A stretch of 64,000 nucleotides of DNA from NCBI GenBank assembly GCA_947488755.1, contig CANLAD010000001.1:1931501-1995500 (forward strand), written 5' to 3'. A program made the position numbers and the translations under genes. Each line of letters starts with the position of its first letter. Position 1 is the stretch's first letter. The notes beneath the pieces were generated by a model. That model was not told where the DNA came from. It searched no databases and worked only from the letters and a program-made list of their open reading frames with translations. Positions 1 to 64,000 of the stretch are shown here, one piece after another. This DNA comes from an uncultured Erythrobacter sp. Lineage in GTDB: Bacteria > Pseudomonadota > Alphaproteobacteria > Sphingomonadales > Sphingomonadaceae.

Positions 1-1
1 G

Positions 2-789
2 TTTGCGATTAAACACCGCGTAACACCTCCCGATGAGCAAAGGGAGCCGGGCCGGTGGGCAGGGCTAGGCCTTGCAGGCGATCTGCCGACCGGGACCAAT
101 TCCTATGCAGAAGCGGAAGACATTCACGAGCCGCTGGTGATTGACCGCCGGGGTCGCACTCTGGCGCTCAGTGTCTATGGCGAGCCGGATTCGGACTACT
201 ACGAGAACGCCTACGCGCTCGTGGTGGTCGCCGAACCGGACTTGATGAACAATTACGCGATGGCCGATGCCGAGCGCGCAGGGTTGGCGCTGGAGCTGAT
301 CCGAGAAGCGAATTACGATGACATCGAAGCAGTAACATTCGATCTGACGCTCGCGGGTCTGGGCCAGTCGGTCAATCTGCTAACTCTTGCCTTCCAGCCG
401 CCGTTTCTCGCGGCGACCTTGTGCCTCATAATTGCGCTTTTCATCATCGGCTGGCGCGCGTTTCTGCGCTTTGGGCCAAGCGCCGTGCGCACGTCCGCTT
501 TCGCCTATGGAAAGTCGCAGCTTGTCGAAAACAGTGCGGGCCTCATCGTGCGCGCCCGTCGCGCACGGCTCCTTGCCGAGCCTTACGAGAAGCTCAGCCA
601 GCGCCGGATCGCCCGCCTTCTTGGATTGCACAACGCGGCCCCAGTCGAGATCGACGAGGCGCTGGCGACGAGGATGCCCGATGAAGCGTCTTTTTCTAAA
701 CGGGCCGCCGATTTGCAAAAGGCTAAGACAAGCACAGATATTGTCCACGCCACACAGGCGCTCGACGATTTGACGAGGAAATTGAGCAC

Positions 790-793
<4 letters not shown>
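2..793 (+). CDS. DUF4350 domain-containing membrane protein, 5'-truncated by the window edge
   Basis: The frame is open from base 2, so the N-terminus lies outside the window. The visible part is a soluble region, one hydrophobic segment ([18 protein letters not shown]) and a cytoplasmic tail with an Arg-rich stretch. In this family the part before the membrane segment resembles DUF4350, an extracytoplasmic domain commonly encoded just upstream of MoxR/DUF58 genes. The family call rests mainly on this context and topology, since the conserved N-terminal half is missing. The stop overlaps the MoxR start by four bases (ATGA at 790-793), so the two are probably translationally coupled. Specific function is unknown. 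Confidence 0.75.
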
Positions 794-1794
<1,001 letters not shown>

Positions 1795-1799
1795 CACCC

Positions 1800-3140
1800 A
1801 TGCGATTGCCGCGCCCGAATCTGCCTTTGGTGCCGTCCCAACGGGCCGCGTGGATCATCGCAGCGATGGCACCGGTGGCACTGCTGATCGCGGCAGCCTT
1901 GCCGCAGGTATGGTTGGCCGCCCCGGCGTTCGCGATCGTGGTGGTCGTGCTGGTGGTGGTAGACGGTCTGCTGGCCCCTCGCTGCGAGGAATGGGGGATC
2001 GACGCACCCGCCGATACGGAAGTCGGCGAGCCTACCACGCTCGGCATCTATGCGCGCTTCGGCCGAGCGCCAGGTAGCCAGCCCGAAGCCGCCATCGAGT
2101 GCGACCCGCGCCTCGTCCCCGGTGGCAGCGTTTCGATGACGCTGGCCGGCGAACCCGACACGTCGGCCTTCAGCGGTGGGCATCAGGCGCTCCCGACCCG
2201 GCGAGGGACCGCCACTATCACCCGCGCGTGGCTGCGCTGGAGCGGGCCTTTGGGACTGGGTACGCGCCAGACTACAATCGCATCTGACAAAACCGTGCGG
2301 ATCTGGCCCAATCTCGCGCCGGTGCGCAGTCCCGCACTCCAGACCTTCCTGCGCGACGCACAGATCGGGCTGATCGCACGCCGGGTTCGCGGAGAGGGGA
2401 CGCAGTTCGAGGCCCTGTCGGAATACGAACCGGGCATGGACCGCCGCAGGATCGACTGGAAGGCAAGCGCGCGGCACAATCACCTTTACGCCCGCGAGAA
2501 TGAAAGCGAGCGCAACAACCAGATCGTCTTCGCATTCGATTGCGGCCCAGCCATGTGCGAACCGGTGGACGGCATGTCCAGGCTCGACCGGGCGATTACG
2601 GCGGCGCTGACCTGCTCTTATGTCGCGCTCAAGGGCAGCGACCGGGTGGCGCTGTTCGGCTTCGCCCAGCGTCCGCAGGTGATGACCCCGTTCGCCAGCG
2701 ACACGCGCGCTTTCGCTCAGTTGCAGGCAGCCGCAGCCCGCCTCGAATACACCAATGCCGAGCCCAACTTCACGCTCGCGCTGGCAACATTGACGGCGCG
2801 ACTTCATCGCCGATCGCTGATCGTGCTGTTTTCCGATTTTACCGACACCACCGCGGCGGAATTGATGGTCGAAAGCATAGGCAGACTGGTCGAGCGGCAT
2901 CTGGTCATCTTTGTCACCATCGCGGACAGCGAGCTCGAAGACTTCGCGGCGCACGCCCCCGATGACCTGGCCACCCTCGCGCGCAGCGTCACGGCCGATA
3001 CGTTGCTGGGACAGCGCAATCTGGTGCTTCAGCGCCTTCGGAGCCTGGGGGTCGACGTGATCGAGGCGCCGCATCAGGAAATCGGTTACGAGCTGATCGA
3101 CCGCTATCTGCTGATCCGTGGCAAAGAGGCAATCGGATGA
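1800..3140 (+). CDS. DUF58 domain-containing protein (vWA-like MoxR partner)
   Basis: A 446-residue protein with two N-terminal hydrophobic segments (about residues 18-57) and then a soluble region carrying the DUF58 signature EYEPGMDRRRIDWKASARH (about 208-226). The C-terminal half has a degenerate von Willebrand A fold (FAFDCGPAM, then LIVLFSDFTDT). DUF58 proteins are the standard partners of MoxR ATPases, presumably membrane-tethered adaptors or clients. The next gene starts inside its stop codon (ATGA, 3137-3140). No catalytic activity is established for the family. Confidence 0.93.
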   Translation: MRLPRPNLPLVPSQRAAWIIAAMAPVALLIAAALPQVWLAAPAFAIVVVVLVVVDGLLAPRCEEWGIDAPADTEVGEPTTLGIYARFGRAPGSQPEAAIECDPRLVPGGSVSMTLAGEPDTSAFSGGHQALPTRRGTATITRAWLRWSGPLGLGTRQTTIASDKTVRIWPNLAPVRSPALQTFLRDAQIGLIARRVRGEGTQFEALSEYEPGMDRRRIDWKASARHNHLYARENESERNNQIVFAFDCGPAMCEPVDGMSRLDRAITAALTCSYVALKGSDRVALFGFAQRPQVMTPFASDTRAFAQLQAAAARLEYTNAEPNFTLALATLTARLHRRSLIVLFSDFTDTTAAELMVESIGRLVERHLVIFVTIADSELEDFAAHAPDDLATLARSVTADTLLGQRNLVLQRLRSLGVDVIEAPHQEIGYELIDRYLLIRGKEAIG

Positions 3141-4201
3141 AGGCACCGACGCTCAGTCGCTGGTTCGGCCGTTCCGAAATCGCCGCGCCTGCCGATATCG
3201 AGAGCGCAGCTTTGCGCTCGGACCGGTTCCGGCTTGAACGCGAGAGCGACTGGCGGCGGCTCGACCACATCGTATCGCGCATGGAAAAGGGCGGCGTGCG
3301 AAAGGTCGAGGACGACGATCTGCTCGACCTGCCGAAACTCTATCGCATCGCGGCTTCCAGCCTCTCGGTCGCGCGCGAGACCTCGCTCGATGCCGCCACG
3401 ATCCAGTATCTCGAAGGGCTGGTGCAGCGCGCGTGGTTCCAGGTCTACGGCCCGCGCAAAGGATTCTTCCGCTGGTTTCGCGGCTTCGTCTTCGGCGGCT
3501 GGAGCCAGGCCGTTCGCGAAATCTGGCTCGATATCTGCATCGCCCTGTTCGCGATGGTTGCAGGCGCGGTCGTCGGCTGGCTACTGGTCACGCGCGATAC
3601 GGAATGGTATTACCGCCTTGTGCCAGAAGGGCTTGCGGGTAGCCGCATTCCAGGCGCAAGCCGCGAAAATCTGCTGGAGACCGTCGGTACGGCGGACGGC
3701 ACAGTGGGTCTGTCCGCTTTCGCGGCCTACTTGTTCAGCAACAATGCCGGGGTGTGCATCCTTGCTTTCGCGCTGGGCTTTGCGTTCGGCATCCCGTCGC
3801 TGCTGTTGTTGATCCACAACACAGCCATGCTGGGCGCGATGTTGTGGCTGTTCTTCACGGGTGGCGCGGGCATAGAGTTTGCCGCGTGGTTGAGCGTGCA
3901 CGGAACCACGGAGCTGTTCGGCATCCTGCTATCGGGTGCGGCAGGGCTTCATATCGGGCGCTCGATGGCATTCCCGGGACAGCTTTCAGTGCTCGATGCG
4001 GCCGCGCATAGCGGGCGACGTGCTGCGGTGGTGATGGTCGGCGTCGTCATCATGATGATCGTTGCCGGTGTACTTGAAGCCTTTCCGCGTCAGCTTGTTG
4101 CCGGCACGCAGGACCGCTTCGTAATCGGCGGCGCGTTCCTCGCCTTCTGGCTTGCCTACTTCTTTCTGTACCGCCCGCCCGCAGCTGCGAGCGGCTCGTG
4201 A
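3137..4201 (+). CDS. SpoIIM-like (stage II sporulation protein M family) membrane protein
   Basis: A 354-residue protein with about 110 soluble N-terminal residues followed by five or six hydrophobic segments, for example LDICIALFAMVAGAVVGWLL, VCILAFALGFAFGIPSLLLL and VVMVGVVIMMIVAGVLEAF. The internal NNAGVCILAFALGFAFGIP / HGTTELFGILLSGAAGLHIG pattern is characteristic of the SpoIIM/DUF95 family. The name comes from Bacillus sporulation, but family members occur widely in non-sporulating Gram-negatives next to MoxR, DUF58 and RDD genes, exactly as here. Start and stop codons overlap both neighbours by four bases, so it belongs to one translationally coupled operon. Possibly a transport or membrane-organising component. 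Confidence 0.9.
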   Translation: MKAPTLSRWFGRSEIAAPADIESAALRSDRFRLERESDWRRLDHIVSRMEKGGVRKVEDDDLLDLPKLYRIAASSLSVARETSLDAATIQYLEGLVQRAWFQVYGPRKGFFRWFRGFVFGGWSQAVREIWLDICIALFAMVAGAVVGWLLVTRDTEWYYRLVPEGLAGSRIPGASRENLLETVGTADGTVGLSAFAAYLFSNNAGVCILAFALGFAFGIPSLLLLIHNTAMLGAMLWLFFTGGAGIEFAAWLSVHGTTELFGILLSGAAGLHIGRSMAFPGQLSVLDAAAHSGRRAAVVMVGVVIMMIVAGVLEAFPRQLVAGTQDRFVIGGAFLAFWLAYFFLYRPPAAASGS

Positions 4202-5115
4202 GCACCGCTGCCAGAGCAATGGAGCCCTCCCGGCGCGCGCGCATTCTGGTGACGCCCGAAGGCATCGCCATGCCGGTGACGGTTGCATCACGCGGCGCGC
4301 GGGTGGGCGCACTGATCCTCGATTTTATCATAATCGCCGTCGCGACTGCAGCTCTGCTTCTGTTTCTAATTTTTACCGTAGGCGATCTGTTCGAGGAATT
4401 GAGGCGCTCTGGCGAAGACATGGTGAATGGCGCGGCGGAGTTCGTTTACGTTCTACTCGTCATCTTCTTCTTCCTTGCACGATATGCCTATTTTCTCGCA
4501 TTCGAACTCGGTCCGCGCGGGGCAACGCCGGGAAAACGGCTCGTTGGCATTCGCGTGGCGACGCGTGACGGGGGACGACTGACGCCCGAAGCGGTGGTCG
4601 CTCGCAACCTTCTGCGCGATATCGAGCTGTTCATGCCGATCGGGTTTCTGCAAACGGCACCGGCAGGCCAGCAAGGTGCGTATGGTCTGGCGGCGCTGAC
4701 GTGGTTCCTAGTCTTCATGGCGTTCCCGTTCTTCAACAAGGACGCGCTGCGAGCGGGCGACGTGATTGCGGGCACCTGGGTGGTCGAAGCGCCGCGCACC
4801 AAGCTAGCCGATGCACTTTCCACACAAGGGGCCGCAGCAAAGGGCGCGAGCGATGTGACCGGCGCGCGCTATGAATTCGGGGCCTCGGAGCTGTCGGTGT
4901 ATGGCGAACACGAATTGCAGACGCTGGAGCGGATGCTGCGCGAAGATCAGCCCAAAGCGCTGGAAGCGGTCCACGCGGCGATCTGCCGCAAGATCGGCTG
5001 GGATCCCGGCGCTGGCGATGAGCGCGCGTTCCTCGAGGCGTTCTATGCCCAGTTGCGCGCGAAGCTGGAAACCGACATGCGCTTTGGCAAGCGCAAGGCG
5101 GACAAGCACTCATGA
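4198..5115 (+). CDS. RDD family membrane protein
   Basis: A 305-residue protein starting with GTG that overlaps the previous stop (GTGA). The RDD core is visible: a first membrane segment ending VGALILDFIIIAVATAALLL, a second before FELGPRGATPGKRLVGIRV, and the third region ALTWFLVFMAFPFFNKDALRAGDVIAGTWVV. About 110 cytoplasmic C-terminal residues follow, an extension beyond the RDD domain with no motif I recognise. Some RDD proteins have been linked to sodium/proton or lipid-related transport; the role here is unproven. It sits fifth in the MoxR operon, and the beta-lactamase start overlaps its stop by four bases. Confidence 0.9.
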   Translation: MSTAARAMEPSRRARILVTPEGIAMPVTVASRGARVGALILDFIIIAVATAALLLFLIFTVGDLFEELRRSGEDMVNGAAEFVYVLLVIFFFLARYAYFLAFELGPRGATPGKRLVGIRVATRDGGRLTPEAVVARNLLRDIELFMPIGFLQTAPAGQQGAYGLAALTWFLVFMAFPFFNKDALRAGDVIAGTWVVEAPRTKLADALSTQGAAAKGASDVTGARYEFGASELSVYGEHELQTLERMLREDQPKALEAVHAAICRKIGWDPGAGDERAFLEAFYAQLRAKLETDMRFGKRKADKHS

Positions 5116-6068
5116 CGATCGATCGACGCAATTTCATCGCGGGAAGCCTGGCATCGGGCATAGTCGCGAGCGGCTGCGCCGTGCAGATGCCCGAAATCGA
5201 CCCGCCCGAATTCAGCCCGGCTGGGCGCTTCGTCGCGGGCCTGCGTCAGATCGAAGGCGAAGCGAACGGCACGTTGGGTGCCGAGTTCTACAATACCGAT
5301 ACCGGCGCATCAGTGGGCCTCAACCGCTATCGCCGGTTCGGGCACTGTTCGTCGTTCAAACTGTCGCTCGCCGCGATGGTGCTGGCGATGGATGCAGCTG
5401 GCGAGATCGACGCGGACCGGTTTGTGCGTTGGAGCGAGGACGATCTGATGTCGGTTTCGCCCTTCACCACGCGGCGGCTGGCAGAAGGGGCGGGCCTGCG
5501 CGAGCTGGCCGGGTTCACGCAGAAATATTCGGACAACGCTGCGGCGAACATCCTGCTGCGCGAACTGGGCGGACCGGCGGCGCTGACCGCCTTCTGGCGC
5601 TCGATCGGCGATAATGTCAGCCGTCTCGACCGCTATGAGCCGGAGCTCAACGATGTTCCGGTGACCGAATACCGGGACACCACCTCGCCGTTCGCGATGG
5701 CGCGCACGGTCGCGCGGCTGGCCTATGGCGATGTGCTACCACCAGCGGCGCGTGAGACGCTGCGGCAGTGGATGGTCGATACGCCGACCGGCGCACGGCG
5801 GGTGCGCGCAGGGTTGCCGGAGGGATGGCGCGCGGGTGACAAGACCGGCACCTCGATCTGGCCGGGTATTCAGCATATCTATGTTGATATCGGGTTTGTG
5901 GAACCAGCGCCCGGGGACGCTGAAATGCGCGCGCCGGTGACTTTCGCGACCTATTTCCGCGCCAATGAGGCGTATGACGGGATGAACCCCGAAGCGGAAG
6001 CAGTATTGGCCAAGGTGGGGGAATTGTTGGCGGAGTTTGCTGAAGAGCAGGATGATTGGCCGTTCTAG
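5112..6068 (+). CDS. class A beta-lactamase (serine hydrolase), Tat/lipoprotein-type export signal
   Basis: A 318-residue enzyme carrying all class A signatures: SSFK (nucleophile Ser80, Lys83), SDN (140-142), ExxLN (EPELN, general base Glu176 and Asn180) and KTG (244-246). It should hydrolyse beta-lactams in the periplasm by acyl-enzyme formation and Glu-activated water. The N-terminus is MTIDRRNFIAG followed by a hydrophobic stretch and VASGC: a twin-arginine motif directly before a lipobox-like Cys22, suggesting a Tat-exported and possibly lipidated enzyme. The start codon overlaps the RDD stop (ATGA), so it is coupled to the MoxR operon rather than to an AmpR-type regulator. The antibiotic spectrum cannot be read from sequence alone. 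Confidence 0.95.
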   Translation: MTIDRRNFIAGSLASGIVASGCAVQMPEIDPPEFSPAGRFVAGLRQIEGEANGTLGAEFYNTDTGASVGLNRYRRFGHCSSFKLSLAAMVLAMDAAGEIDADRFVRWSEDDLMSVSPFTTRRLAEGAGLRELAGFTQKYSDNAAANILLRELGGPAALTAFWRSIGDNVSRLDRYEPELNDVPVTEYRDTTSPFAMARTVARLAYGDVLPPAARETLRQWMVDTPTGARRVRAGLPEGWRAGDKTGTSIWPGIQHIYVDIGFVEPAPGDAEMRAPVTFATYFRANEAYDGMNPEAEAVLAKVGELLAEFAEEQDDWPF

Positions 6069-6077
6069 CCCCGCATT

Positions 6078-7190
6078 CTAATCCTCCGCGAAGATCGCCA
6101 CTTCGTTCACGCCCTCGCTGGTAGCGCGGCCACGATACATGCCGGTGGTATTGAAGCTGTAGAGCGCATGGCCTTCGGGAGTGACGAGGATCACGCCGCC
6201 GTCGCCGCCCAGTTCCTTGACCTCAGCCATGACGTCGTCGGCGATCCTTTGAGCTCTTTTGCCGAGATCGCCAAGAAGCATCGCCTTGGCCCCATCCATT
6301 GTCATATCTGACTTAGACGCCGCCGTGGCTTTCTGCTCGAGCGAAGCATCTATGGTCCAGCCGGTTCCTCCCGCGCGCAGCAGAGTGCAAATCTCCTGCG
6401 CCACGCCAACGCGAATGAAATACTCACCCCAGCCCGTCGCCGACACTGCGCAGCTACGATTATCCGCATAAGTCCCGGCACCAATCACTGGAGCGTCGCC
6501 GATCCGACCCCAGCGCTTGCCAGTCATGCCGCCGGTCGAAGTGCCCGCTGCGAGATCGCCGTTTTGGTCCAGCGCCACCGCGCCTACGGTGCCGAATTTG
6601 TGATCGACGTCCAGCGCCGACATTTGTTCTGCCTTCATCCGTTCGAGCGATTTCCGCCGCGCTTCGGTCGCGAACCATTCGGGCGGGGCGGTCTCGATAT
6701 CCTGCGTGGAGGCGAACTCTTCCGCGCCCTCCCCCATCAGGAACACGTGCGGGCTTTCGATTCGGACCGCGTCGGCCAGCAGGATCGGGTTCTTGATGCT
6801 CGTCACCCCCGTCACCGCGCCCGCACTGCGATCCCGTCCGTCCATGATCGAGGCGTCGAGCTCGTTCACCCCGTCCCAGGTAAACACCGCGCCGCGCCCG
6901 GCATTGAACAGCGGATCATCCTCCAGCGGAACGATAGCCGCCTTCACCGCATCCATCGCGCTGCCGCCATCGGCAAGGATAGCCGCACCCGCATCAAGCG
7001 CCATTTGCAGCGAAGCTTCATATTGCGCGCGCCGTTCGGGCGTCATCCTGTCGGGGTCGAGCGTGCCTGCCCCGCCGTGGATCGCGATCGACCAGCGCGG
7101 TTCGGCTGCCTCATGCGCCTCGGCATGAGCGAGCGAGGGAACGAGTGCGACAAGCGCCACCGCGAAAACGTGAGAGACAAAGTTTTTCAT
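6078..7190 (-). CDS. isoaspartyl peptidase / L-asparaginase (Ntn hydrolase), secreted
   Basis: A 370-residue type 2 asparaginase / beta-aspartyl peptidase. The enzyme is autocleaved before Thr201 in FGTVGAVALD to release the N-terminal nucleophile of the beta subunit. Substrate-binding elements IHGGAGT (37-43), NAGRGAVF and GTSTGGMTGKRWGRIGD are present. The ATG at 7190 was chosen because it begins a clear signal peptide (MKNFVSHVFAVALVALVPSLAHAEA), so the enzyme is likely periplasmic. It removes isoaspartyl residues from damaged peptides or hydrolyses Asn. It points away from the beta-lactamase and converges on it with a gap of nine bases. Confidence 0.95.
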   Translation of the reverse strand: MKNFVSHVFAVALVALVPSLAHAEAHEAAEPRWSIAIHGGAGTLDPDRMTPERRAQYEASLQMALDAGAAILADGGSAMDAVKAAIVPLEDDPLFNAGRGAVFTWDGVNELDASIMDGRDRSAGAVTGVTSIKNPILLADAVRIESPHVFLMGEGAEEFASTQDIETAPPEWFATEARRKSLERMKAEQMSALDVDHKFGTVGAVALDQNGDLAAGTSTGGMTGKRWGRIGDAPVIGAGTYADNRSCAVSATGWGEYFIRVGVAQEICTLLRAGGTGWTIDASLEQKATAASKSDMTMDGAKAMLLGDLGKRAQRIADDVMAEVKELGGDGGVILVTPEGHALYSFNTTGMYRGRATSEGVNEVAIFAED

Positions 7191-7236
7191 AGCGTAGTGG
7201 CTAACCCATTCCTGTTTTTCGGACCAGTAGGACGGT

Positions 7237-8187
7237 TCATTCGTCAAGAAATCGGCGCAGAAGACGCATCGTGTCTTTCGCCTCGCGCGTCGGGACGATC
7301 GCCATGAAGACATGCGGCGCGCCCTGATATTCATAGAGCTTCGCGTCGACGCCCGCTTCGCGCAGCCGTGCGACAAAGCTTCGGGAGTCCACGATGAACA
7401 GGTCATGCCGCCCGGTCCAGATGCGCGTTGGCGGCAGCAGCGTAAGGTCCGCTTCGGGTGTATAGAGCGGGCTGAACTGCGCGGTTCGCGGATCATGCTC
7501 ACCAACCAGCATCTGTCCACATGATCGCAACGTCCCGATCTTGAGCATGATGTCATGCGGCTCGACCTCGGCAATCGCGGGATCGCGCAAGGTCAGGTCC
7601 AGCCACGGCGCGAACAGGGCCAGCTTGCCCGGCTGTGGGCCGCCCGCCCTCGCCAGCCGCAGCGCCAGGCTGAGCGCCATATGCCCGCCCGCGCTGTCGC
7701 CGTTCAGCACGATCCGCGCCGGATCATGCTCGCCCGCGAGCTTTGCAAACGCCGCATCCGCGACCGAATCCTGCTCTGCATAAGGCGCTTCGGGTACGAC
7801 GGGGTAGAGTGGCACCGATACGCTCACCCCGCATGTCTCAACCATCGCGGCGACGAGCGGCCAATGTACCTTGAACATCGGCAGGACAAAGCCGCCGCCG
7901 TGGAAGTAGAGCATATGCCATTCGCCCATCTCTGATTTGGGCGGCGCCGCCTTTGGATGGAGGGTAACGACCGGATGCCCAGCCGCTTCCCAACGCTCGA
8001 CGCGAAACCTTTTCTCGAACTTGGCGGGCATGGGCGCGTCGCGCGGGACATCGCGCTTAGCCATGTAGGCTTCGAATTCTTCGGCAGTGTGCGGGAAAAC
8101 CGGCTTGCGCCGCGCCATCACCCACTTGACCGCGCGCATCAGCAGGCTCGGATTGGCGCTGCGCAGGTGCGTCCCTGTGTCCGTCAT
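7237..8187 (-). CDS. alpha/beta hydrolase, hormone-sensitive-lipase-like esterase
   Basis: A 316-residue carboxylesterase of the HSL (family IV) group. The oxyanion-hole motif HGGG lies in LYFHGGGFVLP, the nucleophile elbow is GDSAGG, the acid is Asp in TGRHDLFIVD, and the base is His in GAPHVF. It likely hydrolyses short to medium acyl esters; the natural substrate is unknown. The ATG at 8187 was chosen because GGGGGAG lies six bases upstream. There is no signal peptide, so it is cytoplasmic. It is transcribed in the same direction as the isoaspartyl peptidase and divergently from ispG. Confidence 0.93.
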   Translation of the reverse strand: MTDTGTHLRSANPSLLMRAVKWVMARRKPVFPHTAEEFEAYMAKRDVPRDAPMPAKFEKRFRVERWEAAGHPVVTLHPKAAPPKSEMGEWHMLYFHGGGFVLPMFKVHWPLVAAMVETCGVSVSVPLYPVVPEAPYAEQDSVADAAFAKLAGEHDPARIVLNGDSAGGHMALSLALRLARAGGPQPGKLALFAPWLDLTLRDPAIAEVEPHDIMLKIGTLRSCGQMLVGEHDPRTAQFSPLYTPEADLTLLPPTRIWTGRHDLFIVDSRSFVARLREAGVDAKLYEYQGAPHVFMAIVPTREAKDTMRLLRRFLDE

Positions 8188-8290
8188 CGAAGCTCCCCCA
8201 TCAGCGTCGCAGCGTGAACGAATCTCGCTCACCGTCAAGCCGCGCCGGTTGTCATTGCCCCTTCACCCGCCCTCCCCTATATGACGCGTC

Positions 8291-9439
8291 ATGTCTTCCG
8301 TAAGGCCCTGGCGCGATATCGAACGGCGCAAATGTCGCCAGATCATGGTCGGCGATGTGCCGGTGGGCGGCGATGCGCCGATTACCGTGCAGACCATGAC
8401 CAACACCCCCACAGAAGATGCGGTGGCGACGATCGATCAGATCCGTCGCTGCGAAGAGGTCGGGTGCGACATCATCCGCGTCTCCTGCCCGACCGAGGAA
8501 TCGACCGCAGCCTTCGGCAAGATTACCAAAGCAGCACGCATTCCGGTGGTCGCAGACATTCATTTTCATTATAAGCGCGCGCTCGAAGCCGCCGATGCGG
8601 GCGCAGCGTGCCTGCGGATCAATCCGGGCAATATCGGCTCGTCCGAGCGCGTCGCCGAAGTGGTGCGCGCGGCCAAGACCAATGGCTGCGCGATCCGCAT
8701 TGGCGTGAACGCGGGCAGTCTGGAAAAGCACTTGCTCGAGAAATACGGCGAACCATGCCCCGAGGCGCTGATCGAAAGCGCGCTCGACCATATCAAGCTG
8801 TTGCAGGACCACGACTTCCACGAATTCAAAGTCGCGGTGAAGGCCTCCGATGTGTTCCTCGCCGTTGCCGCCTATCATGGCCTTGCCGAAGCGGTGGATT
8901 GCCCGCTGCATATCGGCATTACCGAAGCGGGCGGCATCGTCGGCGGGACGGTGAAGTCCTCGATCGGCCTTGGCGCGCTGCTGTGGGCAGGGATCGGCGA
9001 CACGGTGCGCGTCTCGCTGTCGGCAGAACCCGAGCACGAGGTGAAGGTCGGCTATGAGATGCTGAAAGCTCTCGGCCTGCGCACGCGCGGGGTTCGGGTC
9101 GTATCGTGCCCGAGCTGTTCGCGGCAGGGCTTCGACGTGATCCGCACCGTCGAAACATTGGAAAAGCGGCTTGAACATATCAAGACACCCATGAGCCTCA
9201 GCGTGCTTGGCTGCGTGGTCAATGGCCCCGGCGAAGCACGCGAAACCGATATCGGGCTGACCGGCGGTGGCAATGGCAAGCACATGGTCTACCTTTCGGG
9301 CATGAAGGCGCACGCCATCGAGGACGAGGCGATGCTCAACCACATCGTCAAGCTGGTCGAGGACAAGGCCGCGCGGATCGAGGCGGGGGATGATATTGCC
9401 TTCGATCCCCACGCCGCACCGGCCGAAGCGGCGGAGTAA
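8291..9439 (+). CDS. ispG: (E)-4-hydroxy-3-methylbut-2-enyl-diphosphate synthase
   Basis: A 382-residue IspG/GcpE enzyme of the MEP isoprenoid pathway. It reductively converts methylerythritol cyclodiphosphate to HMBPP using a [4Fe-4S] cluster. Cluster ligands are Cys273 and Cys276 (SCPSCSRQG) and Cys308 with Glu315 ([16 protein letters not shown]). The N-terminal TIM barrel has [11 protein letters not shown] and [10 protein letters not shown]. This is the shorter bacterial form without the plant-type insert. The start is the ATG giving [14 protein letters not shown] divergent short intergenic region separates it from the esterase gene. Confidence 0.97.
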
Positions 9440-9475
9440 TTGTCGGCGGTAGCAAGAAGTGCTACCGAATCGGTT

Positions 9476-9745
9476 ATGGGTAAAGCCGAGAAGATATCTA
9501 TATCGTTGACCGACGAGTTGCTCGCTGAGGTGCAGAGCGCGGTGGCTTCAGGGCATTACGCGTCCACAAGCGAAGTCGTGCGCGAGGCGCTGCGCGCCTG
9601 GCGCGAACAGCGCAGCCGGAAAGAGGCGGCCATCGCCGAGCTCAAGCTGCTGATCGCCGAGGCGGAGGCGAGCGGGTACAAGCCTTACGGCGGTGTAGAT
9701 AATCTGATCGCGCGCAAGCGTGCCGAGTTCCTCACGAAAGAATGA
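9476..9745 (+). CDS. parD: ParD-type ribbon-helix-helix antitoxin
   Basis: An 89-residue protein whose first half is a ribbon-helix-helix DNA-binding domain: the strand KISISLTDELLAEV, then GHYASTSEVVREALRAWRE, the classic ParD/CopG pattern. The C-terminal half (ELKLLIAEAEASGYKPYGG) is the charged helix that wraps the toxin. ATG at 9476 fits the domain boundary better than upstream alternative starts. The stop overlaps the parE start by four bases. It should autorepress the pair with ParE as corepressor. Confidence 0.93.
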   Translation: MGKAEKISISLTDELLAEVQSAVASGHYASTSEVVREALRAWREQRSRKEAAIAELKLLIAEAEASGYKPYGGVDNLIARKRAEFLTKE

Positions 9746-10041
9746 CGTGCGAGCTGTTTTGGTCTTCAGCCGCCGAGCGCGACCTCGAAGAAATTTGGGA
9801 CCATATCGCTGAAAGTGATATCGCAGCCGCCGACCGTACGGTTCGCAAGGTGGGCGAGCTTCTGACACTCTTAGGCGAAACGCCTAAGATGGGGCGTCAG
9901 GCGACCGAAATCGACCACGACTGGCGTATCTTAGTGCGAGCGCCTTACCTGATTTTCTACCACCATAATGAACGGAGCGAGCGGATCGAGATTGCGCGCA
10001 TTGTACACGAACGCCGCGATCTTGCGGCCCTGCTCGACTGA
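9742..10041 (+). CDS. parE: ParE/RelE-superfamily toxin
   Basis: A 99-residue RelE/ParE fold protein: [20 protein letters not shown] at the N-terminus, GETPKMGRQ in the centre, and [32 protein letters not shown] at the C-terminus, the standard ParE layout. ParE members poison DNA gyrase, whereas RelE members cleave mRNA. The absence of the RelE catalytic set and the ParD partner favour the gyrase type. Start overlaps parD (ATGA). Both proteins look intact. The pair sits between ispG and a deacetylase gene, probably a small mobile insertion into a housekeeping region. Confidence 0.92.
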
Positions 10042-10049
10042 CCCCGCCC

Positions 10050-10982
10050 ATGCTTCACGTCGTCCACCACGCCGATTACATGGCTCCGCGCCCCGAGCGC
10101 GGGACGTTTAGGTTCGACAAGTATTATCTCGTCATGGAAGTGTTGCGCGAAAGCGGCGCTGCGATCACTGAACACGCGCCCGAGCCGATGCCGCGCGACT
10201 GGCTCGAAGCGGTGCATGATCCGGAATATGTCGACGAGGTTTTTCGCGCCGCTGTCCCGCGCGAAAAGGCGCGGCGGATCGGTTTTCCGGTGACGGAGCG
10301 CATTCGCGACCGTGTGCGCCACACCAATGGCGGCACATGGCTTGCAGCGCAGCTGGCCATGCAGCACGGTTATGCCGCGAATAGCGCAGCGGGGAGCCAC
10401 CATGCGCTCGCCGACACGGGCGCGGGGTACTGCGTGTTCAATGATCTTGCTGTCGCGTCCAACCGACTGATAGCGCAGGGCGACGCGCGCCGTATCCTGA
10501 TCGTTGATTGCGATGTGCATCAGGGCGACGGAACCGCCAGCCTGACCGCGGCGCGCGAGGATATCTTCACGCTCTCGCTGCATGCCGAAAAGAACTTCCC
10601 GGTGCGCAAGGCGCGCTCGAACCGCGATGTCGCCTTGCCTGATGGGCTGGACGATGACGGCTTTATGGAAGCGCTCGAAACGCATGTGCCCGAAGTGATC
10701 GACCAGTTCGCACCCGATTTCGTTTTCTATCAGGCGGGTGTCGATCCGCATGTCGATGACAAGCTCGGGCGGCTGGCGCTGAGCGATGAAGGCCTCTGCC
10801 GGCGTGATCGGTTCGTGGTCGGTCAGGCGCGGCAACGCGGTCTCCCTATCGGCTCGGCGCTTGGCGGGGGATATGGCGACGACCAGCGCGAAGTCGCCGC
10901 GCGTCATGCCCGCTCGATGCTGGCGATGGCAGATGAGAACGCGAGGTTCACGTCCTTGCCGTCAGCCGCGACAGCGCGCTAG
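10050..10982 (+). CDS. histone deacetylase family protein (class II-like amidohydrolase)
   Basis: A 310-residue zinc-dependent deacetylase of the HDAC/acetoin-utilisation/acetylpolyamine amidohydrolase superfamily. Catalytic and metal-binding elements are [15 protein letters not shown], and [11 protein letters not shown], with a terminal GGGYGDD. The zinc ligands are the Asp and His of DVH plus the Asp of GVDPH. In bacteria these enzymes remove acetyl groups from polyamines, proteins or small amides. No signal peptide, hence cytoplasmic. It begins nine bases after parE but is likely independent of it in function. Substrate not predictable. Confidence 0.92.
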
Positions 10983-11026
10983 AATGTTCACCGGAACGCT
11001 AGGATTGGTGTGATAGTAGTATCGTC

Positions 11027-11731
11027 ATGAACCGCCGCGATCTTCTCAAAAGCACCATAGCCACGGGCGCTACCCTCGCCCTTCCGGCCACAATCGCCGC
11101 GCAGCCGCGCGCGGGAACCGCACGGGAGCGCGTGCTGTTCGATCTCGCCAAGCGCGAACTCGACCGGGCGGGCGATGTCATCTGGCGGCGCGATATCGTC
11201 GGGATTGCGGATTTCGGCGTGCATTCGGCCAATCGCCGGTTTCACTTCGTCAATCTCGACCGCGAGGAAGTGCAGTCCTATCACGTCAGCCATGGCACCG
11301 GCTCCGATCCCGAACACGATGGCTGGCTGAATGATTATTCCAATGTCGAAGGCTCCAACGCGACCAGCCGCGGGGCATACGTGACGTGGGAATGGTATGT
11401 GGGGCGCTACGGCACATCAGTGCGGCTGGGCGGGTTGGACAGCACCAATGACAACGCGCTCGAACGCTATATCGTCATGCACCGCGCGAAGTATGCCGAA
11501 CCTTCGCATATCGACCGCTGGGGGCGGCTGGGCCGCTCGAATGGCTGCTTTGCGCTGGGCGAAGAACAATTCCGCATTGCGCTCCTCAACCTGTCGGGCG
11601 GGCGGCTGCTTTATGCCGACAGCTTGGGGCTTCAGGACGATGGCCGAATGCTGACCCGCGCGGAGCAGTTGGAGATGCTGCAACCCGACAAGCCGAATGC
11701 GGTGCAGCAATATATGCCGGGGGTGTTTTGA
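11027..11731 (+). CDS. murein L,D-transpeptidase catalytic domain family protein, Tat-exported
   Basis: A 234-residue protein with a twin-arginine leader (MNRRDLLKSTIATGATLALPATIAAQ), so it is exported folded to the periplasm. The mature part matches the murein L,D-transpeptidase-like family (YkuD_2 type): SHGTGSD near the front and then YIVMHRAKYAEPSHIDRWGRLGRSNGCFALG. The last motif carries the presumed catalytic Cys of SNGCF and an upstream His. Likely acts on peptidoglycan crosslinks or stem peptides. A second, unrelated-length L,D-transpeptidase lies 0.4 kb downstream on the other strand. Confidence 0.85.
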   Translation: MNRRDLLKSTIATGATLALPATIAAQPRAGTARERVLFDLAKRELDRAGDVIWRRDIVGIADFGVHSANRRFHFVNLDREEVQSYHVSHGTGSDPEHDGWLNDYSNVEGSNATSRGAYVTWEWYVGRYGTSVRLGGLDSTNDNALERYIVMHRAKYAEPSHIDRWGRLGRSNGCFALGEEQFRIALLNLSGGRLLYADSLGLQDDGRMLTRAEQLEMLQPDKPNAVQQYMPGVF

Positions 11732-11735
11732 CCCT

Positions 11736-12113
11736 TCAGTCGTGCGCAACGTAATAACCGCACACATCACTCCTAAGGTAGAAGGGTCCTATCTCCGGAT
11801 TATCTGTTTTGACCTCAACAAATTTAGCCTGACGGCCAAGGAGCACGGTTTTGAATTGAATTGCGTAATCGGATGCAATTTTCTTCTTTACAGTGCGGCA
11901 ACATTTGGGATCGTCGAGGTACTGAACTTCAGGCTTGGAGAAGGCTAAATCCTTGAACGAGCTTACGGCCCGCTTAACCCGCTGGTCGTCACTCACTAAT
12001 CCGATCGGATCAAAGCATAGATGGGTGTCGAAATAGTATGAAAGAGCGGCTCTTGCCGGCAGCACGAGGACCGCGCAAACTAGGCCGAAAAGAGCTAAGA
12101 GCTTCAATTTCAT
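11736..12113 (-). CDS. hypothetical secreted protein
   Basis: A 125-residue protein starting with a signal peptide (MKLKLLALFGLVCAVLVLPARAA). The mature part contains four or more cysteines (THLCFDPIGL, DDPKCCRTVKK, SDVCGYYV), suggesting disulfides in the periplasm. No family recognised. The coding region is clearly lower in GC than its neighbours, suggesting a recent arrival or relaxed constraint. ATG at 12113 was preferred to the GTG one codon earlier. It lies on the strand opposite the upstream transpeptidase and ends five bases past it. Confidence 0.65.
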   Translation of the reverse strand: MKLKLLALFGLVCAVLVLPARAALSYYFDTHLCFDPIGLVSDDQRVKRAVSSFKDLAFSKPEVQYLDDPKCCRTVKKKIASDYAIQFKTVLLGRQAKFVEVKTDNPEIGPFYLRSDVCGYYVAHD

Positions 12114-12162
12114 CACGACTCGTTAGCTGGTGCAACTCCTCTATGCAGCGCTTTGCGTCGCG

Positions 12163-13557
12163 CTAAGCCTCCCCTCGCGGGTCGTTCTCAATAACGATGA
12201 CCTCGTCATCGATCTCGTTCGAGCGGTCATCGACGCGCGGTTGATCCAGGCTCGCCAGCACCGGGGCGTCGCGGCCATAGATATCGTCGAAGGTGCGCAT
12301 CTCGCCATCGATGTCCGTCGCCATCGTGAAATAGGTGATGTAGGCGGGCATTTCCTTTTCGATCATCACCTTGGTGTATTCGCCCGAAGTCGCGATTTCG
12401 ACCGCTTCATCGCGGCTCGCGCCCTGCCCGAGGATCGCCATCGTGATCGCAAGCTCCAGCGCCCGCTCGGTGCGGATGCAGCCATGCGAGAGCGCGCGGC
12501 CCTCCTTGTCGAACAGGTGGCGCGAGGGCGTGTCGTGGAAGAAGATCGCGTGCGGGTTGGGCATTTCGAGCTTCATCCGGCCCAGCGAATTGCCCGGCCC
12601 GGGCTGCTGCACGACCGTGATCCAGCCGTTTTCGCCGCGCGTGCCCTTGTACCCATTCGCGCGCGCCCATGACGGATTGCCGAGCACGCGTTCACCCAGC
12701 CCTTCGCCCTTCACGATCGATTGCGGCACCGTCCAGGTCGGATTGAAGACCACGCCCTCGACCGTTTCGGCAAGCTGCGGCGTCGCCGTACGGCCCGGCT
12801 TGCCGACGATTGTGCGATAGCTGCTGATGATCTCGTCATTCACCGTCAGGCGCAGTTGATATTCGGGCACGTTGGTGATGAGGTATTGCGAGCCAAGATC
12901 ACGCGCCAGCCAGCGCCAGCGGTCCATATTCGCCCGGATCAGCTTGCGCGTTTCGGCATCGTCTTCAGGCGTTTGCGCCAATTCTTCGCGCAGCCGGGCA
13001 TAGTCCGGGTGGGTTGGATGAAGCCGCGCCAGCGTGCCCTCAATATCGCCGCTTTCCAGCGCTTCGGCCAGCAGCTTGTCGGTGCGATAGATATCGCGGT
13101 CGGGATCGACCACGAACCATTGTTCGCGCGCCTCCATCGGGGTGCGACCATCGCGCAGATCCTCAACCAGCCAAACGAAATTGCGTGAAGCGAGAACATC
13201 GAGCTCTTCTGACTGGCCAGACGCTGCGAGAGACCGCAATTCGGCCAAATTGTAGTCGGCGGGGTCCAGCCCCTCGGCGGCGATGCCCTCGATCACGGCG
13301 ATAAGCGCAGCGGCGTCAGCAGGACTCCACACCCCGACCAGCGGCCCCGGAGGCGCGAGGTCGCCCTGCACCATCGGCTGCGAGACCATGTCCGGGAAGG
13401 CCTCGTCAAAACGCGTGTCGGAACCCGGACTTACTTGCTCGGCCGAATCCTCCAATGCTGGTGCATCGGCGGTCTCGTCCTGCGCATAGGCCGCCCCGGC
13501 CACTAGCGCGACGCCGGCCACTGTGCCCGCCAATTGTCCAAACCAAGTGTTTCGCAT
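12163..13557 (-). CDS. L,D-transpeptidase (YcbB/LdtD-like)
   Basis: A 464-residue protein with an N-terminal signal peptide (MRNTWFGQLAGTVAGVALVAGAAYA), a scaffold region with ANMDRWRWLARDLGSQYLITNVPEYQL (typical of YcbB-type enzymes), and a C-terminal YkuD domain. Catalytic motif: His in IFFHDTPS and Cys in LSHGCIR. These enzymes form 3-3 crosslinks in peptidoglycan in the periplasm and resist most penicillins. The ATG at 13557 was chosen for the signal peptide and AGGAT just upstream. An acidic low-complexity stretch follows the signal peptide. Its C-terminus has an Asp/Glu-rich tail (RVDDRSNEIDDEVIVIEND). Confidence 0.93.
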   Translation of the reverse strand: MRNTWFGQLAGTVAGVALVAGAAYAQDETADAPALEDSAEQVSPGSDTRFDEAFPDMVSQPMVQGDLAPPGPLVGVWSPADAAALIAVIEGIAAEGLDPADYNLAELRSLAASGQSEELDVLASRNFVWLVEDLRDGRTPMEAREQWFVVDPDRDIYRTDKLLAEALESGDIEGTLARLHPTHPDYARLREELAQTPEDDAETRKLIRANMDRWRWLARDLGSQYLITNVPEYQLRLTVNDEIISSYRTIVGKPGRTATPQLAETVEGVVFNPTWTVPQSIVKGEGLGERVLGNPSWARANGYKGTRGENGWITVVQQPGPGNSLGRMKLEMPNPHAIFFHDTPSRHLFDKEGRALSHGCIRTERALELAITMAILGQGASRDEAVEIATSGEYTKVMIEKEMPAYITYFTMATDIDGEMRTFDDIYGRDAPVLASLDQPRVDDRSNEIDDEVIVIENDPRGEA

Positions 13558-13738
13558 TTTCGATCCTGTTTCGTGATGCGGTCCGCTCATGCCAAACCGC
13601 CGCGCCGTATTGTCAATATATCGAGAGCCCGCCGCTTGTATCAAGCATTGTGGCTTTCCCGCGCCTTAATTCGTTGCGGAGCGCGCGTCCAATGCATGCG
13701 TGACCGCGGTGGGCGGAAAGCGTAAGGCGGCGCACATC

Positions 13739-14674
13739 ATGTCCAACGCCCCAGAAATCAGCCGGATTGCACCTATTTTTGCGGCCGCGTTGGGCGTTGC
13801 CTGCCTGTCCGCGATGGACGCGGTGATGAAAGGCGCAGCGCTGGCGACCGGCGTTTATACGGCCACCTTGCTACGCAGCCTGTTTGGAGCAGGTATGATC
13901 GCGCCATTCTGGCTATCGCAGCGCACCGGCTGGCCGACGCGCAAAGTGATGAAACTACACATCGAGCGCGGCGTTCTCTCGGCCTTCATGGCGCTCAGCT
14001 TCTTCTACGCGCTCACCAAGCTACCTTTGGCTGAAGCGATCGCGCTCAGCTTTGTCGCGCCCCTTCTCGCGCTGTATCTAGCGCGTGTATTGCTGGGCGA
14101 GACGATCAGTTCGCAGGCAGTACTGGCCAGCATTCTCGGGCTCGCTGGAACATCCATCATCCTTGCCGGAAAGCTTGGCCGCGGCGAATTTGATACAGAC
14201 GCGCTTTACGGGCTGGCGGCGCTGGCCTTTTCCGCCGTGCTCTACGCCTACAATTTCATTGTGATCCGCCGCCAGAGCCAGATCGCCGGGCCGGTTGAGA
14301 TCGCCACATTCCATAGCGGCGTCGGAGGTATCGTCCTGCTCATCTTCGCGCCGTTTTTCTGGGTGACACCGCAGCTCGATATGCTCGGTGCGCTGGTGGC
14401 TGGTGGCGCATTGACGGTGGCGGGCGCGATGGCGCTCGCCTGGGCATATGCCCGAGCGGAGGCACAAGCGCTGGTGCCGATCGAATATTCGGGCTTTGTC
14501 TGGGCGAGCATTCTGGGCTGGGCGTTCTTCGATGAGGCGCTCACCATATCGACTCTGGCGGGCACCATGGTGATCGTAAGCGGCTGCTGGCTCGTGGCGC
14601 GCGCCAAAGCGGCGGATCGCGCAGCCGTCCCGTTTGAACATCGGCCCCCAAACCGCCGCAAACCACGGGTATGA
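13739..14674 (+). CDS. EamA/DMT family transporter
   Basis: A 311-residue membrane protein with ten hydrophobic helices arranged as two EamA repeats; repeat starts are visible as AAALGVACLSAMDAVMKG and FSAVLYAYNFIVIRRQS. The motif LPLAEAIALSFVAPLLALYLA is typical of this drug/metabolite exporter family. It probably exports an amino acid or metabolite across the inner membrane; the substrate is unknown. The ATG at 13739 has AAGGCGG upstream. It is divergent from the L,D-transpeptidase, with a promoter region of about 180 bases between them. Confidence 0.92.
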   Translation: MSNAPEISRIAPIFAAALGVACLSAMDAVMKGAALATGVYTATLLRSLFGAGMIAPFWLSQRTGWPTRKVMKLHIERGVLSAFMALSFFYALTKLPLAEAIALSFVAPLLALYLARVLLGETISSQAVLASILGLAGTSIILAGKLGRGEFDTDALYGLAALAFSAVLYAYNFIVIRRQSQIAGPVEIATFHSGVGGIVLLIFAPFFWVTPQLDMLGALVAGGALTVAGAMALAWAYARAEAQALVPIEYSGFVWASILGWAFFDEALTISTLAGTMVIVSGCWLVARAKAADRAAVPFEHRPPNRRKPRV

Positions 14675-14782
14675 ACCCTTGACCTTGGCCGTGCGTTGAC
14701 CCACTTGAACAGCAGAATTTCGGCCCGCGACGCGACGTTCCGCGTAGGCGCCGACACAGCCAGCACGAAGGACCAGACCTAC

Positions 14783-17455
14783 ATGACCGCCACCGGCAAA
14801 GACACGCTCTCCACCCGCACATCGCTCGACGTCAACGGCAAGACCTACGCCTATTACTCGCTGTCAAAGGCGGGCGAGCAATTGGGCGATGTGTCGCGCC
14901 TGCCGATCTCGATGAAAGTGCTGCTCGAAAACCAGCTGCGGTTCGAAGATGAGGGCTTTACCGTCGGGCGCGATCATTTGCAGGCGATCGTCGACTGGCA
15001 GGACAATCCCAAGACCGGAAGCGAGATCCAGTATCGCCCGGCACGCGTGCTGTTGCAGGATTTCACCGGCGTCCCCTGCGTGGTCGACCTTGCCGCGATG
15101 CGCGATGCGATCAAGGAATTGGGCGGCGAGACGTCCAAGATCAATCCGCAGGTGCCGGTCAACCTGGTGATCGATCACTCGGTCATGGTTGACGAGTTCG
15201 GCCACCCCAAGGCGATGGAAGCGAACATGGCGCTCGAATACGAGCGCAACCGCGAGCGCTACGACTTCCTCAAATGGGGCTCCAAAAGCTTCGAGAATTT
15301 CTCCGCCGTCCCTCCGGGCACCGGCATCTGCCACCAGGTCAACCTCGAGCACATCGCCAAGGGCGTTTGGGCGAGCGAGGACGAAAACGGCGAAATGGTC
15401 GCCTATCCCGACACTTGCGTTGGGACGGACAGTCATACCACCATGATCAACGGTCTGGGCGTGCTGGGCTGGGGCGTCGGCGGGATCGAGGCCGAGGCTG
15501 CGATGCTCGGCCAGCCGATCTCGATGCTGATCCCCGAAGTCGTGGGCTTCAAGCTGACGGGCGCGATGGCCGAAGGGGTCACCGCAACCGATCTGGTGCT
15601 GACTTGCGTGCAGATGCTGCGCGAAGTGGGCGTGGTGGGCCGCTTCGTCGAGTTCTACGGACCGGGCGTTGCCAACCTCACTCTCGCCGACCGTGCGACC
15701 ATCGCCAATATGGCGCCCGAATACGGCGCCACATGCGGGTTCTTCGGCATTGACGACAAGACCATCGAATATATGCGGCTGACCGGCCGCGATGAAGAGA
15801 CGATCGCGCTGGTCGAGGCCTACGCCAAGGCACAGGGCATGTGGTTCGATCCCGCAGCCGAGCCGGTCTTCACCAAGACGCTCGACCTCGACATGGCAAA
15901 CGTGGTCCCCAGCCTCGCCGGACCGAAGCGCCCGCAGGACAAGGTCATCCTTCCCGAGGTGGACGAGCTGTTCAATTCGGACCTCAAAAAGGTTTATAAC
16001 AAGGACGCACCGCATCGCACGGCTGTCGACGGGCTGGACCACGATATCGGCGATGGCGACGTGGTCATTGCGGCAATCACCAGCTGCACCAACACCTCCA
16101 ACCCCGACGTGATGATCGCCGCGGGCCTGATGGCGAAGAAGGCGCACGAGAAGGGTTTGAAGCCCAAGCCGTGGGTCAAGACCAGCCTTGCACCCGGGTC
16201 ACAGGTGGTCACCGACTATCTCGAGAAGTCCGGGCTTCAGGATGATCTCGACGCGATCGGGTTCGATCTCGTCGGATATGGCTGCACGACCTGTATCGGC
16301 AATTCCGGCCCGCTCGCTCCGCCGATTTCGAACGCGATCAACACGCAGGATATCGTCGCCGCCAGCGTGTTGTCCGGCAATCGCAACTTCGAAGGCCGCG
16401 TCAGCCCGGACGTGCGCGCCAACTTCCTCGCTTCGCCGCCGCTGGTGGTCGCCTATGCGCTCAAGGGCACAGTAACAGAGGATATTACCACCACCCCACT
16501 CGGGCAGGATCAGCAGGGCAAGGACGTGATGCTCGCCGATCTGTGGCCAAGCAACGCCGAGATCGCCGAGCACCGCGCGGCCAATATCGATCGCACCATG
16601 TTCGAGCGGCGCTACGCCAACGTCTATGACGGTGACGAGCATTGGCAGGCGATCACGGTCGAACCGTCCGACACCTATCAATGGCGTGCCGGGTCCACCT
16701 ATGTCGCCAACCCGCCCTATTTTGACGGGATGGAAATGGAGCCCGCGCCGATCGCCGATATCGTCGACGCAAAACCGCTCGCAATCCTGGGCGACAGCGT
16801 CACCACCGACCACATCTCGCCCGCCGGTTCGATCAAGGAAGACAGCCCAGCAGGCTCCTATCTCAAATCCAACCAGGTCGCGAAGAAGGACTTCAACTCC
16901 TACGGTTCGCGCCGCGGCAATCATGAAGTGATGATGCGCGGCACCTTCGCCAATATCCGCATCAAGAACGAGATGGTGCCGGGTGTGGAGGGTGGCTACA
17001 CCACCTATCAGGGCGAGCAGATGCCGATCTACGACGCCGCGATGAAGCACAAGGAGGACGGCACGCAATTGATCGTGGTCGGCGGTAAGGAATACGGCAC
17101 CGGCTCCAGCCGCGACTGGGCGGCGAAGGGCACTATCCTGCTGGGCGTGCGGGCGGTCGTCGTCGAGAGTTATGAACGTATCCACCGCTCCAATCTGGTC
17201 GGGATGGGCGTGCTGCCGCTGCAGTTCAAGGAAGGCGAAAGCCGCGAGACGCTGAACCTCGGCCCGGACGACACGTTTACGATCCTGGGACTGGACGATC
17301 TGTCGCCCGCGCAGGAAGTTGAAGTCCAGGTGACGCGTCCTGACGGGTCGACCGATACCTTCACCGCGCTTTGCCGCATCGATACTGCGAACGAGATGGA
17401 GTATTATCGCAATGGCGGCATCCTCCACTACGTGCTGCGCAAACTGGCGGCGTGA
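14783..17455 (+). CDS. acnA: aconitate hydratase A
   Basis: An 890-residue aconitase/IRP-type enzyme. It isomerises citrate to isocitrate in the TCA cycle using a [4Fe-4S] cluster. Cluster ligands are in [10 protein letters not shown] and [14 protein letters not shown]. Further hallmarks: [24 protein letters not shown]-type swivel motif ([13 protein letters not shown]) and [18 protein letters not shown] at 14783 has GAAGGA ten bases upstream and gives the usual family length. The following rhodanese gene starts 13 bases later and may be cotranscribed. Confidence 0.98.
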
Positions 17456-17468
17456 CCGGAGAGCATCT

Positions 17469-17939
17469 GTGATCGACCCGCGCCCGAGCCTCGCATTCAC
17501 CGTCCTCCTTTCGCTCGCAGCCTGCGCGCCGGGCGAGAAGGATGATGGCGAACGATCGAGCAACCCGGGATGGGGCTTCGAGCTGGCTTCAGCCGAGGCA
17601 GGTGAGTTCGAAGCAGGCGCCGTGATTGAACTTTCCGCAGAGGATTTGCGCAATCGCATGGCGGCGGGCGACGTGCGCTTGATCGATGTGCGGACGGATG
17701 GCGAAGTGGCCGAAGGGGTCATTCCTGGTGCAAAGCATATTGCGCTCGACGATTTCAATCCGGCGCGTCTGAATCTCGACGACGCAAGCGCCGTGGTTCT
17801 CTACTGCCGCTCCGGTCGCCGATCACGCATCGCGGGCAAGAGGCTGGCCGATCACACTGGGCACCCCGCGCGGCATCTCGCAGGCGGCATCACGGCTTGG
17901 GAAGCGGCAGGCGGACCGGTTGTGAGCCTAGGCTCCTAA
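17469..17939 (+). CDS. rhodanese-like domain lipoprotein
   Basis: A 156-residue protein starting with GTG behind a CGGAGAG ribosome site. The N-terminus is a lipoprotein signal (TVLLSLAACAPG) with the acylated Cys in LAAC. A single rhodanese domain follows: VRLIDVRTDGEVAEGVIPGA and an active-site loop VLYCRSGRRSR with the sulfur-carrying Cys, then HLAGGITAWEAAGGP. Rhodaneses transfer sulfane sulfur; the periplasmic, membrane-anchored location suggests cyanide, thiosulfate or redox handling. Position directly after aconitase suggests cotranscription but no shared pathway is evident. Confidence 0.9.
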   Translation: MIDPRPSLAFTVLLSLAACAPGEKDDGERSSNPGWGFELASAEAGEFEAGAVIELSAEDLRNRMAAGDVRLIDVRTDGEVAEGVIPGAKHIALDDFNPARLNLDDASAVVLYCRSGRRSRIAGKRLADHTGHPARHLAGGITAWEAAGGPVVSLGS

Positions 17940-17945
17940 TCCGTC

Positions 17946-18992
17946 TCACTCGCCGTCTGATGGATCGAACAGCCCGGACTGCGATCCACCACGCGGGACC
18001 GGGCGGTCGAGATCAAGGTGCTCCCACCCGGCATCGTTCAACATCCGCCCACGTTCGGTGCGTGCCAGGAGGCCTAGCTGGATGAGATACGGCTCAACCA
18101 CGTCCTCCACCGTATCGCGCGGCTCGGCCAGACCCGCCGCGAGCGCCGCGACGCCGACCGGTCCGCCCTTGTAGGTAGTCGCGATCATCGTGAGGTAGCG
18201 GCGATCCATCGCGTCGAGCCCCAGCCGATCGATCTCGAGCCTCGTCAGCGCATTGTCGGCCACCTTCTGCGTCACCTTGGCACCCCCTGCAACGTGCGCG
18301 AAGTCGCGCACCCGGCGCAACAGCCTGCCCGCGACGCGCGGCGTTCCGCGGGAGCGCCGTGCGATCTCGCGCGCACCCCCTGCGTCGATATCGAGCTCCA
18401 ACAGCCGCGCGGCGCGGGTCACCACCCGGTCAAGTTCCTCCTCGCTGTAGAATTGCAGCCGCACCGGAATGCCGAAGCGGTCGCGCAAAGGCGTCGTCAG
18501 CAGTCCCTGCCGCGTCGTCGCGCCGACCAGCGTGAAGGGCGGCAGGTCAATCCGCACACTGCGCGCCGAGGGCCCCTCCCCGATCATGATGTCCAGCGCG
18601 CGGTCCTCCATTGCCGGGTAGAGCACTTCCTCGACCACCGGGTTGAGGCGATGGATCTCGTCGATGAACAGCACGTCGTGCGGTTCGAGATTGGTGAGCA
18701 GCGCGGCGAGGTCGCCCGCTTTGGCGATCACCGGGCCGGAAGTGGCGCGAAAGCCGACGCCCAGCTCATTCGCCACGATTTGCGCAAGCGTCGTCTTGCC
18801 CAGCCCCGGCGGCCCGAAGAACAGCGTATGATCCATCGCCTCCCCGCGGCTCTTGGCGCTTTCGATGAACACCCGCAAATTGTCCCGCGCCGCTTCCTGC
18901 CCGATGAAGTCGGCGAGCTTGCGCGGGCGCAATGCGGCGTCCGGGTCGTCGGACTGGCGGTCGGGGGTGTGGAGAGGGACGGGGTCGGTCAT
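17946..18992 (-). CDS. ruvB: Holliday junction branch migration ATPase RuvB
   Basis: A 348-residue AAA+ motor of the RuvAB branch-migration complex. Walker A is GPPGLGKTT, Walker B VLFIDEIH, sensor 1 GATTR, and the C-terminal winged helix contains [31 protein letters not shown]. Standard length. Its ATG overlaps the stop of the preceding low-GC gene by one base (TAATG), so it is translated as part of a ruvA-X-ruvB operon. ruvC is not in this window. Confidence 0.97.
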
Positions 18993-19498
18993 TAGTCGAT
19001 AAGACCCAAAGCATCATGAATGGTCCTCGACAAAGCAAGGCCACGACTTGCCATATGCGTCAGCTGCTCTTTTTCATATTCAAGATCGGTGAGGCGAAAG
19101 ACCTTCCGAAATTCGGTATCTTCATCGCCATCACGATGCCATTTCCTAAACTCTAACCCAAAATCTCCCGAAGATGTATGGTATGCAGTGCAAAAGCCAT
19201 GCGCCAAGAGATGGCGTATCTGTTGGTGATGTTCAAAAGCCTCGATTAACCATTCTACTTCTTGCCGATATGCGGAGAAAAATCCGTCAATTTGCAAAAG
19301 CTCGCGAAGTTTTTGAACTCTTTTTTCCGGTCGGTGAGGGAGCCGCGCCTTGATGCTTTGATATTCTTGAAGTTCATAAGCTCGAATAAGCATATCTCCG
19401 AATAAATACTCAACCTGCGAATAACCATTCGAAATCCATCCTCTCAGCCTCTGCGCGTCTTCGATTAGCGCTTTTAATTCGTCTGACGGTTGCTCCAT
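18992..19498 (-). CDS. HEPN-motif (RX4H) protein of unknown function inserted between ruvA and ruvB
   Basis: A 168-residue mostly helical protein. Residues 95-100 are RHLLAH within [12 protein letters not shown], an RX4H motif of the kind that forms the active site of HEPN ribonucleases and marks HEPN folds in general. An N-terminal helix ([21 protein letters not shown]) is compatible with a HEPN four-helix bundle. GC content is plainly lower than in ruvA and ruvB. The start overlaps the ruvA stop (TGATG) and its stop overlaps the ruvB start (TAATG), so it is translationally coupled on both sides. No nucleotidyltransferase partner is adjacent. HEPN assignment is by motif only; a non-catalytic helical protein is possible. 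Confidence 0.7.
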
Positions 19499-20112
19499 CA
19501 CCCCGCCGCCTTCTTCAATGCCACGCGGATCAGCTCTCCCTCACCCGCGTCCTCTCCCAGCTCCGTCTGCGCGCGCGCCACGGCTTGGGCGGCTACGGCA
19601 GGCTTGAAGCCGAGGTTTTCCAAAGCGCTCACCGCGTCTGCGCTGGCGAGGCCAAGGCGCGGGGTGGCGCCCGCAATGCCTGCCGCACCCGCGGCACCGC
19701 CTCCGGGCAAAGCGCCCGCTTGGTCCTTCAGCTCGTTGACGATCCGTCCGGCCAGCTTCGGCCCCACCCCGTTCGCCCGCGCCACCTGCGCCGCGTCGCC
19801 TCCGGCGCAGGCATCGCGCAGTTCGCCGGTCGAGAGCGCGGACAGGATCGCCAGCGCCACCTTGCTTCCCACGCCCTGCACGCCGGTCAGCAGGCGGAAC
19901 CAGTCGCGTTCGCCGGCTTCGGCGAAGCCCAGCAGGCGCATGTCGTTCTCGCTCACCTGCAGGTCGGTGTGGACCGTGCAGCCCTCCCCGACCTCGCCCA
20001 GCGCGCTTAGCGTTCGGGCTGAGCAGTGGACGAGATAGCCTACCCCACCGACGTCGACGATCGCCCAGTCCTCGCCGGTATCATCGAGCCTGCCTGCTAG
20101 TTTCGCGATCAT
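19498..20112 (-). CDS. ruvA: Holliday junction branch migration protein RuvA
   Basis: A 204-residue RuvA subunit that binds the four-way junction and loads RuvB. Visible elements: N-terminal OB domain ([28 protein letters not shown]), helix-hairpin-helix motifs around [15 protein letters not shown] and [17 protein letters not shown], a Gly/Ala-rich flexible linker, and the C-terminal domain III ([20 protein letters not shown]) that contacts RuvB. ATG at 20112 gives the standard start and length; the frame stays open upstream but is not RuvA-like there. First gene of the ruvA-X-ruvB operon. Confidence 0.97.
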
Positions 20113-20209
20113 GCCCGCTTGTCGCCTATCGCGCGGGCAAACGCCAGTGACGAGGGGGCGGTTATCATCACCCGGTCTCGCGCTCGGTTCACCGCAGCCG
20201 CAGAACGCC

Positions 20210-20290
20210 TGACACACCTGACACACTGTCCTTAAGCGAAAAACCGCACCGATGCGGAGACACGGAAAAATCGTGCCTTGCGTGACACTT
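20210..20290. promoter_or_regulatory. TGACAC-rich motif in the ruvA/aroC divergent region
   Basis: Two TGACAC half sites ten bases apart followed by CTGTC (TGACACACCTGACACACTGTC, broken here as TGACACAC + CTGACAC + ACTGTC, 20210-20230), then another TGACACTT at 20283. The same arrangement recurs at 56737-56825. Likely a regulator-binding or promoter element for aroC, ruvA or both. No protein is assigned. The remainder of 20113-20409 holds nothing else I recognise. Confidence 0.4.
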
Positions 20291-20409
20291 AGGCAAGCAG
20301 AATCGAGCGCAGCCATTGCCGTAACCCTGCCGGACGCGGCCAGAGTAGGAAAAACGCGTGAACCCTTCTCCCGCTCGACAGGATCGACCTTTTCGCTATT
20401 GCAGCATCC

Positions 20410-21504
20410 ATGAGCTTCAACACGTTCGGCCGCGCGCTGCGCTTTACGACCTGGGGGGAGAGCCACGGCCCCGGCCTTGGCGTGGTGATCGACGGGTGCC
20501 CGCCCGGCCTGCGTTTGCGCGAAGAGGACATCCAGCCCTTCCTCGATGCGCGCAAGCCGGGTCAGAACAGGTACACAACACAGCGGCGCGAGGCCGATCG
20601 GGTGCAGATCATGTCCGGCGTGTTCGATGCGGGCGAAGGGCAGGTGACCACCGGGACGCCGATCCATTTGATGATCGCGAACACCGATCAGCGTTCAAAG
20701 GATTATTCGCAAATCGCGCGCTCCTATCGCCCCGGCCATGCCGACTATGCCTATGATGCGAAGTACGGCGTGCGCGATTATCGCGGCGGCGGGCGGTCAT
20801 CGGCGCGCGAGACGGCGGCGCGGGTGGCGGCGGGCGCGGTGGCGCGGGCGATCATCCCGGAGGTAAAGCTGACAGCCTATGTCTGCGAGCTTGGCGGCGA
20901 TGCGATCGACCGCGATGTGATCGATTACGACACCATTCGACAGAACCCCTTTTTCTGCCCGGACAGCTGGGCTGCGACCCGCTGGGCGGAAAAGGTCGAA
21001 GCGGTGCGCAAGGATGGTTCGTCCCTGGGTGCTGTAGTCGAATGCGTGGCCGAAGGCGTTCCAGCGGGCTGGGGCGCGCCGGTCTATGGCAAGCTCGATG
21101 CCGATCTCGCTAGCGCTATGATGAGCATCAATGCGACCAAGGGGGTCGAGATCGGCGATGGTTTCGAGGCCGCGCGGCTGACCGGCGAGCAGAACGCCGA
21201 TCCCATGCGTCCGGGCGAGAAGGAGGGGGATCCGCCGGTGTTCGAGAGCAACCATGCGGGCGGCACGGCGGGTGGTATCTCCACCGGGCAGCCGGTCGTG
21301 TGCCGGGTGGCGTTCAAGCCGACATCCTCGATCCTCAAACCCGTCGCCTCGATCACGGCTGACGGCAAGGCCACCGAGGTATCGACCAAGGGGCGCCACG
21401 ATCCGTGCGTCGGCATTCGCGGGACGCCGGTGGTCGAGGCGATGATGGCGCTGGTGTTGGCGGATCACAAACTGCTGCACCGCGCTCAAGTAGCGAAGCG
21501 ATAG
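20410..21504 (+). CDS. aroC: chorismate synthase
   Basis: A 364-residue chorismate synthase, the last step of the shikimate pathway (EPSP to chorismate, using reduced FMN as cofactor). Signature motifs: [34 protein letters not shown], the [19 protein letters not shown] loop, and GTAGGIS near the FMN site. Length is typical. No adjacent aromatic-pathway genes. No strong Shine-Dalgarno sequence precedes the ATG, but conservation begins at MSFNTFG as expected for the family. Confidence 0.97.
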
Positions 21505-21558
21505 CGCGACAAGAACGCGCTCAAGCAGCGAAGCTGCGGCGAGGACCAGAAACGCACA

Positions 21559-21584
21559 AGGCCCCCGTTGATCGTCGGGGGCCT
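21559..21584. terminator. bidirectional stem-loop between aroC and the PilZ gene
   Basis: Perfect 9-base arms AGGCCCCCG (21559-21567) and CGGGGGCCT (21576-21584) with an 8-base loop, placed between two convergent genes. There is no good U-tract on either side, so termination may be weak or Rho-assisted. Confidence 0.65.
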
Positions 21585-21632
21585 CGGGTTCGCCGGTCGC
21601 GGCGAACAACTGAACGGTTATCGCGGGCGGTT

Positions 21633-22277
21633 CTAGTCGTCGGCGTCGGTCTCGACCGAGAAATCGATGTTGCTGAGTGCAAACCGCTCGTCGAGCAGAA
21701 GCTGCGCCAGAATCTCGCGCGTCATGCGGTTGGCAAAACGCAGGCCTGCGCGGCCATCCTTGAACCAGCGCACCTGCACCGAGTGGAATTCAAGACCGCA
21801 GAATTCGATCGTCACAAGCGCTCCCGCTTCCAGCTGCGGAAGACCGCCGACGCGCATCCCGCCAAGCGAGATGTTCTCGACCAGAGCGGTGTTGCGCTGC
21901 CCGCCGATCCAGCAATCGGCCTCGGCCTTGCACGGCACGCGCACCGAGCGGGAAGGAAATGCCTTGCTCGCCTTGCGCACTTCGTCGGTGTGCTCGAGAC
22001 CGCATGCCTTGCCATCGCGCCACACGACCTTGGCGGAAATGCACGAATTGGCTTCCCAGAAATAGCTGACTGTATCGCCAATCCGGAGATCGGCATCGAC
22101 TTCGATGCTTGCGCCGCCGATCGAGAAGTTTCGGATCAGGCCCATCGTCACCTTATCTGACGAGATTACGCAACATGGCCGGTAAGTAGCCTTGTGACGA
22201 TCGTCGCGGCGACGATCGGTGGTTTCGGTTTTGTCTGCCGCGGCGCGCTGCTCGAGCGCTTCAACTAAAGTCGACAT
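21633..22277 (-). CDS. tandem PilZ domain protein (c-di-GMP effector candidate)
   Basis: A 214-residue cytoplasmic protein with two PilZ-like units. The first has RRRDDRHKATYRPC and later RNFSIGGASIEVD (about residues 49-61). The second has SRSVRVPCKAEADCW then ENISLGGMRVGG (about 134-145). The RxxxR plus (D/N)xSxxG pattern is the c-di-GMP-binding signature, best kept in the first unit; the second lacks a full RxxxR and may be degenerate. Probable role: turning c-di-GMP levels into changes of motility, surface or cell-cycle output. Its 5' end overlaps the preceding small gene by 17 bases. Confidence 0.87.
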   Translation of the reverse strand: MSTLVEALEQRAAADKTETTDRRRDDRHKATYRPCCVISSDKVTMGLIRNFSIGGASIEVDADLRIGDTVSYFWEANSCISAKVVWRDGKACGLEHTDEVRKASKAFPSRSVRVPCKAEADCWIGGQRNTALVENISLGGMRVGGLPQLEAGALVTIEFCGLEFHSVQVRWFKDGRAGLRFANRMTREILAQLLLDERFALSNIDFSVETDADD

Positions 22278-22554
22278 AATGAATTACCTTCGTGGATGTT
22301 TGCGACCGGACCACGCTGCGAGAAACATCGCCGCGCCGCTCTTTCTTATTGGAGACGACCCTTCCGGCAGCAGGCTCGGACCAGTTGAGCCGTACTCCCG
22401 GAAGGACCGTCGCGGTCGAGCGAACCATCGACGCAACAGAGGCGGGGCGCGGCGCGTCGGATGCGCTGCGCCCTGCCACCTTTTCAGCCGCCAACGGGCT
22501 TGCCAGCCCTGCGACGGCCATTGCGGCGAAAACGGGAAGTGATTTGCTCGACAT
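22261..22554 (-). CDS. small hypothetical secreted protein
   Basis: A 97-residue reading frame with a convincing signal peptide (MSSKSLPVFAAMAVAGLASPLAA) followed by a polar mature region ending KVIHYVDFS. No family recognised. It lies just upstream of the PilZ gene on the same strand, and its 3' end overlaps the PilZ start by 17 bases, so cotranscription is likely. Support comes from the signal peptide and gene position only. Confidence 0.5.
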   Translation of the reverse strand: MSSKSLPVFAAMAVAGLASPLAAEKVAGRSASDAPRPASVASMVRSTATVLPGVRLNWSEPAAGRVVSNKKERRGDVSRSVVRSQTSTKVIHYVDFS

Positions 22555-22784
22555 GGCGTGCATCTTACCCACGCGGCATGCATCACATCAGTTTTGCACC
22601 GTGATTGTTACCTCGTGACAGGCGCAACATGAAGCAAACATACGTTACGCCCCGACCTGTAACGCTGTAACAACCGCATTATTCCGTCATTTATCTGCGA
22701 GCATTAGGGAACTCTTCATACTTGAAGCGCAAACAGTTGTTAACAGAGGACAAAAGTCCTGAAGGTCGCATTAAGGATATCACG

Positions 22785-24410
22785 GTGTCGGATGACCCGA
22801 GCCCCCTACTGAATTTCGAGCATCAACTGAAGCTGGAAGCGCAGCGCGTGCTCGACGACGCGATCTTCCAGCGTGCACCGATCCAGACGCGCCTGCTCGA
22901 ATACCTGGTCCAGCGGACACTGTCGGACCCGGCACCTCCCACACAGTACGAAATCGCGGTCGACGGGCTGGGGAAGGACGAGGACTATGACCTCGAAGGC
23001 GACAGCTATCCGCGCGTCCAGGTTTCACGCCTGCGCCGAAGCCTTGAAAACTATTATGCCCGCAATCTTCCCGGTGAAGGCCTGCGGCTCGAGGTGGAGG
23101 CGGGATCGTATCGCCTGACGCTCGCCCCGGCGAAGGCGCCCGGGGGCCTTGCGCGCCGTTTTCGGCCGACCAAGCCGCAGGGACTGCCATGGCGCACGTT
23201 TCCGTCCAGGGCAACTGCCCTGACAATGCTTGGAGCAGTCGCCCTCGCCTCCTCTCCGCTGCTGATCATGGGCGTCTCTCCAGTGAACGGCAGCATAAGC
23301 GATGCTGCACCGAGCAAGCCATCCACCGCATTGATTGTCGAAGGCGCATCTAGGTTGCCGGGTGAGAGTGCAGGCGGCGTGGCCTTCGCCTCCGCGCAGC
23401 GCGCCGCCGACATTCAGCTCACCAATTCATTCGTGTCGAAGCCGATTGCGCTGGGTCAGAAACCGCGCGATGCGGACTATTCGCTGTCCCTCAATTTCGG
23501 ACCTGGTGAGGACAAGGCCGGCTCGCTTTATCTCGCGCTCGCCGACAAGGATGGCGACATCCTCTATTCGAACGAAATTCTTGCCGACCCCGAGCAGCCG
23601 GGCGACTTTTCGAGCGAGCTCGAAGCCTCGCTGGTCTACATTACCTCACCGACCGGCCTTATAGCGCAGGCCGAGTTACCCAGGCGCAAGAACGCCGCTT
23701 CGTCCGATTACGCCTGTTTCATTGCGATCGAGAATCGCCGGTCAAACGGCAGCAAGACCGCGCAACTGGTGGATGATTGCATCGCCCGGTTTCCGCAAAG
23801 CGATTATCGCTCGTACTGGTACGCACGTCGCGCGTTCACGCGGTACCAGAATGATATTTCGGAAGGCCGGATGGTCGGCAAATCGGGTCCGGGGTGGGCC
23901 GATCTGCAGGCCGCGCTGGAAGCGGATCCCTACAACGCCTTTGCCAATTTCACCGCCGCCAAGGTAGAGCTTGCCAAGGGGCGGTGCCGCGCGGCCCGCG
24001 TTTACGTCAATCAAGCGCTTGAGCGCGGGGGATCCTACCCCGCGCTGGTTGCTGCGGTCGAAGCGAATGCGGCAGCATGTCCCGGCACACCCGAGGAAGA
24101 TGCGGTCGTCGCCATGCGCATTCGTTCGCTGGCGCGCTTCAATCCCAATCCGGACCCGCTACTGCACCTTTACCTGATGGTAGGGCTGCTCGCCGCCGAT
24201 GACCGCGACACGGCGCGGCGGGTGGCGCAGCGGGCTGACATCGCCAACCCCGAAGGACCGATCGAGGAAACGTCCGACCTCTTGCGGCGCTCGCTCGAAG
24301 ATCCGCAGGTCGCCTTCGCTAACAGGGACACCCTGTCCGATGCGATCTATTCGCTCGTATGGAACGAGGCGGCGACGCGCAAAGTCGTGAGCGCGTTGAC
24401 GCAAAGCTGA
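22785..24410 (+). CDS. membrane-anchored winged-helix regulator with periplasmic repeat domain (CadC/ToxR-like layout)
   Basis: About 541 residues. The N-terminal 110 residues contain a helix-rich segment ending SYPRVQVSRLRRSLENYYA and EVEAGSYRLTL, the pattern of transcriptional-regulator winged helices found before membrane segments. One hydrophobic segment (TALTMLGAVALASSPLLIMGV, about 150-170) then separates a large periplasmic part with TPR/Sel1-like helices (WADLQAALEADPYNAFANFTAAKVELAKGRC). The GTG at 22785 has AAGGA seven bases upstream and is preferred to a TTG at 22722 that has a poorly spaced site. Upstream, TGTAACGCTGTAACA (22660s) is a direct repeat and a candidate operator. Target genes unknown. 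Confidence 0.65.
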   Translation: MSDDPSPLLNFEHQLKLEAQRVLDDAIFQRAPIQTRLLEYLVQRTLSDPAPPTQYEIAVDGLGKDEDYDLEGDSYPRVQVSRLRRSLENYYARNLPGEGLRLEVEAGSYRLTLAPAKAPGGLARRFRPTKPQGLPWRTFPSRATALTMLGAVALASSPLLIMGVSPVNGSISDAAPSKPSTALIVEGASRLPGESAGGVAFASAQRAADIQLTNSFVSKPIALGQKPRDADYSLSLNFGPGEDKAGSLYLALADKDGDILYSNEILADPEQPGDFSSELEASLVYITSPTGLIAQAELPRRKNAASSDYACFIAIENRRSNGSKTAQLVDDCIARFPQSDYRSYWYARRAFTRYQNDISEGRMVGKSGPGWADLQAALEADPYNAFANFTAAKVELAKGRCRAARVYVNQALERGGSYPALVAAVEANAAACPGTPEEDAVVAMRIRSLARFNPNPDPLLHLYLMVGLLAADDRDTARRVAQRADIANPEGPIEETSDLLRRSLEDPQVAFANRDTLSDAIYSLVWNEAATRKVVSALTQS

Positions 24411-24428
24411 GCGCTGCGGAAATGCGGC

Positions 24429-25490
24429 TCACTCAGCCGCCTGAACCTGTCGTTCGGATTTGATCTGCGCAGCCTGACGGTCGAGCGGGATATCAAGGCT
24501 GATGACCGTTCCCGCTTCGCCGCGACTGACATTCAGCGTGCCATCGAGCCCCTTGACCAGCATCCGCGTGATCTTCGCGCCGAGATTGCCCTCCTCGGGC
24601 CACTCGCAGTCTTCAGGCATGCCGAGCCCATCATCTTCCAGGGAAATCCGCAGCACATCATGCGTGAGCAGACGGACCTGCACTTCGACCGTTCCGCTGG
24701 AACGCCCCTTGAATGCGTGCTGCAATGAGTTGGTCAGCACTTCGGACACGATCAGGCCGATGCGGGCGGCCGTTTCGGTCTCCACATAGAGCGTGTCGGA
24801 AGTGAAATTGACCTTGATGCCCTGCCGCCCGTCAATGTGGTTGAGCGCAGACGTTATCCGGCTGAGATACGCGCCCAAGGGAATGGTCTTGTCGGTCGCG
24901 CGCGCACTGCCTGCCTCGTTCATCTCCTGATAAAGAAGCTGCAGTGCCTCGACCCGGCGAGAGAGCGTATCGAACACCTCGCGCTTTCCGTCCGCCTGAC
25001 CGGCTTGCAGGCGGATCAGTCCGACAACCATCGACAGGTGGTTCTTCACCCGGTGCTGCACTTCGCTGAGCTGCCGATCCAGCTCCTTGCGCTGCTCGTC
25101 GCGGTGCTCCTCACTCAGGTCATACTGGATCCCGACGAAGTAACGCGTGGACCCCTCTTCATCTTCGAGCGGCCCCATGACGAGCCGGTTCCAGAACCCC
25201 TCGCCATCGGCGCGGTAATTGTAGATCGTCGTTTCGACGTCGGTACGCTCCCTGATGGCTTTCGAGAGTTTCTCGACCTCCTCGCTCGATGTCTTCTCGC
25301 CCTGCAGGAACCGGCAATTGCGCCCGAGAATGGCCGAGCTGCTATAGCCGGTCATCTTCTCAAACGCGCGGTTCACATAGACCAGCGGCTCATCTTTCTG
25401 TTCGAGGTCAGCGATCGAAAGCGAGAAGGGGAGTCGCTCCCACGCGTCCTTGTTTTCCTGCGAAAGGCCCGAGTCGTTTGAAGCAACCAT
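24429..25490 (-). CDS. blue-light LOV-domain histidine kinase (HisKA_2/HWE type)
   Basis: A 353-residue soluble kinase. The LOV domain (about residues 15-125) has the flavin-binding motif GRNCRFLQG, with photoactive Cys59, preceded by YVNRAFEKMTGYSS. The phospho-acceptor is His146 in EVQHRVKNHLSMVVGLIRLQ, the HisKA_2/HWE signature, followed by a HATPase domain (SEVLTNSLQHAFKG, DDGLGMPED). This is the layout of short soluble LOV kinases studied in Erythrobacter litoralis. ATG at 25490 follows GGAA at good spacing; a TTG five codons upstream is less likely. No response regulator is adjacent, so it is an orphan and may feed the general stress pathway. Confidence 0.95.
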   Translation of the reverse strand: MVASNDSGLSQENKDAWERLPFSLSIADLEQKDEPLVYVNRAFEKMTGYSSSAILGRNCRFLQGEKTSSEEVEKLSKAIRERTDVETTIYNYRADGEGFWNRLVMGPLEDEEGSTRYFVGIQYDLSEEHRDEQRKELDRQLSEVQHRVKNHLSMVVGLIRLQAGQADGKREVFDTLSRRVEALQLLYQEMNEAGSARATDKTIPLGAYLSRITSALNHIDGRQGIKVNFTSDTLYVETETAARIGLIVSEVLTNSLQHAFKGRSSGTVEVQVRLLTHDVLRISLEDDGLGMPEDCEWPEEGNLGAKITRMLVKGLDGTLNVSRGEAGTVISLDIPLDRQAAQIKSERQVQAAE

Positions 25491-25888
25491 ATGTAGTTCC
25501 GTCAAGGCTAGCCGGAATTTGCTGCGCTACGGCACGCGGTGCCCCTGCACGGCACAGATCGCCCGTCTGCAAAGGTAGCTTGGCGTTCGAACGCTATCCC
25601 GTCGCGTGACAGAATTCCAAAGCGGAAAAGAAATCACGCGTCCCTCTCCCGCCATTCGCAAAATATTGAAACGACCGGAAAGTTCAAGCCCTTAGGATCG
25701 AACCGGAACCGCGACCCCAGCCGCGGGTTCTTCATCGATAGAACCGATCATCCTGATCGCACTTTACACCTTTGCCGAAACGCAGGCGCACCTATCTACA
25801 CGTCAACAGCCTTCGCAGATGCAGCATGGCGACGCTGCCTTCCGCGATCGAACAACACTTCACGTCAACCAAGAGGATTATATCAGAC
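25491..25888. promoter_or_regulatory. divergent region between the LOV kinase and ahpC
   Basis: About 400 bases without a convincing gene. The sequence GGAACCGCGACC...CGGGTT near 25705-25730 resembles an alphaproteobacterial EcfG promoter (GGAAC, 16-base gap, then GGTT rather than CGTT), oriented toward ahpC. This is weak. A long 5' leader for ahpC is likely. No terminator, repeat or RNA gene seen. Confidence 0.3.
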
Positions 25889-26455
25889 ATGGGCATTATC
25901 GGATCGACGATCAAACCGTTCAAGGCGACCGCATTCAAGGCGGGCGAGGATTTCTACGACGTCACGCAGGATGATATCGCGGGCAAGTGGGCGGTGTTCT
26001 TCTTCTACCCGGCCGACTGGACCTTCGTTTGCCCGACCGAGCTTGAAGATCTGGGCGAAAAGTATTCAATGCTGCAAGATATGGGCGTCGAAGTATTTGC
26101 CGTGTCGACCGACACCCATTTCAGTCACAAGGCCTGGCACGACACCAGCGAGAAGATCGGCAAGCTCAAGTTCCCGTTCCTGGGCGACCAGCTCCACACG
26201 CTGAGCAACAATTTCGGTGTGCTGCGCGAGGAAATGGGTCTGGCCGACCGCGCGACCTTCGTGGTCGATCCCGATGGCGTCATTCAGATCATGGAAATCA
26301 CCTGCGAAGGTGTGGGCCGCAACGCCAACGAGCTGACCCGCAAGATCAAGGCGGCGCAGTATGTCCGCAACAATCCCGGTCAGGTCTGCCCGGCAGCATG
26401 GGAAGAAGGCAGCGACACACTGGCACCCTCGCTCGACCTCGTCGGCAAGATCTGA
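25889..26455 (+). CDS. ahpC: alkyl hydroperoxide reductase subunit C (typical 2-Cys peroxiredoxin)
   Basis: A 188-residue peroxiredoxin that reduces H2O2 and organic hydroperoxides. Peroxidatic Cys48 is in WTFVCPTELEDL and resolving Cys167 in NPGQVCPAAW, the AhpC-type arrangement. The start gives MGIIGSTIKPF, the usual family N-terminus, with AGAGGA upstream at slightly long spacing. It is followed by ahpF, its dedicated reductase, with 173 bases of structured intergenic sequence, and by katG 2 kb further on. Confidence 0.97.
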   Translation: MGIIGSTIKPFKATAFKAGEDFYDVTQDDIAGKWAVFFFYPADWTFVCPTELEDLGEKYSMLQDMGVEVFAVSTDTHFSHKAWHDTSEKIGKLKFPFLGDQLHTLSNNFGVLREEMGLADRATFVVDPDGVIQIMEITCEGVGRNANELTRKIKAAQYVRNNPGQVCPAAWEEGSDTLAPSLDLVGKI

Positions 26456-26477
26456 CGCCTGCCAACATTCCGTTCCC

Positions 26478-26594
26478 GGCGGCGAAGGACCCTCCCCCCT
26501 CCCCCTTCGCCGCCGATAGTCCCGGGCATACCACCCGGGTCGCAAGAGGGACCGGAAGCGCGCCACCCCACCCTCCGGCACCGCTTCCGGTCCC
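26478..26594 (+). repeat. three stem-loops in the ahpC-ahpF intergenic region
   Basis: An 11-base perfect stem (GGCGGCGAAGG at 26478-26488 with CCTTCGCCGCC at 26504-26514), a small CCCGGG/CCCGGG hairpin (26521-26539), and a 13-base perfect stem (GGGACCGGAAGCG at 26548-26560 with CGCTTCCGGTCCC at 26582-26594). No U-tract follows. Such structures could attenuate read-through or protect the 3' end of the ahpC message so that AhpC is made in excess over AhpF. Confidence 0.7.
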
Positions 26595-26628
26595 CAATGC
26601 TTTTCACTCAAGTTTCGCGGAGAGATCC

Positions 26629-28218
26629 ATGCTCGACGACGCCATGCAGACCCAACTCAAGCAATATCTCGCCAATCTGCGCGAGCCGATCGAACTGATC
26701 GCCTCGCTTGATGATGGCGAAAAGAGCGCCCAGACGCGCGAATTGCTGACCGAGATTGCGGCATTGCACGGCGATGTCAGCGCGTCATTTGACGGAGATC
26801 ACGAGCGCACGCCGAGCTTCGTCATTCGCCGCGCCAGCGATCCGGCGAAGTGGGTGCGCTTTGCCGGTCTGCCGATGGGGCACGAATTCACCTCGCTGGT
26901 GCTGGCGCTGTTGTGGACCGGCGGACATCCACCCAAGGTCGATGCCGATCTGCTGGAGCAGGCGCGGGAGCTTGAAGGCGAACACGATTTTGAGATGTTC
27001 TTCTCGCTCACCTGCCACAATTGTCCCGACGTGGTGCAGGCGCTGACTCTGCTGGCGCTCGAAAACCCCAAAGTCACCGCGACCCTGATCGAGGGCGGCA
27101 CGTTTCAGGATGAGGTCGAAGAGCGCGGCGTGCTGGCGGTTCCGGCGACCTTCCTGAATGGCGAGAGCTTCTACAATGGCAAGATGGAACTGGCCGAGTT
27201 GCTGTCCAAGCTTGACAGCGGCGCCGACGCAAAGGCTGCGGAAAAGTTGAACGCGAAAGAACCTTTTGAAGTGCTGATTATCGGTGGTGGCCCCGCCGGG
27301 GTCGCATCGGGCGTCTACACCGCGCGCAAGGGCTTTCGCACCGGCATCGCGGCGGAGCGCTTCGGCGGGCAATTGCAGGACACGCTCGGCATCGAGAACC
27401 TGCCCGGCACCGCCTACACCGAAGGTCCGAAGCTTTCGGATGAGCTCAAGAAGCAGACGCGGGAAAACGAAATCGAGCTTATGGATCTTGCCACGGCAAG
27501 TAAATTGCGCGCAGCGCGCGAGGCTGGCGGGATGCATGAGATCGCCTTCGAGAACGGCGCGGTGCTTAAGGCGCGCTCGGTAATCCTTTCAACCGGCGCT
27601 CGCTGGAAGAGCCTGGGCGTTCCAGGTGAGGCGGAATATCGCAATGCCGGCGTAGCCTATTGCCCGCACTGCGACGGCCCGCTGTTCAAGGGCAAGCGCA
27701 TTGCAGTGATCGGCGGCGGCAATTCCGGTGTCGAAGCGGCAATCGACCTCGCCAAGATCGTGGGTCATGTGACGCTGATCGAATTCGACAGCCAATTGCG
27801 GGCGGATGAGGTGCTGCAACGCAAGCTGCGCAGTCTCGACAATGTCGAGATCATCGTGAACGGCCAGACCACCGCGATCACCGGCGAGGGCAAGAAGGTC
27901 GACGGTCTCAAGCTGAAGGATCGCGAAAGCGGCGAGGAACGGACCATTGAACTCGAAGGCGTGTTCATCCAGATCGGCCTCGTACCCAACACCGAATGGC
28001 TTGCCGAAAGCGGCCTTGAACTGTCGAAGTACGGCGAGATCGTGATCGACGATCATGGTGCGACGAACCTGCCCGGCATCTATGCCGCGGGCGATGCGAC
28101 CACCGTGCCGCACAAGCAGATCGTCGTCGCAATGGGCGACGGCGCGACGGCCGGCCTGGGCGCGTTCGACTACCTCATCCGCAACGAGCCGGTCGAGGAA
28201 ATCGCCAAGGCGGCGTGA
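26629..28218 (+). CDS. ahpF: alkyl hydroperoxide reductase subunit F
   Basis: A 529-residue flavoprotein that passes electrons from NADH through FAD and two disulfides to AhpC. The N-terminal thioredoxin-like tandem has CHNC (Cys129, Cys132); the FAD domain starts at VLIIGGGPAG (215-224); the thioredoxin-reductase-type disulfide is CPHC (Cys345, Cys348); NAD-binding GGGNSGVEAA follows. Terminal motif GIYAAGDATTVPHKQIVVAMGDGA contacts FAD. The ATG at 26629 has CGGAGAG upstream. Cotranscribed with ahpC. Confidence 0.97.
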   Translation: MLDDAMQTQLKQYLANLREPIELIASLDDGEKSAQTRELLTEIAALHGDVSASFDGDHERTPSFVIRRASDPAKWVRFAGLPMGHEFTSLVLALLWTGGHPPKVDADLLEQARELEGEHDFEMFFSLTCHNCPDVVQALTLLALENPKVTATLIEGGTFQDEVEERGVLAVPATFLNGESFYNGKMELAELLSKLDSGADAKAAEKLNAKEPFEVLIIGGGPAGVASGVYTARKGFRTGIAAERFGGQLQDTLGIENLPGTAYTEGPKLSDELKKQTRENEIELMDLATASKLRAAREAGGMHEIAFENGAVLKARSVILSTGARWKSLGVPGEAEYRNAGVAYCPHCDGPLFKGKRIAVIGGGNSGVEAAIDLAKIVGHVTLIEFDSQLRADEVLQRKLRSLDNVEIIVNGQTTAITGEGKKVDGLKLKDRESGEERTIELEGVFIQIGLVPNTEWLAESGLELSKYGEIVIDDHGATNLPGIYAAGDATTVPHKQIVVAMGDGATAGLGAFDYLIRNEPVEEIAKAA

Positions 28219-28242
28219 GGCCTCGGTCACCGCATCTCCGCC

Positions 28243-28272
28243 CGTCATTGCGAGCAAAGCGAAGCAATGACG
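28243..28272. repeat. dispersed palindromic repeat (CGTCATTGC...GCAATGACG)
   Basis: CGTCATTGC and GCAATGACG, perfect 9-base arms around a 12-base centre GAGCAAAGCGAA. Short palindromes of the form CGTCATTGCGAGC...GAAGCAATG are familiar as dispersed intergenic repeats in many proteobacterial genomes. It lies between ahpF and katG and could also act as a weak terminator for ahpF. Confidence 0.6.
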
Positions 28273-28400
28273 CTGGAGGCTCAATCGCCTCTCTCAATCA
28301 ATATCGTCATATCAATCGATTGGACTGATTAGTCGACTCGCGTCATTCTGTCTCCATCAATCAGGGACTTACCCCGAGTCCCAAGGGAGAGGAGAGAACA

Positions 28401-30620
28401 ATGGACGCGAAGACAGGTGAAATGAGTGGCTGCCCATTCCACGGTGACGGAGCAACGCGCGCGCTGTTCGGGCGAACGAACCGCGACTGGTGGCCTGAAA
28501 CCACGCAGCTCGACATCCTGACCGAAGAAGGTCGCAGCCCAAACCCCTATGGCGAGGATTTCGATTACGCCGAGGCGTTCAACGCGATCGATTACAAGGC
28601 GCTGAAAGACGATCTGACCGCGCTGATGACCGACAGCCAGGATTGGTGGCCAGCCGATTACGGGCATTACGGCCCGTTCTTCATCCGCATGGCGTGGCAC
28701 GCGGCGGGCACCTATCGCACCGGTGACGGACGCGGCGGTGCGGGCAGTGGGCAGCAGCGCTTCGCCCCGCTCAATTCCTGGCCCGACAACGGCAATCTCG
28801 ACAAGGCACGCCGCCTGTTGTGGCCGATCAAGCAGAAATACGGGAAGAACATCAGCTGGGCTGACCTGTTCATCCTCACCGGTAACGTCGCGATCGAAAG
28901 CATGGGCGGCCCCGTCTTCGGCTTCGGCGGCGGGCGCGCGGACGTGTTCGAGCCGGAAATGGTCTATTGGGGTACGGAGGAAAAGTGGGTCGACGAAGGC
29001 GTCGAAACCCGCATCGATCCTGATGAGGGCCGCGCGCTCGAAAACCCACTCGCAGCGATCCAGATGGGTCTGATCTACGTCAATCCGGAAGGGCCGGGCG
29101 GCAATCCCGACCCGCTGCAATCGGCACGCGACATTCGCGAAACCTTCGCGCGCATGGCGATGAACGACGAGGAAACCGTCGCGCTCACCGCAGGCGGCCA
29201 CGCCTTCGGCAAGGCACATGGCGCGCAGCCCTCCGACACATTCGGCGAGGCGCCCGAGAGCGAAGCGCTGGAGCTGATGGGCTTTGGCTGGCTCAACGAT
29301 GAGCGCGAGATCGAGAAGGGCCACATCACGACCTCCGGGATCGAAGGGGCCTGGACCAATACGCCCACATCGTGGAGCCACGACTATTTTCGGCTGTTGT
29401 TCAAATACGAATACGAGCTGGTGAAATCGCCCGCAGGTGCGAACCAGTGGCGGCCGATCAATCAGGCGGAAGAGGACATGGCACCCGATGCGCGCGACCC
29501 GTCGCAAAAGGTGCCGACCATGATGACGACCGCCGACATGGCGATGAAGATGGACCCGGACTATCGCAAGATATCGGAGCGTTTCCACGAGAACCCCGAG
29601 CAGCTCGACGATGCCTTCGCGCGCGCCTGGTTCAAGCTGTGCCACCGCGATATGGGTTCGAAAATCCGCTATCTCGGCCCGGAAGTGCCGCAGGAGGAGC
29701 TGATCTGGCAGGATCCGGTGCCCGCCGGTTCAACGCTGTCCGATAGCGACGTCGCGAAGCTCAAACAGGCTGCGCTGGAGAGCGGGTTGTCGGTGCGCGA
29801 GCTAGTGAAGGCGGCCTGGGCTTCGGCATCGACCTATCGCCGGTCCGATCATCGCGGCGGGGCGAACGGCGCACACATCCGCTTCGATGCAATCCGCAAC
29901 TGGGCGGTCAACGATCCGGACGAACTGGGATGCGTGCTCGATAAGCTCGACTCGATCCGGGGCGACGCCTCGATGGCCGACATGATCGTGATCGCAGGCT
30001 CCGCGGCGGTCGAGAAAGCGGCGAAAGATGCGGGCTTCGACATTACCGTGCCGGTCACCACCGGACGCGGGGATGCGCGCGAAGACCAGTTCGATGCCGA
30101 AAGCTGGGAGCCGCTGGAACCATTTGCCGACGGTTTCCGCAACTATCTCAAGACCAAGGCGAACGTGAAGACCGAGGACATGCTGATCGACCGCGCGCAC
30201 CTGCTCGGCCTGTCGATCCCGGAAATGACCGTTCTGGTCGGCGGGATGCGGGCGCTGGGCGCGGTCAGCGAGCATGCCAAGCACGGATCCAATATCGGCG
30301 TTTTGACGGATCGTCCCGGTCAGTTGACGCCCGATTTCTTCACCAACCTGCTCGACATGGGCACCAGGTGGAAAACGGTCGATGGATCGGGCGATGAGGA
30401 GTATGTCGGCAGCGACCGCGCTTCGGGCGAAGAGAAATGGCGCGCCACCCGCACCGACCTGATCTTCGGCTCGAACTCGCTGCTGCGCGCGCAGGCGGAG
30501 GTCTATGCCGAGGCGGGGAGTGAGGAGAAGTTCGTGACCGACTTCATCGCCGCCTGGACGAAGGTGATGGATGCCGACCGTTTCGACCTCACCTACGCAA
30601 AATACCACAAGGCGGCGTAG
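28401..30620 (+). CDS. katG: catalase-peroxidase
   Basis: A 739-residue bifunctional haem enzyme that dismutates H2O2 and oxidises donors. Distal site Arg96, Trp99 and His100 are in [14 protein letters not shown]; proximal His is His267 in [10 protein letters not shown]; the Met-Tyr-Trp crosslink residues match Trp99, Tyr226 and Met252. Two duplicated domains are visible, the second catalytically inactive. A strong ribosome site (GGGAGAGGAG) precedes the ATG. With ahpCF it forms a peroxide-defence block; an OxyR gene is not in the window. A terminator follows directly. Confidence 0.98.
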
Positions 30621-30638
30621 AGCTCGCTCGGGTCGTGT

Positions 30639-30675
30639 AAAAAGGCCTCCGGCGGAAACGTCGGGGGCTTTTTCG
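30639..30675 (+). terminator. Rho-independent terminator of katG
   Basis: AAAAAGGCCTCCGGCG (30639-30654), GAAA loop and CGTCGGGGGCTTTTTC (30659-30674) form an imperfect GC-rich stem flanked by an A-tract and a T-tract, so it may also end transcription of the convergent LytTR gene. Confidence 0.8.
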
Positions 30676-30681
30676 TGCCTG

Positions 30682-31572
30682 TCAGATCCAGCCCGCGGCT
30701 TTCAACTCGCTGACCTCGGCGCGACTGACCGGAGCGACCAGATCTTCACCGAGCACCAGCCGCACACTGCGTCCCTCGCGCTCGACATGCTCGACCGCGC
30801 CGCGCGCGACCCACCAGCTGCGATGGACCTGCCGCCCCTCGACGTCCGAGACGTGGGCCATCGCATCGCGCAGGCGCATCAGAACCAGCGCGGACCCAAG
30901 CGCCGTGTGCACGCGGACATAATGGTCCTCCATCTCCAGCGCGATCACCTCGCTGCCAAGCTCTGCGGGAAGCTGATCGAGCAGCGGATTGGCATGGGTG
31001 GGCGACGGGGCAGGACTTTCAGGCGGGCTCTGCTCCACCACCGCCGCCTTGATCCGATCCTCAGGCGGTGGAGGCCGCTGCGGTGCCTGGCGAACTGCCA
31101 GTGTGTTGAACAGCAGCGTCACCGAACCGCCAATCACGAAGACATAGAAATAGGTGGTGAGCGCAGTTTCGAGGCTCGGCAGCGGGGGCCAGTCGGGCAT
31201 GAAGCGGATGACATAGACCAGTGCGGCCATTGGCACCGTGGCGACCAGCGCCGCCGCCAGCCAGAGCGGTCCGCGCGGCAGATCGAGCGAGGTGTGCGCG
31301 CGTTCGACGAAATACCCCATTGGCGAATAGATCATGTAGCCAAGATACGCGAAGGCGAGCCAGCTTATCAGCCGGACAGGCAGCGGTTGCACGATCGATC
31401 CGAACGGTCCGATGATCGCGAGCACCACGCCGATCACCGTCATGATCGCAAGGTCGGTCAGCGTCTTGCGCCAGAAAGCTGCCCGGCGACTTATCGCACG
31501 ATCGCCCTGCGCACTCTCGCGCTTATCCGTATTCCCCGTCCCGTTCGCCATGCGCTGCGAATGCCTGCCCAT
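30682..31572 (-). CDS. LytTR-type DNA-binding regulator with four membrane segments
   Basis: About 296 residues. Four hydrophobic segments (TLTDLAIMTVIGVVLAIIGPF; LISWLAFAYLGYMIYSPMGYF; PLWLAAALVATVPMAALVYVI; TALTTYFYVFVIGGSVTLLFNTLA) precede a Pro-rich linker and a C-terminal LytTR domain (VIALEMEDHYVRVHTALGSALVLMRLRDAM, QVHRSWWVARGAV). Membrane-bound LytTR regulators of this kind sense a membrane signal without a response-regulator receiver domain. Start is uncertain: ATG at 31572 or 31551, neither with a strong ribosome site. Divergent from the DUF2306 gene, a common neighbour and probable target. Confidence 0.88.
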   Translation of the reverse strand: MGRHSQRMANGTGNTDKRESAQGDRAISRRAAFWRKTLTDLAIMTVIGVVLAIIGPFGSIVQPLPVRLISWLAFAYLGYMIYSPMGYFVERAHTSLDLPRGPLWLAAALVATVPMAALVYVIRFMPDWPPLPSLETALTTYFYVFVIGGSVTLLFNTLAVRQAPQRPPPPEDRIKAAVVEQSPPESPAPSPTHANPLLDQLPAELGSEVIALEMEDHYVRVHTALGSALVLMRLRDAMAHVSDVEGRQVHRSWWVARGAVEHVEREGRSVRLVLGEDLVAPVSRAEVSELKAAGWI

Positions 31573-31734
31573 TCGCGCTTCGTAAAGTGGCAAAGTCGCA
31601 GATTTCTCGGGGCTCAAGGGACATTCCGCGAAAGATCGGTCCGATCGACGCAGGCGCGATTGCGGGCGAATGGGCGTGCGGCATTCTGGCTTCATCAGAC
31701 GCCAACCGCACCCTTCCGATAAAGGATTAGCCCG

Positions 31735-32304
31735 ATGACCAGCCTTACAGCCGACCGCCCATTTGCCGGTTTCCTCACCCCGATTGTGCGACTGTTAAAA
31801 GGACCGGCGAAGCCCGGCTTCGACATCGGCCCTCGACCACGTGCGCTTGTCTTGTTCAGCGCAATGACGATGACGCTGGCCGCTTTCTACGCCGTGTTTC
31901 GCGGCCTCTCGGGCTTCGCTCCATCCCACCCCGAAGCGCACCGTCTGGCGATCATCATCCATGTCGCCACCGTCCTTCCCGCCGTCCCGCTGGGCGGCTT
32001 CCTGCTGCTCGCGCCGAAGGGGACGCGGGGGCACAAGATGCTCGGCAAGGTCTGGGTTGCGCTGATGCTGGTAACAGCGAGTGCGGCGATCTTCATCAAG
32101 TCGGGCGGAAGTTTCAGCTTCATCCATCTGTTTATTCCGATGACCTTCTGGGCATCGTACAAGCTGGTCGCCACCGCCCGTCGCGGCGACATGAAGGGGC
32201 ACAAGAAGGAGATTCTAAGCCTCTATCTCGGCGCGCTGATGATCCCGGGGATCTTCAGCTTCGCAATCCCGGGCCGGGTAATGAATGTGTGGCTGTTCTC
32301 GTGA
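31735..32304 (+). CDS. DUF2306 domain-containing membrane protein
   Basis: A 189-residue membrane protein with four hydrophobic segments and the DUF2306 pattern: HRLAIIIHVATVLPAVPLGG, KGTRGHKMLGKVWVALM, SFIHLFIPMTFWASY, RGDMKGHKKEI and LYLGALMIPGIFSFAIPGR. The family is functionally uncharacterised; such genes are frequently adjacent to LytTR regulators, as here. The start is the ATG at 31735, giving an N-terminal cytoplasmic extension of about 40 residues. Confidence 0.85.
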   Translation: MTSLTADRPFAGFLTPIVRLLKGPAKPGFDIGPRPRALVLFSAMTMTLAAFYAVFRGLSGFAPSHPEAHRLAIIIHVATVLPAVPLGGFLLLAPKGTRGHKMLGKVWVALMLVTASAAIFIKSGGSFSFIHLFIPMTFWASYKLVATARRGDMKGHKKEILSLYLGALMIPGIFSFAIPGRVMNVWLFS

Positions 32305-32315
32305 GCGGCGGATCG

Positions 32316-32897
32316 TCAGCGCGAGCGCTTGAGCACCAGATACAGTGCGCCGTCGCCGCCGTGGCGAATATGGGCGCGGCGCACGGCGGCGATGGCATCG
32401 CCGTGGCGGCTCGCGGCGAGCCAGTCGAGCAGCTTGGCACGGATCGCCCCGCGCCGCGTCGCCCGGTCGGCAGGATCGACAGGTCGCTCGCGCCCCGCAA
32501 CCACCAACACCAGCCGAGCGCCCATGCTGCGCGCCTGATCCAGCCCTCCCATCAAGCGATCATAAGCTCCATCAAGGGTGTGACCGTGCAGGTCGAGCGT
32601 GTAGTCAGGCGCAATCTGCCCGGCTTTCAATTTGCGATTCCAGTGCGAATCAAGGCCGGTTCGATCCTCCCCGATCCGGGGAGGTGGGCGCCGCAAAGCG
32701 GCGGTCGGAGGGGAATTGCGGATCGGCAAGGCCTTCGGCGGTTTGCGCATTTCCGCGGGCGCCCCTCCACCATGCTTCGCATGGTCCCCCTCACCGGTCC
32801 GGGGGGGGGCCTTCCGCCCAACCAGCGGCGTCACGCTTTGCGCCAGCCGCGCCCATGCGGCCTGCTCTTCGTCGCTCAGGCCGCGCGGCGCTGTCAC
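32316..32897 (-). CDS. Smr (small MutS-related) domain protein containing an in-frame repeat element
   Basis: A 193-residue protein whose C-terminal 90 residues are an Smr domain: LDLHGHTLDGAYDRLMGGL (the LDLHG signature), GARLVLVVAGRERP and HGGDGALYLVLKR. Smr domains nick DNA or RNA, or act in ribosome rescue. It starts with GTG overlapping the mltA stop (GTGA, 32894-32897). Residues roughly 29-78, between the N-terminal helix (LSDEEQAAWARLAQSVTPL) and the Smr domain, are encoded by a palindromic repeat (32664-32813) and read KAPPRTGEGDHAKHGGGAP and RPPPRIGEDRTG, clearly foreign to the fold. The domain itself appears intact. Confidence 0.88.
   Translation of the reverse strand: MTAPRGLSDEEQAAWARLAQSVTPLVGRKAPPRTGEGDHAKHGGGAPAEMRKPPKALPIRNSPPTAALRRPPPRIGEDRTGLDSHWNRKLKAGQIAPDYTLDLHGHTLDGAYDRLMGGLDQARSMGARLVLVVAGRERPVDPADRATRRGAIRAKLLDWLAASRHGDAIAAVRRAHIRHGGDGALYLVLKRSR
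32664..32813. repeat. composite palindromic element inside the smr coding sequence
   Basis: About 150 bases built of nested palindromes: CCTCCCCG-ATC-CGGGGAGG (32666-32684), CGCCGC-AAA-GCGGCG (32689-32703), GGAGGGG (32707-32713) pairing with CCCCTCC (32762-32768), and ACCATGC-TTC-GCATGGT (32769-32785), then a C-run and G-run (32786-32810). All lie in frame and without stop codons. The style matches GC-rich dispersed intergenic repeats of sphingomonads; I cannot confirm copy number here. Confidence 0.75.
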
Positions 32898-34066
32898 CGG
32901 TCGGCCTCCAGCCGATCCAGCGCCCCGCGAGGCAACAGCACCAGCGCCTGTCCCCGCGCGCTCATGCCGCCGGCGATCGCGCGCGCATCCTCGCCCGCGC
33001 CCCAGAATGTGTCGAACCGGTTCGCGCCCTTGATCGCGCCGCCGGTGTCCTGCGCAATCCACAGCCCGTCCGCCTCGTCACGGTCGAGATCGAGCCAGAC
33101 CGGCGCGCCAAGCGGCACAAAGGCAGGGTCGGCGGCAACCGAGGTTTCGGGGCGTACCGGCACGCCAAGCGCACCGAGTGGCCCATCGCCAGTCAGCTCC
33201 CGAAAGAACACCCAGCTCTTGTTTAGGCGCATCAATTCCCGCCCTTCTGCCGGATTTTCTCGAATATAGGCCATAATCCCCTGCATCGATGCGTCATACT
33301 GGCCCGGCCCATCGCCAAGCAAACCGCGCTCGCGCATGATCCCGCCAATCCCGGTGTAGCCGCGCCCGTTCTGCCCGGCATAGCCGATGCGGATCACTTC
33401 GCCTTCCGGGGTAAGCAGACGGCCAGAGCCCTGAATCTGCAGGAAGAACAGCTCAACTGGGTCGGCGGCCCAGGCGATCACCGGCGCGCGGCCCTTGAGC
33501 GCGCCGTCCTCGATCTCGGCGCGCTCGTAATAGAGCACGAAGTCGCCGCTTTCGTCGTACCGGCCAAGCGGCGGACGTCCGGTGGGCTCTGCTAGCGGTA
33601 TGTCAGCGGGCCACGCACGTTCGAGGTCTGGCGGCATAGCGTAAAGCGGCGCATCGTAGCCCGGACGGCGCGTGCGCGAACCGGCAATCTCGGGTTCGAA
33701 ATAGCCGGTCGCAAAGGCGCTGCCCTCTCCGACACGAACCGGTTCGAAATACGAATCAAAAAACGATCGCGCGCTGGCGGATGGCCACCGGGCCGCGACC
33801 TCGCACGGCTGCTGCCAGTCGGACTGGCGGGTTAGCCCGCTCGCATCTTCGCGGGTGAGCAATTGCGGACAGGATCCGATAAAGCTGGCAAGCGCCCGCT
33901 CCGCATTGTCGGCGGATAAATCCAGCGTGGCGGCGGCTGGCCCGCTCGCCACCCCAGCCAGCACGGCGCTCGTGATGGCGGGCGCGGGGGGCGGTGCGGT
34001 GTCAGGAACGACGCGCCCACAACCGACCAGCAGAAATAGAAGCGCTGCTGCCGGGAGAATGCGCAT
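32894..34066 (-). CDS. mltA: membrane-bound lytic murein transglycosylase A
   Basis: A 390-residue outer-membrane lipoprotein (signal MRILPAAALLFLLVGCGRV, acylated Cys in LVGC) that cleaves glycan strands between MurNAc and GlcNAc to give 1,6-anhydro ends. MltA domain: FATGYFEPEIAGSRTRRPGYDAPLY; C-terminal 3D domain with the catalytic Asp in AQDTGGAIKGANRFDTFWGAG. ATG at 34066 has GGGAG upstream. Followed by smr with a 4-base overlap; the Tim44-like gene lies just upstream on the same strand, a conserved alphaproteobacterial trio. Confidence 0.95.
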   Translation of the reverse strand: MRILPAAALLFLLVGCGRVVPDTAPPPAPAITSAVLAGVASGPAAATLDLSADNAERALASFIGSCPQLLTREDASGLTRQSDWQQPCEVAARWPSASARSFFDSYFEPVRVGEGSAFATGYFEPEIAGSRTRRPGYDAPLYAMPPDLERAWPADIPLAEPTGRPPLGRYDESGDFVLYYERAEIEDGALKGRAPVIAWAADPVELFFLQIQGSGRLLTPEGEVIRIGYAGQNGRGYTGIGGIMRERGLLGDGPGQYDASMQGIMAYIRENPAEGRELMRLNKSWVFFRELTGDGPLGALGVPVRPETSVAADPAFVPLGAPVWLDLDRDEADGLWIAQDTGGAIKGANRFDTFWGAGEDARAIAGGMSARGQALVLLPRGALDRLEADR

Positions 34067-34118
34067 GGTCAGCTCCCGTGTATTCAGAGCGAAAGTATCG
34101 CCCCGCCGGGCGAGGGGA

Positions 34119-34787
34119 TCAACCCTCGTCGGTTTCGTCGAGCACCCAGTTCGGATCACGCGCAGCAACATTGCGGGCAAAAGTCCACACGTCGCGGCTT
34201 TCGATCGCATCGTCGAGCGAACCGGCCACGACATTGCCGTCGGCATCGCGCGTCACGGCGGCGATATCGGCGACGAACAGCACCGAAATGCGGGCCATGC
34301 GCTTATCGAGCGAGGCCGAGTGAATGCGCGTTTCTTCGATCCGGATCAGCTTGTTGTCGAGCACATGCCCGGCTTCGTTGCGTGCGTCGATCGCCGCCGC
34401 GAAGCCTTCGTAAACATCATCGTCGCAAAGTTCGCGCAGAGTTTCGCGATCGCCCTGCCAGAAGGCCTCGAGCACCATTTCGTAAGCGCCCTTTGCGCCT
34501 TCCATGAACTGCGACAGCTCGAAATTGCGATCGGCCTGCGCGATGTCGCGAATGCCGCGCTCGACCGCGGGCATGACCCCTTCGAGCTCGACCGCGCGGA
34601 CCGGCGCGTTCTGAGCGCCGGGTGCGGATGCTTGTGTCTGGCTTGGCTGCGGAAGCGAATTGTCGGCGGCGTCGAAACGCTGCGGGATCGATTCCTCTTC
34701 GTGTTCAGCCCGGCGACCGAGCACCGAGTACAGCCGAAGCCCGAGAAAAGCCGCGATCATGGCGAGGATGACAATTTCTAAGATCAC
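34119..34787 (-). CDS. Tim44/TimA-like domain membrane-associated protein
   Basis: About 222 residues: an N-terminal hydrophobic segment (ILEIVILAMIAAFLGLRLYSVLG), a polar linker, then a Tim44-like domain with IAQADRNFELSQFMEGAKGAYEMVLEAFWQGDRETLREL and DVWTFARNVAARDPNWVLDET. The mitochondrial relative Tim44 tethers the Hsp70 import motor; bacterial versions are inner-membrane proteins implicated in envelope biogenesis. The GTG at 34787 places the membrane segment right at the N-terminus as usual; longer starts would add an unlikely polar leader. Cotranscribed with mltA and smr, and divergent from secB. Confidence 0.88.
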   Translation of the reverse strand: MILEIVILAMIAAFLGLRLYSVLGRRAEHEEESIPQRFDAADNSLPQPSQTQASAPGAQNAPVRAVELEGVMPAVERGIRDIAQADRNFELSQFMEGAKGAYEMVLEAFWQGDRETLRELCDDDVYEGFAAAIDARNEAGHVLDNKLIRIEETRIHSASLDKRMARISVLFVADIAAVTRDADGNVVAGSLDDAIESRDVWTFARNVAARDPNWVLDETDEG

Positions 34788-35116
34788 AATATTACCCGAT
34801 ACCCTTTCGATCGCAGCGCGAAAGTATGCTCTAACACATCCGGCGCGCCAATCTCCATAGTCAATATCAGATACGTAAGCGGAGAAAGGTGGATGCGTTC
34901 CCGAACCATAAATAGGTATTGTTTTCAAATCGCCAACAGCGCGCCAAAATGGCTGCGAGCCACGGCAAGCCGCCCATCGCTCGACTTTGCGCGGGGTCGG
35001 CCAGGGCGTTGCAGCGACGCGGCGCGGGTGCTAGGCGCGCCGCCGAAACATCTGATTGCCGCTATTTGCGGCTCGCGATGGCAGCAATTGCCCTGAACAC
35101 CAACGAAAGATCAATC
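34788..35116. promoter_or_regulatory. divergent region between the Tim44-like gene and secB
   Basis: About 330 bases. An AT-richer part around 34860-34930 likely holds the two promoters, but I cannot define -35/-10 boxes with confidence. No hairpin or small gene is supported. Confidence 0.3.
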
Positions 35117-35644
35117 ATGGCCGACGAAGGCGACGTGCTCACCAATCTCGACAACCAGCCCAACGGCGCGGATAATCAGCCCGCCGCCGGGATCATAACG
35201 CAGTATGTCAAGGATCTCTCGGTCGAGAACCCGCAGGCGCCCGAAGTCTTCCAGTGGACCGATCAACCAAAGATTGACGTGCAGTTTAACATCGGGGCCG
35301 AGCCCAAGGGCGAACAGGTCAGCGAAGTGGTGCTCAAGATCAACATCACTGCGACGGCTGAGAAGGGCACGGCCTATCTCGTCGAACTCGCCTATTGCGG
35401 CCTGATCGGGATCCGCAACATTCCCGAGGAGCAGGCGCATGCGTTTCTTTATGCTGAAGCGCCGCGTATCCTGTTCCCCTTTGCCCGCCGCGTGATCGCC
35501 GATGCGGTGCGCGATGCCGGTTTCCCGCCGCTGATGGTCGACCCGATCGACTTCAACGGCCTCTACGTCCAGCAGTTGCAGGCCCGCCGCCAGCAGGAAG
35601 AGGGCGCGGGCGATGACGCTCCGGCCCCGTCGGGCAACGCCTGA
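35117..35644 (+). CDS. secB: protein-export chaperone SecB
   Basis: A 175-residue SecB that keeps preproteins unfolded and delivers them to SecA. Family motifs: IITQYVKDLSVENPQAPEVF, VVLKINITATAEKGTAYLVELAYCGLIGIRNIPEEQ, and ILFPFARRVIADAVRDAGFPPLMVDPIDF. ATG at 35117 follows GAAAGAT. Divergent from the Tim44-like gene, an arrangement common in alphaproteobacteria. The C-terminal tail is Gln/Asp-rich and probably disordered. Confidence 0.97.
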   Translation: MADEGDVLTNLDNQPNGADNQPAAGIITQYVKDLSVENPQAPEVFQWTDQPKIDVQFNIGAEPKGEQVSEVVLKINITATAEKGTAYLVELAYCGLIGIRNIPEEQAHAFLYAEAPRILFPFARRVIADAVRDAGFPPLMVDPIDFNGLYVQQLQARRQQEEGAGDDAPAPSGNA

Positions 35645-35687
35645 CCTGCATTGCGTCCTTGCCCGGCGCGGGTAGGGAACCGGCATA

Positions 35688-37274
35688 ATGAGTCTGCTTC
35701 GAAATGTCGGGACCATCGGGTCGCTGACCATGCTCAGCCGCGTGGCGGGCATGGTGCGCGAGATGATTTTCTCCCGCGTTCTCGGCGCAAATGCGGTAAC
35801 GGACGCCTGGTTTCAGGCGTTCATCATCCCCAATGTCTTCCGCCGCCTGTTCGCCGAAGGTGCGTTTTCGGCCGCTTTCGTGCCGATGTTTTCCAAGCGT
35901 CTACACGGGGCTGAAAGCGACCAAGAGGGGCTTGAAGATGCCCGAAGCTTCAGCGCCGACGTGCTGAGCGTGTTCCTGCCAGTGCTGATTGCGCTGGTGG
36001 CCCTGTTCGAGCTGGCGATGCCCGCCGTCATCTGGGTGCTGGCCGACAAGCCGGTCGATCCGGAGACCTACCCGCTTGCGGTCGATTTCGCGCGGATCAT
36101 GTTCCCCTACATCCTGCTCGTCAGTCTGGTGACGCTGTTTACCGGGATGTTGAACTCGGTTTCGCGGTTTGCGCCCGGCGCAAGCTTTCCCATCATTCTC
36201 AACCTCGTTCTGATTGCCGCATTGCTGGCCGGCGAGTGGTTTGCCGAGACTAGCGGCGCGAGCATCGCGCAGATTGCCTATGGCGTTGCCTGGGCGGTGA
36301 TGGGCGCGGGGGTGATGCAGCTTGCGTGGCTGTATTACTGGGTGCGGGTCGAGGGGTTCCGCCCCAGGCTCGCATGGCCGCGCATCACGCCGGAGGTAAA
36401 GCGCCTGTCGATCATCGCGCTACCCGCGGCGATCGGCGGCGGGGCGTATCAGATCAACACGCTGGTTCAGCTCTATTTCCTCAACCAGTTGCAGGATGGA
36501 TCGGTCAGCTACATGAATTACGCCGACCGGCTGAACCAGCTGCCGCTCGGCATCATCGGTATTGCGCTATCGACCGCGATCCTGCCGACCCTGTCAAAGT
36601 TCGTGGGATCTGAGAACAAGGAAGGCGCGGATCGGATCCAGTCCGACGCGATCGAGCTTGCCATGCTGCTCACCATCCCCGCCGCCGTCGCGCTTGCGAT
36701 CTGCGCGACACCGTTCGTCACGGTGATCTTCGGCGGCGGCGAATTCAGTGCTGGCGATGCAGCGGCGACGGGCGAGGTGCTGGCAGCGCTGGTGCTTGGC
36801 CTGCCCGCTTACGTGCTGGTGAAGGTGCTGGTGCCGAATTTCTACGCCCGCGCAGATACGAAGACGCCCGTGATAGCCGCCTTCATCTCGCTCGGTGTGT
36901 TCATCACCGCCTGCATCCTGCTGCTCGACCCGTATGGCGTGATCGGCGTGGCCTTTGCGAGCGTTATCGGGGCGTGGATCAATGTCGGCTTCCTGCTCAC
37001 GGTGTTGGCGATGCGCGGCCATTATCGCATTCCGGCCGTGCTGCTGGCCCGCATCGGGCGGCAGGTGTTTGCCGCCGCCGCTATGGGCGGGGCGCTGTAT
37101 TTTGCGCGCGATGAGCTAGCGGGATGGTTCGGCTCCGGCATCCTGATCGGCTTTCTCGCCGTCGGAGCGCTGGTCGCCGCTGCGGCGCTCGTTTATTTCG
37201 GCATTGCCTTCGCCACCGGCGCAATCGACCGCCAGCGCATCGCCACCCTGACCAAGAAGAAAGCGCCTCAATGA
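35688..37274 (+). CDS. murJ: lipid II flippase MurJ
   Basis: A 528-residue MOP-superfamily transporter with about 14 membrane helices, moving lipid II to the periplasmic face for peptidoglycan synthesis. The N-terminus MSLLRNVGTIGSLTMLSRVAGMVREMIFSRVLGA is typical; the central motif NTLVQLYFLNQLQDGSVSYMNYADRLNQLPLGI is the MurJ/MviN signature. The stop overlaps the trpS start by four bases, so the two are cotranslated. Confidence 0.97.
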   Translation: MSLLRNVGTIGSLTMLSRVAGMVREMIFSRVLGANAVTDAWFQAFIIPNVFRRLFAEGAFSAAFVPMFSKRLHGAESDQEGLEDARSFSADVLSVFLPVLIALVALFELAMPAVIWVLADKPVDPETYPLAVDFARIMFPYILLVSLVTLFTGMLNSVSRFAPGASFPIILNLVLIAALLAGEWFAETSGASIAQIAYGVAWAVMGAGVMQLAWLYYWVRVEGFRPRLAWPRITPEVKRLSIIALPAAIGGGAYQINTLVQLYFLNQLQDGSVSYMNYADRLNQLPLGIIGIALSTAILPTLSKFVGSENKEGADRIQSDAIELAMLLTIPAAVALAICATPFVTVIFGGGEFSAGDAAATGEVLAALVLGLPAYVLVKVLVPNFYARADTKTPVIAAFISLGVFITACILLLDPYGVIGVAFASVIGAWINVGFLLTVLAMRGHYRIPAVLLARIGRQVFAAAAMGGALYFARDELAGWFGSGILIGFLAVGALVAAAALVYFGIAFATGAIDRQRIATLTKKKAPQ

Positions 37275-38314
37275 GCAGTGAACCGTCAACTCCGATGCGC
37301 GTCGTTTCCGGCATCCAGCCCACCGGCAAGCCGCATCTGGGCAATTACCTCGGCGCAATCGTCAATTACGTGGCGTTGCAGGACGAGGCGCACGCGGCGG
37401 GCGGCGATTGCTTCATCTTCCTCGCCGACCTGCACGCCCTGTCGCAGCCACATTCGCCTGCCGATCTGACCGCCGCGACCCGCGAAATGGTAGCTACGCT
37501 GGTCGCCTGCGGGGTCGATCCCGCCAAGACCGTGCTGTTCAACCAGGCGCAGGTTCCCGCCCATGCCGAGTTGCAGTGGCTGCTCAACGGCACGGCGCGG
37601 ATGGGCTGGCTGAACCGGATGACGCAGTGGAAGGACAAGGCAGGCAAAAATCGCGAGGGTGCCTCGGTCGCGCTGTTCACCTATCCCGTGCTGCAGGCCG
37701 CCGACGTGCTGCTCTATCAGGCGACGCATGTGCCGGTCGGAGAGGATCAGAAGCAGCATCTCGAGCTTGCCCGCGATATCGCGCAGAAGTTCAACAACGA
37801 TTTCTGTCGCGAAGACGCGCCACTCTTCACCCTGCCCGAACCGTATATCCCGCCCGCCGCCGCGCGGATCATGTCGCTGCGCGATGGCACGGCGAAGATG
37901 AGCAAGTCCGACCCATCGGAGATGAGCCGCATCAGCCTGACCGACAATCCCGACACGATCATGCGCAAGATCAAGAAGGCCAAGACCGATCCCGAACCAT
38001 TGCCGAGCGAAGAGGCGGGTCTCGAAGGACGGGCCGAAGCGCTCAACCTCGTGACGATCTACAGCGCATTATCCGGCAAGAGCGTGGGCGAAGTGCTCGC
38101 CGATCACGGCGGACAGGGCTTCGGCGTCTTCAAGCCAGCTTTGGGTGAGCTGCTGATCGAGACGCTCGGCCCCATCAACGCCCGCTTTGCCGAGCTGTCG
38201 CAGGACGAAGAGGCGCTCGATGCGATCCTTGCCCGCGGCGCGGCGCAGGCGCGCGAACGTGGGCGTCCGACGCTCGATGCAACTTATGAAGCGCTGGGGC
38301 TGGTGCGCGGCTGA
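37271..38314 (+). CDS. trpS: tryptophan-tRNA ligase
   Basis: A 347-residue class I aminoacyl-tRNA synthetase. Rossmann HIGH-type motif is PTGKPHLGNYLGA (HLGN), KMSKS-type motif is AKMSKSDPS. Other hallmarks: the QAADVLLYQATHVPVGEDQKQHLELARDIA region that binds Trp. The start at 37271 overlaps the murJ stop (ATGA). murJ-trpS pairing is a frequent alphaproteobacterial gene order. Confidence 0.97.
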   Translation: MSSEPSTPMRVVSGIQPTGKPHLGNYLGAIVNYVALQDEAHAAGGDCFIFLADLHALSQPHSPADLTAATREMVATLVACGVDPAKTVLFNQAQVPAHAELQWLLNGTARMGWLNRMTQWKDKAGKNREGASVALFTYPVLQAADVLLYQATHVPVGEDQKQHLELARDIAQKFNNDFCREDAPLFTLPEPYIPPAAARIMSLRDGTAKMSKSDPSEMSRISLTDNPDTIMRKIKKAKTDPEPLPSEEAGLEGRAEALNLVTIYSALSGKSVGEVLADHGGQGFGVFKPALGELLIETLGPINARFAELSQDEEALDAILARGAAQARERGRPTLDATYEALGLVRG

Positions 38315-38502
38315 TACGGGTGAATGGCGCGGCCCGTCGGCGTTCAAGCACAGTTCAGCCCTGAATGATATTGCATCTCACCACAGCGGCGAACGCGTGC
38401 CCGGTCCGGGTGGCGAGCGCTTGGGCACGTATCGCGCCGCTAAAGCGTTTCATCCGTACCGGTCGCACACGACCGCGCTGGCCAATCAATTGGGGATATG
38501 GC

Positions 38503-39204
38503 ATGAATACCTTTGTAATGACTAACCGCCCGTCCATCCGCTCGTCCGCTTTGGGCCGCGCTTCGAAGCTTGTTTTCGTCGGCGCTCTTGCTGCCGGGCT
38601 CGCCGCTTGCGCACCATCGTTCAAGGCGGATGTGTCACGTTTTCAGGCACAGCTTCCCGCGCCGCAAGGCCAGACCTTCGCGGTCGTCGCCGAGGATGCC
38701 GAGCTTCAGGGCGGCCTCGAATTCAGCCTCTATGCCGATTACGTCGCTGCCGAAATGGCCGAGGTCGGTTATACTCGCGCCGCATCGCCCGAAACCGCCG
38801 ACCTGCTTGTGCGCTTCGATTACGGCGTCGACAACGGCCGTGAGCGGGTGCGCACGACGGGCGGTTTTGGCCCCGGCTATGGCGCGTTCGGCCCGTGGGG
38901 CGGCTTTGGTGGCTTCGGCTTCCGCCGCGCCTATGCCTTTGGGTTTTACGACCCGTGGCTCGCCGCGCCGCAGGTGCGCAGCTACACCGTCTACACCAGC
39001 GATGTGCAGATGAAGATCGACAACGCCGCTACGGGTGAGCGCCTGTTCGAAGGCGAAGCGCAGGCCGCATCGCGCTCCAACCGGTTGCAGCAGCTTGTGC
39101 CGAATCTGGTCGACGCGCTGTTCACCGACTTCCCCGGCAATTCGGGCGAAGTGGTGCGGATCACGGTCAAGGAAGACGGCAACGAAGTGAAGCCGCTGAA
39201 CTGA
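38503..39204 (+). CDS. DUF4136 domain-containing lipoprotein
   Basis: About 233 residues with a lipoprotein signal (VFVGALAAGLAACAPS, Cys in LAAC). The mature part has the DUF4136 pattern: QTFAVVAEDAELQGGLEFSLYADYVAAEMAEVGYTRA, a Gly/Phe/Tyr-rich loop (GGFGPGYGAFGPWGGFGGF), then SYTVYTSDVQMKIDNAATGERLFEG and VDALFTDFPGNSGE. Function of the family is unknown; members are exported lipoproteins. ATG at 38503 has GGGGAT upstream; 38518 is an alternative. A strong terminator follows. Confidence 0.88.
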   Translation: MNTFVMTNRPSIRSSALGRASKLVFVGALAAGLAACAPSFKADVSRFQAQLPAPQGQTFAVVAEDAELQGGLEFSLYADYVAAEMAEVGYTRAASPETADLLVRFDYGVDNGRERVRTTGGFGPGYGAFGPWGGFGGFGFRRAYAFGFYDPWLAAPQVRSYTVYTSDVQMKIDNAATGERLFEGEAQAASRSNRLQQLVPNLVDALFTDFPGNSGEVVRITVKEDGNEVKPLN

Positions 39205-39241
39205 TCGGTTGCGGCAAGGATCAACCCCCGCAAGGGGACGG

Positions 39242-39276
39242 AAGGGCGGCGCAAGGGATCAGCGCCGCCCTTTTTG
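39242..39276 (+). terminator. Rho-independent terminator downstream of the DUF4136 gene
   Basis: AAGGGCGGCGC (39242-39252) and GCGCCGCCCTT (39262-39272) form a perfect 11-base stem with a 9-base loop, followed by a T-run (39271-39275, then GTTTTT). It is placed between convergent genes. Confidence 0.9.
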
Positions 39277-39289
39277 TTTTTCCGAAAAA

Positions 39290-39748
39290 CTAAAGCCCCG
39301 CCGCGCCGCCGGTCGAGCCGAATCCACCCTCGCCACGCTGCGTCTCGTCCAGCTCCGCAACCTCGTCCCACGTCGCTAGCACCACCGGCGCGAGCACCAG
39401 TTGCGCCACGCGGTCGCCGCGCGCGATGGTGAAAGCTGTATCGCCGTGGTTGATGAGGATTACCTTCAGCTCGCCGCGATAATCGGAATCGATAGTGCCG
39501 GGCGCATTGGGAACGCTGATGCCGTGTTTCAGCGCCATTCCCGAACGCGGGCGGACTTGAATCTCGTAACCTTGCGGGATCGCCAGCGCGAGGCCGGTCG
39601 CAACAGCGTGGCGCGCGCCCGGTGCCAGCGTCACATCCTCGGCGCTCACCACGTCCATCCCGGCGGCGCCATCGGTGGCGTAAGCGGGCAGCGGCAGGTC
39701 GGCACCGTGCGGCAGGAGCTTTACCTGCACTCCAATCGGGTGGCTCAC
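39290..39748 (-). CDS. dut: dUTP diphosphatase
   Basis: A 152-residue trimeric dUTPase that hydrolyses dUTP to dUMP and keeps uracil out of DNA. The five motifs are visible, including [39 protein letters not shown] and the C-terminal [11 protein letters not shown] arm. It begins with GTG overlapping the coaBC stop (GTGA, 39745-39748). The dut-coaBC pairing is widespread in bacteria. Confidence 0.97.
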
Positions 39749-41505
39749 TCGGCAGCCTCAGCGGTCAGGACGGCGGCGATGCGTTCGGCCAGAGCCATGG
39801 CAACATCGCCCTTGGGCATCGATTTCAGGCTTTCGACCCCGTCGGCACTAACGATGTGCACTTCGTTCTTGTCGCCGCCCATCACATCGCCCGACACGTC
39901 GTTCGCTATGATCCAGTCGGCGGCCTTGCGCTTGCGCTTCTTCTTGGCGTTGTCGATCACGTTGTCGGTTTCAGCCGCAAAGCCGATCACCAGTTCCGGC
40001 CGCTTCGATCCACTGGCGAGATTGGTGAGAATGTCGGGGTTCTCGGTAAGCATAAGGGCGGGGGGAGCCGATCCGCGCTTCTTGATCTTCTCGTCGCGAT
40101 ATTCCTTGGGCCGCCAATCGGCGACGGCGGCGACCATCACGGCGGCGTCGGCGGGCAGAGAGCGCTTGACCGCGGTGGCCATCTCCTCGGCGCTTTCGAC
40201 ATCGATGCGCTCGCAACCGGCGGGCGTCTTGAGCGCCACGGGCCCTGCGACCAACGTGACTTTCGCGCCCAAAGCGGCGGCGGCGGCGGCAATGGCAAAT
40301 CCCTGCTTCCCGCTCGAACGGTTGGCGATGTAGCGCACCGGGTCGATCGATTCCCAGGTCGGGCCGGCGGTGACCAGCACGTGGCGTCCATCAAGCGACT
40401 GCGGGGCGCCATCGATCGCGAGGTCCGCGGCGATATCCTCTTCGTCCGCTTCGATGACCTCGGCCTTGACCGATGCGGCCTTCTTCGCGGCGGCCTTGCG
40501 CGGCGGGGCCTTGCGAGCCTCTTCCGGTTCGGCTTCCTCGGGTTCCTCCGCGCCTTCGTCATCTTCGACCAGTTCGGGCGCGGCCTTGCGATCGTCGACT
40601 TCGTGGTTGATCGCGTCGGGATCGATCGGCGGCGCCGACGCGGCCCCGCCCTTCTTCGCAAGCAGGGGGCCGGAGAGGTCGGGATCGAACTCGATCTCGC
40701 CCTCCAGTTCCGCCGCCTCGGCGTCTTCGGGCAGCTCGCCTTCCTCATCGATAGCTTCGATTTCCGCTTCGATGTCCTCGGCGCTGCGCCGTTCGGTAGA
40801 GCGAGGGATGATGCGCGACAGCAGGCCACCAAGTCCGCCGCCAGCCGGAACTTCCTCTTCCGGTTCGAGCGCTTCGATCTCCGGCTCTTCGCCCTCGTCC
40901 GGCACATCGTTGGCGGGGACAGGAGCGGGGGTCTCCTCTTCGACCTCCAGCCCGAAATGCCCGGCAATCTCGCGCCAGATCGCATGCGGTTCGGGCAGGC
41001 GGCCATAGCCGAATTCCCCGCACGCCATCGCGCCTTCGTCCGGGTGGAGCACGGTGACGCCGCCGTCGCGGAGCAACTCGACGTTGCGCTGTGTGGATTC
41101 GTGCTCCCACATCTTCACGTTCATCGCCGGGACCGCCATCACCGGCTTATCTGTCGCAAGGATCAGTGTGGTGGCCAGATCGTCCGCAATGCCCGCCGCC
41201 ATCTTCGCCATCAGGTCGGCGGTGGCGGGACACACGACGACCAGATCGGCCTCGCGTGATAGCTCTATATGGCCCATCTCGACCTCGTCCTTGAGGTCGA
41301 ACAGGCTGGTGTAGACGCGGTTTTCGCTGAGAGCGGCGAGCGACATCGGGGTGACGAATTGCTGCCCGCCCTTGGTCACGACGCAGGTCACCTCGCCGCG
41401 CACGTCGCCCACGCCCTTGCGGATCAGGCGGACCAGTTCGCACGCCTTGTAGGCCGCGATCCCGCCGCCCACGACGAGCAGCACTCTGGGAGAGGCCGCG
41501 CTCAT
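39745..41505 (-). CDS. coaBC: bifunctional phosphopantothenoylcysteine decarboxylase/synthetase with a long acidic linker
   Basis: A 586-residue CoaBC; the usual length is about 400. The CoaC flavoprotein domain (residues 1-185) has [22 protein letters not shown] and the conserved Cys162 of the flap ([15 protein letters not shown]). The CoaB domain (about 370-586) starts [28 protein letters not shown] and contains [11 protein letters not shown]. Between them, residues about 186-370 form an extra linker, first Glu/Asp/Pro-rich, later with an Ala/Lys segment ([19 protein letters not shown]). Together the two activities join cysteine to phosphopantothenate and decarboxylate the product for coenzyme A. 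Cotranscribed with dut. Confidence 0.97.
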
Positions 41506-41761
41506 CGCGCCGTCCCGGCTGATCGGTCGCTGGAAGGTGCGCGCGCGCCGCCCGGTTCGTGCATAAGTCCTGTCGTCATTCCTCTATGGCCGATAGTCCA
41601 CGGCGTTGGTTCACACCTAGCGCTGCAATGGCCTTGCGCCAAGTGCAGCCGATTGCTTGCATCATCATGGTTAAAATTGCACTTACTTCTCTCTCGCTGC
41701 AAAATACGAGAAGCCGCGACGCAAGATGCACGCGGCGACATGACGGGGGGGAGGCTTTTCG

Positions 41762-42169
41762 ATGGTGCTGTTTCTGCGCGCTCTGCTGGTGCTTGCGGGG
41801 CTTTTCTTCGTCGTGATCGGCGGCTCTTTCCTGTTCTATCCGGCGAGCCAGGGCGGCAGCTTCGGGCTGGAACCAATCGGCGCACAGGGTATGTCAAGCA
41901 TGCGCGGGGACTTTACTGCCTATTTCTGGGTAACGGGATGTGCGCTCATAATCGGTGGATGGCGCAAGAGCGGCGATATCCTGCTGGTCCCGATCGCCAT
42001 TCTTGGCATTACTTTTCTGGTTCGTGCACTCAGCCTGGCGGTGGACGGATTTTATGAGGGCTGGGTCATGCCGATGGCGGTCGAGGCGATCGCGGTCGCG
42101 CTTGCCCTGCTCGGATGGCGGACCTTCGCCAGCGCCGCGCGCGGACTGCCTTCGGACGCGCCGCTGTAG
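41762..42169 (+). CDS. DUF4345 domain-containing membrane protein
   Basis: A 135-residue protein with four hydrophobic segments (LRALLVLAGLFFVVIGGSFLF; AYFWVTGCALIIGGW; LLVPIAILGITFLVRALSLAV; MPMAVEAIAVALALLGW). The SSMRGDFTAYF stretch between segments one and two is the recognisable DUF4345 feature. Function unknown. A strong GGGGAGG ribosome site precedes the ATG. The 256 bases upstream (41506-41761), divergent from coaBC, hold presumably both promoters but no motif I can name. Confidence 0.8.
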   Translation: MVLFLRALLVLAGLFFVVIGGSFLFYPASQGGSFGLEPIGAQGMSSMRGDFTAYFWVTGCALIIGGWRKSGDILLVPIAILGITFLVRALSLAVDGFYEGWVMPMAVEAIAVALALLGWRTFASAARGLPSDAPL

Positions 42170-42178
42170 GCCAGCGCG

Positions 42179-43744
42179 TCAGGCCAGCCAGCCCATCGCG
42201 CTTGCACCCAGCACCGCGCCTGCCCCGATCAGGGCGGCGAGCAGATAGCCCAGAAACGAGCCGCCTCCGGTGCGTTCGGGACGATCGGTGAGGAGAGCGA
42301 TCTCCGGCAACGGCGGTGGTTCAGGCGCGCCGCCCTTGGGCGGGAATTTCTCTTCCAGTCTGCGGATCAGGCCGGGGAGGCGCAGCAGGGTCTCGGTGTC
42401 TTCCTTCACCCGGTCGGCCAGCGCCGCTTCCGGTCCCAGCTCGTCGCGGATCCAGCTGCGCACATAGGGCGCGGCGGTGTCCCACATATTGATGTCGGGA
42501 TTGAGCTGCGTCGCGATCCCTTCGACCATCACCATCGTCTTTTGCAAAAGCAGCAAGTGCGGCTGGGTCTGCATGTCGAAATCGCGGGTGATCGCAAACA
42601 GCCCGTCGAGCATCTGGCCGACCGACAGTTCCTTGACCGGCTTGCCGCGCATCGGTTCGCCCACGGCACGCAGGGCCGTCGCGAATTCGCCAACCGAATG
42701 GTAGCTCGGCACATATTGCGCCTCGAAGTGTATTTCGGCGACGCGCTGATAATTGCCGGTCGTCAGGCCATAGAGAATCTCTGCCAGCCATTGCCGCGCG
42801 CGTCGGTCGATCCGGCCCATGATCCCGAAATCGATCGCAACGATGGTGCCATCATCCTCCACGAACAGGTTGCCCTGGTGCATGTCGGCGTGGAAGAATC
42901 CGGCGCTGATCGCCTGCGTCAGAAAGGAAATGACCAGCGTTTCGGCCATCTTTTCCAGGTCGTGGCCGCGCGCCACCAATTCCTCGCGCCGGGCGATCTT
43001 TACCCCGTCGATCCATTCGATCGTCAGCACCCGGCCATTGGTCCGATCCCAGTCGATCGCCGGGATGCGATAATCGGGAATGCCGGCCATGTCCTCAGCC
43101 AGTTCGGAAGCCGAGGCGGCTTCGCGGCGAAGGTCGAGCTCGCTCAGCGTCCAGCGCTTGAAATTCGCGATGGTAAGGCGCGGGCGCAGGCGCGTGGCCT
43201 CACCGCCCATCGCCTCGACATGCGCAGCAGCCCATTCATAGGTCTGAATATCGCGCGTGAACTTCTCGCGAATGCCGGGGCGCAACACCTTGATGGCGAC
43301 CTCGCGCCCCTCGAGCGTGACACCCTTGTGCACCTGCGCGATGCTTGCGGCACCGACCGGTACGGGGTCGACTTCGGCGAACAACGCGTCAAGCGGCTGC
43401 TCGAAACTCGCCTCGATCGCGGCGCGGATTTTCTCGAACGGGACGGGCGGCAGATTGTCCTGCAGGCTCAGCAGGTTGTGCGCCGCTTCCTCGCCGACGA
43501 GATCGGGCCGCGTGGCGAGCGACTGGCCAAGCTTGATCGCCGCCGGACCGATCGCGCGGAACGCCCCGGCGTAATCGCGCGGACCGCTCTTGCCTGTCAG
43601 CGTCGCGAGCCGGGCGAGCCGCGCCAGCCTGCGGAATTGGGGCGGCGCGTTCGGGTCTTCCTCGATCCCGACCAGCGCGCGGCGCCGGGCAAGCGTGACG
43701 CCCCAGCGCGCGAGGCGCAGCAAATGGGTGGCGGGCCGTGTCAC
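42179..43744 (-). CDS. ubiB: ubiquinone biosynthesis ABC1-type kinase-like protein UbiB
   Basis: A 521-residue UbiB/ADCK family member, an atypical kinase or ATPase needed for ubiquinone synthesis. The diagnostic KxGQ motif is in AAIKLGQSLATRPDLVGEEAAHNL; the nucleotide-binding Ala-rich loop is PVGAASIAQVHKG; catalytic-loop-like FFHADMHQGNLF and metal-binding IDFGIMG follow. Two C-terminal hydrophobic helices (SFLGYLLAALIGAGAVLGASAMGWL) anchor it in the membrane. It starts with GTG 19 bases after ubiE, so it is cotranscribed. Confidence 0.96.
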   Translation of the reverse strand: MTRPATHLLRLARWGVTLARRRALVGIEEDPNAPPQFRRLARLARLATLTGKSGPRDYAGAFRAIGPAAIKLGQSLATRPDLVGEEAAHNLLSLQDNLPPVPFEKIRAAIEASFEQPLDALFAEVDPVPVGAASIAQVHKGVTLEGREVAIKVLRPGIREKFTRDIQTYEWAAAHVEAMGGEATRLRPRLTIANFKRWTLSELDLRREAASASELAEDMAGIPDYRIPAIDWDRTNGRVLTIEWIDGVKIARREELVARGHDLEKMAETLVISFLTQAISAGFFHADMHQGNLFVEDDGTIVAIDFGIMGRIDRRARQWLAEILYGLTTGNYQRVAEIHFEAQYVPSYHSVGEFATALRAVGEPMRGKPVKELSVGQMLDGLFAITRDFDMQTQPHLLLLQKTMVMVEGIATQLNPDINMWDTAAPYVRSWIRDELGPEAALADRVKEDTETLLRLPGLIRRLEEKFPPKGGAPEPPPLPEIALLTDRPERTGGGSFLGYLLAALIGAGAVLGASAMGWLA

Positions 43745-43763
43745 AGCGTCGCGGCGACCATGC

Positions 43764-44519
43764 TCAGATCTTCCACCCCGAATGGATCGCTACCGCACCG
43801 CCCAGGATTGGCTCGGCGCGCGTGTTTGCAAACCCGGCGTCGCGGATCATCGCCTCAAATGTGGCCATGGTCGGAAACTCACGGATCGATTCGACCAGAT
43901 AGCGATACGATTCGGCATCGCCCGCAATCACCTGTCCCATGCGCGGCAGCAGCTGTTCGGAATAGACGTCATAAATTTCGCGAAAGCCGGACCATTGGGT
44001 GGTCGAAAATTCCATGCAGAAGAATCGCCCACCCGGTTTCAGCACCCGCAGCGCTTCGGCCAGCGCCTTGTCCTTGTGCGTGACGTTCCGAATGCCGAAC
44101 ACGATTGTGTACACATCGAAGGTGTTCGCCGGGAAATCGACTTCCTCCGCGTTCTGCCGGGTAAACACGAGGCTGCCCTCATCCTCCCCGCCGCCGCGCT
44201 CCATGGCGCGTTCGGCACCGACGTCGAGCATCTCCTGATTGATATCGGCAACGGTCACGTGCGCACCGCGATCCGCCATGCGGAACGCAATGTCGCCAGT
44301 GCCGCCTGCCATGTCGAGAATGTGTTCGCCCGGCTGCGGCTTCACCCGGCGCACGAAACGGTCCTTCCACCCGCGATGCATGCCCAGCGACATCGCATCG
44401 TTCATCACGTCGTATTTGCGCGCGACGCTGGTGAAAACATCGCCCACGCGGCGGGTCTTCTCCTGCGGCGAGACGCGCTCGTAGCCGAAGGAGACGGTGT
44501 CGTCGGTATGTTCGTTCAT
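43764..44519 (-). CDS. ubiE: demethylmenaquinone/ubiquinone C-methyltransferase UbiE
   Basis: A 251-residue SAM-dependent methyltransferase of ubiquinone synthesis. Family motifs: VFTSVARKYDVMNDAMSLGMHRGWKD, the SAM-binding ILDMAGGTGDIAF, and IVFGIRNVTHKDKALAEALRVLKPGG. It is divergent from mutM and upstream of ubiB. Gene order mutM/ubiE-ubiB is standard in alphaproteobacteria. Confidence 0.97.
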   Translation of the reverse strand: MNEHTDDTVSFGYERVSPQEKTRRVGDVFTSVARKYDVMNDAMSLGMHRGWKDRFVRRVKPQPGEHILDMAGGTGDIAFRMADRGAHVTVADINQEMLDVGAERAMERGGGEDEGSLVFTRQNAEEVDFPANTFDVYTIVFGIRNVTHKDKALAEALRVLKPGGRFFCMEFSTTQWSGFREIYDVYSEQLLPRMGQVIAGDAESYRYLVESIREFPTMATFEAMIRDAGFANTRAEPILGGAVAIHSGWKI

Positions 44520-44573
44520 GGCCGGTCCCCTAGATGGAATTGTGCGGCGCGCATAGTGTCGAAAGGGTGCTTC

Positions 44574-44652
44574 GCCGGCCCTCTCCCCCGCCCTTCCACC
44601 CGGTAGCTTGACCGAACGATCTCAGGGTGGAAGGGCGGGGGAGAGGGCCGGC
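44574..44652. repeat. long palindrome between ubiE and mutM (28-base perfect arms)
   Basis: Arms at 44574-44601 and 44625-44652 are exact reverse complements over 28 bases (left arm core CTCTCCCCCGCCCTTCCACC), separated by a 23-base loop. It sits in a divergent promoter region, so it is not a normal terminator. The left-arm core CCCCCGCCCTTCCACCC recurs in the element at 45559-45629. Confidence 0.9.
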
Positions 44653-44711
44653 CGGGCGACTGGCGACAGAGCTTTTCATGTCGTTACTTATTGCCAATCG
44701 CCAGAAAACAA

Positions 44712-45527
44712 ATGCCCGAGCTTCCTGAAGTCGAAACAACGGTGCGCGGCCTTGCGCGGTTCCTCGATGGCGCGCGGATCGAGCGGGTGGTGCTGAACCG
44801 CGCCGATCTGCGCCGTCCCTTCCCGCCCGATCTGGTGCAAATGATGACCGGCGCGCGCGTCACCGGCCTTTCGCGGCGGGCGAAATACGGGCTGATCCAT
44901 CTCGACCGGCAGCACAGCGTCGTCTTTCACCTTGGCATGAGCGGGCGTTGGCGGATCGATCCGGAGACGCCTGACCGCCACGACCACCTGGTTCTGGAAA
45001 CCGCGGACCACTGCTTCGCGCTGTGTGATCCGCGTCGTTTCGGCTCGGTCGACATGCTGGCGAGCGATGCGCTGGACGACTGGCCGCAATTTGCAGCCCT
45101 TGGCCCCGAGCCGCTCGGTCCCGGTCTGACCCCCGCGCATCTGAAGGCCGCGCTGGCAGGCAAGACACAGTCGATCAAACTGTGCCTGCTCGATCAGCGG
45201 ATCGTCGCGGGGCTGGGCAATATATATGTGTGCGAGGCATTGTGGCGGGCGCGCATTCACCCGCGCAAAGCTGGCGGCAAAGTGACCAAGCCACAGCTGG
45301 AGCGGCTGGTGCCCGCGATCCGCGACGTGCTCGAAGCTTCGATCCGCGATGGCGGGTCCAGCTTGCGCGACTATGCCGCGCCCGATGGGGAGCTAGGCTA
45401 TTTCGCTTCGTCCTTCGATGTCTACGGGCGCACGGGTGAAGCGTGCCGACGCGGGGATGGCGGCACGGTAAGCCGCATCGCGCAGGGCGGGCGCAGCACA
45501 TGGTATTGCGCGAAGTGCCAGCGCTGA
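44712..45527 (+). CDS. mutM: formamidopyrimidine-DNA glycosylase
   Basis: A 271-residue base-excision-repair glycosylase/AP lyase that removes 8-oxoguanine and formamidopyrimidines. The start at 44712 is fixed by the requirement for Pro2 as catalytic imine-forming residue (MPELPEVET). Other elements: Lys in the beta-hairpin KYGLIHLD, the helix-two-turn-helix around AGLGNIYVCEALWRARIHP, and a C-terminal zinc finger. The finger reads GEACRRGDGGT then WYCAKCQR, so only three of the four expected Cys ligands are present. It lies between two related palindromes. Confidence 0.95.
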   Translation: MPELPEVETTVRGLARFLDGARIERVVLNRADLRRPFPPDLVQMMTGARVTGLSRRAKYGLIHLDRQHSVVFHLGMSGRWRIDPETPDRHDHLVLETADHCFALCDPRRFGSVDMLASDALDDWPQFAALGPEPLGPGLTPAHLKAALAGKTQSIKLCLLDQRIVAGLGNIYVCEALWRARIHPRKAGGKVTKPQLERLVPAIRDVLEASIRDGGSSLRDYAAPDGELGYFASSFDVYGRTGEACRRGDGGTVSRIAQGGRSTWYCAKCQR

Positions 45528-45558
45528 GGGTTGTTTGCTCGTTCACGCTCGGTGCCGC

Positions 45559-45629
45559 GCCTCCCACGCCCCCGCCCTTCCACCCTTTAGGATACCATGC
45601 CCGGACGGAAGGGCGGGGGCGTGGGAGGC
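45559..45629. repeat. long palindrome downstream of mutM (23-base perfect arms)
   Basis: Arms at 45559-45581 and 45607-45629 are exact reverse complements (left arm core ACGCCCCCGCCCTTCC), with a 25-base loop. No U-tract. Shares the CCCCCGCCCTTCCACCC core with the element upstream of mutM. It may help terminate mutM but is much longer than needed. The rest of 45528-45836 presumably contains the rpsT promoter. Confidence 0.9.
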
Positions 45630-45836
45630 TCGGGAACGCAGACAAATGACTCGCCTCGGGGACGAGCATGAGCGAGAAAACAACGCAAATCTTGACGATT
45701 CGCGCCGCTCGCCCTATGTCTCGCGCTTTCCGGTGCCTGACTGAAGGTTCGGCTCCGATCCGATTTCGAACCAATCCGATAGATTAATCCGGTCGCGACG
45801 ATGCGGCCCGACAGCAACGCGAGACAGACAAAAGAC

Positions 45837-46097
45837 ATGGCCAATTCGCCGCAAGCCCGCAAACGCATCCGCCGCAACAACGCCCGTGCCGAAATCAACG
45901 GCGCGCGCATGAGCCGCATCCGCAGCCATGTGAAGCGGGTCGAGGCGGCCTGTGAAGCCGGTGACAAGGAAGCTGCCCGCGCAGCGCTCAAGGAAGCGCA
46001 GCCCGAACTCGCGCGCGGTGTCGCCCGCGGCGTGATGCACAAGAATACGGTCGCACGGAAAATGTCGCGCCTCAGCAAGCGGGTCGCTGCTCTCTAG
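45837..46097 (+). CDS. rpsT: small ribosomal subunit protein bS20
   Basis: An 86-residue basic helical protein: [38 protein letters not shown] at the N-terminus and [22 protein letters not shown] at the end, the complete S20 family pattern. It binds 16S rRNA near the 5' domain and helix 44. Followed by a strong terminator and then dnaA, the usual order in this class. The ATG has GAGACA-type weak ribosome site. Confidence 0.97.
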
Positions 46098-46183
46098 GAA
46101 AGCTGAGCGAAATCGAATCGGTTTCGCTTCGCATACGCACTTTCCCGCAGGGTTTTGACCCCTGAGAAATGACTGAAAATCCG

Positions 46184-46216
46184 AAAGGGCCGTGTCGCTT
46201 TGGCACGGCCTTTTTC
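46184..46216 (+). terminator. Rho-independent terminator of rpsT
   Basis: GGCCGTG (46188-46194) pairs with CACGGCC (46204-46210), followed by TTTTT and preceded by AAA. A second hairpin with AGCGAAA/TTTCGCT arms lies at 46108-46130. Confidence 0.9.
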
Positions 46217-46588
46217 GTATGGGCGGGACAGGACCGGAACGCCGCTTCGCGACGTGAGGAATCCCCGCGATTCGCGTTATGCAACACCCTGAATATCAAT
46301 TAAAACAGATACTTGAACGAAGGTCTGCGGGGTGCAGGTGAGTCAACAGGAATATTTAAGATTTATTGCACTCATCCGACTTGCGCTTAGCGTCCACGTG
46401 TTCTTTATTCGCATCTCACTCGGGAGGGGACGACCGGGTTCGCACAGCAACGTCGCTGGGTCGCATCGTTCGGACGACCCGCCCAGGAAGCGCCTCGCTT
46501 CCGGGGGCGGGCCAGTTATGTCCGTTGAAAACTGGCAGGAATGATCCTGGACACGCGTGTCCAGGAGCGGGGAAGTATTGGGAAAGCA
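46217..46588 (+). promoter_or_regulatory. dnaA upstream region
   Basis: About 370 bases with an AT-rich stretch (46290-46375: AATATCAATTAAAACAG, AATATTTAAGATTTATTG) that probably carries the dnaA promoter. TTATGCAAC at 46277 only distantly resembles a DnaA box, so I do not call an origin here. An inverted GGTTCGCACAGC-type structure was not found. No gene is supported. Confidence 0.35.
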
Positions 46589-48049
46589 ATGGTGCACTCG
46601 AATGACAAGGCTCAGGCCACACGCCGCAATGCAGACGATGACCTGATGGAAGACGCCGAAGCCGTAAACCTCGCCGCCGACTGGGCCGATATCAGCACCG
46701 GATTGCGAAAGGATCTTGGCCACCAACTTCACAGCCAGTGGATCAAGCCGATCCAGGTCGGATCGATCAACAAGGAAGACGGCACGCTCGACCTGTTCCT
46801 GCCCACCGAATTCTCGGCCAATTGGGTGAAGGATCGCTTTCACGATCGTCTCCAGCTCGCTTGGAAGATCGCCCGCAGCGAAGTGCGCCGCGTGAATATC
46901 CAGGTCCATCCCGGGCGTCGCCAGCTTCCCGAGCTGCGTCTCGACGATGCGCGTCGCCCAGCCAATGACGGTGCGAGCGCCATTGCGGTTGCTGCCGGGA
47001 CAATCGGCGAGTCGGGTTTTGCCAGCTCGGTCGGGCTCGATCCCTCGCTAACCTTCGCAGCCTTCGTGACGGGCGAGGCCAACGTGCTCGCCTGCAATGC
47101 CGCGCAACGCATGGCCGCGACCGAAGCGCCGCAATTCTCACCGCTCTATCTCAAGGCCGCGACCGGACAGGGCAAGACGCACCTGCTCCACGCCATCGGC
47201 CACGCCTTCCTGCAAGCCCATCCGCGCGCGCGCATCTTCTACTGTTCGGCCGAGCGGTTCATGGTCGAGTTTGTGCAGGCGCTCAAAGCCAGCCAGATGA
47301 TCGAGTTCAAGGCGCGGCTGCGCAGTTTCGATCTGTTGCTGGTCGACGATATCCAGTTCATCATTGGCAAGGCGTCGGCGCAGGAAGAGCTGCTCTACAC
47401 GATCGACGCGCTGCTGGCCGAGGGCAAGCGTCTGGTCTTCGCCGCCGACCGCGCTCCGCAAGCGCTCGATGGGGTCGAGCCGCGTCTGCTCAGCCGCCTG
47501 TCGATGGGCCTCGTCGCCGACATCCAGCCCGCCGATATCGAGCTGCGCAAGAGCATCCTGCATTCCAAGCTTTCGCGCTTTGCCCCGCTGTCCGTGCCCG
47601 AGGATGTGATCGAGTTCCTCGCCCGCACCATCACCCGCAATGTCCGCGAGCTGGTGGGCGGCCTCAACAAGCTGATCGCCTACGCGCAGCTGACCGGGCA
47701 GGAAGTGTCGCTGAACCTCGCCGAGGAACAGCTTACCGATATACTGTCGGCCAATCGCCGCCGGATCACGATCGACGAGATCCAGCGCACTGTCTGCCAG
47801 TTCTACCGCATCGATCGCAGCGAGATGAGCTCCAAACGAAGGGCTCGCGCCGTGGTTCGGCCACGGCAGGTGGCGATGTATCTCTCCAAGGTGCTGACCC
47901 CGCGCTCCTATCCCGAAATCGGGCGCAAGTTCGGCGGGCGCGATCATTCTACGGTCATTCACGCGGTGCGCTTGATCGAGGATCTGCGCACGCGCGATGC
48001 GGATATGGATGGCGATGTGCGCAGCCTGCTGCGACAGCTGGAGAGCTGA
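46589..48049 (+). CDS. dnaA: chromosomal replication initiator DnaA
   Basis: A 486-residue initiator. Domain I (about residues 30-110) contains the KDLGHQLHSQWIKPIQ region; a short linker follows; the AAA+ domain III has Walker A GQGKTHLLHAIGHA and Walker B LLLVDDIQFIIGK; domain IV ends in the DNA-binding signature GGRDHSTVIHAVRLI. It unwinds oriC as an ATP-bound oligomer. Start chosen at ATG 46589, behind GGGAA; upstream ATG 46541 has its purine stretch too close and 46646 would trim the N-terminus. The N-terminal 40 residues are charged and unconserved. Confidence 0.95.
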   Translation: MVHSNDKAQATRRNADDDLMEDAEAVNLAADWADISTGLRKDLGHQLHSQWIKPIQVGSINKEDGTLDLFLPTEFSANWVKDRFHDRLQLAWKIARSEVRRVNIQVHPGRRQLPELRLDDARRPANDGASAIAVAAGTIGESGFASSVGLDPSLTFAAFVTGEANVLACNAAQRMAATEAPQFSPLYLKAATGQGKTHLLHAIGHAFLQAHPRARIFYCSAERFMVEFVQALKASQMIEFKARLRSFDLLLVDDIQFIIGKASAQEELLYTIDALLAEGKRLVFAADRAPQALDGVEPRLLSRLSMGLVADIQPADIELRKSILHSKLSRFAPLSVPEDVIEFLARTITRNVRELVGGLNKLIAYAQLTGQEVSLNLAEEQLTDILSANRRRITIDEIQRTVCQFYRIDRSEMSSKRRARAVVRPRQVAMYLSKVLTPRSYPEIGRKFGGRDHSTVIHAVRLIEDLRTRDADMDGDVRSLLRQLES

Positions 48050-48105
48050 GGGCACTTTCGCGCTGGTCGAAGTCTGGCGCGTATTGCCTTATCGACACCC
48101 GCTCC

Positions 48106-48125
48106 ACAGCCTGCCAACAGGCTGT
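48106..48125 (+). terminator. hairpin between dnaA and the ThiF/MoeB gene
   Basis: ACAGCCTG-CCAA-CAGGCTGT, a perfect 8-base stem with 4-base loop ending two bases before the next start codon (48128). It may terminate dnaA weakly or mask the ribosome site of the downstream gene. TTATCGACA at 48089-48097 differs from a DnaA box by one base. Confidence 0.5.
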
Positions 48126-48127
48126 CC

Positions 48128-48913
48128 ATGAGCGTATCCACCCCCCTGTCCCCCGCCCGTCTCGACCGGTTCGCACGCCATATCGTGCTGCCGGAGATTG
48201 GCGGCGTGGGTCAGGTGGCGCTGGCGGGCAAGCATGTCGCGCTGGTTGGCCTCGGCGGGATCGGCTCGCCTGCGCTGCAATACCTCGCCGCCGCGGGGAT
48301 CGGGCGCTTCACTTTGATCGACGACGATGATGTCGATGCGAGCAATCTCCAGCGCCAGACAATCTTCACCAGCCGCGATGTCGGCCACGGCAAGGCGACG
48401 AGCGCGCGGCGCTGGCTCGCCAATTTCGACGAGGCTTTGGAGGTAACGCTCAGCGATACGCGGATCGATGCGGACAACTCTGCACAGTCCATTGCGGGCG
48501 CGGACCTGGTGCTAGACGGCACGGACAATTTCGCCACCCGGCTTGCGGTTTCGGACGCCTGTGTCGCCTCGGCCATCCCGCTGCTTTCCGCCGCAGTCGG
48601 ACGCTTTCAGGGTCAGGTCGGTGCGTTTGCCGGACACATCGCCGACCAGCCCTGCTATCGCTGCTTCGTCGGCGATGCGTTCGATGCGGAGGATTGTGAC
48701 ACCTGCGCCGAGGACGGGATTCTGGGCGCGATGGCCGGTTGGGTGGGAAGCTTCGCCGCGATGCAGGCGGTGCGCGTATTGCTGTCCGGGGTGAGCGCGC
48801 TGGGCGAGCCGATGTGGGGTCGCCTCCACCTGCTCGACGGGCTCAAACCCGGCATGCGAACGCTCAACATCGCCAAGGATCCGGCGTGCCGGGGCTGCGC
48901 GCCCTCGGGTTAA
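48128..48913 (+). CDS. HesA/MoeB/ThiF family sulfur-carrier adenylyltransferase
   Basis: A 261-residue E1-like enzyme that adenylates the C-terminal glycine of a ubiquitin-like sulfur carrier (MoaD or ThiS). ATP-binding loop VALVGLGGIGSPALQYLAAAG, Asp of IDDDDVDASNLQRQ, and two zinc-binding Cys pairs (CYRC and CRGC at the C-terminus). The CDTCAEDGILG stretch is the position of the catalytic Cys. Which carrier it serves (molybdopterin or thiamine) cannot be read, as no partner gene is adjacent. Confidence 0.92.
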   Translation: MSVSTPLSPARLDRFARHIVLPEIGGVGQVALAGKHVALVGLGGIGSPALQYLAAAGIGRFTLIDDDDVDASNLQRQTIFTSRDVGHGKATSARRWLANFDEALEVTLSDTRIDADNSAQSIAGADLVLDGTDNFATRLAVSDACVASAIPLLSAAVGRFQGQVGAFAGHIADQPCYRCFVGDAFDAEDCDTCAEDGILGAMAGWVGSFAAMQAVRVLLSGVSALGEPMWGRLHLLDGLKPGMRTLNIAKDPACRGCAPSG

Positions 48914-48970
48914 TTCGGAACACAAGCGCCCCGGCTCGCGTTGTTTTGGTGCAACGAAAGGTCGCTGACG

Positions 48971-49186
48971 ATGGAAATCACATATATCCCGATGATCCTC
49001 GCGCTCTTCACTCTGGGCGCGGTTCTTCTCTACGGCATCAGCCGCTATCTGAAGATGAAGAAGGAAACACCCGACGATCGCGAACTGCATCCCGAGGACA
49101 AGCTCGCGAACGAGCAGTCGGTCCCCAAGCAGGAGCCGACCCCGCAATCGGCCGCCGATCACGGCACCACGCCGCCCAAGCCCTGA
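48971..49186 (+). CDS. small single-pass membrane protein
   Basis: A 71-residue protein: one N-terminal membrane helix (YIPMILALFTLGAVLLYGISRYL), then a charged and Pro/Gln-rich cytoplasmic tail (KETPDDRELHPEDKL). No family recognised. ATG at 48971 has AAAGG nine bases upstream. Directly downstream of the ThiF-like gene and convergent with the sirtuin gene. Confidence 0.6.
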   Translation: MEITYIPMILALFTLGAVLLYGISRYLKMKKETPDDRELHPEDKLANEQSVPKQEPTPQSAADHGTTPPKP

Positions 49187-49210
49187 TACCGGGTCGGCGA
49201 CGCCGCAGCG

Positions 49211-49912
49211 CTAGACGCTCAGCACTTCATCGACCCATCGCGGCACCAGCGTTCCGGCTGGGCCTTGGCGCGATTCGTCGAACAGGTGCGATCCTTCGCT
49301 CGGCTCCAGGTTGAGCTCCAGTGTCTCTGCTCCCGCCAATTTCGCCTCCTGGACGAAGCCCGCAGCGGGATAGACCGCGCCGCTGGTCCCCAGGCTGACA
49401 AATAGGTCGGCCCGCGTCAGCGCCGCATAGATGCGCTCCATCTGATACGGCATCTCTCCGAACCAAACGACATCGGGACGCAGCGCCTTCGCCTCGCACG
49501 CCGGGCATTGCGGTCGATCGATCAACGGGCCGTCCGGCTCCGAGCGCACGCCGCACGATGCGCACAGCGCCCGCCTCAATTCGCCATGCATGTGAAGAAC
49601 GTCGGTCGAGCCGCCGCGTTCATGCAGATCGTCGACATTCTGCGTTACCAGCAAAAGCTCGCCGGAGAACTCGCGTTCAAGGTGCGCGAGCGCGCGGTGC
49701 GCGGCGTTGGGCTTGACCTTTTCGAGCGCGGCGCGGCGCATGTCGTAAAAGCCGAGCACGAGATCGGGATCACGCGCGAAACCTTCCGGCGTCGCGACAT
49801 CCTCCACCCGGTGCTGCTCCCACAGCCCGCCCGCGGCCCTGAACGTGTCGATCCCGCTCTCTGCCGAAACCCCGGCTCCTGTCAGGATGACGATGCGTGA
49901 TAGTTCTGCCAT
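49211..49912 (-). CDS. cobB: NAD-dependent protein deacylase (sirtuin, CobB-like)
   Basis: A 233-residue sirtuin that removes acyl groups from lysines with NAD as cosubstrate. NAD-binding GAGVSAESGIDTFR; catalytic His109 in LHMHGEL; zinc finger Cys117, Cys120, Cys136 and Cys139 (CASC and CPAC). Tyr56 and Arg59 in FYDMRR match the YxxR motif of class III (SIRT5/CobB-type) sirtuins that favour negatively charged acyl groups such as succinyl. Divergent from dapB with only about 40 bases between. Confidence 0.95.
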   Translation of the reverse strand: MAELSRIVILTGAGVSAESGIDTFRAAGGLWEQHRVEDVATPEGFARDPDLVLGFYDMRRAALEKVKPNAAHRALAHLEREFSGELLLVTQNVDDLHERGGSTDVLHMHGELRRALCASCGVRSEPDGPLIDRPQCPACEAKALRPDVVWFGEMPYQMERIYAALTRADLFVSLGTSGAVYPAAGFVQEAKLAGAETLELNLEPSEGSHLFDESRQGPAGTLVPRWVDEVLSV

Positions 49913-49950
49913 GGTCGAGTTCGTTCAATCAGGACATGGACAGGGTAGCA

Positions 49951-50682
49951 ATGGCGAATTTCGGGATCGTCGGACACAAGGGGCGAATGGGCGGCGCGAT
50001 CATCGCGGCGCTTGAGGACACCGCGCACAGCTTTCGCGCGGGCGTCGATGCAGGCGGGGACGTGCGCGCGGTGGCGCGGCAATGCGATGTGCTGGTCGAC
50101 TTCTCCGCACCCAGCGCACTCGAAGCCAATCTGGCCGCTGCATGCCGCGAAGGCGTGCCGATACTCATCGGGACCACCGGGTTGGAAGACGCCCACTACA
50201 CGGCGATCGACGAGGCGGCGCGAGACATTGCCGTTCTGCAGACAGGAAACACCTCGCTCGGCGTCACGCTGATGGCGCATCTGGTGCGCGAGGCGGCGGC
50301 GCGGCTTGGGCCGGACTGGGATATCGAAGTGCTGGAAATGCACCACCGCGACAAGGTCGATGCACCATCGGGCACCGCCAGGCTGCTGGGCGAAGCGGCG
50401 GCGGATGCGCGCGGGATTTCGCTCGCCGACAATCGCGAAGCCGGGCGCGACGGGCATACTGGAGCGCGCGGTGACGGAGCTATCGGCTTCGCGGCACTGC
50501 GGGGCGGTACGGTGGCGGGCGAGCATGCCGTGATGTTCGCCGGTGAGCAGGAGCGGCTGACGCTCTCGCATAGCGCGGAAAGCCGCATGATCTTCGCGCG
50601 AGGAGCCGTTCGCGGGGCACAATGGCTCGTTGGTCGAAAGCCCGGTCGCTATACGATGAAGCACGTGCTGGAACTTGGGTGA
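49951..50682 (+). CDS. dapB: 4-hydroxy-tetrahydrodipicolinate reductase
   Basis: A 243-residue NAD(P)H-dependent reductase of the lysine/meso-DAP pathway. N-terminal Rossmann motif GIVGHKGRMGGAI; catalytic region LEMHHRDKVDAPSGTARLLG with the Lys and His of the active site; terminal ARGAVRGAQWLVGRKPGRYTMKHVLEL. ATG at 49951 gives the expected N-terminus and has AGGG upstream; ATG 49936 is in frame but has poor spacing. dapE of the same pathway lies 5 kb further on. Confidence 0.96.
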   Translation: MANFGIVGHKGRMGGAIIAALEDTAHSFRAGVDAGGDVRAVARQCDVLVDFSAPSALEANLAAACREGVPILIGTTGLEDAHYTAIDEAARDIAVLQTGNTSLGVTLMAHLVREAAARLGPDWDIEVLEMHHRDKVDAPSGTARLLGEAAADARGISLADNREAGRDGHTGARGDGAIGFAALRGGTVAGEHAVMFAGEQERLTLSHSAESRMIFARGAVRGAQWLVGRKPGRYTMKHVLELG

Positions 50683-50721
50683 CATGAGCGTCCAACCGTC
50701 CGCGCCCGATGAGGAGCATTG

Positions 50722-51894
50722 ATGTCGATCGATCCGCAAGCTGCCACCGCCGCCGTTCTCTCCCGCCTGTCGGAGGCTGAGCTGGAAACGGCGCGCAGCT
50801 ATACGACCGGTAATCACTGGCTGATCCTCGCCGGGCTGGTTGTCTCCGCGCTCGTTGCTTTCATTCTGGTGCGCAGCCGCGTGCTCGATGCGCCTTATGC
50901 GAGGCTTGAACAGCGTGGGCGGGCGCTGCGGACCTTTGTGGTCGCTGCGGTGTATCTCGTGCTCAGCACGCTTATCGTCCTGCCTTATTCGATCTACACC
51001 GACTGGTGGCGCGAGACGCAGTATGATCGCACCAGCCAGCCGCTCGGCGATTATCTGGCGCAGAGCGCAATCGAGACGGTCCTTACCGCCGTGATCGGTG
51101 CGCTGTTCCTAGTCGCGCTCTACGCGCTCCTGCGGCGCACGGGCCGCTGGTGGTGGGCGTGGGGCGGCGCTCTGGTTGCCGCAACAATCGCGTTCTTCCT
51201 GCTGCTCTCCCCCACCTTGATCGAGCCGCTGTTCAACGAATACGAACCGGTTCCGGAGGGCGAAGTGCGCGAAGCGGTGCTGGATCTGGCAGCCGATGCG
51301 GGGGTGCCGCCGGAGCGGGTCTTCGTCTTCGATGGGTCGCGCCAGTCGAACAACTTCACCGCCAACGTCTCGGGCGTGGGCGGCTCTGCGCGGATTGCGA
51401 TTTCCGACGTCGCGCTGGGAGAAGCCTCGCTTGACGAGGTGAAGGCGGTGACCGGGCACGAGATCGGGCATTACGTGCTCGGCCATGTCTGGCGCCAGGT
51501 CGCGGTGCTCGGCCTGCTGGCTGTGGCGGTGTTCTGGCTGACCGCGCGGACCTATCCGTGGTTTGCCCGGGCGTTTGGCACCCACGCTTCGATAGAGGAT
51601 GTGCGCGGCTTGCCGGTTCTGGCCTTCACGATCGGCCTGTTCTTCACGCTGGCCCAGCCGATCACCAACACGCTGACCCGGGTGGGAGAGCGCGAGGCGG
51701 ATGCCTATTCGCTCGATAATGTCGGCCTGCCCGATGCGCTCGCCGGCGCGCTCGCGAAGACGGCCGAGTATCGCTATCCGCTCGCCGGACCGGTTGAGGA
51801 GGCGCTGTTCTACACCCACCCCACGGTCGAAAGCCGGGTGCGGACCGCGATGGAATGGAAAGCGGCGAATGTCGGCGCTAACGCCAGCGAGTGA
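50722..51894 (+). CDS. M48 family zinc metallopeptidase (Ste24-like)
   Basis: A 390-residue integral membrane protease with about seven hydrophobic segments. The zinc motif is HEIGH (246-250), with the third ligand Glu in GEREADAYSLD. The layout matches Ste24/CAAX prenyl protease, whose bacterial members clear damaged or mis-inserted membrane proteins. ATG at 50722 follows GGAG. The next gene (nth) starts with a GTG overlapping its stop (GTGA, 51891-51894). Confidence 0.93.
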   Translation: MSIDPQAATAAVLSRLSEAELETARSYTTGNHWLILAGLVVSALVAFILVRSRVLDAPYARLEQRGRALRTFVVAAVYLVLSTLIVLPYSIYTDWWRETQYDRTSQPLGDYLAQSAIETVLTAVIGALFLVALYALLRRTGRWWWAWGGALVAATIAFFLLLSPTLIEPLFNEYEPVPEGEVREAVLDLAADAGVPPERVFVFDGSRQSNNFTANVSGVGGSARIAISDVALGEASLDEVKAVTGHEIGHYVLGHVWRQVAVLGLLAVAVFWLTARTYPWFARAFGTHASIEDVRGLPVLAFTIGLFFTLAQPITNTLTRVGEREADAYSLDNVGLPDALAGALAKTAEYRYPLAGPVEEALFYTHPTVESRVRTAMEWKAANVGANASE

Positions 51895-52556
51895 CCAAGG
51901 ACCAGATCTTCGAATTCTTCCGCCGCCTGGCCGAGGATAATCCCGACCCCGAAACCGAGCTGGAATACGGCAACGCATACCAGCTTGTGGTCGCGGTGGC
52001 GCTGAGTGCGCAGGCGACCGATGTGGGAGTGAACAAGGCGACGCGCAGCCTGTTCGCAAAGGTAGAGACCCCGCAGCAGATGCTCGACCTGGGGCACGAT
52101 GCGCTGGTGGAGCACATCAAGACGATCGGGCTGTTCAACTCCAAGGCCAAGAACGTCATCGCGCTCTCGCAATTGCTGGTGGACGAATATGGCGGCGAGG
52201 TTCCCGGCACCCGTGACGATCTGGTGCGGCTGCCGGGCGTCGGGCGCAAGACCGCCAATGTGGTGCTCAATTGCTGGTTCCGGCAGGAAACCTTCGCAGT
52301 CGACACCCACATCCTGCGCGTCGGCAACCGCACGGGTCTGGCGAAGGGCAAAACGCCCGAAGCGGTCGAGGCGAAGCTGGAAAAGCGCGTGCCCGAACCC
52401 TTCCGCCTCGATGCGCATCACTGGCTGATCCTGCATGGCCGCTACGTCTGCAAAGCGCGCACGCCGGAATGCTGGCGGTGTCCGGTGGTGGATCTGTGCA
52501 GCTTCCGGAAGAAGGTGCTAGAACCACCCAAACGCTCGACAGCTCGAAAGGCGTGA
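51891..52556 (+). CDS. nth: endonuclease III
   Basis: A 221-residue base-excision DNA glycosylase/AP lyase for oxidised pyrimidines. Helix-hairpin-helix LVRLPGVGRKTANVVLN with the catalytic Lys, then catalytic Asp in VDTHILRVGNRTGL. The [4Fe-4S] cluster ligands are four Cys in CKARTPECWRCPVVDLC (Cys-X6-Cys-X2-Cys-X5-Cys). Start is GTG, coupled to the M48 gene. With mutM it makes two oxidative-damage glycosylases in the window. Confidence 0.96.
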   Translation: MTKDQIFEFFRRLAEDNPDPETELEYGNAYQLVVAVALSAQATDVGVNKATRSLFAKVETPQQMLDLGHDALVEHIKTIGLFNSKAKNVIALSQLLVDEYGGEVPGTRDDLVRLPGVGRKTANVVLNCWFRQETFAVDTHILRVGNRTGLAKGKTPEAVEAKLEKRVPEPFRLDAHHWLILHGRYVCKARTPECWRCPVVDLCSFRKKVLEPPKRSTARKA

Positions 52557-52579
52557 TCTCGTTTCAAAGGAGAAGAGCC

Positions 52580-52981
52580 ATGTTCAGATCCCTGACGCTT
52601 TTGGCCAGCGCGGCGTTGACCGTTTCCTGCGCCCCGGTCGAACGTGATCGCGACGTGGATATAGCCGATGTCAGCCCGCCGGTGCGCGTGCTTGGCGAAG
52701 GGCAAAGCTGCATCCCCCGCTCGCTGATCCGCCAGACGCGGGTGCGCGGCAATCAGGTGATCGATTTCGAGATGCGCGGCGGCGATATCTATCGCAACAT
52801 CCTGCCCGGTCGCTGCCCGGGCCTCGCGCTGGAGGAGGCGTTCACCTACGACACCTCGATCGACCAATTGTGCAGCCCGGAAATCATCTACGTTCTCCAG
52901 CAGATTGGCGGCCAGATCCAGCGCGGCGCGGGCTGCGCGCTAGGGCAGTTCGTGCCGGTGGAGTATGCAGACGAGGGCTGA
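52580..52981 (+). CDS. small hypothetical lipoprotein (DUF6491-like pattern)
   Basis: A 133-residue exported protein: signal (FRSLTLLASAALTVSCAPV) with a lipobox-like Cys, then four further Cys. The mature sequence (GQSCIPRSLIRQTRVRGNQVIDFEM, GGDIYRNILPGRCPGLALEEAF, YDTSIDQLCSPEIIYVLQ) resembles a family of small periplasmic proteins that I associate with DUF6491, but this is from memory. Strong ribosome site AAAGGAGAAG. Likely cotranscribed with nth. Confidence 0.65.
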   Translation: MFRSLTLLASAALTVSCAPVERDRDVDIADVSPPVRVLGEGQSCIPRSLIRQTRVRGNQVIDFEMRGGDIYRNILPGRCPGLALEEAFTYDTSIDQLCSPEIIYVLQQIGGQIQRGAGCALGQFVPVEYADEG

Positions 52982-53509
52982 TCACGGTTCGATCAACTCG
53001 TATTTGGCGGCTGCCGATGGTCGAACGATGTAGCGATCATTTTCACGCGCTAAATCGCGAGCGAGTGGGATCGCCCCGTTCGGCATAATTGGAAGAGCGC
53101 GCGTGTCAGGCCACAGCAGCACGATATCGGACACTAGTTCGGTTCTGAACCTATCCGACAATTCAGGGTCTTTCCCGCGCGGGAAGCTGATCCAGATACG
53201 CCCGAGATGCTCCTTGGAATCCATCGCAGATGCCATCGACTCGTCATCATCATCGCCCCGCCATACCGATGCCTTGAATGTGATCGGAGCTACCTGGGAC
53301 AGAGTTCTCAATTCCGCTTCCGTCGCCGCGTCGACATGGAACCCTTGCTGTTCAGCGTGTGCCTCCAATAGAGCGAGAAATCTCTTGTGATCCTTAGATG
53401 TGGGCAAAGAGACTTCGTACGCCGCCACCGTTCGAACCCATTGCGGCTGATCCACTGCGCCGCATCCGCCCACCAGTAGTGCGAACCCCAAGAAGAGCCT
53501 AAACATCAT
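52982..53509 (-). CDS. hypothetical lipoprotein
   Basis: A 175-residue exported protein with lipoprotein signal (MFRLFLGFALLVGGCGAV, Cys in GGC). No domain recognised; GC is lower than in neighbours. Its start overlaps the end of the symporter gene by 11 bases, and its stop abuts the end of the convergent gene. A second ATG one codon later is an alternative start. Confidence 0.6.
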   Translation of the reverse strand: MMFRLFLGFALLVGGCGAVDQPQWVRTVAAYEVSLPTSKDHKRFLALLEAHAEQQGFHVDAATEAELRTLSQVAPITFKASVWRGDDDDESMASAMDSKEHLGRIWISFPRGKDPELSDRFRTELVSDIVLLWPDTRALPIMPNGAIPLARDLARENDRYIVRPSAAAKYELIEP

Positions 53510-54818
53510 CCGCCGACGCCAGCTCGCTCTTGTCGATTTCGCCCAGCATGCTCGCGGTCGCCACCGTTACGGTCGCGTCGCCGGTGACGTTGGTGGCGGT
53601 GCGCATCATGTCCATGATCCGGTCGACACCGGCGACGAAGGCGATGGTTTCCAGCGGCACGCCGACGGCGGTGAACACCGCGCCCATCATCACGAGTCCT
53701 CCGCCCGGTATTCCCGCCGCGCCGATCGAGCCGATAGTGGCCAATAACGCGACAACGAAATAGTCCGCCCAGCTCAGCTCCACCCCGAACAATTGCGCGC
53801 CGAACAGCGTGACCAGCCCCAGATACATCGCGGTCCCGTCCATATTGATGGTCGATCCCAGCGAGACGACGAAGCTCGATGTCGGCTTGCTAACGCCGAG
53901 ATTGCGCTGAGTGCAGCGCAAAGTTACCGGCAGGGTCGCGGAGGAACTGGCAGTCGAATAGGCCACCGCGATCGCGTCGATCATTCCGCGAAAGAAACCC
54001 GCCACCTGCACCCGTGCGACCAGCGCCAGAATGCCGGTGTAGAGCAGCCCGATCACCAGCAGGCAGCCCGCATAATTGAGCGCCACCAGCTTGGCGAGCG
54101 CCGCCACCGCATCGAGCCCCAGCGTGCCGACCACCCACGCGATCAGCGCGAACACACCGAACGGCGTCAGCTCCATCACGATGATGGTGATCTTCTGAAA
54201 GATCAGCGCGCCGCTGTCGAACGCGCGCGCGATCGCCGCCGCGCCGCCGGGCTTGCCGCCGTCTTTCTCCTCTTCCCGCCGCGCCAGCAGGATGCCGATG
54301 CCCACCAACAGCGAGAACACGATTAGCGGCAGCACCTGCACATTCGCCATCACGCCCACCGGGCTGACGGGGATCATCGAACGCAGCATCTCGCGCCAGT
54401 CGAATGGCGAGGGTTCAGGCGTCGCGCCCATCTCCAGCATCGAGGTATCGACCCCGACACCGGGCTCGAAAAACGTCCCCAGCGTTAGACCCAGCACAAC
54501 GGCAACCTGTCCGGTGAGCACGAACATCAGCACCGCGCGCCAGCCGACGCTGCCGAGCTTTCCAAGATTGCCGATCGCCGCGACACCCGCGACGATGCTG
54601 AAGAAGATCAGCGGCACGATCAGCATCTTGATGAAGTCGATGAAGACATCGCCGACGATCTTGATGCTCTCCGCGCCCGGCCCCCAGATATAACCGGTGA
54701 TCGCGCCCAGGATCAGCGCGGCGATGACGCGCTGCCACAGCGGGATCGCGAACCAGCCGCCCAGCAACCCCTTGCTCTCGGACGATCCGCGCGTGCCGTC
54801 GCTCATAGCTTCGCTCAT
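53499..54818 (-). CDS. dicarboxylate/amino acid:cation symporter (DAACS/GltP family)
   Basis: A 439-residue secondary transporter with eight or so membrane helices and two re-entrant hairpins. Hallmarks: the Ser-rich HP1 motif TASSSATLPVTLRC and the substrate/Na+ motif GSTINMDGTAMYLGLVTLF, then PGGGLVMMGAVFTAVG-type HP2 (IPGGGLVM) and a C-terminal GVDRIMDMMRTATNVTGD. It likely imports glutamate, aspartate or C4-dicarboxylates with Na+ or H+. Start overlaps the dapE stop (ATGA, 54815-54818). Confidence 0.94.
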   Translation of the reverse strand: MSEAMSDGTRGSSESKGLLGGWFAIPLWQRVIAALILGAITGYIWGPGAESIKIVGDVFIDFIKMLIVPLIFFSIVAGVAAIGNLGKLGSVGWRAVLMFVLTGQVAVVLGLTLGTFFEPGVGVDTSMLEMGATPEPSPFDWREMLRSMIPVSPVGVMANVQVLPLIVFSLLVGIGILLARREEEKDGGKPGGAAAIARAFDSGALIFQKITIIVMELTPFGVFALIAWVVGTLGLDAVAALAKLVALNYAGCLLVIGLLYTGILALVARVQVAGFFRGMIDAIAVAYSTASSSATLPVTLRCTQRNLGVSKPTSSFVVSLGSTINMDGTAMYLGLVTLFGAQLFGVELSWADYFVVALLATIGSIGAAGIPGGGLVMMGAVFTAVGVPLETIAFVAGVDRIMDMMRTATNVTGDATVTVATASMLGEIDKSELASADDV

Positions 54819-55960
54819 TCCTCGATCCCCCCGAGCGCGCCGCGCGCGATCCGCGCATAGATCCGCGCCAGCACGTCCAGGTCGGCCAATGCGACCGCTT
54901 CATCACGCTTGTGCATCGTCGCGTTGCAGAGGCCGAACTCGATCACCGGGCACACGGCGCGCAGGAAGCGGGCATCCGACGTGCCCCCGCTGGTCGATTG
55001 CTCCGGGGTGACGCCGGTTTCGGCCTCAATGGCTGCGGCCACCATGTTGGAGAACGCGGCCGGCTCGGTCAGAAATGGCTCGCCGGAGATGATCGGCAAC
55101 GCCGTGCCACCGTGCTTTTCGGCGATCGCGACGACGCGTTCGGACAGGCTCGCGCCGGTGTGCAGATCGTTGAACCGGATGGAGATGCGCGCTTTCGCCT
55201 GCGCGGGAATGACGTTGTGCGCGCGGTTGCCGACTTCGATATCGGTAATCTCGAGGTTCGATGCCTGAAACCAGTCGGTGCCGGTGTCGAGCGTGAGCGC
55301 ATCCAGCTCGGCCAGCATCGCGACCATGTTCGGGATCGGATTGTCGGCAAGGTGCGGGTAGGCGACATGGCCCTGCGTGCCATCGACCGTCAGCCAGATA
55401 TTGACCGATCCGCGCCGTCCGATCTTCATCATGTCGCCCAGCCGATCGACGCTGGTGGGTTCGCCGACCAGGCACGAATCTGGCTTGATCCCCTTATCGT
55501 TCAAGTAGTCGATCAGCGCGCGGGTGCCGTGGAGTGCTGGGCCTTCCTCGTCCCCGGTGATGATAAAACTGATCGTGCCGGCCTCGCGCGGCACTTGGGC
55601 CACGGCAGCGACCATCGCGCCGATCGCGCTTTTCATGTCGACTGCGCCGCGCCCATAGAGCAACTCGCCCCGCTCGGTCGGCTCGAACGGATCGCTTTCC
55701 CAGCCTTCGCCCGGCGGGACCACGTCGAGATGCCCGGCAAAGGCGAAGTGCTTCGAACCTTCCGGTCCGACCCGAATTGCGAACAGGTTCTCCACCGGCG
55801 CTTCGTCCGTTCCCGCTTCCCCGTCGCCCCGCATGAAGCGGTGGATGTCAAACCCGAGCGGCTCCAGCATCGCCTCCAACGTATCGAACACCGCGCCGGT
55901 CGCGGGGGTCACGCTGGGCGCGGCGATCAGGCGCCGGGCGTAATCGAGGGTCTGGATCAT
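54815..55960 (-). CDS. dapE: succinyl-diaminopimelate desuccinylase
   Basis: A 381-residue M20 zinc hydrolase that removes succinate from N-succinyl-L,L-diaminopimelate in lysine and cell-wall synthesis. Metal and catalytic motifs: GHLDVVPPGEGW, YGRGAVDMKSAIGA (bridging Asp), and TGDEEGPALHGT with the catalytic Glu. A terminal EFGLCNATMHKRDE His closes the site. ATG 55960 has GGAG upstream. It follows the GST gene and precedes the symporter with a 4-base overlap. Confidence 0.96.
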   Translation of the reverse strand: MIQTLDYARRLIAAPSVTPATGAVFDTLEAMLEPLGFDIHRFMRGDGEAGTDEAPVENLFAIRVGPEGSKHFAFAGHLDVVPPGEGWESDPFEPTERGELLYGRGAVDMKSAIGAMVAAVAQVPREAGTISFIITGDEEGPALHGTRALIDYLNDKGIKPDSCLVGEPTSVDRLGDMMKIGRRGSVNIWLTVDGTQGHVAYPHLADNPIPNMVAMLAELDALTLDTGTDWFQASNLEITDIEVGNRAHNVIPAQAKARISIRFNDLHTGASLSERVVAIAEKHGGTALPIISGEPFLTEPAAFSNMVAAAIEAETGVTPEQSTSGGTSDARFLRAVCPVIEFGLCNATMHKRDEAVALADLDVLARIYARIARGALGGIEE

Positions 55961-55985
55961 CGGTTCTCCGTCATGCGCCGCTGCG

Positions 55986-56648
55986 TCACTGCACCTGCTC
56001 ATATTGCTCGATCACCCATTCCTCATTCTCCGAGGCGGCGATCCATTGCTCCATCCACGCATGCTCCCACACGGCCTGCATGTAGCTTTGCGCAAAGCCC
56101 GGCACACCGATGCCGTAGGTGACGAAGCGCGACACCACCGGGGCGTAGAAGATGTCAGCCGCGCCGAACGTACCGAACAGGAACGGCCCCGCGCTGCCGT
56201 GGCGGGCGCGCGCTTCGGCCCACAATTGCAGGATCCGCACGATATCGGCGCGGGTCTGCTCCGACACGTTTTCCAGCGGTGCGCGGCGGCGCACGTTCAT
56301 CGGCATTTCCGATCTCAAGGACGCATAGGAGCAGTGCATTTCCGCCACCATCGCCCGGGCCATGCCGCGCGCCGTGCCGTCCTTTGGCCAGAAGCGGTCG
56401 CGCCCGACCTTGTCGGCAAGGTATTCCATGATCGCGAGGCTGTCCCAGATCACGGTGTCGCCGTCCCACAGGATCGGAACCTTGCCGCTGGAGGGCTGGA
56501 CGTCGTCCATCTCCTGCTTCCGCTTGTCCCAGTGCTCGCCCATGATCGGCACGATGATTTCCTCGAACGAGAGGCCCGATTGCTTGGCTGCGAGCCAGCC
56601 GCGCAGCGACCAGCTCGAATAATTCTTGTTGCCGATAATCAGTTTCAT
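55986..56648 (-). CDS. glutathione S-transferase
   Basis: A 220-residue GST. N-terminal thioredoxin fold with IIGNKNYSSWSLRGWLAAKQ (active-site Ser near residue 10-13) and SGKVPILWDGDTVIWDSLAIMEYLAD, where SGKVP and DSLAI contact glutathione. A helical C-terminal domain follows. The exact reaction (conjugation, isomerisation or peroxidase) is not predictable. ATG 56648 gives the standard N-terminus. Upstream of dapE by 25 bases. Confidence 0.9.
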   Translation of the reverse strand: MKLIIGNKNYSSWSLRGWLAAKQSGLSFEEIIVPIMGEHWDKRKQEMDDVQPSSGKVPILWDGDTVIWDSLAIMEYLADKVGRDRFWPKDGTARGMARAMVAEMHCSYASLRSEMPMNVRRRAPLENVSEQTRADIVRILQLWAEARARHGSAGPFLFGTFGAADIFYAPVVSRFVTYGIGVPGFAQSYMQAVWEHAWMEQWIAASENEEWVIEQYEQVQ

Positions 56649-56736
56649 GGGTCCGCCAGCTTCGCTCCACCGTGCGCTGTGATGCACCGAGTGCGTAGAT
56701 ATTCACAAACGGGCTGTCGAGGCTGAACGTGCAACT

Positions 56737-56825
56737 TGACACATTTGACACGCTGTCAAGTCGGTTTTTGGCGGTATTCTCCTTATGTTTCAATGGCCTG
56801 ATCGCGAAAAGCCAACTTGACACTT
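56737..56825. promoter_or_regulatory. TGACAC-rich motif in the GST/VOC divergent region
   Basis: TGACACATTTGACACGCTGTC (written as TGACACA + TTTGACAC + GCTGTC, 56737-56757), then TGACACTT at 56818. The same order of elements occurs at 20210-20290. Both copies lie in divergent intergenic regions. No regulator identified. The rest of 56649-56940 has no gene. Confidence 0.4.
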
Positions 56826-56940
56826 TTCCAACACGGTTTCATGCCGTGTGCGCGAAACGCCTGCCGCTCTGCCCGGAGCCGCCGCTGTAGGAAAGTCCGC
56901 GCTTGGCGCACCGACCCGATTGGGGGTAGCGATATCCGCC

Positions 56941-57363
56941 ATGACCATGCCCCCGTTCCACCTCGCCTTCCCGGTCGACGACCTGGCCGCCGCGCGCGCG
57001 TTTTACGGCGAGTTGCTGGGCTGCGGCGAAGGGCGCAGCAGCGCGGAATGGATCGACTTCGACTTTCACGGCCACCAGATCGTCACACACCTTGTCCCTC
57101 GCCAGAGCGCGGATGCGGGTGCCAACCATGTCGATGGCCACGGCGTTCCGGTGCCGCATTTCGGGCTGGTGCTGGGCATGGAGCAATGGCGCGTGCTGGC
57201 CGACCGGCTCGAAGCCGCCGGAACCGACTTCGTCATCGCCCCCACCATCCGCTTCGCCGGAGAGCCGGGCGAACAGGCGACGATGTTCCTGCGCGATCCG
57301 GCGGGCAACGCGCTGGAGTTCAAGGCGTTCGCGGATTTGGGGCAGTTGTTTGCGCGGGATTGA
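56941..57363 (+). CDS. VOC family protein (glyoxalase/dioxygenase fold)
   Basis: A 140-residue vicinal-oxygen-chelate protein. Two beta-alpha-beta-beta-beta modules with metal ligands His in [11 protein letters not shown], His in [10 protein letters not shown] and Glu in GNALEFKAF. Similar proteins bind antibiotics, or act as isomerases or dioxygenases; the function cannot be fixed from sequence. The start at ATG 56941 begins the first module. Confidence 0.87.
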
Positions 57364-57589
57364 GGGCGGTGGCGATCTTGGGTCTGGTTGCGACCCCATC
57401 TCAGTCATTGACAAAACCGTCAGCTTTGCCCCATTTCTGTTTTGCTTTAACTCTCGTTCAAATGCCACATCGCGGTATTCAGCATTGCAAGGTAGTAATG
57501 CGGTAGCGAGATAGTGAGTGGCACTTCATTAGCCGAGATATTGCTGCGACCAATGTCGGTGAAGCGCACTATCCTGGAGTTTTGGGCGT

Positions 57590-58534
57590 ATGTTCGCGAG
57601 CAGCGTAAACAAATGTCGCTTTCTTCCGCTCACCGCCATAGTCTTGACGGTGTTCGCGCCTTTTTGTGCGTTTGCGCAGGAGGTTTCCGAAACGGATATT
57701 GTGATAACCGGCGAACGTTTGCTTGATGAAGCTGCAATTCGTGAGGCAGTCCGTGATATGGCTGGCCAGCGGCGTTTCGATCAACCGCTGTTGCGTTTCC
57801 ACGATCCCGTATGCTTGTTCGTCAGCGGGCTTGGCGAAGCGGGCGGCGCGCAAGTGCGTGGTCGCGTTCTAACCAATGCACGTATGGCCAGCGTCCCGGT
57901 AGCCGAAGAAGGGTGCCGCGCCAATGCTCTAGTGCTTGTGGTAAATGATCCAGAGACGCTTATCCAGCAGCTGGCGCAAAAGCGGCCCCGGTTGATTCCA
58001 TCAGCCGAGCGTAGGCGGCTCGACGTGGCGCTCGCACGCGGTGAACCAGTGCTCGTCTCGCATAACGAGGAAATGCGCGGAACAGAGGGTGAGAAGGTGA
58101 GGATCAGCTCGACCGCGCCCGGCATGCCCGTTACCGGTCCAGGCTCGCAGTTCTCTGCCGAGACGAGGATCAACAGCCATGGAAGGGCAAGGCGGGTGGG
58201 CGCAACACATAGCCGCACCGTCATGAGTGGCGTGATCATCTTCAACATCAAACATCTTATCGGGATGGATCTTCTGCGGGTCGCGGACTACGCCACCATG
58301 CGGTTGCTGGCTCCCGGCATGCGGGCCGTTCCGGAGTCGTGGGACGGTGCGATCGAGCACGAAGCCGATGAGCAGCGAAGTATCCTCGCCCCATTTGCGG
58401 CCGAGCACGGTGCCGAGCGTATGACCCGTTTCGATCGCGCTTGGCTGGGCGCACTCTATGATCTTGCCCCCAACGCCGCAGCCACTCGCCTCGCCGGAGC
58501 GGTTGCGCGCGTCTATGCTAGCGATGAAGAGTAG
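57590..58534 (+). CDS. hypothetical secreted protein
   Basis: A 314-residue protein with a signal peptide (PLTAIVLTVFAPFCAFA). No domain recognised. Mature part begins with EVSETDIVITGERL and contains LLRFHDPVCLFVSGLG and VPVAEEGCRANALVLVVND, a pair of Cys, then a C-terminal half with IFNIKHLIGMDLLRVADYATMRLLAPG. The VITGER start is reminiscent of the plug-adjacent N-terminus of TonB-dependent receptors but no beta-barrel follows. TGGAG lies ten bases upstream of the ATG. Confidence 0.7.
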   Translation: MFASSVNKCRFLPLTAIVLTVFAPFCAFAQEVSETDIVITGERLLDEAAIREAVRDMAGQRRFDQPLLRFHDPVCLFVSGLGEAGGAQVRGRVLTNARMASVPVAEEGCRANALVLVVNDPETLIQQLAQKRPRLIPSAERRRLDVALARGEPVLVSHNEEMRGTEGEKVRISSTAPGMPVTGPGSQFSAETRINSHGRARRVGATHSRTVMSGVIIFNIKHLIGMDLLRVADYATMRLLAPGMRAVPESWDGAIEHEADEQRSILAPFAAEHGAERMTRFDRAWLGALYDLAPNAAATRLAGAVARVYASDEE

Positions 58535-59098
58535 GCGAGCGAGCTCCTAAGCACGCAGACCTCGAGTTAAATAGGACCGGCCACAGATAAGCGAACGCGA
58601 ACCAAGCTGCTGACAACTACCAATCGGTTGTCGTGCGCACGATAAAAGCGGACTTGAAAAATAGATTGTCCGAAAGCCACCCTATTGCGTTGAAAAACTC
58701 GGTTGCGGCCGCTCAAGTTCGGATTTTCAGCAACAATGATTCAACCAACCTCAGCCCTGCGAATCATTGATGCGCGCATCGGCCCGCCAGTGTTCCAATG
58801 TTGCCAGCGAAAACTGGTCGCGGAGTTTTTCAACACAATTCACCCAATCGCAGACATTCGGCCCCCGCACATAGGCAAAGACTAACGAACAACTGTATCG
58901 TGAACTGAGCGCACGTCCCAAAGCCGTGGGACGCGGCGATGCATCGACCGGCTGTCCCACGGCCACCACACCGAGCGCACCTGTCGCGATGGCAACGCCA
59001 ATTTGCCGGTCCAACCAATTACTGTCACCTGCGGATCGAACGCCCCTTGCCAACACTCCCGGCATCGACAAACCGGCAGCAAACCTGCACCTTGCGGC
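58535..59098. other. gene-free stretch with a 12-base inverted repeat pair
   Basis: About 560 bases. GTTGAAAAACTC at 58689-58700 and GAGTTTTTCAAC at 58823-58834 are exact inverted repeats bounding a 146-base segment, reminiscent of the ends of a small non-autonomous or decayed insertion element. A minus-strand reading frame to 58751 (…LRDQFSLATLEHWRADARINDSQG) has protein-like composition but no credible start. The 5' part may contain a remnant. No RNA gene recognised. Confidence 0.35.
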
Positions 59099-60109
59099 AT
59101 GGCAGATGATGCGAGCGCAGAGCGCCTCCCGCTGGAAGAAGACGATGGCCTGGTTTTTGCCGTATCCCTCGACGGCGAGGGCGGCGGCACAACAGCGGGG
59201 TGGGACGATATTCGCGAATGGCAACCGGCGGCAGGGCCGTTGTGGTTGCATGTGAATGCGAACTCGCCATATGTGCGCGACTGGATCGTGGGGAAAGGCG
59301 GGCTGACCGAGCCGACCGCCAGCGCGATGCTGTCGCGCGAATCCCGCCCGCGCGTCTTCCACGGGTCGAAGGGATTCGTCGCGATCCTGCGCGGCATCAA
59401 TTTCAATCCCGGCCGCGATATCGAGGACATGGTCGCGCTGCATATGTGGAGCGATGGCGAGCGGCTCATCTCGATCCGGCAGGAGAAGCTGCGGACGTCG
59501 CGCGACCTTTATGAGGAGCTGGTCAACGAGAGCACCGGGCCGAAATCTGTGCCCGCCCTGTTCGTCGCCCTGATCGCGCGGCTGACCGACCGGATCGGTT
59601 CGGTGGTGATCGATTACGACGACAAGCTCGACGAGTTGGAGGGCTCGATCGAAAGCTCGGACCAGGCGACTTTGCGCCGCAAACTGGGCGATCTGCGGCA
59701 GGAACTGGTCGGCATCCGCCGCTTCATCGCGCCCCAGCGCGAGGCGCTCAACCGGCTGCTGCAGGAGCCACCCGGCTGGCTGGACGCAAGTCAGCTGCTG
59801 CAGCTTCGCGAGATCGGCGACCGCTCGCAACGCCATCTGGAAGAGATCGACGCCGCGCGAGAACGTGCGCTGGTGCTGAAGGATGATGTCGCGAACCGCC
59901 TAAACGAGACGCTCAACCGCAATATGTACGTCCTCTCGATCGTCGCCGCGATCTTCCTGCCGCTGAGCTTCATCACCGGATTGCTCGGCATCAATGTGGG
60001 CGGGATGCCGGGCGTGGACCAGGGTGATGCGTTCTGGCTGACCTGCGCGATCCTCGCCTTCCTGCTGGTGGTGGAGCTGGTGATTTTCCGGTGGCTGAAG
60101 TGGTTGTGA
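59099..60109 (+). CDS. CorA/ZntB-like divalent cation channel
   Basis: A 336-residue CorA-superfamily protein: long soluble N-terminal domain (about 265 residues), a long coiled helix (RRKLGDLRQELVGIRRFIAPQREALNRLLQE) that forms the funnel, and two C-terminal membrane helices. The signature between them is GLLGINVGG, a GxN variant (GIN) typical of ZntB zinc transporters rather than the GMN of magnesium-specific CorA. ATG at 59099 gives MADDASAERLP; the ribosome site is weak. Confidence 0.9.
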   Translation: MADDASAERLPLEEDDGLVFAVSLDGEGGGTTAGWDDIREWQPAAGPLWLHVNANSPYVRDWIVGKGGLTEPTASAMLSRESRPRVFHGSKGFVAILRGINFNPGRDIEDMVALHMWSDGERLISIRQEKLRTSRDLYEELVNESTGPKSVPALFVALIARLTDRIGSVVIDYDDKLDELEGSIESSDQATLRRKLGDLRQELVGIRRFIAPQREALNRLLQEPPGWLDASQLLQLREIGDRSQRHLEEIDAARERALVLKDDVANRLNETLNRNMYVLSIVAAIFLPLSFITGLLGINVGGMPGVDQGDAFWLTCAILAFLLVVELVIFRWLKWL

Positions 60110-60205
60110 CCTTGCTCGCCACCATCGGGAGCGTTCGCGTCTCTCCGGCCCAGCTTTAATTTCGCGAAAACATGAACTTTCCCATCGTCCCCGCATTGAT
60201 GGGAC

Positions 60206-61024
60206 ATGCATATTATCGAAGATCAAATTGAGACCACCGGCCCTGCGTGGAACACCGTCATATCCGGCGGGCCGGTGACGGCTACCGCCATTCACGCAGG
60301 TCATGTCGTGCGCAGCGAGCTCGAGCCGCATCTCGCCATCGACGAGGAAGGGCGGCGGCGCGAGGAAGACCCGCTGACCGATTATTTCCTCAACCTTGCC
60401 GACAATATCGTGCGGGTGAACCGATCGCGCTTCGAATGCGACGTGAACCGCCCGCGCGACAATTGCATCAGCGACGATCCCGAAGACACCTGGGGGCTGA
60501 AAATCTGGAAGGACGATTTGCCCGGCGCGCTGAAAGACAGCTCGCGCGAACTGCACGATCGCTTCTATGCCGAGATGCGCACGATGTTCGATGCCCTGCT
60601 GGAACGGCACAAACATATCCTCGTGCTCGACCTACACAGCTACAACCATATGCGCGACGGCCCCGATGCGGCGCCGGCTCCTGCCAAGGACAACCCCGAT
60701 ATCGATATCGGCGCGACGACGCTGGACAAGGGCGTGTTCAGCGATGTGCTCTCCGCCCTGTCTGTCGGCCTGACCCGCGTGCCGGTTCGCGGCCGAAAGC
60801 CGGAAGTCGCGGAGAACATCCGCTATCCCGATGGCGGCAATTTCCCCGAATGGCTGCACGAGGTTTACCCGGATCGCGCATGCGTCATCACGCTGGAATA
60901 CAAGAAGATGTTCATGGATGAATGGACCGGCACGCTCGATATCGGGGCGGCGCAGGATCTGCGAACCGGGCTGATGCACGCGCTTGGAGCGGCGCGCGAA
61001 CAGCTGGGGAGGCTCAACGCATGA
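60206..61024 (+). CDS. N-formylglutamate amidohydrolase family protein
   Basis: A 272-residue zinc-dependent amidohydrolase (COG3931/HutG group). Motifs: ATAIHAGHVVR, the VRVNRSRFECDVNRPRDN region, and LVLDLHSYNHMRDGP, where His and Asp likely bind metal. N-formylglutamate deformylation occurs in histidine breakdown, but no hut genes are here. Instead it heads a three-gene operon (start of the next gene overlaps by four bases, ATGA at 61021-61024), suggesting a role in hydrolysing an amide or acyl product of the following enzymes. Confidence 0.85.
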   Translation: MHIIEDQIETTGPAWNTVISGGPVTATAIHAGHVVRSELEPHLAIDEEGRRREEDPLTDYFLNLADNIVRVNRSRFECDVNRPRDNCISDDPEDTWGLKIWKDDLPGALKDSSRELHDRFYAEMRTMFDALLERHKHILVLDLHSYNHMRDGPDAAPAPAKDNPDIDIGATTLDKGVFSDVLSALSVGLTRVPVRGRKPEVAENIRYPDGGNFPEWLHEVYPDRACVITLEYKKMFMDEWTGTLDIGAAQDLRTGLMHALGAAREQLGRLNA

Positions 61025-62205
61025 GCGGTTCCGTCACCTTTACCGACGAAGCGCGCGAAACCGATCGCGCCCTGACCGAGATCGACCATCTGGTCGACTG
61101 GCTCGCGCTGCTGACGCCAACCAATCTCGACACGGTCGAAGCGGGCTTTCGCGAATCCGGCTGGCGCACGATGCCAGAGCTCGCCTATCCGGACCTGCCC
61201 GATGGTTTCGATGGATTGCGCGACCGCCTGCTTGCGCTGAAGGTTCGCGGCCTTGGCAACACCGACATAGAGGCGCTGGTGCTCGAAAAACAGCGCGAAC
61301 TCGACCGGCAGATCCAGCTGGTGCGGCTGCGCGGGCGATCCGGCTTTACAATGGCGGCGATCGACATGTTCGGAAATGTCGATGCGAGCCTGCTGGAGGC
61401 GGCCGAGAAAGTGCTCGCAAGCGTCCCGGTGGAGGATCGCGTCGAAGCTCCGCCGGTCGATGCAAAGCACTTCATGGCGGCTGCGCGCGAGGAAATGGAG
61501 CGCTATCGCCAGCGTGACGAGCGCTTCGATTTCGCGGTTGTCGAGGAAAAGACGCCCGGCACTCACCTGTTCACCTCGGCGGGCAATCTGCACGTCGCGT
61601 TCGACTACGAATGCCCCGAAACGCGCGTCTACCCCCTGGTCCAGCACGAGATTGGCGTCCACAGCGTCACCCGTTTCAATGGCAGCCTCCAGCCGCTCAC
61701 CATGCTCGAAGGCGGGCTTGCCGATTACGATGACCTGCAAGAGGGGCTGGCGGTGCTGGCAGAGTATCTTTGCGGCGACATGCCGCCCTCGCGCCTGCGC
61801 GTCCTTGCAGCGCGGGTGGTCGCCGCGCGCATGGCGATCGACGGGTGCAGCGCCGCCGACATCTTCGCCGCCATGCATGAGGAGCACAGCCTCGACGAAG
61901 ACATCGCCTTCGACACCACCGTGCGCGCGCTGCGCGGCGGGGGGATGACGAAAGACGCGCTCTATCTCGACGGACTGATCGATGTGCTCGCCTATCTGCG
62001 GGCGGGCGGCGATATCGAATTCCTGTTCATCGGCAAGTTCGCGTTCAAGCAGCGGGCTGTCCTGCATCACCTGCTCGACGCCGGGTTCCTAAAACCACCA
62101 GCGCTGATGCCCGAAATCTTCACCGGCGAGGACGGGCGCCAGCGTCTCGCCGATGTGCGCCGTCTCCATGTCGAACAACTCTACACCGAAAGCATTACCG
62201 CATGA
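61021..62205 (+). CDS. flavohaemoglobin-modulating QEGLA-motif family (DUF1704) metallopeptidase
   Basis: A 394-residue protein of the QEGLA/DUF1704 group, distantly related to tubulin tyrosine carboxypeptidases of the MATCAP type. Presumed zinc site is HEIGVH (209-214) with the third ligand Glu241 in QEGLAVLAEYL. Preceding context GSLQPLTMLEGGLADYDDLQ is typical. It probably removes a C-terminal residue or hydrolyses an amide bond. Overlaps both neighbours by four bases. Confidence 0.85.
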   Translation: MSGSVTFTDEARETDRALTEIDHLVDWLALLTPTNLDTVEAGFRESGWRTMPELAYPDLPDGFDGLRDRLLALKVRGLGNTDIEALVLEKQRELDRQIQLVRLRGRSGFTMAAIDMFGNVDASLLEAAEKVLASVPVEDRVEAPPVDAKHFMAAAREEMERYRQRDERFDFAVVEEKTPGTHLFTSAGNLHVAFDYECPETRVYPLVQHEIGVHSVTRFNGSLQPLTMLEGGLADYDDLQEGLAVLAEYLCGDMPPSRLRVLAARVVAARMAIDGCSAADIFAAMHEEHSLDEDIAFDTTVRALRGGGMTKDALYLDGLIDVLAYLRAGGDIEFLFIGKFAFKQRAVLHHLLDAGFLKPPALMPEIFTGEDGRQRLADVRRLHVEQLYTESITA

Positions 62206-63245
62206 AACTCGCGTTTGTCGTCAACCAGGTCGAAACCGAGAAGGACGACTACACCACCATCCGCCTCGCCCGCAAAGCCGCAGCGCGCGGCTATGGCCTT
62301 GCCTTCATCAGCCTGGGCGATTTCATCTATGCCTCCGACGGCACGATCTGCGCGGTGGCGACATTGCCGCAGAGCGGTGAGTACGAGGACGACCCCGCCT
62401 TTCTCGATCATCTGCAGAATGAAGCACCCCGCGAACGCATCGCGGTCGAGGATTACGACGTGGTCATGCTGCGCAGCGATCCGGCTGACGAGCTGGCCGC
62501 GCGGCCCTGGGCGCCCCCATCCGCGCTGCTGTTCGCGCAGCTCGCCGCGAAGCACGGCACCATCGTGCTCAACGATCCGGGCCACCTCACCCACGCGCAA
62601 AACAAGACCTATTTCCAGCACTTCCCCGAGGACGTGCGTCCCTCCACCTGCATCACCCGCGATGCGGACGAAGTGGAAGCCTTCCTCGACGAGCATGGCG
62701 GCAAGGGCGTGATCAAGCCGTTGCAGGGGTCGGGCGGTCAGGGCGTCTTCATCGTTACCGAGGAAAACCGCCAGAACCTCAACCAGATCATCGAGTCCGT
62801 GACGCGCGATGGCTATGCGATCGTGCAGGAATACCTGCCCGAAGCAGCCGATGGCGATCTGCGGATCATCACGCTGAACGGTCGGCCCTTGCAGGTCGAT
62901 GGAACCTACGCCTCGCTGCGCCGATCCAATGACAGCGACGATCACCGCTCGAACATTTCCGCAGGCGGTCAGGCCGATCTGGAACAGCCCAGCGAAGCCG
63001 CCCTGCGCGCCGCCGAGCTGTGCGCACCAAAGCTGATCGAGGACGGCATGTATCTCGCCGGGCTGGACGTCGTGGGCGACCGGCTGATCGAGGTGAATGT
63101 CGATACACCCGGCGCGCTCAATTATATCGAGGATCTGTGCGGCGTGGATTTCTGCGGTGCGATCCTCGATGATCTTGAGCGCAAGGTGCGGCTGCGCCAA
63201 CATTACCGCGGCGCGCTCAGCAATCGCCAGCTCGCGGTGTTGTAA
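62202..63245 (+). CDS. ATP-grasp amide-bond ligase (GshB-like)
   Basis: A 347-residue ATP-grasp enzyme resembling glutathione synthetase: N-terminal substrate domain (MKLAFVVNQVETEKDDYTTIRLARKAAARG), ATP loop KPLQGSGGQGVF (172-183), Gln/Glu adenine contacts in AIVQEYLPEA, and metal ligands in EVNVDTPGALNYIED (297-311). It should ligate a carboxylate to an amine through an acyl phosphate. The true substrates are unknown; the gene order with hydrolase and peptidase is unlike classical glutathione operons. Starts inside the previous stop (ATGA). Confidence 0.9.
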   Translation: MKLAFVVNQVETEKDDYTTIRLARKAAARGYGLAFISLGDFIYASDGTICAVATLPQSGEYEDDPAFLDHLQNEAPRERIAVEDYDVVMLRSDPADELAARPWAPPSALLFAQLAAKHGTIVLNDPGHLTHAQNKTYFQHFPEDVRPSTCITRDADEVEAFLDEHGGKGVIKPLQGSGGQGVFIVTEENRQNLNQIIESVTRDGYAIVQEYLPEAADGDLRIITLNGRPLQVDGTYASLRRSNDSDDHRSNISAGGQADLEQPSEAALRAAELCAPKLIEDGMYLAGLDVVGDRLIEVNVDTPGALNYIEDLCGVDFCGAILDDLERKVRLRQHYRGALSNRQLAVL

Positions 63246-63263
63246 CGCTGTCTCTTCCTGCTT

Positions 63264-64000
63264 TTATCTAAGCGCCTTCGCCCGGCCCCGTCCGGCGGCG
63301 GATTGCTTTCGCTGGTGATAGGCGGAAAGGATCGCACGCTGGGCCGGACGCTCGAAGGAGCGATATAGCGTGTTCGAGATCACGAGGATGACGATCCAGC
63401 ACATGAGCAATGTGGTGAGCGTCAAGAGCATGGATTGCCCAATCCGCTCACCCACCGCGGCTTGCGCAGTTAGATAAATGGGAACGTGGACCAGATAGAT
63501 CGTGTAGCTGCGATCGCCAATCCACGTGAAGACCCGGGTGCCCAGCAATCGGCTTCGCAAGGCAAGAAGGATCGCGGCAGGCCACGCAAGGCACAGAGTG
63601 ACGATCAGCGCGCTGCCCCGTGGTGGAACCACGAAAGCAAGGCACAGGCAGGCAATGAGCATCCAGGTCGGGATCCTGGCCGTCCTGTCAAGCAAGCGAC
63701 ATATGATCACCCCAATGAAGAACCCGGCAAGGCCCCGTCCGATAAGGGCGCCGCCTCCATACACGGCAATCGAGGCAATTCCGACGGCGAGAGCGATGAT
63801 ACATGTCGCCCGGAGCCATCGCCCTCCGGCGAATGCCGCGCATGCAAAAATGCCGTAGCAAATCATCTCGACCGATAGCGACCAGGCCGGACCGTTGAGC
63901 GTGTTGGTCGGCTCTTCGAGAAAAACCTGTCCGAACAAGGCGGAGATCACAATGTTCGCCGGTGTGGTGCTGTCGAGCTCGCGAAGGAGCAGAGCAGCAA
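63264..64000 (-). CDS. acyltransferase family 3 membrane protein, truncated by the window edge
   Basis: At least 245 residues are visible; the N-terminus lies beyond base 64000, as the reading frame is open to the edge. About six membrane helices remain, with NTLNGPAWSLSVEMICYGIFA (the SLSVE motif of acyltransferase-3) and GDRSYTIYLVHVPIYL near the end. These enzymes O-acetylate sugars or lipids at the membrane. Convergent with the ATP-grasp gene, 18 bases apart. Confidence 0.88.
   Translation of the reverse strand, partial: AALLLRELDSTTPANIVISALFGQVFLEEPTNTLNGPAWSLSVEMICYGIFACAAFAGGRWLRATCIIALAVGIASIAVYGGGALIGRGLAGFFIGVIICRLLDRTARIPTWMLIACLCLAFVVPPRGSALIVTLCLAWPAAILLALRSRLLGTRVFTWIGDRSYTIYLVHVPIYLTAQAAVGERIGQSMLLTLTTLLMCWIVILVISNTLYRSFERPAQRAILSAYHQRKQSAAGRGRAKALR

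Follow-up and report, generated by a model that had tools for sequence, protein, structure and literature searches.

Rickettsia is the best-known setting for palindromic elements lying in frame in genes, and its reduced intracellular genomes could be the reason. The locus described here raises the question of whether a repeat of non-coding type has come to be translated in a sphingomonad. It lies in a 64,000-nucleotide stretch of the genome of an uncultured Erythrobacter sp. (the window), where nested GC-rich palindromes occupy the linker of the smr gene. The preliminary description placed them at 32664-32813; the palindromes are present and in frame on the minus strand, as it said, with coordinates 32663-32811, and the peptides that it quoted were exact. 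The features of the locus, in window positions, are as follows.

32319..32897, minus strand: smr coding sequence, 193 aa, GTG start (frame reading, PF01713, 32 orthologues aligned)
32328..32597, minus strand: Smr domain, C-terminal to the element (PF01713, E = 2e-14, residues 100-189 of 192 scanned)
32663..32811, plus strand (model orientation): whole GGGGAGG palindromic element, 149 nt (R1 covariance model, blast, alignment of six copies)
32663..32713, plus strand: unit 1, comprising the outer hairpin GATCCTCCCC-GGGGAGG, an inner hairpin, and GGAGGGG (pattern scans, structure)
32714..32761, plus strand: middle segment (six-copy alignment, orthologue alignment)
32762..32811, plus strand: unit 2, comprising CCCCTCC, the hairpin ACCATGCTTCGCATGGT at 32769-32785, and an outer arm (six-copy alignment, structure)
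32894..34246, minus strand: mltA, codirectional upstream neighbor, also one of the sequences behind the tree (PF03562 and PF06725)

The GTG start of smr at 32897 overlaps the stop of mltA (shared GTGA), and the nearest named smr loci are from Erythrobacter. The match of the protein to the NCBIfam model SmrA fell under the cut-off of that model. On the minus strand, the element is translated as APPRTGEGDHAKHGGG...RRPPPRIGED. Translation across it is supported because the N-terminal helix (L7, E11, W15, A19, V22, and P24 invariant in 32 aligned orthologues) and the Smr domain are conserved on its two sides in one frame; the proposal that the linker preceding the Smr domain contains a repeat of non-coding type, translated in frame, is thus supported. 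Codon use is coding-like to the right of the copy (0.18) and non-coding-like to the left (-0.18, over a stretch that includes DNA upstream of the GTG start), and the left-side score would count against translation through the element. In an AlphaFold2 model, residues 31-80 have a mean pLDDT of 42-52, and the Smr domain mostly has high pLDDT. Such low values for residues 31-80 are those expected of a disordered linker, here between the N-terminal helix and the better-predicted domain.

The element has a variable middle flanked by a pair of inverted GGGGAGG/GGAGGGG units and could fold as a four-arm cloverleaf. The consensus fold of the six copies in the source genome is a cloverleaf in which the outer arms form an inverted repeat, paired over about 20 nt; this pairing of terminal inverted repeats is seen both in the consensus fold and in single folds. 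Folded as DNA, the smr copy gave a z of -3.2 against dinucleotide shuffles, and three further copies from the same genome gave -4.3, -7.8, and -9.6. Two core patterns occur once each in the 64-kb window, against 0.00 expected from shuffles. Chance low complexity as the source of the palindromes was rejected on these shuffles of patterns and fold. The outer arm of unit 2 is degenerate in the smr copy (GGGGGGGGGCC), and its middle segment is 15 columns longer than in the other five copies. The translation of this middle (MRKPPKALPIRN) resembles the Lys/Pro-rich native linker of relatives, and we infer a native origin for it.

The absence of other copies from the genome would have spoken against a repeat; instead, the element occurs in at least six places. 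The covariance model R1 was built from six copies of the source genome, with the smr copy among them, and these six places were retrieved by scoring 150 of 1,507 candidates. The smr copy scored 97.6 bits (E = 1e-16) and the other five 121-136 bits, making it the most divergent of the six; its nearest full-length copy is 74% identical. Since R1 was trained on these same copies, independent evidence of dispersal comes from blast and from other genomes. Blast of the element against the source genome found further copies, including a match of 72% to the copy in the methylmalonyl-CoA mutase gene (mcm) over query positions 13-160 (E = 1.2e-14). Four of the six copies are in frame in genes, namely smr, mcm (L031), and valS twice (L034), and the remaining two are intergenic (L032 and L033). 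The valS gene was named from best hits and full-length orthologues, because the locus piece is partial and fell below curated cut-offs.

We therefore read the smr segment, with a probability of roughly 0.8, as one copy of a dispersed palindromic element of sphingomonads that is non-coding in type, has inserted widely, and has been kept when in frame. Copies lie both between genes and in frame within housekeeping genes. In the course of events proposed, copies would insert widely, and insertions that break the frame or the fold would be lost by selection. In-frame landings in tolerant loops would persist, translated as Pro/Gly/Ala-rich flexible segments, and the retained copies would then decay or be partly deleted. 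No function of the translated segment is needed by this account.

The smr linker itself is the least straightforward part of this picture. The preliminary description held that the palindromes add about 50 residues. The linker of the source genome, however, is 56 residues long, and the 34 readable rows among 36 others have a median of 57 (range, 48-70), so that the net gain is about zero; the 31 of these rows without a detectable copy have a median of 56 (48-68). The unchanged length suggests that the element replaced, or was absorbed into, an existing linker. Native linker may have been lost on entry, the halves may have been taken up separately, or the insertion may be old and its middle expanded. 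R1 found a copy at the same place in 3 of the 36 orthologue loci (L062, 65.6 bits; L052, 30.5 bits; L041, 28.8 bits). Most smr relatives thus lack a detectable copy (33 of the 36), and the refuting outcome named beforehand, the same segment in all relatives at similar divergence, did not occur. Fainter remnants were seen by eye, graded across L041, L042, L046, L052, L054, L058, and L062. In both the source genome and L052, the middle of the copy looks like native Lys/Pro-rich linker, and such a native-looking middle does not seem to fit a single insertion.

These same observations bear on the possibility that a single ancient insertion entered the smr linker of a common ancestor and decayed to Pro/Lys-rich sequence, with Erythrobacteraceae linkers being partly degraded element. 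The graded remnants in seven loci, the same-place copies in L041, L052, and L062, and the native-like middle between the halves would all follow from such a history. Linkers of Novosphingobium and Rhodobacteraceae, however, are of like length and show no trace by eye, and L062, the deepest-branching carrier, has palindromes too well kept for old neutral DNA. In a tree built from MltA, Tim44, and the Smr domain, the four carrier rows also fall apart from one another, requiring 4 changes against a mean of 3.9 for shuffled labels; 3 of the 4 changes are forced by well-supported branches. A single origin of the smr copies is therefore not supported by the tree, and we regard the ancient insertion as less likely than not.

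Dispersal of the element, as the preferred reading has it, was examined across the genus. At E <= 1e-6, R1 found copies in at least 18 of 61 genomes. The counts are lower bounds, since scoring was limited to 55 candidates in each genome. With 63 places fetched from elsewhere and the 6 of the source genome, 69 copies were available, measuring 104-155 nt end to end. A copy was called in frame if an open frame crossed it and codon use was coding-like on both sides. Twenty of the 69 passed. Two of these (L184 and L187) were rejected as in-gene candidates because they matched no Pfam family at E <= 1e-5, and the smr copy was added although it scored below the cut. The result was 19 of 69 copies in frame in known genes, of ten kinds; the remaining 50 were treated as not lying in frame within a gene. 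For naming, one protein of each kind of gene, ten in all, was compared with NCBIfam, and the rest were identified by matching flanks. The 19 copies are distributed as follows.

Source genome: smr, mcm, and valS twice
Single genes elsewhere: leuS (L150), glyS twice in one gene (L165), metH (L189), and urea carboxylase (L175)
trmD in six genomes: L155, L162, L171, L176, L194, and L196
ligA in two (L185 and L192) and bchB in two (L152 and L195)

Both orientations occur among the copies, and more than one frame is used. Those in genes fold as strongly as the rest (mean z of -7.4, n = 19, versus -7.7, n = 50), which implies that in-gene copies are recent or that their palindromes are renewed. Each of the 69 copies has at least one open frame. 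Of six possible frames, in-gene copies have 4.58 open, compared with 3.40 after shuffling, and other copies have 3.88, compared with 3.31. As this excess is modest, we do not claim that the element has evolved toward translatability.

The trmD locus offers the fullest view of a single site. The gene is present in 59 of the 61 genomes, and the loop, read between ALDS and RPILAMTPRG in the fetched DNA, is readable in 57 (those of G015 and G005 are cut by contig ends). It is empty in 39, filled by the GGGGAGG element in 7 and by other palindromic repeats in 9, and carries short inserts in 2, which give no sign of a palindrome (fold z of -0.2 each). A palindromic repeat thus stands in 16 of the 57, drawn from about four families, and filled loops measure 66-77 aa against 31-34 in orthologues. 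In the PDB, the site corresponds to a one-residue gap or insertion in the two alignments displayed (27 sequences matched). Six of the seven element copies are in frame. In the seventh, that of G012 (L337:456-587), the frame changes once inside the element and the gene is split over two frames, through sequencing error, real damage, or something odder.

The nine other trmD repeats form three groups (G031/G011/G055, G034/G027/G043, and G001/G000/G036). Seven of the nine were folded, six of them giving a z of -3.5 to -7.5 against mononucleotide shuffles. The last group matches R1 weakly (22.8 bits, E = 0.014) and may consequently be distant kin of the element, which makes the count of four families doubtful. 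The trmD insert of the source genome (L336, G000:C1:551254-551350) belongs to this group; it is a repeat, SPLPGEEGPGVGAPEPSTSHTHPSIPSLEGG, different from the GGGGAGG element. It folds weakly better than dinucleotide shuffles (z of -2.3), has 2, 12, 9, and 2 matches in four genomes, and has related matches in G036, G001, and G007. Another trmD insert has 39, 72, and 21 matches on both strands in its three carriers and none in the source genome, and other inserts recur in unrelated fetched loci. Some of the inserts other than the GGGGAGG element are thus dispersed too.

Similar turnover was seen elsewhere. At the first valS site, the filled form of the source genome has 77 aa, against 38-39 aa in empty loci; of 28 other loci, 23 are empty, 4 hold other palindrome-like repeats (z of -2.6 to -5.9), and G015 retains a remnant. 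This remnant (L297) is one outer hairpin of the element alone (NPPQNGED) with the frame kept, as if an internal deletion had occurred between the GGGGAGG arms. The second valS site has 80 aa in the source genome against 42-44 aa in 26 empty loci; it is filled by another repeat in G007, and one locus was unreadable. The mcm linker has 92 aa when filled, as in the source genome, and 50 aa in its short native form. In G013 (L311), a different palindromic insert (fold z of -4.7) stands in this linker where the source genome has the GGGGAGG element. Overall, most orthologues read at the sites of the element are empty or carry other palindromic repeats. By these loop lengths, valS, mcm, and trmD show clear net gains, of about 32-46 residues, and smr is the weakest example. 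As a separate observation, the mcm linker in the genus has two native forms, a short one and one with a segment of about 32 residues (GRDERGIPLPPSKIAELE-like), in a patchy distribution (L299, L312, L314, L315, L318, and L324-L326).

That the element might be kept in genes for a task at the RNA or DNA level, such as an mRNA hairpin, pausing, or a binding site, with translation incidental, would accord with its strong predicted hairpins and with in-gene copies keeping their fold as well as others do. We consider this improbable, as presence is patchy (18/61), both orientations are used, the host genes are unrelated, different repeat families occupy one site, and no Rfam family reached its gathering threshold within the window. 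Slightly less probable still is an origin of the smr segment as a normal Pro/Ala/Lys linker of low complexity, in which GC-rich codons happen to give a palindromic look and no mobile element took part at the site: the equal linker length with and without a copy, the degenerate outer arm, and the divergence of the smr copy from the other five agree with it, but the blast match to mcm, the fold, the core patterns, and the R1 score (partly circular, smr being one of six training rows) do not.

Beyond the genus, the dispersed element was sought with R1 at E <= 1e-10. With 17 candidates scored in each genome, matches were found in at least 45 of the 196 genomes that represent the order and in 19 of 63 genera, every one in the family of the source genome. 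Across the class, 3 of 190 genomes matched, one outside that family. We examined 42 further copies (29 loci from the order scan and 13 fetched), of which three came from a genome of the genus; 14 passed the codon test and 9 lie in known genes:

mcm: L216, L217, and L228
glyS: L218, L226, and L232
One each: truB (L221), a propionyl-CoA carboxylase-like protein (L230), and valS (L234)

L216, L218, L221, L230, and L234 were Pfam-checked, and the other four were named from their flanks. L219, L231, and L236 were rejected for lack of a Pfam family at E <= 1e-5, and L220 was dropped, with codon scores of 0.05 and 0.03. For the candidate L363, nothing exceeded a family cut-off. Other genera hold the element at the same mcm, glyS, and valS sites as the genus does. 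In glyS, copies from three genera share one site but are read in two frames (L165 and L226 versus L218), which argues for separate entries. The mcm copies of four genera (the source genome, L216, L217, and L228) share site, orientation, and frame; they could reflect old shared descent with losses.

Relationships among copies are suggestive of movement within genomes. The two valS copies of the source genome are each other's nearest (89%), the bchB and trmD copies of G023 are 86% alike, the ligA copy of G016 has its closest match elsewhere in that genome (86%), and the trmD copy of G032 is 87% identical to another place in G032. The best match lay in another genome for 54 of 78 copies, the 78 including nine rows from other genera under one label. 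The trmD copy of G013 most resembles copies of G023 that lie outside trmD and not the other trmD copies, a pattern that argues for independent entry at one site; the trmD pairs G025-G023 (89%) and G032-G014 (85%) look shared by descent. Judged by eye, some 3-5 native residues are missing where the element sits in trmD and valS, and a simple clean insertion is therefore not demonstrated. The analysis turned up neither a transposase nor a target duplication nor a polymorphic strain pair; the filled/empty trmD pair G025/G049 is too diverged for a duplication to be read. Mobilization by RAYT is ruled against by the absence of PF01797 (Y1_Tnp) from the source genome and by the lack of association across the 61 genomes of the genus, of which 4 carry this domain (2/18 element-bearing versus 2/43 others).

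On balance, we lean slightly toward a broader interpretation, in which several palindromic families of sphingomonads repeatedly enter the same loops of TrmD, ValS, GlyS, methylmalonyl-CoA mutase, and LigA in varying frames and orientations. Such loops would turn over by capture of selfish DNA, and linkers like that of Smr would be built from decayed copies. If so, the birth of protein segments from non-coding repeats would be directly observable between sister species. Selfish-looking DNA would keep supplying new protein segments, with different repeats having entered the same loops in relatives. Among congeners, the single trmD loop can be empty, filled, filled by a different repeat, or frame-shifted. 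These states permit direct tests of how often repeats become protein, of what the loop tolerates, and of what moves repeats that have no known transposase. For annotators and protein modelers, Pro/Gly-rich inserts of 35-50 residues in sphingomonad enzymes may be translated repeats.

Several known systems invite comparison. Rickettsia palindromic elements (RPEs) are about 150 bp long and fall into ten families, with 44 integrations in R. conorii genes, according to a review of MITEs (PMC10969869). As found here, RPEs comprise several palindromic families and lie in frame within numerous unrelated genes; the host here is a sphingomonad, however, the sequence is GC-rich, and different families occupy the same sites. 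The GGGGAGG element may thus be regarded as an analogue of RPEs and not a member, likened through descriptions of RPEs and not their sequences. The parallel drawn in the preliminary description was right in kind and, with ten kinds of gene in the genus, broader than proposed.

It is not the first of its kind in sphingomonads. For Erythrobacter litoralis and Sphingopyxis alaskensis, a 2013 report (PMC3733652) describes REPs within truB and within genes for tRNA synthetases, and translated palindromes in this group are therefore not new. As presented there, CGTC REPs occur mostly in alphaproteobacteria, without an associated transposase, as repeats and dimers, some inside genes. They are defined by a CGTC tag, a stem of 8-9 bp with A-T pairs at positions 1-2, a loop of 4-5, and a CCA tail. 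Units measure 20-40 bp, and most intragenic inserts consist of dimers or groups that encode 20-30 residues (PMC3733652). When unit 1 of the GGGGAGG element is reversed, CGTC, a CCA-like tail, and a loop of about 4 can be made out by eye in the six-copy alignment, but its stem begins with AG and has 6-7 bp, and unit 2 lacks CGTC. The element as a whole, moreover, is 104-155 nt long with outer GGGGAGG arms, in contrast to the 20-40 bp given for REP units. It thus falls outside the definition of CGTC REPs, and unit 1 may be distantly related to them. The nearest case to families sharing a site is Xanthomonas recB, where different REPs are reported at about the same site (PMC3733652). The literature searched, as available, gave no description of a GGGGAGG family, though the figures or supplement of PMC3733652 may include it. 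It likewise gave no case of several families at one protein site and, by title and abstract, no in-frame palindrome in a sphingomonad other than that report.

Like the enterobacterial RU/ERIC elements and Coxiella QMITE1, which are described (PMC2759123, PMC5896051) as small non-autonomous repeats overlapping or fusing with genes, the GGGGAGG element resembles MITEs, and it has terminal inverted repeats. It differs in that neither a parent insertion sequence, sought via PF01797, nor a target duplication was found here. With GTAG REPs it shares short inverted units in pairs, but its consensus has no GTAG tag and the source genome has no Y1_Tnp gene of the RAYT type.

A last observation concerns the DNA just downstream of valS in the source genome (L034:1590-1696), where frames read HCEERSDEAIQ and CFVAALLAMT, which may be the translation of the common CGTC-type repeat.
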